From a virus, in the IMG/VR virus record IMGVR_UViG_3300047476_000713, positions 1-25,467 of that record: a stretch of DNA of 25,467 nt; one strand, 5' to 3'. The translations under genes and the position numbers were made by a program. A model generated the notes under the pieces. It was not told the DNA's origin. It did not search any database and worked only from the letters and a program-made list of their open reading frames with translations. Shown here piece by piece: positions 1-25,467 of this stretch. The stretch's first letter is position 1. Each line of letters opens with the position of its first letter.

Positions 1-5
1 ACGAA

Positions 6-731
6 ATGTTGATTAACTATCTTACCAAGGTACACCAAGATGCTATGAAGCACAAGATGGATCCTACTAGACGCAGTGATCCAAAACGCAGTAAGAGTAT
101 AGGTGGCTTCAATCGTGCGTTCAATAAACTAGATGCAAGACAAGATGCACAAAAAGATGCATCTAAAGCACAGGCCACAGAGCCTAAGATTAACGAAACA
201 ATGAAGCACGACGACTTTATTAAGCAAATTGACGAGCTACATAAAAAAATGATGGATGCCAGCAAGCGCAACGACACCAAAGAGTGGGAACGACTAAAAA
301 AGGAATACGAAGCACTGCATGATCTAGCTAGGCAAGGACTTTCAGAAAACAACAAAGAAGGCAAACCTCGTATTCGTAAATACAGCAAAATGAGACCAGA
401 TGGTTCTAAGGCTGTGCGTTATGAAGTCTTAGATTATCGCGGTATGCGTATTCCTGGCCAAGGCAGCGAAGGTTTTGATGATCTTAAGTACGCCAAAGAG
501 TTCTATCATAGGAATTACGATAAGCTACAAGACCCAATGGACGAAGGAATTGAAGATCGTCTTAAAGATCTAGATCCTAAAAATCCTGTAAATATACCTG
601 CTTATCAACGCAAGGCACAGAGCGGAGGACCAGCCCAGGCTGTCAAGCAAAAAGGCGTTGAAGAGCCGGTTAAACAAGTTGAAGGACGCTACTGGTGTAA
701 AAACGAAAAGCGTTGGAAGAATGTGGAGTAA
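6..731 (+). CDS. Hypothetical phage protein with central coiled coil, possibly 5'-truncated
   Basis: The product is 241 aa, very hydrophilic and lysine-rich. I do not recognise a family. Residues 66-110 read as a charged helical, probably coiled-coil segment. Residues about 120-175 form a compact basic part rich in Tyr and Gly (RPDGSKAVRYEVLDYRG). The C-terminus carries several Trp/Lys pairs. An I-N-E tripeptide at residues 62-64 fits the (L/I)-x-E cleavage rule of T4 prohead protease gp21, so a virion or internal-head role is possible but unproven. No in-frame stop lies in the five bases before the ATG, so the gene may begin upstream of the window. The next gene starts 6 nt after the stop, which suggests one transcript. 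Confidence 0.6.
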   Translation: MLINYLTKVHQDAMKHKMDPTRRSDPKRSKSIGGFNRAFNKLDARQDAQKDASKAQATEPKINETMKHDDFIKQIDELHKKMMDASKRNDTKEWERLKKEYEALHDLARQGLSENNKEGKPRIRKYSKMRPDGSKAVRYEVLDYRGMRIPGQGSEGFDDLKYAKEFYHRNYDKLQDPMDEGIEDRLKDLDPKNPVNIPAYQRKAQSGGPAQAVKQKGVEEPVKQVEGRYWCKNEKRWKNVE

Positions 732-737
732 GCAATA

Positions 738-1172
738 ATGGATGAATTACAAAAGGCAGCAAAAATTGCTTTTGCCAGTGAATTTAGTTTTTACCTTAAA
801 GCACACCAGTTTCACTGGAATGTCGAAGGCATTAATTTTAAACAACTGCACGATCTATTCGGTGGTATCTACGAAGAAGTCTACGATAGTATAGACGACT
901 TTGCAGAAAAGATCCGTAGCCTAGGTACTTACATGCCTGGCAGCTATACTCGTTTTGATATGTTAAGCAAGATTGACGACGAAACACAGATTCTAGAAGC
1001 CGGAGCAATGCTACGAGAGCTAGCTGAAGATAACGAAAAAATGGTCAAGATATTTAAGATGGTATTTGATCTAAGCGAAGCGGCTGGTGAACATGGGTTC
1101 AGTGACTTCATTGCAGGACGCATGGATGCACACCGTAAACACGGTTGGATGTTAAAGGCTACGCTAAAATGA
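738..1172 (+). CDS. Dps-like ferritin-fold protein
   Basis: The product is 144 aa and matches the Dps/ferritin-like four-helix family, whose members bind iron at dimer interfaces and some of which bind DNA. The diagnostic stretch has H26-W-N, H38, D53 and E57. The spacing (0, +12, +27, +31) equals that of the intersubunit ferroxidase ligands of bacterial Dps. The length is slightly shorter than host Dps (about 150-170 aa), and no lysine-rich DNA-binding N-terminal tail is present. Related short Dps-like proteins occur in T4-like phages. It may protect DNA or scavenge iron and peroxide. The start ATG follows the previous stop by 6 nt. Its stop overlaps the next start as ATGA, implying translational coupling. 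Fold assignment is good, activity is inferred. Confidence 0.75.
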   Translation: MDELQKAAKIAFASEFSFYLKAHQFHWNVEGINFKQLHDLFGGIYEEVYDSIDDFAEKIRSLGTYMPGSYTRFDMLSKIDDETQILEAGAMLRELAEDNEKMVKIFKMVFDLSEAAGEHGFSDFIAGRMDAHRKHGWMLKATLK

Positions 1173-2077
1173 GAGCCAGTGAGCTCGTAGAAAAATGGAG
1201 CAAAAAATACAAAAGCTCCATTGACTGTAATAATCCCAAAGGCTTTAGTCAGCGAGCTCATTGCGCCGGTCGTAAGAAAAACGAAAGCGTAGACGAAGCA
1301 ATTAACATGGATATTGCTAATCCTGGATTTTATCACGAACAACAGATTGGAAAATACCTGTATCGAGCCAAATATTGGAACAGTGGTTTGAAGATTTATG
1401 CATACGACGGTGCTAAAAAAATAGGCTATGCTGAATTGATGTATACTCCTCTGCCTTCCGACAAGCGTGAACTAAGGCAGTTTGCCAAGGATACATGGTT
1501 AGAAAGTGAATGGACAGAGGTAGATCCAAAGTATCAACGACAAGGCATAATGTCAACAATGTATGCCTATGCCAAGATGCTGGGCAACTCAGTACAGCCA
1601 AGCTCAATACGAACCGATGATGCCAAGGCAGCATGGAAGAGTTGGGGGAGAGATGCAAGGCATTTGACTCGGGAAGATACAGCAGAAGGAGTATTAGCCG
1701 AAAGTATCAATAACTTTAAACAGGTACATGCTGTACTAAGAGATTTCTTACCTGTGGCTATGTCAGAACTCAAAATAAAAGAATTACCTAAGATACACAT
1801 TAAGAAAAATTTAGACAATAACGGCCAGCCTAGTTTTGGATCGTTCAATGGCTCAAACATTACTTTGGCCGTCAGCGGCCGACATCCTATTGACATCTGT
1901 CGCACCCTGGCACATGAACTTACACACTACAAACAAGGCACCAATAATCAACTTGATCACGAAAGCGGCGAAACCGGTAGCCCAGAAGAAAACGAAGCCA
2001 ATAGTGTTGCTGGCATAATCATGCGTAAGTTCAGTCAACAGTATCCCGACTATATAGGAAATAGAAAGAATCAATAA
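1169..2077 (+). CDS. Two-part protein: GNAT-like domain plus HExxH zinc metallopeptidase-like domain
   Basis: The product is 302 aa from the ATG that overlaps the Dps-like stop (ATGA); a TTG eight codons earlier is less likely. Residues 13-36 carry a basic cysteine-containing motif (SIDCNNPKGFSQRAHC) that I know from other T4-like phage proteins. Residues about 60-150 resemble a GNAT acetyltransferase, with V118-D-P-x-Y-Q-R-Q-G-I as the acetyl-CoA loop. Residues 245-256 contain H249-E-L-T-H253, a zinc-peptidase signature. It is followed by E276-A-N, a plausible third ligand region. Between the two halves is L176-A-E178, a potential gp21-type prohead protease site. The combination suggests a packaged or assembly-linked protein. 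Substrates are unknown, and each domain call rests on short motifs. Confidence 0.65.
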   Translation: MRASELVEKWSKKYKSSIDCNNPKGFSQRAHCAGRKKNESVDEAINMDIANPGFYHEQQIGKYLYRAKYWNSGLKIYAYDGAKKIGYAELMYTPLPSDKRELRQFAKDTWLESEWTEVDPKYQRQGIMSTMYAYAKMLGNSVQPSSIRTDDAKAAWKSWGRDARHLTREDTAEGVLAESINNFKQVHAVLRDFLPVAMSELKIKELPKIHIKKNLDNNGQPSFGSFNGSNITLAVSGRHPIDICRTLAHELTHYKQGTNNQLDHESGETGSPEENEANSVAGIIMRKFSQQYPDYIGNRKNQ

Positions 2078-2250
2078 TGGATAATATTGAAATACTAACA
2101 CTTCTTGAAATTTCTCAGCTCTCAGAAAGCGAAATCCGTTCTCTCACTGTTGAAGATTTACAAAGATTTTCTGTAGCACAAAAACAATCTTTGACCACAG
2201 AACAAAAGTCTTGGATGACCGAAGAGCAGTTACTAGAAATAGCAATATGA
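2077..2250 (+). CDS. Small acidic hypothetical protein (57 aa)
   Basis: A 57-codon frame starts at an ATG overlapping the previous stop (TAATG) and ends overlapping the next start (ATGA). It fills the space between two well-supported genes, and this context is the main evidence for it. The product is acidic and helical, rich in Leu, Ser, Glu and Gln (ISQLSESEIRSLTVEDLQR). It has no cysteine and no membrane segment. No family is recognised. Confidence 0.6.
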   Translation: MDNIEILTLLEISQLSESEIRSLTVEDLQRFSVAQKQSLTTEQKSWMTEEQLLEIAI

Positions 2251-2675
2251 AAAACGACGAACTACAAAGAATAAAGAAATTAGCAGGGCTCAATGAATAC
2301 ACAGATCCCGAGGGTCAATATACAACAACGGCTGCGCCTAGTAACGATCAAGAACCAAAAAAAGGATTTGCTGTAAGAGTGTTAGGAACTTTTGTTCCGC
2401 CGAGAAGTAACTTTGCAGCTGGTGATTTATGGGATGCGTTAGAAAGAATACTTCCAAATGACTACCCTCATTATGACTATCAAAAACAAGATACACAAAA
2501 TAGTCCACAAAAAAGAGTCTTGGCCACAGTCGAAAGACAAAGCTCTGCTATTGTAAAAATGGGAATACCGAGTAGAGATGTTGCTGAGACTATAGCAAAT
2601 AAATTTAAAACCTATCGAGGGCAGTACGATCCTAATCGCCCTATTCCTGCTGAAGTTATAGAATTAGACAAATAA
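2247..2675 (+). CDS. Hypothetical protein with capsid-targeting-like N-terminus
   Basis: The product is 142 aa from the ATG at the ATGA junction; an upstream TTG would only add a tail overlapping the preceding gene. The first 17 residues (MKNDELQRIKKLAGLNE) form a short amphipathic helix ending in L15-N-E17. This resembles the capsid-targeting propeptides of T4 internal proteins, which gp21 removes after (L/I)-x-E. The rest has a low-complexity link (residues 18-35). It is followed by a globular part whose spacing (VRVLGTFVPP, then VKMGIPSRDVAETIANKFKTYRGQYDP) suggests a small alpha/beta fold. I cannot name it. It may be carried inside the head, which is inference. Confidence 0.6.
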   Translation: MKNDELQRIKKLAGLNEYTDPEGQYTTTAAPSNDQEPKKGFAVRVLGTFVPPRSNFAAGDLWDALERILPNDYPHYDYQKQDTQNSPQKRVLATVERQSSAIVKMGIPSRDVAETIANKFKTYRGQYDPNRPIPAEVIELDK

Positions 2676-3214
2676 TGAAAGTAAACGAAATTAGTCTTGG
2701 TCGTAGTGTTAGATATAGTTTCTATGACATATTTGCACTAGTTCAACAACGACCTAATAGACCAGGTCTAACTATTCGTATACGACGAGACCGTCCGCCT
2801 GAAACTCGTAAAAGCGGAATATATGTTTGGCATCACCCCGACTGGGGATATTTTTATGTCGGTATTGCCGCAGCCGACAACTTCACTGAGCGTTGGAACA
2901 AGCACATTCAGAAGTTATTGGATCAATGCACTAGTGCTAAACAAATGCGTAATTGGCGTACCTTTGCACAAAAATTCGCGGCTGCTGGTTATGGTATCGA
3001 AGATCTCAAAGACATTACCCTAAGATTCTTTCCTATTACTACAGTGTCTGCTTATGGCGGTAGCAAAGAACAACTTAAAAAAGAACTAGAAGCCATCGAA
3101 GATCGCATAGTTTATCTTATCAATCCTGCCTGCAACGGCAAATATGATCCTACTAGGCCCAGCGCCACACGATTTCCTACACAAAGACCCACACCTCCCA
3201 AACCTGGAGTTTAA
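2675..3214 (+). CDS. GIY-YIG family endonuclease-like protein
   Basis: The product is 179 aa, starting at a TAATG overlap. The GIY-YIG nuclease core is visible: G48-I-Y50, Y61-V-G63 (the YIG element), R73 within TERW as the catalytic arginine, a glutamate in the helix EAIEDRIVYLIN (E139 or E142 as metal ligand), and N154 after the Pro-Ala-Cys turn. The order and spacing fit the family. The tail is proline- and basic-rich (RPTPPKPGV). It has no recognisable DNA-binding module of the homing-endonuclease type. It could be a free-standing homing-like nuclease, a host-DNA-degrading enzyme or a packaged nuclease. V3-N-E5 near the start is only weakly like a prohead-protease site. Confidence 0.7.
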   Translation: MKVNEISLGRSVRYSFYDIFALVQQRPNRPGLTIRIRRDRPPETRKSGIYVWHHPDWGYFYVGIAAADNFTERWNKHIQKLLDQCTSAKQMRNWRTFAQKFAAAGYGIEDLKDITLRFFPITTVSAYGGSKEQLKKELEAIEDRIVYLINPACNGKYDPTRPSATRFPTQRPTPPKPGV

Positions 3215-3216
3215 AT

Positions 3217-3387
3217 ATGGAACCATACATGGATGACTACGAGTCATACAAACGATTCACCGCTCAACATTGTAGTTGTAGGTGTTACGCACATTGCGGA
3301 CACAGTTGCATGACCGACGATTGTGACTGCACCGAATGCCAGTGCGGTGACTGTGAGGACGCATTTTTTATTCGTAGCTCAAACTAA
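3217..3387 (+). CDS. Small cysteine-rich (metallothionein-like) protein
   Basis: A 56-aa frame lies 2 nt after the previous stop, with GGAG about 8 nt upstream of its ATG. Ten cysteines occur in residues 19-46 (C19, 21, 23, 27, 31, 36, 38, 41, 43, 46), in C-x-C and C-x2-C spacings. Two or three His (H18, H26, H29) and many Asp/Glu are interspersed. This density resembles metallothioneins or small zinc/cluster binders, but no named family is identified. No signal peptide is present. The frame is supported by tight spacing to both neighbours and by the non-random cysteine pattern. Confidence 0.6.
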   Translation: MEPYMDDYESYKRFTAQHCSCRCYAHCGHSCMTDDCDCTECQCGDCEDAFFIRSSN

Positions 3388-3389
3388 TC

Positions 3390-4028
3390 GTGAACGATCT
3401 AAAGTTATCAGAAAACCGTTTGAATCCCAACGGCTATTGGACTAAGCCAATAGACAAGATTACTTTTATGCCCATTCCGGCAGATCTAGATCTATTCGAC
3501 CAAAACGGATATGATCTAACCGATTTAGAACAACACTATGCCAATGCAAATTTAAGTTATGCAGAAGCACACAGATATCGCCGTGCACTCAAGTATCCTT
3601 GGTTCATCCAAGAAGAAAAGACCTGCTATGCTGTGCTGAATCATAGTTTACTTTTTGAGCGTAAAGGTTATTCCGGCAAAGCTCGAGAACAATTAGAAAT
3701 ATGGGCACAGAAAAACCCGTTGGTACATAAACTATTGGCCTTGAGACCTAAATGGGGTTTAGACTTTAGTATGGACTGGGTTGACCCTGACGGAAATGCA
3801 TTTGAAGTATTCCATTGGGAGTATGACGGGTTTGACTACGAAGATATACAAGTTCGAAAACTACAAGTACAGGCCAAATTAGCAACAATTGATTGGGATG
3901 ATGCTGGACGACAGATACTGCAACACAAAGATCAATGGTATCATTTAGATTTCTTTGAACAGAGTGCTTGGAAGTGTAAATACTTTGGAATAGTCAACGA
4001 GCGATTTAAAATGGTCGCTTGGGAATGA
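3390..4028 (+). CDS. Conserved-type phage hypothetical protein, GTG start
   Basis: The product is 212 aa, acidic and rich in aromatics, especially Trp and Tyr. No in-frame ATG occurs near the 5' end. GTG two bases after the previous stop gives a full-length product. Notable stretches are AEAHRYRRALKYPWFIQEE (residues about 58-76), RPKWGLDFSMDWVDPDGNAFEVFHWEYDGFDY (about 119-150) and a C-terminal WHLDFFEQSAWKCKYFG-like segment (written from the residue pattern around 185-202). I do not recognise a catalytic motif or a Pfam family. It is the last gene before a 162-nt non-coding region, so it probably ends a transcription unit. Confidence 0.6.
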   Translation: MNDLKLSENRLNPNGYWTKPIDKITFMPIPADLDLFDQNGYDLTDLEQHYANANLSYAEAHRYRRALKYPWFIQEEKTCYAVLNHSLLFERKGYSGKAREQLEIWAQKNPLVHKLLALRPKWGLDFSMDWVDPDGNAFEVFHWEYDGFDYEDIQVRKLQVQAKLATIDWDDAGRQILQHKDQWYHLDFFEQSAWKCKYFGIVNERFKMVAWE

Positions 4029-4030
4029 AC

Positions 4031-4128
4031 ACACCTTAGGACCGGTACTCGTTACCGTGGTGTAGGCGGCTGCTGCCTTGAGTAATCCGATTCGCTACCG
4101 GAACCTCTTAAGTGAGCATTTTTCTTTT
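4031..4128 (+). ncRNA. Candidate structured RNA / 3' UTR in the intergenic region
   Basis: This non-coding stretch can form three consecutive stem-loops. The first is ACACC 4031-4035 with GGTGT 4059-4063, enclosing CGGTA 4043-4047 / TACCG 4053-4057. The second is AGGC 4064-4067 / GCCT 4075-4078. The third is GAG+TCCG 4080-4089 paired with CGGA+CTC 4099-4107. A T-rich run follows at 4119-4128, so it could be a phage ncRNA, a structured 3' end with a weak terminator, or chance. It does not fit a tRNA cloverleaf. Confidence 0.3.
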
Positions 4129-4136
4129 CAAAACAG

Positions 4137-4165
4137 TTGCTTTAACATCTAGCATGTTATACAAT
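4137..4165 (+). promoter_or_regulatory. Sigma70-type promoter for the dsbA-like/polymerase unit
   Basis: TTGCTT (4137-4142) and TACAAT (4160-4165) are separated by 17 bp, giving a good host-type promoter. A 25-nt leader with AAAGGAG follows before the ATG at 4191. Confidence 0.6.
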
Positions 4166-4190
4166 AGCACACATCAACAAAGGAGATCAC

Positions 4191-4454
4191 ATGAGCTCAC
4201 CGCGTACATTCAACGGCGATCAAAAAATCAAACTCACACAAATTATCAATGAAGGCATGCAGGTCATGCACGAAATCGAGACTCTAAACGAAGGCCTAAA
4301 CGATACTGTAAAAGCCATTGCCGAAGAACTTGAAATCAAACCAGCTATCCTTAAAAAGGCAATTAAAATTGCACACAAGGCCAAACTAGGCGAAACCAAT
4401 CGTGATCACGAAGATCTAAACACTATTCTGGAAACAGTAGGCAAGACACTTTGA
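4191..4454 (+). CDS. DsbA-like dsDNA-binding / late-transcription protein
   Basis: The product is 87 aa, mostly helical, and resembles the small double-stranded-DNA-binding proteins (DsbA type) of T4-like phages that assist late transcription. The recognisable core is residues about 28-70 (IETLNEGLNDTVKAIAEELEIKP, then ILKKAIKIAHKAK). A basic helix follows an acidic one. A strong AAAGGAG site lies 7 nt before the ATG, and a sigma70 promoter lies just upstream, suggesting abundant expression. It overlaps the next gene by TTGA. The homology call comes from family memory rather than a catalytic motif. Confidence 0.6.
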   Translation: MSSPRTFNGDQKIKLTQIINEGMQVMHEIETLNEGLNDTVKAIAEELEIKPAILKKAIKIAHKAKLGETNRDHEDLNTILETVGKTL

Positions 4455-4741
4455 TCAACTTAATCTATAATACATTTTCATGGATTAAAGATGATTGGCG
4501 TAGTAATAAGTTCCGCTTTACTATTGAGTTGCTTGCTTGGGCTATTAGTATTGGGTGCAGTATTACTATGGCAGTCACCGTCCCAAATCCCCCTCTTTTG
4601 GCGTTGTATCCTATTTGGATTCTCGGTTGCTCTATGTATGCTTGGGCTGCTTACACTCGGAAGTCATTTGGTATGCTTGCTAACTACATTTTGTTAACCA
4701 CCATTGATAGTGTTGGGCTGGTAAGGATGATTATTAATTGA
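4451..4741 (+). CDS. Small membrane protein, TTG start
   Basis: The product is 96 aa with three predicted membrane helices at about residues 24-44, 48-68 and 73-94, linked by short loops (VPNPP, YTRKS). The N-terminal 20 residues are amphipathic with Trp and Lys. The only in-frame ATGs lie inside the first helix or later, so the TTG overlapping the previous stop (TTGA) is the likely start. The gene sits between the DsbA-like gene and the polymerase and overlaps both by 4 nt. Family unknown; the three-helix pattern faintly recalls half-transporters, but I make no functional claim. Confidence 0.6.
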   Translation: MINLIYNTFSWIKDDWRSNKFRFTIELLAWAISIGCSITMAVTVPNPPLLALYPIWILGCSMYAWAAYTRKSFGMLANYILLTTIDSVGLVRMIIN

Positions 4742-7395
4742 GTTACATTGACGCACTTTTCTCAAAAGACGAAGATAGAATTTATGTAGTTGAGCGTGTA
4801 GATGGCGAGCGTGTTTATCGCGAGTATCCAGCTAACTACATTTTCTACTACGACGACCCACGAGGTAAATTTAGATCCATTTATGGTACTCCTGTAAGCC
4901 GCTTTAGCACACGAAGCGGTAAGGAGTACTTTAAGGAACTTAAAATGCACAGTAAGACCCGGCTGTGGGAATCAGACATTAAACCTATTTCCCGCTGTTT
5001 GGAAGAAAATTACCTGGGCAAAGATGCCCCCAAACTTAATGTTGCATTTTTTGATATTGAGGTCGACTTTGATCCTATTAAGGGATTTAGTCGACCCGAA
5101 GATCCTTTTAATGCAGTTACTGCCATCAGCGTTTATCTACAATGGTTAGATAAACTGGTAACACTAGTAATGCCACCAAAAAGCTATAGTTGGGAAACTG
5201 CACAGCATATCTGCGATCAATTTGATAACTGTTATCTTTTCGACACTGAAGAAGAGATGCTTAAAACATTTCTTGATCTTATTGACGATGCAGACATCCT
5301 GAGTGGTTGGAACTCAGAAGGATTCGATATCCCTTACATGGTCATGCGTGTAACACAGGTATTGAGCAAGGATGACACTCGTAGGTTTTGCCTTTGGAAC
5401 CAATTTCCAAAGAAAAGAACCTTTGAACGATTCGGTGCAGAAAACATTACATTTGACCTAATTGGTAGAGTGCATATGGACTATATGCAGTTATATCGCA
5501 AATACACTTACGAAGAACGACACAGTTACAGTCTCGATGCAATCGGCGAGTACGAACTTGACGAAAGAAAAATACAGTACGAAGGCACATTAGATCAACT
5601 GTACAACAAAGACTTTCCAAAGTTTATTGATTACAACAGACAAGATACATTACTGTTGGCCAAATTAGATAATAAACTTAAATTTATCGATCTTGCTAAT
5701 GAACTTGCACACGATAACACAGTACTGCTACCGACTACTATGGGTGCAGTTGCAGTTACCGAGCAGGCCATTATCAATGAAGCACATCAAAAAGGTTTAG
5801 TAGTTCAAAATAGGAGTAGTTCAGATGACCAAGACACGCAAGCGGCAGGTGCCTATGTTGCTTATCCCAAAAGAGGCATGCACGAATACATCGGAGCAAT
5901 TGACATCAACTCGCTCTATCCCTCGGCTATTCGTGCCCTTAACATGGCACCAGAAACAATCGTCGGACAAGTTAGATCAACGAGAACCGACCACTACATA
6001 AAAGAAAAGATGGCTGCTGGGGCTGCCTTTGCAGATGCTTGGGAAAACCTGTTTGGTACCTTAGAGTACACAAGCATTATGAATATGGAACCGGGGACCG
6101 AAATTACCATTGACTGGGAAGGCGGCGGCAGTGATACCATGAGTGCCGCTGATGTTTGGAAGCTAATATTCGAGGGCAATCAACCGTGGATTATTAGCGC
6201 CAACGGTACTATATTCAAATATGATGCTAAAGGCATTGTTCCAGGTCTACTGGAGAGGTGGTATGCAGAACGAAAAGAACTCCAAGCTAAGAAAAAAGAA
6301 GCTACTACGCCAGAAGACAAGGCGTTCTGGGATAAGCGTCAATTGGTTAAAAAGATTAACCTTAACAGTTTGTACGGCGCTATTCTTAATCCTGGCTGTC
6401 GGTTTTTTGATAAGCGAATCGGCCAATCCACCACCCTCACAGGTAGAGTCATTGCTAGACATATGGATGCCTTTGTAAATGAGTGCATCACCGGCGTATA
6501 TGATCATGTCGGCGAAGCAATCATATACGGAGATACCGACTCTGTTTATTTTAGCGCATGGCCGGTCATCAAGAAAGAAGTCGACGCTGGAAAAATGGAA
6601 TGGAACAAGGACATTTGTTTGCAAGTCTACGATGGCATTGCTGATCAAGTTAACGCCAGCTTTCCTGCATTTATGGAGAGGGCATTCCATAGTCCGCAAT
6701 ACATGGGTTCATTAATCAAAGGCGGTCGAGAGCTTGTGGCCAGTAAAGGTTTGTTTATTAAGAAAAAGCGTTATGCAGTTCTTATCTACGATCTCGAAGG
6801 TGCAAGGCTTGATAAAGACGGCAAGCCAGGCAAGGTCAAGGCCATGGGACTAGACTTGAAGCGTTCTGATACACCTAAGGTTGTACAGGACTTCTTAAGT
6901 AACTTACTGTTAAAGGTACTAACAGGATCGCCCAAAGAAGATATCTACGATCAAGTAAGAGAATTTAAGATTGCATTCCAGGAACGACCTGCTTGGGAAA
7001 AAGGTACACCCAAGCGTGTTAACAACTTAACTAAATTCAGCGAAGCAGAAGCTAGGCAAGGCCGGGCAAATATGCCAGGTCATGTTAGAGCCGCTATAAA
7101 CTGGAATGCATTAAAGAGAATGAATGCCGACAACTATAGTATGGCTATAGTTGACGGAATGAAAACTATTGTGTGCAAGTTAAAACCGAACCCTCTGGGC
7201 TATACCAGCGTGGGATATCCTACAGACGAAACACACATTCCACAGTGGTTTAAAGACTTGCCATTTGACGACGGACTAATGGAGACTACTATTGTAGACC
7301 AAAAAGTCGAAAACCTATTAGGTGTACTCAACTGGAGTATTCCAGAACACACCGACACCAAGACTACTTTTGATAGTTTATTCACCTTTGAATAA
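4738..7395 (+). CDS. 43: Replicative DNA polymerase, family B (T4 gp43-like)
   Basis: The product is 885 aa, close to T4 gp43 (898). The 3'-5' exonuclease domain has Exo I at D106-I-E108, Exo II in DILSGWNSEGFDIPYM (about 184-200) and Exo III in YNRQDTLLL (about 300). The polymerase domain has motif A D389-I-N-S-L-Y-P-S, motif B around N543 (KKINLNSLYG) and motif C D599-T-D601-S. A KKKRY element lies downstream, and all catalytic aspartates are intact. No intein or intron is apparent. Start is TTG in a TTGA overlap with the membrane-protein stop, with AAGGA 10 nt upstream; the first internal ATGs would remove conserved N-terminal sequence. It forms the T4-type replisome with the clamp encoded next. 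Confidence 0.95.
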   Translation: MSYIDALFSKDEDRIYVVERVDGERVYREYPANYIFYYDDPRGKFRSIYGTPVSRFSTRSGKEYFKELKMHSKTRLWESDIKPISRCLEENYLGKDAPKLNVAFFDIEVDFDPIKGFSRPEDPFNAVTAISVYLQWLDKLVTLVMPPKSYSWETAQHICDQFDNCYLFDTEEEMLKTFLDLIDDADILSGWNSEGFDIPYMVMRVTQVLSKDDTRRFCLWNQFPKKRTFERFGAENITFDLIGRVHMDYMQLYRKYTYEERHSYSLDAIGEYELDERKIQYEGTLDQLYNKDFPKFIDYNRQDTLLLAKLDNKLKFIDLANELAHDNTVLLPTTMGAVAVTEQAIINEAHQKGLVVQNRSSSDDQDTQAAGAYVAYPKRGMHEYIGAIDINSLYPSAIRALNMAPETIVGQVRSTRTDHYIKEKMAAGAAFADAWENLFGTLEYTSIMNMEPGTEITIDWEGGGSDTMSAADVWKLIFEGNQPWIISANGTIFKYDAKGIVPGLLERWYAERKELQAKKKEATTPEDKAFWDKRQLVKKINLNSLYGAILNPGCRFFDKRIGQSTTLTGRVIARHMDAFVNECITGVYDHVGEAIIYGDTDSVYFSAWPVIKKEVDAGKMEWNKDICLQVYDGIADQVNASFPAFMERAFHSPQYMGSLIKGGRELVASKGLFIKKKRYAVLIYDLEGARLDKDGKPGKVKAMGLDLKRSDTPKVVQDFLSNLLLKVLTGSPKEDIYDQVREFKIAFQERPAWEKGTPKRVNNLTKFSEAEARQGRANMPGHVRAAINWNALKRMNADNYSMAIVDGMKTIVCKLKPNPLGYTSVGYPTDETHIPQWFKDLPFDDGLMETTIVDQKVENLLGVLNWSIPEHTDTKTTFDSLFTFE

Positions 7396-7409
7396 TTTTA
7401 CCATCACGG

Positions 7410-7438
7410 TTGAAAAATCTAAATAAATCTTGTATTAT
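7410..7438 (+). promoter_or_regulatory. Sigma70-type promoter upstream of the sliding clamp
   Basis: TTGAAA (7410-7415) and TATTAT (7433-7438) have a 17-bp spacer, and the start codon lies 26 nt downstream. The spacer contains the late-type motif CTAAATA at 7419-7425, annotated separately. Confidence 0.55.
7419..7425 (+). promoter_or_regulatory. TAAATA late-promoter-like motif
   Basis: CTAAATA resembles the TATAAATA late promoter recognised by T4-type gp55. It lies 40 nt before the sliding-clamp ATG. Confidence 0.35.
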
Positions 7439-7464
7439 ATCAACTATTACTATAAGGAACATCT

Positions 7465-8196
7465 ATGAAAGACGCACTATTAGACATCGTACAACACACA
7501 CATAATCTCGGTGTTATCGATCTAGTTAAAATTACAGGCACAGACAAAGAGACTACCATTAATGCAATTGCAGAAGACCGTAGTGTTATTTTAGATGCTG
7601 TATTCCATAATCCTGTTGCTGACTTTGTTGGCGTGTTTGGTATGCCTAACCTGAGCAAACTAAACACAATTCTCAATCTTCCGGTTTATCAAGAAGATGC
7701 ACAATTAACAATTAACCGTCAAGTTAATAACGGTGTTAGCGAGCCTGCTGGCATTCATTTTGAAACTAAGGCAGGCGACTTTAAAAACGACTACCGTTTT
7801 ATGGGCACCGGTGTTGTTAATGAAAAAGTTAAGGCAGTCAAGTTCAAAGGCGTCAAGTGGGGTGTTGAGTTTGAACCTAGCGTTCTAGGCATTCAGCGTT
7901 TTGCTTATCAGTGTCAAGCTAACAGCGAAGAAACTACATTCATTGCAAAAACCGAAGGTACTGACCTAAAGTTTTATTTTGGTGACAGTAGCAGTCACGC
8001 AGGTAACTTTGTATTTGTTAGCGGTATTAGTGGATCAGTTACTAAAGCATGGAACTGGCCTATCAGTGTTGTTAAGAGCATCTTAGGTCTACCCGGCGAT
8101 AAGCTCATGAGATTTAGCGACGACGGTGCCGCACAGATTACTGTTGACAGCGGTGTTGCAGTTTACAACTACACACTGCCTGCACAACAGAAATGA
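7465..8196 (+). CDS. 45: Sliding clamp, T4 gp45-like DNA polymerase processivity factor
   Basis: The product is 243 aa (T4 gp45 is 228). It is placed directly after the gp43-like polymerase, as expected for a replisome partner. The sequence has the clamp pattern of alternating short beta strands without catalytic motifs. It includes the first-domain element ADFVGVFGMPNLSKLNTILNLP (about 51-72). It also includes the C-terminal PGDKLMRFSDDGAAQITVDSGVAVYNYTLP segment, equivalent to the last gp45 strands. The protein would form a trimeric ring on DNA. In T4 the clamp also couples replication to gp55/gp33-dependent late transcription, which fits the TAAATA motifs in this window. AAGGA precedes the ATG. 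The assignment is by pattern and context. Confidence 0.75.
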   Translation: MKDALLDIVQHTHNLGVIDLVKITGTDKETTINAIAEDRSVILDAVFHNPVADFVGVFGMPNLSKLNTILNLPVYQEDAQLTINRQVNNGVSEPAGIHFETKAGDFKNDYRFMGTGVVNEKVKAVKFKGVKWGVEFEPSVLGIQRFAYQCQANSEETTFIAKTEGTDLKFYFGDSSSHAGNFVFVSGISGSVTKAWNWPISVVKSILGLPGDKLMRFSDDGAAQITVDSGVAVYNYTLPAQQK

Positions 8197-8537
8197 TTAA
8201 ACATATTGTGGCTGGACCCGGTGTCAGTGTAACCGGGTCTTTTAGTCCTCCGTATATTAGCCCAGGATCTCAGAGTGCTGGAATGGTAAGATACAATACT
8301 AGTACACAAAACGCAGAAGTATACGACGGCAATGCCTGGCTTACTATGAGCTCTAGCCCAAGTGTTTCGTTAAGCAACGACACAATAGAAGTCCTAGAAT
8401 GGGCAAGAAAAAAGATGCAGGAAGAACAAAAGTTGGAACAACTGATGCAACGGCATCCAGGACTTCGTGATACCCATGAAAAGTTTGAAATAATGAAAGC
8501 CTTGTGCAGTAAAGAAGAAGACAATGTCGCAAGATAA
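8193..8537 (+). CDS. Small structural-type phage protein
   Basis: The product is 114 aa, coupled to the clamp gene by an ATGA overlap. Residues 1-55 (HIVAGPGVSVTGSFSPPYISPGSQSAGMVRYNTSTQNAEVYDGNAWLTM) have the Gly/Ser-rich 'GMVRYN..T...EVYDG..W' repeat motif common in phage tail-fibre, head-decoration and virion proteins. Residues 62-110 form a charged helix (IEVLEWARKKMQEEQKLEQLM). Proteins with this two-part design are frequent in T4-like environmental phages, but their role is unknown. It overlaps the DpdA-like gene by 14 nt. Confidence 0.6.
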   Translation: MIKHIVAGPGVSVTGSFSPPYISPGSQSAGMVRYNTSTQNAEVYDGNAWLTMSSSPSVSLSNDTIEVLEWARKKMQEEQKLEQLMQRHPGLRDTHEKFEIMKALCSKEEDNVAR

Positions 8538-10065
8538 TTTAACAGCCAAACAACTAGACTATGCAGTTTTCTTACCCGCTATTAGCGGGTTTTATGCTAC
8601 ATTTATAGGCAAACAAAGAAACGAGCAGTATGTTGATCCAGCAAGATTTCCGCAAGGGCTAACAGACATGGAACAACTCAACTGGCTTAACAGCGGTAAG
8701 GGTTTGTTTCCCTATAAGTGGTCTTTGTACTCAGGCGGCCATGCTAACTTAGATCTCAACAAACAAGACTGGAGTGAAGACATGGTTCGTAATCGCGAAC
8801 CTGGCACCTTTATGTTAGGCGATTCTGGTGGATTCCAGATTGCCAAGGGTTTGTGGGAAGGCGATTGGAAAGCCAACAGCGGTTGTCCTAAGGCACAAAA
8901 GAAACGCGAACAAGTGTTGGCCTGGCTTGATGGTGTTGCCGACTACGGCATGATCCTTGATATTCCGACTTGGGTCATACATGACAAAAAGGCAAGTGCA
9001 GCCTGTCAAATTACTACACTACAAGAAGCTGTAGATGCTACCAAGTTCAATAACGAATACTTTATGAAACATCGCAAAGGGGTAGCCAATGGCGGTGCTC
9101 GTTTCTTAAATGTCTTGCAAGGCGATAACCATACTAGTGCCGAAGAGTGGTATCAGACTATGAAAGTTTACTGCGATCCTAACCAATTCCCAGATACGCA
9201 TTTTGATGGCTGGGCTATGGGTGGACAGAACATGTGCGATGTGCATCTTGTCTTAAAAAGATTGGTAGCGTTGCGTTATGATAACTTGTTGCAAGAAGGC
9301 CGTCACGATTGGATGCACTTTTTGGGTACAAGTAAACTAGAGTGGGCAGTTCTCTTAACTGTCATTCAACGAGCTGTGAGAAAATATGTTAATCCTGCTT
9401 TTACTATTTCCTTTGACTGTGCTAGTCCTTTTCTTGCTACTGCGAACGGCCAGGTCTACCACCACATCGACCTCCCGCACGACGAAAAGTGGTGCTACCG
9501 AATGAGTCCCAGTGTTGACGATAAAAAGTACTCAACAGATACAAGACAATATAGCGATGTAATCGTTAACGATGGATTTGTTAACCACTTTGACGAAAGT
9601 CCAATTAGTCGTATGCTCCAGATCAAAGATATTTGTATCTACAAACCCGGAGACCTGAATAAGATTGGTAAAGAAGGCAAGACTTCGTGGGACAGTTTTA
9701 GTTACGCACTCTTAATGGGTCATAATGTTTGGACACATATTGAAGCAGTACAACGAGCCAACAGAGAGTTTGATGCAGGCTTCCATCCAGCAATGATGCG
9801 CCGCGACGGTGGCGATTATGTTTTGTTCGAAGACATCGTTGAACGAATCTTTGCGGCAAATACCAAGACCGAAGCTGAATCGATAATTGAACAATACAGT
9901 ACTTATTGGATGCAGATTGTAGGCACTCGCGGATTCAAAGGCAAGAAGACCATGAACGCTAACACTATGTTTAACAATCTTTTCGAAGTTGTTGACGGCA
10001 CTGATGAAGATAGTGTAGAATTTAGTGAGGAACGACTAGACGAACTCGAAAAGGAAGTTTCATGA
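8524..10065 (+). CDS. dpdA: DpdA-like transglycosylase (7-deazaguanine insertion into DNA), TGT superfamily
   Basis: The product is 513 aa. TGT-fold motifs are present: L-G-D100-S-G-G-F-Q (substrate-binding Asp and DSGGFQ loop), G229-W-A-M-G-G234 (equivalent to the TGT GLxxGG base-recognition loop), LGTSKLEWAVLL (about 256-272) and SF-D298-C-ASP (nucleophile region). DpdA proteins are TGT relatives that swap guanine in DNA for a 7-deazaguanine. FolE, QueD and QueE in this window can supply that substrate, which favours DNA over tRNA as the target. The canonical tRNA-TGT zinc site CxCx2C...H is not seen. About 150 C-terminal residues extend beyond the barrel motifs. It heads a run of overlapping genes ending in a glycosyltransferase. 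Confidence 0.8.
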   Translation: MSQDNLTAKQLDYAVFLPAISGFYATFIGKQRNEQYVDPARFPQGLTDMEQLNWLNSGKGLFPYKWSLYSGGHANLDLNKQDWSEDMVRNREPGTFMLGDSGGFQIAKGLWEGDWKANSGCPKAQKKREQVLAWLDGVADYGMILDIPTWVIHDKKASAACQITTLQEAVDATKFNNEYFMKHRKGVANGGARFLNVLQGDNHTSAEEWYQTMKVYCDPNQFPDTHFDGWAMGGQNMCDVHLVLKRLVALRYDNLLQEGRHDWMHFLGTSKLEWAVLLTVIQRAVRKYVNPAFTISFDCASPFLATANGQVYHHIDLPHDEKWCYRMSPSVDDKKYSTDTRQYSDVIVNDGFVNHFDESPISRMLQIKDICIYKPGDLNKIGKEGKTSWDSFSYALLMGHNVWTHIEAVQRANREFDAGFHPAMMRRDGGDYVLFEDIVERIFAANTKTEAESIIEQYSTYWMQIVGTRGFKGKKTMNANTMFNNLFEVVDGTDEDSVEFSEERLDELEKEVS

Positions 10066-10400
10066 CAATTTGGACAGTTAAGCCCATTAACGAAGCACCA
10101 GAAATTGAACTCGAACAATGGCAAATAATTGAAGCAAGGAGTCCTTACTGGGATGGCGTTACTAGACACTTTGTTGGGTATAATATCACCGACTGCGAAG
10201 GAAGAGTCAGTAGTGCCATTACACAATTTGACGAAACTAAGATGCAAGGTATTACTCGCAGTGGACGAGTCTACAAATTAGTAGGAAAACCAAATTGGAA
10301 TAAAGATGCCGAATATGTTTGGTGTCGTTGGTGCAGTATTAATCATGTTGAAGATCAACAAAACATAACCAAGGAATTTACAGATGGACAGAAATCCTAA
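10062..10400 (+). CDS. Conserved-type hypothetical protein in the dpdA unit
   Basis: The product is 112 aa, starting at the ATGA overlap with dpdA. Recognisable conserved-looking elements are RHFVGYNITDCEGRVSSAI (about 35-54), TRSGRVYKLVG (about 65-76) and AEYVWCRWCSINHV (about 83-97). The pattern of a GRVSS strand, a SGRxYxLxG strand and a YVWxxW strand suggests a small beta fold that I have seen in other phage and bacterial hypotheticals. Function is unknown. It overlaps the next gene by 17 nt. The tight coupling to dpdA makes a role in the modification pathway possible. Confidence 0.6.
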   Translation: MTIWTVKPINEAPEIELEQWQIIEARSPYWDGVTRHFVGYNITDCEGRVSSAITQFDETKMQGITRSGRVYKLVGKPNWNKDAEYVWCRWCSINHVEDQQNITKEFTDGQKS

Positions 10401-10890
10401 ATCTGGAACTCAATTTTTTACAGGAATTGAAGTCGAACACACTCCTGCACATGGACTAGGCACACTGTTTGTCGTAGGAGTGCAGTCTGTTGACGACATC
10501 GCTCAACATCTAAATGGATCAAGACATATCTATTTTGGTGCTAACATGAGCTTTCCTAAATTATCAATTAATGATTCTCAAGGTTGGAGTCCTTGGGAAT
10601 CCATGGTTAAGCATTTTCTCGATCTTGATTATTTGTGTACATTAGATATCCCAGTCGAATGCGCGGAGGGGCTGTTAGAAAGCGGACTTACTGAATATCA
10701 TAACTTTATACCAATGATTTCGGTGAAACTGCCCTATATACAACAGCTAGGTTATAATGCTACAATCAAGCTAGACGACAAAGGTTTCCGTGCTACTAAC
10801 CCCGGCGTCTGGTGTCATAGTGTTCACGCACTACAAGACAGACAAGTTTTTACTCCCTGGCACTACTACGAAGAAGATAGAGAAATATAA
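10384..10890 (+). CDS. Conserved-type phage protein of unknown function in the dpdA unit
   Basis: The product is 168 aa. Highly ordered segments look conserved: QFFTGIEVEHTPAHGLGTLFVVG (10-32), SRHIYFGANMSFPK (46-59), LCTLDIPVECAEGLLESGL (about 79-97), FIPMISVKLPYIQQLGYNATIKLDD (about 103-127) and ATNPGVWCHSVHAL (about 132-145). A soluble alpha/beta enzyme is plausible, but no named catalytic signature is visible. In particular it has no QueC-type SGGxDS P-loop. It overlaps the previous gene by 17 nt and the next by TAATG, so it is co-translated with the dpdA group. Confidence 0.6.
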   Translation: MDRNPKSGTQFFTGIEVEHTPAHGLGTLFVVGVQSVDDIAQHLNGSRHIYFGANMSFPKLSINDSQGWSPWESMVKHFLDLDYLCTLDIPVECAEGLLESGLTEYHNFIPMISVKLPYIQQLGYNATIKLDDKGFRATNPGVWCHSVHALQDRQVFTPWHYYEEDREI

Positions 10891-11342
10891 TGGAACAAAG
10901 AAACCAAGCACTTGCTGAACGACGACAGCAAATTAAACATCATGCAAAGCGTATGATTTTTGTAACCTTTCAGAAGGAAGGTATCCACATGTATCCAGCG
11001 GCGGCAACTGATCCTGCACTAAAAACAGGTGACCAGTATGATGTTAGCTTTTTAGGAACTCCACATCGTCACATCTTTCATTTTAATGTGGCGATCGAAG
11101 TATTTCACAACGACAGGGATATTGAGTTTATTCAATTCAAGCGTTGGCTAGAAAATCTCTATGCTGGCGGTACACTCGAATTGAATTACAAGAGTTGTGA
11201 AATGATTAGCGACGATCTCTATGAGCAAATTGCTAGTCGATATCCCGATCGTGACATCGAAATCACTGTCAGCGAAGACGGAGAAAACGGTGCTACAATT
11301 TATTACAACACCACAAGACCTTATCAACAACTAGCCATTTAA
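10890..11342 (+). CDS. Conserved-type phage protein of unknown function in the dpdA unit
   Basis: The product is 150 aa from a TAATG overlap. The central block RHIFHFNVAIEVFHNDRDIEFIQFKRWLENLY (about 60-91), followed by TLELNYKSCEMISDDLYEQIASRYPDR, looks like a conserved alpha/beta domain. SEDGENGATI lies near the C-terminus. I recall similar sequences in T4-like environmental phages but know no function. It is three genes downstream of dpdA in a string of overlapping genes, and is followed after 15 nt by the next gene. Confidence 0.6.
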   Translation: MEQRNQALAERRQQIKHHAKRMIFVTFQKEGIHMYPAAATDPALKTGDQYDVSFLGTPHRHIFHFNVAIEVFHNDRDIEFIQFKRWLENLYAGGTLELNYKSCEMISDDLYEQIASRYPDRDIEITVSEDGENGATIYYNTTRPYQQLAI

Positions 11343-11357
11343 AAGGAAGAATTAAAC

Positions 11358-11606
11358 ATGGCCAAAGATTTTAAAAAGTATCTCGTTATGAAGCCCGAAG
11401 TTACTCGTATCTTCGACGAGCTAGACCGTTACCGTCAATTTTGTGTGGATTACGGTTTCCCTTTTAACGAGGCACATCTGGGTAACGACTACAGTCCCTA
11501 TGGCGACTATAAGCGTTGGCAAAACGGAAAGAATCCTCGAGACAACTGGGGGTGGATGATCCGTCAAGGACACAAATATTACACAGGCAACAAACACAAT
11601 GCGTAA
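11358..11606 (+). CDS. Small hypothetical protein
   Basis: The product is 82 aa, preceded by AAAAGGAAG about 9 nt before the ATG. It is basic and aromatic-rich (YRQFCVDYGFPFNEAHLGNDYSPYGDYKRWQNGK, residues about 25-58, then WGWMIRQGHKYY). It has no membrane segment and no named motif. Its last 8 nt overlap the glycosyltransferase start, so the two are probably co-translated. Function unknown. Confidence 0.6.
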   Translation: MAKDFKKYLVMKPEVTRIFDELDRYRQFCVDYGFPFNEAHLGNDYSPYGDYKRWQNGKNPRDNWGWMIRQGHKYYTGNKHNA

Positions 11607-12804
11607 ACTATTTTATATGGGCCTTGAGCCCTATAAAGCCCGCTATACACTACAATTACAAGAGTGGAATCGTGCTGTCTTTGAGCGCAGAGGTATCAAC
11701 TATGTAATTGTACCAGGAGAGACACTAAGTAACGATCAAGCCATTGTTACAGGACAAGTACTAGATGCACACGGTCGTACTTACTTTGGCATGAGCCAAC
11801 TTATGAATCTCGTGCGTATAATGAAAGCAGGAGAGTGCACCAATGAAGATATTGTCTATTTTGAAGACATGTTCCAACCGGGCATCGAGAGCTTACCTTA
11901 TATCATTAATCAAGTACCTGCCTCTATGCGCCCTCGCATTTTTGTTCGGTGTCTTGCTCAAAGCATTGACCCTGACGATTTTGTTCATGTATGGGGTATG
12001 TCAAAGTGGATGGGTCTCTATGAAAAGATGGTGGACTCGTTCGTAGACGGCGTACTAGCTAGCAATGAAGAAATGGTCATGCACATGAAGATTGCAGGCT
12101 GGGAAGCCCCAATCTATAATATCAGCGGCTTGGCATTTGGCAAAGACGAAGTCCAAGGTCGCGTTGAAAATCAAATCAAACCTTTTAAAGAGCGAGCATA
12201 TCGTGTAGGCTTTGCGGCTCGTTGGGATCAAGAAAAGCAACCTGAGTTTTTCATGGACCTGATTGAAGCATACAATACACTACGCGACAATACCAAACGA
12301 ATCTACGAAATTGAACTTCCCAAAGTTGAGTTTGCAGTATTCAGCGGTAGCAAGCTCAAAAGTAACAACGACAGTTACATGCAACGCACTAGAGACATGC
12401 AAGCTCGAGGACTGCTAACCGTGCACGAGGATCTAGAAAAAAATGAGTATTATCATCTTCTTAATGATACTAGGGTATTGTTCAATTGCGCTCTTCAAGA
12501 CTGGGTATCAAATACCGTTTCGGAAGCTGATGCTCTTGGTTGCAATGTACTATATCCTGCTTATCGTAGCTTCCCTGAGACTTTCGCCAATGATGCAGAG
12601 CGTTTATATGTACCTTGGAGTATAAACGATGCCATTGATAAACTAATTGCTTTGCTTAAAGAGCCACATAAGAACATGGGTAAGATCAGTGATTGGACCG
12701 ACGGCACAATTGATCGTATTTGTGACATTCTTGAAGGCAAAGGCGAGCAATGGCGGCGTATGAGTGTTGACTATAGAAAACACACAGCACCTGCTAAATA
12801 TTAA
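11599..12804 (+). CDS. Glycosyltransferase, GT-B fold (group 1 type)
   Basis: The product is 401 aa. The C-terminal half has the GT-B nucleotide-sugar domain: RVGFAARWDQEKQPEFFMDLI (about 197-217, the strand-helix after the interdomain linker) and VSNTVSE309ADALGCNVLYP, where the Glu corresponds to the donor-binding acidic residue of group 1 transferases. The N-terminal half supplies an acceptor domain (YMGLEPYKARYTLQLQEWNRAVFERRGI). Acceptor and donor cannot be read from sequence. Being the last large member of the overlapping dpdA run, it might glycosylate a modified base. Surface-polysaccharide or virion glycosylation are alternatives. A GalE homologue lies just downstream and could supply UDP-galactose. 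Confidence 0.75.
   Translation: MRKLFYMGLEPYKARYTLQLQEWNRAVFERRGINYVIVPGETLSNDQAIVTGQVLDAHGRTYFGMSQLMNLVRIMKAGECTNEDIVYFEDMFQPGIESLPYIINQVPASMRPRIFVRCLAQSIDPDDFVHVWGMSKWMGLYEKMVDSFVDGVLASNEEMVMHMKIAGWEAPIYNISGLAFGKDEVQGRVENQIKPFKERAYRVGFAARWDQEKQPEFFMDLIEAYNTLRDNTKRIYEIELPKVEFAVFSGSKLKSNNDSYMQRTRDMQARGLLTVHEDLEKNEYYHLLNDTRVLFNCALQDWVSNTVSEADALGCNVLYPAYRSFPETFANDAERLYVPWSINDAIDKLIALLKEPHKNMGKISDWTDGTIDRICDILEGKGEQWRRMSVDYRKHTAPAKY
12794..12800 (+). promoter_or_regulatory. TAAATA late-promoter-like motif
   Basis: CTAAATA overlaps the last codons of the glycosyltransferase, 19 nt before the ATG of the exported His-rich protein. It resembles T4-type late promoters, but its coding overlap lowers confidence. 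Confidence 0.25.
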
Positions 12805-12819
12805 TAAAGGATCGGTACC

Positions 12820-13137
12820 ATGTTGAAAAGATTATATCTCATTATAGGATTTGTGTTTTTAGCAATGGTACTGCCTGCACAGGCCCAACATCGAGGTCAT
12901 CATAGACATCACCACCATCATGGTGGTCATCACAATTGGGTAGTCCCTGCAATTATTAGTGGTGCTATTGTTTATGGAATGACTAGACCTAGTACATCCC
13001 CGCCGCCTGTTGTTTACCAAAGCAATCCTCCAATTGTTCTACAGCCAGGACAGCAGATAGTCTGTGCCAGGCCGCAACAGGTTTTTAACTCTATTACTGG
13101 GATGTACGAAATACGGCAAGAGTGTTGGGTACAATAA
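12820..13137 (+). CDS. Exported His-rich protein with signal peptide
   Basis: The product is 105 aa. It has a classical Sec signal: MLKR, a hydrophobic core (LYLIIGFVFLAMVL) and a P-A-Q-A cleavage site at about residues 20-23. A histidine-rich tract follows (about 12 His in residues 24-39). A short hydrophobic Gly-containing segment comes next (WVVPAIISGAIVYGM), then a Pro-rich stretch and a C-terminal region with two Cys. It probably acts in the periplasm or envelope and could bind Ni, Zn or Cu. It resembles bacterial exported hypotheticals more than phage morphogenesis proteins, so host acquisition is possible. AAAGGA precedes the start, and a strong terminator lies directly downstream. Confidence 0.7.
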   Translation: MLKRLYLIIGFVFLAMVLPAQAQHRGHHRHHHHHGGHHNWVVPAIISGAIVYGMTRPSTSPPPVVYQSNPPIVLQPGQQIVCARPQQVFNSITGMYEIRQECWVQ

Positions 13138-13141
13138 TATG

Positions 13142-13165
13142 AGCAACCGCAAGGTTGCTTTTTTT
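13142..13165 (+). terminator. Rho-independent terminator
   Basis: AGCAACC (13142-13148), loop GCAA and GGTTGCT (13153-13159) form a perfect 7-bp stem with a GNRA loop. It is followed by a run of T to 13165, ending the dpdA-to-His-rich-protein unit. Confidence 0.85.
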
Positions 13166-13183
13166 ATTCCAATCTGTTAAACT
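13155..13183 (+). promoter_or_regulatory. Sigma70-type promoter of galE, predicted leaderless
   Basis: TTGCTT (13155-13160) and TAAACT (13178-13183) have a 17-bp spacer. The -35 overlaps the terminator stem. The -10 ends 6 nt before the galE ATG, so transcription would start at the A of the ATG. Confidence 0.4.
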
Positions 13184-13189
13184 AATTAG

Positions 13190-14170
13190 ATGAAAAAACG
13201 AGTAATTATTACTGGAGCCATGGGCTTCATTGGTAGCCACACCGCCAAAGTTTTTAAAGAAGCAGGGTACAATGTTATTGGTATAGATCACAAAGCAACT
13301 ATACCCGAGGCCGCACATTTTTTGGATCAATGGCTCCAAGATGATTTTGCAGATATGGCTGCTGCCGCGGCAAGAATTAATCAAGTTGATGCCATAATTC
13401 ATTGTGCGGGTACTAGCCTTGTTGGTCCTAGTATTGCTGATCCTTATACTTACTACTGGAATAATGCCAGCAAGACCAATCAAATGTTGGAGGGGCTACG
13501 CCAACAAAACTGGCCCTGTAAGATTGTTTTTAGTAGCAGTGCCGCAACCTACGGCGTTCCTGATTCTAATCGACAGTTGATAGAAACTGATCTACAAAAT
13601 CCCATTAGCCCTTATGGTCAAAGCAAACTGTTCTGCGAACGCATTATACAGGACCATTGCCGTGCACACGGATTTAAAGGTATTGCTTTGAGATACTTTA
13701 ATGCCTGTGGTTGCGATGCAGACGGAAAACTTGGGCATGTTGTTGAAGATACACACATGATACCTAGAGTGCTCAGTGCATACCGTCGTGGTGAAATGTT
13801 TACCCTTTACGGCAACGATTACAATACACCAGATGGTTCGTGCATTCGTGATTACCTACATGTAACCGATATTGCACTAGCACACCTTGAATCTGTTTGC
13901 CTGGCTGAGTCCATGGAGGCAAACGAATTCAGAGCCTACAACTTGGGTACCGGACAAGGTAAAAGCAATAAAGAAATTATCTGGGCCTGCAATTGGGCAG
14001 TAAGAGAAAAGATTAACTTTACCGTTGGCCCAAGACGCATCGGTGATCCAGATTACTTAGTTGCCAACAGCGACCTATTTCAACAAGATACTAGCTGGCA
14101 CCCTATTAATAGCGATATCGAAAACATTGTTGCTACCGCTTGGGCCTGGGAGCGTAAACACGGGTCTTAA
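13190..14170 (+). CDS. galE: UDP-glucose 4-epimerase-like SDR enzyme
   Basis: The product is 326 aa (typical GalE about 338), an extended short-chain dehydrogenase. The NAD-binding loop is G9-A-M-G-F-I-G15. The catalytic set is S117 region (SSSAATYG, 115-122), Y142 and K146 (YGQSK). GalE family markers are RYFNACG and TPDGSCIRDYLHVTDIA. It would interconvert UDP-glucose and UDP-galactose (or the GlcNAc/GalNAc pair) in the cytoplasm. It could feed the glycosyltransferase upstream, although a terminator separates the two. No Shine-Dalgarno site lies before the ATG, and the start sits 6 nt after a -10 box, predicting a leaderless message. Confidence 0.85.
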   Translation: MKKRVIITGAMGFIGSHTAKVFKEAGYNVIGIDHKATIPEAAHFLDQWLQDDFADMAAAAARINQVDAIIHCAGTSLVGPSIADPYTYYWNNASKTNQMLEGLRQQNWPCKIVFSSSAATYGVPDSNRQLIETDLQNPISPYGQSKLFCERIIQDHCRAHGFKGIALRYFNACGCDADGKLGHVVEDTHMIPRVLSAYRRGEMFTLYGNDYNTPDGSCIRDYLHVTDIALAHLESVCLAESMEANEFRAYNLGTGQGKSNKEIIWACNWAVREKINFTVGPRRIGDPDYLVANSDLFQQDTSWHPINSDIENIVATAWAWERKHGS

Positions 14171-14174
14171 TACC

Positions 14175-14203
14175 TTGACTTTACAATCTAAATACATTAC
14201 AAT
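14175..14203 (+). promoter_or_regulatory. Sigma70-type promoter of folE
   Basis: TTGACT (14175-14180) and TACAAT (14198-14203) have a 17-bp spacer. CTAAATA (14188-14194) lies within the spacer, as at the clamp promoter. Confidence 0.6.
14188..14194 (+). promoter_or_regulatory. TAAATA late-promoter-like motif
   Basis: CTAAATA, T4-late-like, nested in the sigma70 promoter spacer upstream of folE. Confidence 0.3.
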
Positions 14204-14209
14204 TTAAAA

Positions 14210-14229
14210 TATAGTCATCCACGACTATA
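14210..14229 (+). promoter_or_regulatory. Hairpin in the folE leader
   Basis: TATAGTC (14210-14216) and GACTATA (14223-14229) form a perfect 7-bp stem with a 6-nt loop, just upstream of the CGGAG ribosome site. It may stabilise the mRNA or tune initiation. No known riboswitch consensus is seen. Confidence 0.4.
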
Positions 14230-14246
14230 ACTCGGAGAAAACTAAA

Positions 14247-14993
14247 ATGACAAATAAAAAAGAAACAGGATTAGACGCCATGGCCGGCGACGGCGGTTAC
14301 AAAGAAGCATATCTTGCAGACATACTTCGTACAAAAATGAAACGCGACGGAAAAAGGTTTTGGGCCGGAGACAACATCAGCGATTATGTCAACGAAGATA
14401 TGAAAGATATCTTGATTGTTGAGGCCACAGAAGCATTTGAAAAAGTGCTAGACACACTACTCATTGATCGAGAAACTGACCCTAACAGTAAAGGCACTGC
14501 CCGGCGTTTGGCTAAAATGTACTTTAACGAAATCATGGCAGGGCGCTATGAAACACCGCCCGACTGCACAGCATTCCCTAATGACAGCGAAGACCGCTAC
14601 GAAGGTATGTTGGTTGTACGCAGTGAACTACGCAGTATGTGTAGTCATCACCATCAACCTGTTAGTGGTGTTGCCTATATTGGCATCATTGCCGCAGAAA
14701 AACTTATTGGTTTAAGTAAATACACAAGGATAGCCCAATGGTGTGCCCGTCGTGGAACACTACAGGAAGAGCTTTGTGTAGTAATCGCTGATGCAATTAT
14801 GAAGGCCACTGGGTCCAAGGATGTTGGCGTGTATATCCAAGCCACACACGGTTGTTGCGAAAATCGAGGCATTATGGCTCACAGCAGTCTTACACAAACC
14901 ACTGTACTACACGGTGCATTCAAAACCGACCCAAGTGTTAAAAAGGAGTTTATGGATAATATTAAACTTCAGCAAGATTGGGCACCACGATAA
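14247..14993 (+). CDS. folE: GTP cyclohydrolase I
   Basis: The product is 248 aa. It opens the imidazole ring of GTP to give 7,8-dihydroneopterin triphosphate, the first step to both folate and 7-deazaguanines. Zinc ligands are visible as C132-S-H-H135 and C203 in H201-G-C-C. Family motifs LIGLSKYTRIAQWCARR (about 153-169), LQEELCVVIADAI and CCENRGI follow in the right order. This is the canonical type IA enzyme with an extra N-terminal segment of about 40 residues. It has its own promoter, a leader hairpin and a CGGAG site. With QueD and QueE downstream, the likely purpose is 7-deazaguanine synthesis for DpdA rather than folate. Confidence 0.92.
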   Translation: MTNKKETGLDAMAGDGGYKEAYLADILRTKMKRDGKRFWAGDNISDYVNEDMKDILIVEATEAFEKVLDTLLIDRETDPNSKGTARRLAKMYFNEIMAGRYETPPDCTAFPNDSEDRYEGMLVVRSELRSMCSHHHQPVSGVAYIGIIAAEKLIGLSKYTRIAQWCARRGTLQEELCVVIADAIMKATGSKDVGVYIQATHGCCENRGIMAHSSLTQTTVLHGAFKTDPSVKKEFMDNIKLQQDWAPR

Positions 14994-15009
14994 TCAAGGA
15001 GATTAAATT

Positions 15010-15690
15010 ATGACTACTTTAACTTATACAAGTGCTAGCGAAATTAACAGCGCCATGGGCCGCGTTTATGGACACATGGCCTTAGCTGTTCTGACCAGTA
15101 TGTTGGTTAGTATGTTTGTTGGCACCAATCACCATTTGATGGAATTTTTCTTTACTGGCATTATGAAGTGGGTAGTAATCTTTGCTCCACTAGTAGCAGT
15201 TTTTGCTGTCAGTATTGCCTTAAATGCAAATCCCCCTAAGGGTATTGCCATATCCATGTTACATGGTTTTGCCGCACTAATGGGCCTGAGCTTTGCCACT
15301 ATCTTTGTTGTTTATACTGCATCAAGTATTTTCAGTGCCTTTATGGGAGGTGCAATTTTGTTTGGTGTTATGAGTGGTTATGGTTACTTTACCAAACAAA
15401 GCCTAGACAGTTTAGGTAAGTACTTGTTTGTAGGTTTAATTGCAATCATTATTGCCAGCATCGTTAATATCTTTGTTGGTAGCAGTTTATTTCAAATGGT
15501 TATCAGTGCCATTGCTGTATTAATTTTCTTAGGCTTAACTGCCTACGATACACAGACTATTAGAGAACATCTAATGGACGGTGAAGCTAATACTACCACT
15601 GAGATTACCGGTGCGCTTACTCTATATCTCGACTTCATCAATTTGTTCTTGAGCCTACTACAATTATTTGGTAACAGAAAGGATGATTAA
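15010..15690 (+). CDS. Bax inhibitor-1 / YccA-YbhL family membrane protein
   Basis: The product is 226 aa with seven hydrophobic segments and a soluble N-terminus, matching the BI-1 (TMBIM) family of pH-sensitive calcium-leak proteins. Hallmarks are G-L-T-A-Y-D180-T-Q and L-Y-L-D208-F-I-N-L-F-L-S-L-L-Q. The two Asp correspond to the diaspartyl pH sensor described for bacterial BI-1. The C-terminus ends in the typical short basic/acidic GNRKDD. It would sit in the host inner membrane and could modulate ion balance, stress or lysis timing, but phage function is unknown. AAGGAG lies 8 nt before the ATG; it is followed by a TAATG overlap. Confidence 0.85.
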   Translation: MTTLTYTSASEINSAMGRVYGHMALAVLTSMLVSMFVGTNHHLMEFFFTGIMKWVVIFAPLVAVFAVSIALNANPPKGIAISMLHGFAALMGLSFATIFVVYTASSIFSAFMGGAILFGVMSGYGYFTKQSLDSLGKYLFVGLIAIIIASIVNIFVGSSLFQMVISAIAVLIFLGLTAYDTQTIREHLMDGEANTTTEITGALTLYLDFINLFLSLLQLFGNRKDD

Positions 15691-16088
15691 TGTCTATTTG
15701 GAGAGTTGAACCGCAAAACCCTAATAAGGTTACGGAAATTCAAAATTGGTATAAAGGGTATTCTAAGTTAGTCAGGCGACAACAATTTGCCTACTGTAGT
15801 TTTTTGTCAGATAGCCCCGAAGAACCAAATTTGCCCTCGAATGTACCCGGTGGCATTGAGTTAACAAAAGGCACCCCTTATAACTGGAATCTTGAACGAC
15901 TAGATGAGCGCGAAGGCGGACCTTGGGTCACTTGGGAATTTCCAGCCGACATGAGCTCAGAAGAACAAGAGCGTATTACAAAACTTATCGATCTAGATAT
16001 GTATACTAATCTTGAACAAGATGGTTGGACACACGAGTCAGCCGAGTATTGGGTCTCAGGGCCTTTAATTATTACAAGGATAAGATAA
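15690..16088 (+). CDS. Hypothetical protein, paralogue of the 16366-16782 product
   Basis: The product is 132 aa, starting at a TAATG overlap. The C-terminal half is GGPWVTWEFPADMSSEEQERI, then LDMYTNLEQDGWTHESAEYWVSGPL. It aligns without gaps to the corresponding region of the gene two positions downstream (W-x-FP-x-DM-x2-EEQERI, then DGW-x4-E-x-W-x2-GP). The N-terminus (MSIWRVEP) also matches that copy (MATWRIS). A small acidic alpha/beta protein with many aromatics; function unknown. Duplication followed by divergence is the simplest explanation. Confidence 0.65.
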   Translation: MSIWRVEPQNPNKVTEIQNWYKGYSKLVRRQQFAYCSFLSDSPEEPNLPSNVPGGIELTKGTPYNWNLERLDEREGGPWVTWEFPADMSSEEQERITKLIDLDMYTNLEQDGWTHESAEYWVSGPLIITRIR

Positions 16089-16360
16089 TGAAAAATGTAA
16101 CAAGTCTATCGGACGAGGAACTGCACGACTGTTTCGACGGAACAACTAGTGCAGAACTAGTCAGAGAAATTTTTGAAAAGCCCAGCGTTATTAAAGCCAA
16201 CGGAACAGTTGATGCAGATCATTTTGCACAATGGTTTGCCCATTCTTTGCAAGATCTAATTGACGAAGATCCTCCTAGCGAAGAATGGCAACAAGCATGG
16301 CGTGTTAACTTTGAATGGGGCGAGAATATCGCCAACAACATCAACGACTATATCAAGTAA
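16088..16360 (+). CDS. Small acidic hypothetical protein
   Basis: The product is 90 aa from the ATG at the TAATG overlap; an upstream ATG at 16025 would run 63 nt into the previous gene and is unlikely. The sequence is helical and acidic (LSDEELHDCFDGTTSAELVREIFE, then DADHFAQWFAHSLQDLIDEDPPSEEWQQAW). No family is recognised. It lies between the two members of the tandem paralogous pair. Confidence 0.6.
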   Translation: MKNVTSLSDEELHDCFDGTTSAELVREIFEKPSVIKANGTVDADHFAQWFAHSLQDLIDEDPPSEEWQQAWRVNFEWGENIANNINDYIK

Positions 16361-16365
16361 TTAAA

Positions 16366-16782
16366 ATGGCTACCTGGCGAATTTCAAATCAACATAAAAA
16401 GAATGCTGTCGAGCGTCAATTTTGGGTTAAAGACGGTGTAACTGTAACCAAGGACGAAGGATTCCGTTGGGGCAATTGGACCTGCGAAAGCGAGGATAAA
16501 CCTGATATAGATCTGAAAAATCCTGAAGGTTACGAAGTTCTCTTTGGCGACTACGATTGGGAAATGGAAGACATGAATGACGGGTCCTGGGTCGAATGGA
16601 CCTTTCCTGACGACATGCCCGAGGAGGAACAAGAGCGTATTCAAGCACTCTGGGATGAAGACTGGTACGAAGGAATGGAAGGTGACGGTTGGGTTAACGA
16701 CGACACCGAACATTGGATCTATGGACCTATTAGCCTAGTCAATGTCGACACCGGAGAAGAATTTCTAGGAGACAAAGAATGA
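16366..16782 (+). CDS. Acidic hypothetical protein, second member of the tandem paralogous pair
   Basis: The product is 138 aa. The ATG at 16366 is preferred over an upstream in-frame ATG because it matches the first copy's N-terminus and avoids overlap with the preceding gene. It is strongly acidic and Trp-rich (DGSWVEWTFPDDMPEEEQERI, then WYEGMEGDGWVNDDTEHWIYGPI), and shares the W/FP/DM/EEQERI/DGW/GP framework with the 15690-16088 product. Its linker (residues about 30-65) is longer. Function unknown. It overlaps the next gene by ATGA. Confidence 0.65.
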   Translation: MATWRISNQHKKNAVERQFWVKDGVTVTKDEGFRWGNWTCESEDKPDIDLKNPEGYEVLFGDYDWEMEDMNDGSWVEWTFPDDMPEEEQERIQALWDEDWYEGMEGDGWVNDDTEHWIYGPISLVNVDTGEEFLGDKE

Positions 16783-17054
16783 CTTTACTTAAAGAAAAGC
16801 CTGTCGCTAAAAAGGCTAAAAAAGAAACAGCAAAGGCTGTGATCAAAAAGGATACAGTATGGCCCAAGGTAGTAAAAGGAAATCACCTTACTGTAACTAC
16901 CCACGAAAACGGACAAACTGAATTAGAATGGGACGACGAGGCCTTGCTTCTCGAAGTGAGAGAAGCTATACTAGCATATGAGCAATCGAACCTAAAACCT
17001 GCTGTAAAGGCCAAGGGTCTAACTCGTGCAAAGAAAGTCAAGTCGACTACCTAA
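16779..17054 (+). CDS. Small basic protein with Lys/Ala-rich ends
   Basis: The product is 91 aa. The N-terminal 25 residues are Lys/Ala-rich (PVAKKAKKETAKAVIKK) and the C-terminus is also basic (KGLTRAKKVKS). They flank a small acidic core (LTVTTHENGQTELEWDDEALLLEVREAILAYE). The tails resemble nucleic-acid-binding tails of histone H1-like proteins, but the core is not recognised. DNA or RNA binding is a guess from charge only. It starts at an ATGA overlap. Confidence 0.6.
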   Translation: MTLLKEKPVAKKAKKETAKAVIKKDTVWPKVVKGNHLTVTTHENGQTELEWDDEALLLEVREAILAYEQSNLKPAVKAKGLTRAKKVKSTT

Positions 17055-17063
17055 GGATTCAAT

Positions 17064-17525
17064 ATGAAATGGTTTCTCAACTATCTTGAAAAAATTGGTC
17101 GTAAACGCATAGTAATGGATCGTGTTAACAACGAACCATACCTAGAAAGATATTACCTGTTTCTTAAAGATCGTAAAAAGTTTCCATTTAATATTTTCCT
17201 GCACAAGTTCCTTAGGTCCGACCCCGACGATGTTCATGATCATCCTTGGCCCTATGCTACCATTATCCTCAAAGGCGGATATTGGGAATGGATACCACAG
17301 TTTAACTCGTTAGGCGAAAAGGTTGGAGAAATATCTGTATGGAGAAAGCCGGGTCATTTCCGTATTTGTAGTGCTACTTCTTATCATCGCATTGAGCTTG
17401 ATCCTAGTGTAGAATGCTGGACCTTGTTTATGCCTGGACCACAAAGAAGAGAATGGGGCTTCTTAGTAAAAAATCAATGGGTACAGCACGAACAATATCT
17501 TACTAGTCGTGCCCAGAAAACTTAA
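17064..17525 (+). CDS. Cupin-like conserved protein
   Basis: The product is 153 aa. The centre reads FNIFLHKFLRSDPDDVHDHPWPYATIILKGGYWEW (about 42-76), with H67-D-H69-P-W-type metal-binding placement and a G-x-Y-W turn. It continues with WRKPGHFRICSATSYHRIEL (about 93-112), whose His is a plausible third ligand, and WTLFMPGPQRREWGF. The arrangement fits a cupin fold, as in small enzymes acting on sugars or amino acids. Substrate unknown; similar proteins occur in environmental phages. AAGGA lies upstream of the ATG. Confidence 0.6.
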   Translation: MKWFLNYLEKIGRKRIVMDRVNNEPYLERYYLFLKDRKKFPFNIFLHKFLRSDPDDVHDHPWPYATIILKGGYWEWIPQFNSLGEKVGEISVWRKPGHFRICSATSYHRIELDPSVECWTLFMPGPQRREWGFLVKNQWVQHEQYLTSRAQKT

Positions 17526-17531
17526 ATCAAA

Positions 17532-17750
17532 ATGTACATTACTCTAACCAATACTGCCGAGCAACATCGAGGCAACAAAATTGCAATTAACACAGATTTG
17601 ATTGCTACATTACATAGCAAATTTATTACTAACGACACCGGGGTTATTGAAAATGTAACTTACATTTTTTGTCCGCCTCACGGCACATGGGAAGTTAGCG
17701 AACCACTTGAAGAAGTTGTTGAACAGCTAAATGCCTTGGCTAAATCGTAA
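17532..17750 (+). CDS. Small hypothetical protein
   Basis: The product is 72 aa, with a beta-rich N-terminal half and a C-terminal helix. The features that stand out are GNKIAINTDLIATLHS (14-29), VTYIFCPPHGTWEVSEPLEEVVEQLN (about 43-68). The pattern resembles small FlbD-like or DUF-type beta proteins found in phages, but no family is named. No clear ribosome-binding site precedes the ATG. It overlaps the next gene by 20 nt. Confidence 0.55.
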   Translation: MYITLTNTAEQHRGNKIAINTDLIATLHSKFITNDTGVIENVTYIFCPPHGTWEVSEPLEEVVEQLNALAKS

Positions 17751-18036
17751 ACCAATAGTAATAGAAATATCAAAACTAACTGACGAAATGATCAGTTGGT
17801 ATCAATCTGTCGGTGGTAAAAGTTTTCAAGAAGAACACTATGACTACCGAGGCAATCCTAAGCAAACCACTTTTGTTGGCTACGGTAGAGGCAAGTATTG
17901 TCATCATCGTAAAGACGGCACAGGTGGTGTAAGGTTGCATTTTAATGAAGAAGATGCTAACATAGCAACATTATTCATTATGAAATTTACTGAGCATGTG
18001 GAAGCACATAATATTGTGCAGGAACACTTCAGCTAA
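17731..18036 (+). CDS. Small hypothetical protein
   Basis: The product is 101 aa. Its ATG lies inside the preceding gene (20-nt overlap), with no alternative start before residue 20. It contains KLTDEMISWYQSVGGKSFQEEHYDYRGN and YGRGKYCHHRKDGTGGVRLHFNEEDANIATLF. Basic and aromatic; no family or catalytic signature recognised. It ends just before a 92-nt gap carrying a CTAAATA motif. Confidence 0.5.
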   Translation: MPWLNRKPIVIEISKLTDEMISWYQSVGGKSFQEEHYDYRGNPKQTTFVGYGRGKYCHHRKDGTGGVRLHFNEEDANIATLFIMKFTEHVEAHNIVQEHFS

Positions 18037-18039
18037 ATA
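18033..18039 (+). promoter_or_regulatory. TAAATA late-promoter-like motif upstream of queD
   Basis: CTAAATA overlaps the stop of the preceding gene and lies 90 nt before the queD start. The rest of the gap holds only weak -10-like sequences (TATACA at 18075 and 18110) without good -35 boxes. Confidence 0.3.
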
Positions 18040-18128
18040 TTTCTTTAAGCGGTCTCTATTGGCATTCACCCCGCTATACAAATTCTGCATGCCATCAAAC
18101 TTGCTACTTTATACAAAGGAGACTAGAG

Positions 18129-18683
18129 ATGGCAAACTCATCAACACAAGAACTAATCCGTCACCTGGAACAAAATCTTCCTTATCGCGGGCCCGTCACT
18201 TACAAATATACCAGCACTAAAGAATACCACGATGCATTTCCGTGTGCATATCGTCAATGGCGTGCTGACAGTCACTGTAACTTAATTCACGGTTACAGTT
18301 TTTCAATGAAGTTTTACTTTGGCACCAACGACTTAGATGTTCGCAATTGGGCCGCTGACTATGGTGGACTCAAAGAACTTAAAAAGGTCTTAGAAGACCA
18401 GTTTGACCATACACTTATTGTAGCACAAGACGATCCAGAAATGGCAACATTCAAACTGTTACAAGAAAAGAACATGGCCAAAATTGTTGTCCTACCTAAG
18501 TTAGGTTGCGAAGGACTTAGCGATATGCTCTACAAGTATGTCAATGGTGTTTACATTCCTGAAATGTGGGGACCAGGAGAAGCCGCTAGACTGTGGTGTT
18601 ATCGTGTAGAAGTGCGTGAAACACAGGCTAACATGGCTTTCCGTGAAGGACATCGTGAATGGAATGAGGATCTGTTTGCATGA
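18129..18683 (+). CDS. queD: 6-carboxytetrahydropterin synthase-like protein
   Basis: The product is 184 aa. It would convert dihydroneopterin triphosphate to 6-carboxy-tetrahydropterin, the second step to CDG. Visible family elements are C50 after H49 (catalytic Cys), H54-G-Y56 at the HGH position, W74-A-A-D-Y-G-G with a long helix, F92-D93-H94-T and V-E161-V-R-E164-T. It belongs to a divergent branch. The first canonical zinc His (AAH) is replaced by A-Y-R, and the second HGH His is Tyr, so metal binding must differ or H49 substitutes. Start has AAAGGAG 8 nt upstream. Its stop overlaps the cupin gene (ATGA). Confidence 0.8.
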   Translation: MANSSTQELIRHLEQNLPYRGPVTYKYTSTKEYHDAFPCAYRQWRADSHCNLIHGYSFSMKFYFGTNDLDVRNWAADYGGLKELKKVLEDQFDHTLIVAQDDPEMATFKLLQEKNMAKIVVLPKLGCEGLSDMLYKYVNGVYIPEMWGPGEAARLWCYRVEVRETQANMAFREGHREWNEDLFA

Positions 18684-19018
18684 GTAAATTAAAATACAAC
18701 ATACGCAACATAGGAGGCGAAGTAGTCAAGGATAACGAAACTTATCTACTTCGTGACAACAAGTTTTTAAAGAATCTAGTAGTCAGCAGTACTTTCTTAA
18801 AGCCTAACCAAAGTACCAGAGGTCATAGCCATGCTGGCCAAGAAGAAGTCTATTATTTTGTAGACGGAACAGGCCGAATGGAATTAGATGGAGAAGTATT
18901 TGATGTTCGTGACGGCGATGTTGTATTAATTCCGGACGGTGTTTTCCATCGTGTGTTTAATCCTACAGACCGTCCGCTATACTTTGTTTGTGTATTCGAT
19001 GGTAAAAGAAACCATTGA
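18680..19018 (+). CDS. Cupin-2 domain protein
   Basis: The product is 112 aa, a single cupin barrel. Metal ligands are H49-x-H51, E55 or E56 and H90, within RGHSHAGQEEVYYFVDGTG and GDVVLIPDGVFHRVFN. Such small cupins include sugar isomerase and dioxygenase relatives; the substrate is unknown. Coupled to queD by ATGA and followed by mazG-like and queE genes, it may act on a pterin or nucleotide, but this is only suggested by context. Confidence 0.75.
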   Translation: MSKLKYNIRNIGGEVVKDNETYLLRDNKFLKNLVVSSTFLKPNQSTRGHSHAGQEEVYYFVDGTGRMELDGEVFDVRDGDVVLIPDGVFHRVFNPTDRPLYFVCVFDGKRNH

Positions 19019-19043
19019 TTTTTTAATTCAAGATTAATATAAT
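19015..19043 (+). promoter_or_regulatory. Sigma70-type promoter, predicted leaderless mazG-like transcript
   Basis: TTGATT (19015-19020) and TATAAT (19038-19043) have a 17-bp spacer. The -10 ends 6 nt before the ATG at 19050, and no ribosome-binding site lies between. Confidence 0.6.
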
Positions 19044-19049
19044 ATCAAA

Positions 19050-19334
19050 ATGAATAACAAAGAAAACGAAATCCTTTTGATTACACAAGAGGAGTGTGCA
19101 GAAGTAACGCAGGCTATCAGCAAGTGTTATAGATTCGGTCTAGATAATTACAAGCCGGGCAAGCCCAAGACTAATAGACAGCATTTGTCTGAGGAACTAG
19201 GCGACCTATTAGCAATGATTGAACTGTGTCACGACCACGGTCTAGTAGATGTTCAAGATGTAATGACTGCTAAAGATGCTAAACTAGAAAAGTTGCGTCA
19301 GTGGTCTAATATTTTCAAGGTAGACAATGAGTAA
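19050..19334 (+). CDS. MazG-like nucleotide pyrophosphohydrolase
   Basis: The product is 94 aa, a single all-alpha NTP-PPase domain. Metal-binding motifs are E14-E15-C-A-E18 on the first helix and E49-L-G-D52 on the next, with the short basic loop NRQHLSE between them. It would hydrolyse an (d)NTP to the monophosphate and pyrophosphate; specificity cannot be read. Phage MazG proteins are usually linked to nucleotide pools or (p)ppGpp. Here its place before queE makes control of guanine nucleotides or a modified precursor conceivable. The predicted message is leaderless. Confidence 0.75.
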   Translation: MNNKENEILLITQEECAEVTQAISKCYRFGLDNYKPGKPKTNRQHLSEELGDLLAMIELCHDHGLVDVQDVMTAKDAKLEKLRQWSNIFKVDNE

Positions 19335-20181
19335 AATTAAAATCGCAGAACTGTTTTACAGTATCCAAGGAGAGGGCCGCTACATGGGTGTGCCCTCTGT
19401 TTTCTTACGCACATTTGGTTGCAACTTTACCTGCTCGGGTTTTGGTATGCCTAGAGGTGAGAAGACCAAAGAACTCAATGACATTGTTAATCGAGTGCAC
19501 TATTTTAAAGAGTACAAGGATCTACCCTTGGTTAGTACAGGTTGCGACAGCTATGCTAGTTGGCATCCTTCATTTAAAGACTTTAGCCCACTACTGACAG
19601 TAGATGCTATTGTAGAGCGTACAATGCAGATATTGCCACACAATGAATGGCAAGATGAACACTTGGTTATCACCGGCGGCGAACCATTGTTAGGTTGGCA
19701 ACGCAGTTATCCCGAACTGCTGAATCATCCTAGTATGCAAAATCTCAAAGAACTTACCTTTGAAACCAATGGTACTCAAATGCTTGGCAATGAGTTTAAA
19801 ACTTATCTAGGGCAATGGCAGAATCAAGGCATCTCTCTAGATCGCGAACTTACTTTTAGTGTAAGTCCTAAATTGCCTTGCAGTGGTGAAGCATGGGAAG
19901 ATGCTATTGTACCCAGTGTTGTAGTTCAGTATCAATCAGTGGGCTATACCTATCTTAAATTTGTTATTGCCACAGAAGAAGATCTAGCAGATGCAGAAAG
20001 GGCTGTCAATGAATATCGTTCAGCGGGCTTTACAGGTCCTGTGTATCTTATGCCTGTCGGTGGTGTTGAGTGCGTGTATTCCCTTAACAATCGTGCAGTG
20101 GCAGAAATGGCAATGCGAAAAGGATGGCGGTACAGTGATCGACTACAAGTGCCACTATTCAAGAACGAATGGGGCACATGA
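19327..20181 (+). CDS. queE: 7-carboxy-7-deazaguanine synthase-like radical SAM protein
   Basis: The product is 284 aa. It would catalyse ring contraction of 6-carboxy-tetrahydropterin to 7-carboxy-7-deazaguanine. Family marks are FYSIQGEGRYMGVPSVFLRTFGC (about 10-32), G117-G-E-P120 (SAM binding) and ETNGT. The cluster motif is unusual: C32-x3-C36 is followed by C73 in GCDSYASW after 36 residues, instead of the usual Cx3Cx2C. The residues after C73 match the normal C-D-T/S-x-x-S-W. The insert (GFGMPRGE...DLPLVSTG) is typical of a phage-rich QueE branch I recall. Start overlaps mazG by 8 nt with AAGG upstream. Confidence 0.85.
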   Translation: MSKIKIAELFYSIQGEGRYMGVPSVFLRTFGCNFTCSGFGMPRGEKTKELNDIVNRVHYFKEYKDLPLVSTGCDSYASWHPSFKDFSPLLTVDAIVERTMQILPHNEWQDEHLVITGGEPLLGWQRSYPELLNHPSMQNLKELTFETNGTQMLGNEFKTYLGQWQNQGISLDRELTFSVSPKLPCSGEAWEDAIVPSVVVQYQSVGYTYLKFVIATEEDLADAERAVNEYRSAGFTGPVYLMPVGGVECVYSLNNRAVAEMAMRKGWRYSDRLQVPLFKNEWGT

Positions 20182-20417
20182 TGCCCCTAGACGACACAAC
20201 ACAGGCCCCAAAGAGTGAAAACTGGGGTCTTAGTCAAGTACAACACTGGGAACTCAAATTATGTATCCTTCCCCATAAATGTTTTTTAACTGACAAAACA
20301 CTTTGGGGTAAGCTAGCCTACAAAGGTGATAGATACATACATGGCCCAGGCGAACCCGTTATAGAAACATTTTGGATAGAAAAACACGAGTTCCTAATCT
20401 GGCAATTAAAAAGATGA
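20178..20417 (+). CDS. Small hypothetical protein
   Basis: The product is 79 aa from the ATG overlapping the queE stop (ATGA); ATGs at 20169 and 20181 are alternatives. It has a short polar start, then a compact aromatic part (WELKLCILPHKCFLTDKTLWGKLAYKGDRYIHGPGEPVIETFWIEKHEFLIWQLK) that looks like a beta-rich fold. No family is recognised. It overlaps the next gene by ATGA. Confidence 0.6.
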   Translation: MMPLDDTTQAPKSENWGLSQVQHWELKLCILPHKCFLTDKTLWGKLAYKGDRYIHGPGEPVIETFWIEKHEFLIWQLKR

Positions 20418-20884
20418 CCGATCACTCGAACAGCGCCAAGGGCAGAACCAGCTTCGACATCACTGTTGGTAATGTCCTATTGCCGTTCTTTAATAGGAAT
20501 GTCAGTGAGTATGCTACCGAAGCCAGTGGACCAAAATTTGATCTTATACCAGTAGAAAAACAAAAAGATCTAATGGTTAATGTAGCTCGTATGCACGCCG
20601 AGCAAGAATACAATCGTATCTTAGAACTAATAAAGGTCTTGCAAAAACAGGCCGAGGGTATTAAAAAAAGACTAGATATCACAGACATGGTACATGCCGC
20701 CAAGTATGATTTTCAAACTTATCACGGACAAACTTACTGGCTGGTCTACGACGAGAGAAAAGGAATTACTAGATTGGTAATGCACGGACCCAATGATTGG
20801 TCCACGGCAGCTCCTGTCGAATATAAGTATATAACAAAAATAAAATGGTTGGGTGACTATACCTGGACCGAAGTAGAGGATTAA
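20414..20884 (+). CDS. DUF2452-like phage protein
   Basis: The product is 156 aa from the ATGA-coupled start; an ATG 42 nt upstream is less likely. The N-terminal part holds a long helix (residues about 60-90). The C-terminal part (HGQTYWLVYDERKGITRLVMHGPNDWSTAAPVEYKYITKIKWLGDYTWTEV, about 104-154) resembles the DUF2452 pattern: a Tyr-rich strand, a 'hGPxDW' turn and a closing 'LGDyTWTev'. Function unknown. The next gene begins 1 nt after its stop. Confidence 0.55.
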   Translation: MTDHSNSAKGRTSFDITVGNVLLPFFNRNVSEYATEASGPKFDLIPVEKQKDLMVNVARMHAEQEYNRILELIKVLQKQAEGIKKRLDITDMVHAAKYDFQTYHGQTYWLVYDERKGITRLVMHGPNDWSTAAPVEYKYITKIKWLGDYTWTEVED

Positions 20885-20885
20885 C

Positions 20886-21335
20886 ATGGGACTATTCGAT
20901 AAATTATTTGGTAAGAAAGAAGCGGTATTGCCCGAAAATCACGGAATGCCTGAGCCAATGGAAACACCTGCTATACCCGAGGTCAAAACACCTAAGCAAC
21001 GAAAGCCTAAGGCACCCAAACCAAAAAAATCTGCAAAAGATCTAGCCACAGAAAAAGGCGAGCCTTGGGTTAATATTATCAGTGTTGAATTAGATCCCAG
21101 TAACATCGGTGCAGGTGCTTTTGAGTTAGATTGGAACGATCTTTTTGTTGCCAAGTTGGTTAAATCTGGTTATATGCGTGGCAAAAACGATACTGATGCA
21201 GACATAGTCGACCGCTGGTTCCAAGATGTTTGCCGTAATGTAGTTATGGAAAATTTTGAACAAGAAATGGCAGATCCGGAATTACGACAACCTCGTAGCC
21301 GAAAATTAGACGGCGACCGAACCGAATTCAGTTGA
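20886..21335 (+). CDS. Conserved-type phage protein, basic Pro/Lys linker
   Basis: The product is 149 aa. It begins MGLFDKLFGKKE, an amphipathic N-terminus, followed by a Pro/Lys-rich linker (residues 18-50). The conserved-looking domain is KGEPWVNIISVELDPSNIGAGAFELDWNDLFVAKLVKSGY (about 57-96) and DADIVDRWFQDVCRNVVMENFEQEMADPE. I recall near-identical domains in T4-like environmental phages, without known function. It is probably a virion or assembly factor, which is inference. GAGGA lies about 6 nt before the ATG. Confidence 0.6.
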   Translation: MGLFDKLFGKKEAVLPENHGMPEPMETPAIPEVKTPKQRKPKAPKPKKSAKDLATEKGEPWVNIISVELDPSNIGAGAFELDWNDLFVAKLVKSGYMRGKNDTDADIVDRWFQDVCRNVVMENFEQEMADPELRQPRSRKLDGDRTEFS

Positions 21336-21360
21336 CCTATCAATCATTATGTGCTAACAT
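21332..21360 (+). promoter_or_regulatory. Sigma70-type promoter, predicted leaderless exonuclease transcript
   Basis: TTGACC (21332-21337) and TAACAT (21355-21360) have a 17-bp spacer. The -10 ends 6 nt before the ATG at 21367, and no ribosome-binding site is present. Confidence 0.45.
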
Positions 21361-21366
21361 AATGAC

Positions 21367-22359
21367 ATGACTACATACCTACTCATTGATCTTACAAACA
21401 CCTACTTTCGTGCCCGGCATACTGCACATCGTGCAAGTACTAGCGAGGAAAAAGTAGCCTTTGCAATCCATGTTACGCTGGCTAGCATTAATAAATGTTG
21501 GCGTGACCAAAAAGGCGACCATGTGGTCTTCTGTCTTGAAGGTCGCTCATGGCGCAAAGATTTTTATAAACCTTATAAGGCCAATCGTTCCGAAGCCCGT
21601 GCCGCATTGAGCCCTAGCGAGGCCGAGGAAGATCGTTTGTTCTGGGAAGGGCTAGACCATCTCAAAGACTTTTTCCGCGATAAAACTAACTGTACTGTAT
21701 TGCAACATCCTGAACTAGAAGCCGACGACCTCATTGCAGGCTGGATTCAAACACACACCAATGATCGCCATATTATTGTCAGTAGCGACAGCGACTTCCA
21801 TCAACTGCTGGCCGCTAATGTAAATCAGTACAACGGCGTCACAGACGAACTACATACTCTCAAGGGAATCTTTAACGGCAAGGGTCAACCAGTTGTTGAC
21901 AAGAAAACCAAGGAACCTAAGCCTGCACCCGATCCTGCATGGATCTTGTTTGAAAAATGTATGCGTGGCGATACCAGTGATAATGTGTTTAGTGCATACC
22001 CAGGTGTCCGCGAAAAAGGTACCAAGAACAAAGTAGGTCTACGAGAAGCATTTGCCGATCGTGCACTCAAGGGGTTCAATTGGAATAACCTGATGTTGCA
22101 GAAGTGGGTTGACCACAACGGTGTCGAACACAAGGTACTCGATGACTATAATCGCAATCGTGTGCTAATTGATCTCACAGCACAGCCCGAAGAAATCCGT
22201 GCTAAGATCTCAGAAACAATCAAGATTAATAGTGTACCAAAACAAAAAGGCATGATTGGCAGTTACTTCTTGAAGTTCTGTGGTCGTCATGATCTAAGTA
22301 AGCTCAGCGAGCAGGCACAAACATTTGCTGAAATTTTTGGCTCTGAGTTTAAAGGTTAA
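21367..22359 (+). CDS. rnh: 5'-3' exonuclease / RNase H (T4 Rnh, FEN-like)
   Basis: The product is 330 aa (T4 RNase H 305). It removes RNA primers and flaps at lagging-strand ends. Metal-binding residues of the PIN/FEN fold are visible: D8 in L-I-D-L-T-N-T-Y, E58 in C-L-E-G-R, E118/D120/D121 in ELEADDL, D141 and D143 in SSDSDFHQ, and D202/D205 in G-D-T-S-D-N. A helix-hairpin-helix-like region follows. The WRKDFYKPYKANR stretch is the family's basic DNA arch. Its partners are the clamp and polymerase. It lacks a ribosome-binding site and has a -10 box 6 nt upstream, so a leaderless mRNA is predicted. Confidence 0.85.
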   Translation: MTTYLLIDLTNTYFRARHTAHRASTSEEKVAFAIHVTLASINKCWRDQKGDHVVFCLEGRSWRKDFYKPYKANRSEARAALSPSEAEEDRLFWEGLDHLKDFFRDKTNCTVLQHPELEADDLIAGWIQTHTNDRHIIVSSDSDFHQLLAANVNQYNGVTDELHTLKGIFNGKGQPVVDKKTKEPKPAPDPAWILFEKCMRGDTSDNVFSAYPGVREKGTKNKVGLREAFADRALKGFNWNNLMLQKWVDHNGVEHKVLDDYNRNRVLIDLTAQPEEIRAKISETIKINSVPKQKGMIGSYFLKFCGRHDLSKLSEQAQTFAEIFGSEFKG

Positions 22360-22360
22360 T

Positions 22361-22591
22361 ATGAAAATTACTGGCCGTGAAAGCAAAATTAAATCAATAA
22401 AGCAAGGCGATTCAAACTTTTGGATCAGCGACGGCATTACATTGACTGCTAGGGCAGGCTTTGAGGTTAACAATCTCTGCCCAAAAGAATATAGATCTAT
22501 TATTGCAGAATGCCTGAACAATGGATGGCTTAAACCTGTTGCTCATGTAACCGACTACGAGCTATTGCTAATGACTCTAGAAAGAAACTAA
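22361..22591 (+). CDS. Small conserved-type phage protein
   Basis: The product is 76 aa, starting 1 nt after the exonuclease stop with AAAGG upstream; an in-frame ATG at 22325 would lie in the exonuclease gene and is rejected. It includes NFWISDGITLTARAGFEVNNLCPKEYRSIIAECLNNGWLKPVAHVTDYELLLM, a mixed alpha/beta pattern with PKEYR and WLKPVAHVT that looks conserved. It has no catalytic motif. The protein may partner with the replication genes by context only. Confidence 0.6.
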   Translation: MKITGRESKIKSIKQGDSNFWISDGITLTARAGFEVNNLCPKEYRSIIAECLNNGWLKPVAHVTDYELLLMTLERN

Positions 22592-22592
22592 T

Positions 22593-23051
22593 ATGTTTGA
22601 AGCAAAACCTGTTATCAAGAATAAATTTTGGGTTATCGAAGAAGATGGGCATCAAGTTGGTACCATACAGGCGGTACCCGACGGTGTTGTACTTGTACAA
22701 GGCCCTATTAGGGAAAAGTTTGCCTCTTTACGACTACTTACATCAAAACACAACATTAAGATTGTCTCTAAGAAAACACGGCAGGCAAAGTCGGAGAACA
22801 TTGTCTACGATTATCCCTGCGATGTTCAACCCCATAATCCTGTATACGATGTTAAATCAAAATTGCCCTTGTACACCAAAGAAGAAAAAAGCAAAAGTTA
22901 CTACTGTGCTGGATACTATTTGATCTGTGTTGAGGACACTTGGATCAGTATTTTTTGCCCTAAAAAGATTATTCTAAGCCGACACAAATTTATAGGTCCG
23001 TTTAAAGATAAAGATACCCTAAATCGACAATTAAAGCAAATCGCACCATAA
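22593..23051 (+). CDS. Conserved-type phage hypothetical protein
   Basis: The product is 152 aa, starting 1 nt after the preceding stop. Residues 8-50 look like a beta sheet (NKFWVIEEDGHQVGTIQAVPDGVVLVQG). Residues about 71-110 form YDYPCDVQPHNPVYDVKSKLPLYTKEEKSKSYYCAGYYLI, with conserved-looking CDVxPHNP and CAGYYLI. Three cysteines could bind metal, but their spacing is not diagnostic. A family I recall in T4-like environmental phages, function unknown. The ribosome site is weak (AGAAAG). Confidence 0.6.
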   Translation: MFEAKPVIKNKFWVIEEDGHQVGTIQAVPDGVVLVQGPIREKFASLRLLTSKHNIKIVSKKTRQAKSENIVYDYPCDVQPHNPVYDVKSKLPLYTKEEKSKSYYCAGYYLICVEDTWISIFCPKKIILSRHKFIGPFKDKDTLNRQLKQIAP

Positions 23052-23058
23052 ACTACGC

Positions 23059-23065
23059 ATAAATA
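23059..23065 (+). promoter_or_regulatory. TAAATA late-promoter-like motif
   Basis: ATAAATA is a close match to T4 late TATAAATA. It lies in a 45-nt gap, 31 nt before the 23097 start, with AAAGGA between. Confidence 0.45.
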
Positions 23066-23096
23066 AAAGTACATGAAGTGATATCAAAGGACAGAG

Positions 23097-23390
23097 ATGA
23101 GTAGACCAAAGCCAACGGTTATTTTAGAAAGTCTTAATAAGACTACATATAAATGCGACCAAGTTCTTGCTAGCGAAGGTATTTGGGCTGTCTACTACGA
23201 CGGCAAACCAGTTAACTTAAAAACACAAAACATCTTGGTCAGCTATCCTGGTCCTAAATATCGAAAGGTTAGTTTTAGTAACCCTGGTCATGCAATTAGC
23301 TTGGCTAAAAAGCTCAATACTCAATTTAAGACTGACAAATTTACAGTTGTGCTACTCAATCAAGGATCTACTATATTCCCGGTGTCGTAA
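23097..23390 (+). CDS. Small hypothetical protein
   Basis: The product is 97 aa. It is basic, with a beta-rich pattern (TYKCDQVLASEGIWAVYYDGKPVNLKTQNILVSYPGPKYRKVSFSNPGHAISLAKKLN) ending in a helix and a last strand (KFTVVLLNQG). No family recognised. A late-type motif lies upstream and a TAATG overlap couples it to the next gene. It could be a small virion protein, since it follows a late-type promoter, but that is a guess. Confidence 0.55.
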   Translation: MSRPKPTVILESLNKTTYKCDQVLASEGIWAVYYDGKPVNLKTQNILVSYPGPKYRKVSFSNPGHAISLAKKLNTQFKTDKFTVVLLNQGSTIFPVS

Positions 23391-23770
23391 TGAGCAAGAC
23401 CAGTCCTCTAGATCAATTAGAATGGACTCGAAAATTTGTTGAAGTATCAGGCCGTCCCAGCGACGGCTTTACTATGGAGCAATTTAGAAAAATCTGGTGG
23501 TTTAATCCCTTGAACACTAGCAGTATGCGTCTTAGCAAGTCAGGTGCTAATTTTGCTACAGCACAGGCAAAGATTCGCTACTTTTCGCACGATTTATCCT
23601 CCGCAATACTGCCTAAAACACTCCTGCAATTAGAGAAAATTCTAGAGTACCCCTACTATATACCCGGTGTTAAAAAGATTATCATTTTTGACGAGCGCAC
23701 CAGTCTAACTCTTACACTCTACGGAAACGATCTCCAGTGCTATCTAGATAATGTACAAAAGTTTAACTAA
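23390..23770 (+). CDS. Hypothetical phage protein
   Basis: The product is 126 aa from a TAATG overlap. It contains SPLDQLEWTRKFVEVSGRPSDGFTMEQFRKIWWFNPLNTSSMRLSKSGANF, a helical domain with clustered Trp, and VKKIIIFDERTSLTLTLYGNDLQCYLDNV, a strand-rich C-terminus. No family known. Co-transcribed with the preceding gene from the late-type motif at 23059. Confidence 0.55.
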   Translation: MSKTSPLDQLEWTRKFVEVSGRPSDGFTMEQFRKIWWFNPLNTSSMRLSKSGANFATAQAKIRYFSHDLSSAILPKTLLQLEKILEYPYYIPGVKKIIIFDERTSLTLTLYGNDLQCYLDNVQKFN

Positions 23771-23782
23771 ACTTTAACAATA

Positions 23783-23815
23783 CTCATGGTAAATACTATT
23801 AGTAGAAACCATGAG
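23783..23815 (+). promoter_or_regulatory. Inverted-repeat hairpin overlapping a TAAATA motif
   Basis: CTCATGGT (23783-23790) pairs with ACCATGAG (23808-23815), and TACT (23794-23797) pairs with AGTA (23801-23804), separated by symmetric 3-nt internal loops. The motif TAAATAC (23790-23796) lies within it. It could be an mRNA 5' structure or operator. The ribosome site AGGAG follows. Confidence 0.45.
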
Positions 23816-23841
23816 ATTCTACACACACAGGAGATCACACA

Positions 23842-24021
23842 ATGAGAAAATTATCTGACCAAATGCTAGCCATACTTGAAAGGCTAGCCGAAATGTTCCC
23901 GGCGCAGAACTATCAAAGTGCGCTAGAGCAGTATCTAAGTCGATTCCACATCGACAATCCAGCACAACTAGAACACCTACAACGACAGTTCGAACAAAAC
24001 CAAGCAAAGGGATACCTATGA
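23842..24021 (+). CDS. Small hypothetical protein (59 aa)
   Basis: A 59-codon frame with AGGAG 11 nt before the ATG ends at a TGA that overlaps the next start. The product is helical and Gln/Leu-rich (SDQMLAILERLAEMFPAQNYQSALEQYLSRFHIDNPAQLEHLQRQFEQNQ). It has no membrane segment and no known family. Leader, start and coupling are all good evidence that it is real. Confidence 0.65.
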   Translation: MRKLSDQMLAILERLAEMFPAQNYQSALEQYLSRFHIDNPAQLEHLQRQFEQNQAKGYL

Positions 24022-24140
24022 AAACTGTACTAAAATCCATTCTATCATTTTTTGAAGCAATGGCTCAAGCTCGCGCCGCGGCCGCCCTCACTCGTGCAGG
24101 TAAAGTTGAACAGGCAATGAAACTTTACCAAAAGCATTGA
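24018..24140 (+). CDS. Small hypothetical protein (40 aa)
   Basis: A 40-codon frame is coupled by ATGA to the preceding gene. Its Ala-rich helix (FFEAMAQARAAAALTRAGKVEQAMKLYQKH) resembles short phage proteins with the pattern 'A..R.A..L.R.G....A' that I have seen in other environmental phages. Function unknown. Confidence 0.6.
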   Translation: MKTVLKSILSFFEAMAQARAAAALTRAGKVEQAMKLYQKH

Positions 24141-24149
24141 TTTTCAAAC

Positions 24150-24156
24150 ATAAATA
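24150..24156 (+). promoter_or_regulatory. TAAATA late-promoter-like motif
   Basis: ATAAATA lies 10 nt after the preceding stop and 30 nt before the 24187 start, with AAGGAG between. Confidence 0.45.
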
Positions 24157-24186
24157 AATTAACATATACACACACAAGGAGACCGT

Positions 24187-24417
24187 ATGTTTTGCACACC
24201 TTATTCGCTAATCAGCACAGTTCAAGACGCCAAGAGATCTTTTGTAAATCAGTTTGTAACTGATCCTACAGTCAAGACATTGGCCAACAATTACATTAAC
24301 TCACAACAAGAATTTGCCAACATGCTAGTGGATAATGCACTAGAGATTGTCAAGTACTGCGCCGACGGTTCAGGAAGCCGCTGGTTCCCAAGAACCAGCA
24401 CCAAAAACACAGACTAA
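24187..24417 (+). CDS. Small hypothetical protein
   Basis: The product is 76 aa. A late-type motif and a strong AAGGAG site lead it. It begins MFCTPYS and is largely helical (TVQDAKRSFVNQFVTDPTVKTLANNYINSQQEFANMLVDNALEIVKYCADG, about 10-60). It resembles phasin-like helical proteins only by amino-acid pattern, and I do not claim this. The leader resembles those of the neighbouring small genes, suggesting high expression. Confidence 0.55.
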   Translation: MFCTPYSLISTVQDAKRSFVNQFVTDPTVKTLANNYINSQQEFANMLVDNALEIVKYCADGSGSRWFPRTSTKNTD

Positions 24418-24436
24418 CACACATAAGGAGAAAATC

Positions 24437-24712
24437 ATGTCTGATATGCTATCACCAAAACTACCCGAAGTTAAATTCAACAAAAACGGTTATGAAATCC
24501 GTACAGATATCCTGGCCATGGCCAAGGATCTAGTTGCTCAAGATTTTCAAGTCAAGTTTGCCGGTTGGGAAATGACTGCCGAGCGCGACCCAAAGACTAA
24601 CCAAATCGTCAGCAAGGTCAACATGCCTGAGTTTCCTGGCCTCGACAAGGTCCTAGAAACTGCTGAAAAAATGTATGCTTTTGTTAACGCAGGAGCAAAC
24701 AGCAAAAAGTAA
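24437..24712 (+). CDS. Conserved-type small phage protein
   Basis: The product is 91 aa from the ATG preceded by AAGGAG 10 nt upstream; the in-frame ATG at 24347 overlaps the previous gene and is unlikely. The pattern KLPEVKFNKNGYEIRTDILAMAKDLVAQDFQVKFAGWEMTAERDPKTNQIVSKVNMPEFPGLDKVLETAEKMYAFVN is reminiscent of small proteins found in T4-like phages, function unknown. Its stop TAA lies inside a palindrome (24706-24729) and is followed by a terminator. Confidence 0.6.
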   Translation: MSDMLSPKLPEVKFNKNGYEIRTDILAMAKDLVAQDFQVKFAGWEMTAERDPKTNQIVSKVNMPEFPGLDKVLETAEKMYAFVNAGANSKK

Positions 24713-24729
24713 TACTCAAGTATTACTTT
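24706..24729 (+). repeat. Perfect palindrome spanning the stop codon
   Basis: AAAGTAATACT (24706-24716), spacer CA, AGTATTACTTT (24719-24729): an exact 11-bp inverted repeat that contains the stop of the 24437 gene. An imperfect relative of the GTAATACTCAAGT element follows the next gene's stop. Confidence 0.7.
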
Positions 24730-24734
24730 ACCAC

Positions 24735-24758
24735 AAAGGGCCTCTAGGGCCCTTTTTT
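24735..24758 (+). terminator. Rho-independent terminator
   Basis: AAAGGGCC (24735-24742), loop TCTAG and GGCCCTTT (24748-24755) form an 8-bp stem followed by T to 24758, closing the 24437 gene. Confidence 0.8.
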
Positions 24759-24788
24759 GTTGTATAAAAACAACAAAAACCCTAGAGG
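24741..24788 (+). promoter_or_regulatory. Alternative nested stem-loop after the terminator
   Basis: CCTCTAGGG (24741-24749) is an exact complement of CCCTAGAGG (24780-24788). Inside, TTTTTGTTGT pairs with ACAACAAAAA around a short loop. This fold uses bases of the terminator stem, so the two structures are mutually exclusive and could act as an anti-terminator or a bidirectional element. Confidence 0.45.
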
Positions 24789-24817
24789 TTGACGGGTTAT
24801 CCGTTTTTGCATATAAT
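24789..24817 (+). promoter_or_regulatory. Near-consensus sigma70 promoter (cassette copy 1)
   Basis: TTGACG (24789-24794), 17-bp spacer, TATAAT (24812-24817). It shares GGTTGACGGGTTATCC with the copy 500 bp downstream. Confidence 0.8.
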
Positions 24818-24848
24818 TATGGCATGTTAAACGCAAACGGAGTTGCAA

Positions 24849-25241
24849 ATGAAAAATTGGACTGACAAAGTTATTAACTGGCATCAACTGCCCGGCGTCG
24901 AAGTTCAGCGTCTGATTGCTACTTGGGGTAAGAGCCCTGCAGAAATTGCCAAGTACGACAAAAAGCACGGCTTCAAGAACGAGCCTGCGGTGGTTCCTCA
25001 TGTGTCTAACACCAAGAACCCTGTTGACTTTCCTAAGGCACCTGCTAAAAAGGCACCTGCTAAGAAAGCCGTTGCAAAGGCTCCTACTCGCCAGAAGCAT
25101 ACTGGTGCAGACGGTGAAGTTAAATTTGTCGAGCATCGTAACCTGTTTGTGGGTTTCTATGGCGGCAAGGTTGTTGTCACCAAACGCACTGCCGAAGCCT
25201 GCAAGGAAGTGCTCCGCACTCAGTTTAATCTGGAAGTGTAA
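24849..25241 (+). CDS. Small basic hypothetical protein with Lys/Ala-Pro linker
   Basis: The product is 130 aa from the ATG with GGAG 7 nt upstream; a TTG two codons earlier is not needed. An N-terminal helical part (WTDKVINWHQLPGVEVQRLIATWGKSPAEIAKYDKKHGFK) leads into a histone-H1-like low-complexity linker (FPKAPAKKAPAKKAVAKAPTRQK, about 59-81). A C-terminal beta-rich piece with FVEHRNLFVGFYGGKVVVTKRTAEACKEVL follows. The near-consensus promoter implies strong, host-polymerase-driven early expression. Function unknown; nucleic-acid binding by the linker is conceivable. Confidence 0.65.
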   Translation: MKNWTDKVINWHQLPGVEVQRLIATWGKSPAEIAKYDKKHGFKNEPAVVPHVSNTKNPVDFPKAPAKKAPAKKAVAKAPTRQKHTGADGEVKFVEHRNLFVGFYGGKVVVTKRTAEACKEVLRTQFNLEV

Positions 25242-25250
25242 TACTCAAGT

Positions 25251-25280
25251 GTTACTGTAGTACTTAAGTACTACAGTAAC
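25251..25280 (+). repeat. Perfect 30-bp palindrome
   Basis: GTTACTGTAGTACTT (25251-25265) followed immediately by its exact reverse complement (25266-25280), with no spacer. It lies just after the stop of the 24849 gene and just before the second promoter. It could terminate transcription weakly (no T-run), protect mRNA ends, or serve as a protein-binding site. Confidence 0.75.
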
Positions 25281-25288
25281 CCTAAAGG

Positions 25289-25318
25289 TTGACGGGTTAT
25301 CCACTTTTCGGTTATAAT
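25289..25318 (+). promoter_or_regulatory. Near-consensus sigma70 promoter (cassette copy 2)
   Basis: TTGACG (25289-25294), 18-bp spacer, TATAAT (25313-25318). It is a close copy of the first promoter, including the preceding AACCCTARAGG and following GGTTATCC. Confidence 0.75.
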
Positions 25319-25350
25319 AGATACATAGCGTAACAAAACAGGAGCACTAA

Positions 25351-25467
25351 ATGGAACTCGCAATTGGCACTGAAATTCGTTACACCAGCGGCGCCGGCAC
25401 TCGTTTGGCTATCATTGAAAACATTAAAGTTGGTCCTACTGCCAAGCCTGGCTTTATGAACACTTGG
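25351..25467 (+). CDS. 3'-truncated small protein at the window edge
   Basis: The first 39 codons are visible before the window ends. The gene has AGGAG about 7 nt before the ATG and its own near-consensus promoter. The start reads MELAIGTEIRYTSGAGTRLAIIENIKVG. The pattern suggests a small beta-strand protein, but the family cannot be judged from this fragment. Confidence 0.55.
   Translation, partial: MELAIGTEIRYTSGAGTRLAIIENIKVGPTAKPGFMNTW

Follow-up and report, generated by a model that had tools for sequence, protein, structure and literature searches.

Candidate PeSL-like cassettes pairing a stop-codon hairpin with a putative promoter between small genes of uncultured jumbo phages

Promoter early stem loops (PeSLs) are reportedly found in T4-like myoviruses, as Arbiol et al. 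in 2010 and Comeau et al. in 2014 are said to have described. A paper citing that work describes PeSLs as elements that mediate gene shuffling among T4-like phages, with a high density where shuffling is intense (PMC4503421). In the haloarchaeal tailed virus HGTV-1, most ORFs of one region are preceded by a promoter-like motif and an inverted repeat, and the authors of that report liken these motifs to PeSLs (PMC3950731).

Here we compare with these systems two intergenic cassettes in a virus fragment from IMG/VR. The window is the entire record of 25,467 bp; because the record stops at 25467, recurrence of the cassette past that point was assessed in relatives. The family B DNA polymerase of the window is of the jumbo/T4-superfamily kind (phrog_262 match), its best matches being Sinorhizobium phage Phosso (52%) and Agrobacterium phage Atu_ph07 (46%), followed by Rak2-like phages. 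Relatives occur in viral contigs of up to 353 kb. Judged by these matches, the carriers are a large group of uncultured jumbo phages.

Elsewhere in the window are genes for a GTP cyclohydrolase I (14247-14993), a QueD-like PTPS (18129-18683) and a QueE-looking radical-SAM protein (19327-20181), a 7-deazaguanine (preQ0) synthesis set that suggests modified DNA. A 513-aa protein (8524-10065) reads like the transglycosylase of this pathway, with no match in Pfam or PHROGs. A ferritin-like (Dps-type) protein is encoded at 738-1172 (Pfam PF00210, E 5.5e-20).

Anatomy of the two cassettes

The intergenic stretches 24706-24848 and 25238-25350 share an identical order of elements: a stop hairpin, further hairpins, a promoter, a leader with GGAG, and an ATG (Table 1). 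The same order of stop codon, inverted repeats and promoter after two consecutive genes, which the sequence-only reading had pointed out, is thus found at both sites. The two proteins at the cassette site have no match in cultured phages or PHROGs. For the upstream protein, Pfam gives sub-threshold hits only (weak G1RFP); uncultured viral contigs hold at least 597 relatives of this protein. Gene 2 has eight relatives at 56-63% identity, most of them behind other promoter families.

Table 1. Positions of genes, hairpins and putative promoters at the two cassettes of the window
Feature	Position	Strand	Details
Upstream gene	24437..24712	+	91 aa, function unknown; TAA stop inside cassette 1
Cassette 1 stop-codon hairpin	24706..24729	+	10-bp stem, TCAA loop
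Cassette 1 predicted intrinsic terminator, AAAGGGCCTCTAGGGCCCTTTTTT	24735..24758	+	9 pairs, 5 GC, loop 3, T-run
Cassette 1 third hairpin, TTTTTGTTGT/ACAACAAAAA	24754..24779	+	overlaps terminator T-run
Putative promoter 1, AACCC-N4-GGTTGACGGGTTATCC-N9-TATAAT	24778..24817	+	-35 at 24789-24794, -10 at 24812-24817, spacer 17
Gene 2	24849..25241	+	130 aa, function unknown; first gene of the window headed by a promoter of this family
Cassette 2 stop-codon hairpin, GTAATACTCAAGTGTTAC	25238..25255	+	TAA stop 25239-25241
Cassette 2 second hairpin, GTTACTGTAGTAC-TTAA-GTACTACAGTAAC	25251..25280	+	13 bp, overlaps first hairpin
Putative promoter 2, AACCC-N4-GGTTGACGGGTTATCC-N10-TATAAT	25278..25318	+	-35 at 25289-25294, -10 at 25313-25318, spacer 18
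Gene 3 leader, ACATAGCGTAACAAAACAGGAG	25323..25344	+	exact in L191, L212 (twice), L234, L241
Gene 3	25351..25467	+	cut by record end; no kinship to L113 gene at same place

Each cassette opens with GTAATACTCAAGT (at 24709 and 25238), which contains the TAA stop of the preceding gene (24710-24712 and 25239-25241). In cassette 1 this sequence is one half of the hairpin GTAATAC-TCAA-GTATTAC, whose core 18-mer, GTAATACTCAAGTATTAC, occupies 24709-24726; the corresponding arms in cassette 2 are GTAATAC-TCAA-GTGTTAC. The predicted terminator of cassette 1 is kept in L113, the nearest relative found, and the third hairpin is also present there with a different loop. The second hairpin of cassette 2 is without a T-tract, and its L113 counterpart, GTTACTGTGGCA/TGCCACAGTAAC, carries compensating changes. 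Most cassettes of the family are without a canonical terminator.

The RNA folds far more strongly than shuffled sequences (z = -6.4, -5.3 and -3.5, the first of these for 24705-24735), and the proposed inverted repeats are real, with folds of the two intergenic stretches at z = -6.4 and -3.5. No match near the gathering score of any Rfam family and no tRNA was found at the cassettes. An attenuator working through alternative pairing of CCTCTAGGG with CCCTAGAGG was considered; this pairing is strong in the fold of the window but not conserved in L113, and was rejected.

Both cassettes hold a putative host-type (sigma-70) promoter, and these two are the top-scoring sigma-70 matches over the final 10 kb of the window (TTGACG-17/18-TATAAT, 11/12). 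The 16-mer GGTTGACGGGTTATCC, searched with up to three mismatches, occurs twice in the window, both times exactly, against an expectation of 0.13, and two or more sites arose in 2 of 100 shuffles. Around the -35 box, CCCTAGAGG/CCCTAAAGG plus TTGACGGGTTATCC at 24780-24802 and 25280-25302 are identical at 22 of 23 positions and lie 500 bp apart, start to start, just as the sequence-only reading had it; the exact distance is nevertheless incidental, since the corresponding spacing in L113 is 474 bp. Likewise, a conserved element does exist where CCCTARAGG had been proposed, but its true form is AACCC, a variable N4 and GG.

Recurrence of the hairpin and promoter families

Uncultured viral contigs contain at least 120 stretches with the exact 18-mer GTAATACTCAAGTATTAC, mostly at the stop codons of different genes with a promoter downstream, and the flanking genes differ among sites. 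The broader family GTANTACT-NN-AGTANTAC accounts for 235 strand-counts, or about 118 places, in the loci that we fetched; at 103 of these places an open frame of 40 or more codons ends in an in-frame stop, and at 95 a TTGAC...TATAAT-like promoter lies within 152 nt downstream. Many loci had been fetched by the 18-mer itself, which leaves a smaller unbiased part: among loci fetched otherwise, 20 strand-counts include 10 with the stop, 10 with the promoter and 9 with both. For comparison, 2.4 Mb of first-order Markov simulation yields no match to the family pattern. The 18-mer is absent from five cultured jumbo relatives (GAP32, PA5oct, Atu_ph07, Phosso and Vibrio 2.275.O). Covariation of the stop hairpin was rejected, mismatched variants being at least as frequent as compensated ones, since the TAA sits in the left arm.

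Exact matches to GGTTGACGGGTTATCC occur in 25 stretches of viral contigs. A -10 box lies at the right distance in 21 of the 24 distinct sites with enough context, and the three matches without one (L102, L110 and L115) were taken as chance. AACCC occupies -9 to -5 in 18 of these 21 promoters, even though the search did not require it, and the next four bases are variable. In 7 of the 21, AACCC is overlapped by a TAA or TGA that terminates an ORF of at least 40 codons. Sites resembling AACCC-N4-GGTTGACGGGTTATCC (up to three mismatches) were found in 15 of 15 contigs, with one to four per contig versus none for a reversed-pattern control; as these contigs had been chosen by the 16-mer core, only the additional copies and the control are informative. 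The suggestion that the cassette may continue downstream is borne out in relatives, which have one to four copies of this motif per contig and as many as 18 promoter-led genes within some 12 kb. The exact 21-base motif has no match in a genome collection of 84,980 species, and host or prophage copies of it were thus rejected for that collection.

Sigma-70-type promoters lead many small genes in the relatives, up to 15-18 per locus (L097, L112 and L101), and promoter-led genes have a median length of 92 aa. Counts of TTGAC-N17-19-TATAAT in large contigs far exceed those of the reversed-pattern control (39 versus 0, 40 versus 1 and 48 versus 4), and consensus promoters number 0-16 in each of five cultured jumbo phages. 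Other large contigs carry promoter families of their own, namely TTGACCAATAATTCCCAATTTGCTATAAT (G002 and G003), TTGACAATAAATCCG... (G008) and TTGACAAGTTGGTAAAACCTTGCTATAAT (G005). Spacer identity in G002, G003, G008 and L087 is 0.47-0.64 within a genome versus 0.32-0.35 between genomes; spacer families are weak in G001, G005 and G007, where within-genome identity is only slightly above that between genomes. Comparison across these contigs thus establishes the anatomy of the cassette, its recurrence and its lineage-specific promoter families at the level of sequence.

Some spacers between the -35 and -10 boxes contain inverted repeats of differing sequence (L097, L103, L112, L133, L137, L168 and L272). 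Spacer stems of at least 5 bp occur in 61 of 430 promoters, versus 41.6 (sd 4.3) after spacer halves were shuffled within genomes. At about 3900-4700 of L164 (minus strand, contig G001), consecutive promoters have the -35 box and spacer between changing but complementary arms, such as AGCGCAC...GTGCGCT and AGCACACAC...GTGTGTGCT, so that paired changes surround the promoter.

Gene exchange and competing explanations

L113 shares with the window the upstream gene and both cassettes, as well as gene 2, which is 74% identical between them. Each cassette is closer to its own L113 counterpart than to the other cassette of the window, and both must therefore predate the split between the two. The earlier description of the cassettes as duplicated accordingly fails if a recent event is meant, and recent tandem duplication was rejected. 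Beyond cassette 2 the two sequences part: gene 3 of L113 is unrelated to gene 3 of the window, and the alignment breaks just after TATAATA. The L113 gene has homologues in many more of the fetched loci; nearly all stand behind a sigma-70-like promoter of the kind typical of their own locus, and at least four promoter families are represented. Furthermore, the leader of the window's gene 3 differs from that of L113 at the same site, and its exact copies in other loci (Table 1) come after different promoter families. This leader match is expected of a junction at the -10 box, but convergence may also explain it, because leader sequences throughout the clade follow a loose consensus.

In seven further loci (L006, L008, L019, L033, L036, L075 and L077), the upstream gene is followed by a terminator, a TTGAC promoter and another gene. 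Among homologous pairs at 30-90% identity, the downstream neighbour is conserved for 6-13% of promoter-led genes versus 19-21% of others, a contrast that is supporting rather than decisive given crude gene calls and fragmentary contigs. Unrelated genes thus stand behind the same cassette, and the same gene behind different cassettes. Because homologous genes carry the promoter of the recipient lineage, what these comparisons show is genes taking one another's places behind resident cassettes. Similar flanks by themselves fit either recombination or selection that repeatedly favored the same promoter, and the homology between cassette copies is short.

We favor, with a probability of roughly 0.75, a PeSL-like composite regulatory cassette that insulates small accessory genes and serves as a joint for their exchange. 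The stop codon of the upstream gene sits in a stem-loop, and the hairpins, together with the predicted intrinsic terminator in cassette 1, would end the transcript that arrives from upstream. Next comes a putative near-consensus sigma-70 promoter, extended in a lineage-specific way (AACCC-N4-GG upstream and GGGTTATCC in the spacer), from which the following gene would be transcribed on its own. Since copies of the cassette stand between unrelated genes, they could supply the short homology at which genes get exchanged, and accessory genes could be swapped while each is still expressed independently by host RNA polymerase. We infer the promoter and terminator activities, the early timing and homologous recombination as the mechanism from this arrangement; by analogy with T4 and PeSLs, expression from the cassette promoters early in infection is plausible and probably occurs. 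Sequence comparison supports the proposal of a modular cassette in which every small gene has a strong host-type promoter to itself.

An unlikely alternative is ordinary compact regulation, in which each gene has its own terminator and promoter selected for independent expression, copies are alike through the promoter consensus of a single phage, and the cassettes play no part in gene turnover. Promoter sequence does track lineage and not gene, the conserved parts are short, and intergenic terminators and hairpins are common in phages. However, such regulation would not lead one to expect an 18-mer identical between unrelated genes of diverged lineages, a gene swap in L113 that ends exactly at the -10 box, or lower neighbour conservation for promoter-led genes. 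Somewhat more credible, although still tentative, is the idea that the AACCC...GGGTT dyad around the -35 box is an operator for a DNA-binding protein, of phage or host origin, that would regulate every promoter of the family jointly. The extended conservation would then be regulatory and not recombinational, which is compatible with the PeSL-like cassette. AACCC stands at a fixed distance, across a variable N4, in most of the exact-match promoters (18/21), and ATAACCC...GGGTTAT arms occur 16 times versus 0-2 for permuted arms. Base-pair covariation of the dyad (20 observed versus 13.9 shuffled, maximum 19) is too weak to support an RNA structure, and the lack of clear covariation beyond shuffles is what a protein site should give. 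Against an operator, the same arms form a plain hairpin or terminator with no promoter in the loop in L099, L105, L111 and L164.

It is rather improbable that the stop-codon hairpin and the lineage-specific promoter together make up a dedicated gene-capture platform in which a phage-encoded recombination activity joins incoming genes at the -10 box and leader or at the stop hairpin; were this so, an acquired gene would automatically be closed by the stop hairpin and placed under the promoter of the recipient phage. Less probable still is an integron-like or transposable system, with the hairpins as attC-like or REP-like sites at which a dedicated enzyme moves gene cassettes. One structured site does follow the stop codon of each gene, and the exact 18-mer is scattered among unrelated genes. 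Nonetheless, inspection of the window by eye found neither an attC core (GTTRRRY) layout nor an integrase, no recombinase was recognized on reading the genes beside the cassettes, and the mosaic junction in cassette 2 lies at the promoter -10 box instead of the hairpin.

If the PeSL-like reading is correct, it carries the idea of shuffling joints into a large group of uncultured jumbo phages, and the new element is a stop-codon hairpin that unrelated genes share base for base. The -10 box and stop hairpin offer concrete junctions for testing how phages acquire genes, and the hairpin and promoter families could serve as markers for accessory-gene regions in metagenomic viral contigs.

Comparison with known systems

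The integron comparison is a functional analogy only: a structured element after the stop codon and interchangeable genes resemble attC cassettes, whereas each unit here has its own promoter. GAP32, a cultured Rak2-like Cronobacter phage (NC_019401.1), has near-identical promoter copies within 3.6 kb (11183-14753), with TTGACAAAATGGTTAGAGTACTTTATAAT at 11183 and 11575 and a variant at 14725. It lacks the stop-codon 18-mer and has fewer such promoters; in this cultured jumbo phage, the copies may reflect a comparable arrangement. HGTV-1, as described, resembles the jumbo phages in having a conserved promoter-like motif and inverted repeat before most ORFs of a region, but the promoter there is of the archaeal TATA-box type and the one here is of the bacterial sigma-70 type.

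The closest likeness is to PeSLs, and the cassette may well work like one, the two being likened by description and not by sequence. PeSLs, as described, combine a stem-loop with an early-type host promoter in intergenic gaps, are dense in shuffling regions and are tied to gene shuffling. Here, too, stem-loops lie beside a putative host-type promoter (the terminator of cassette 1, folds at z = -6.4 and -3.5, and the T-tract-free hairpin of cassette 2), many repeats separate small accessory genes (15-18 promoter-led genes per locus), and flanking genes are shuffled, as judged by comparison (the L113 swap, genes behind different cassettes, and neighbour conservation). Unlike PeSLs, the cassettes described here, which uncultured jumbo phages carry, place the stop codon within a sequence-conserved 18-nt hairpin common to diverged lineages and flank the -35 box with AACCC/GGGTT arms; several lineages, moreover, use an extended promoter family peculiar to them.
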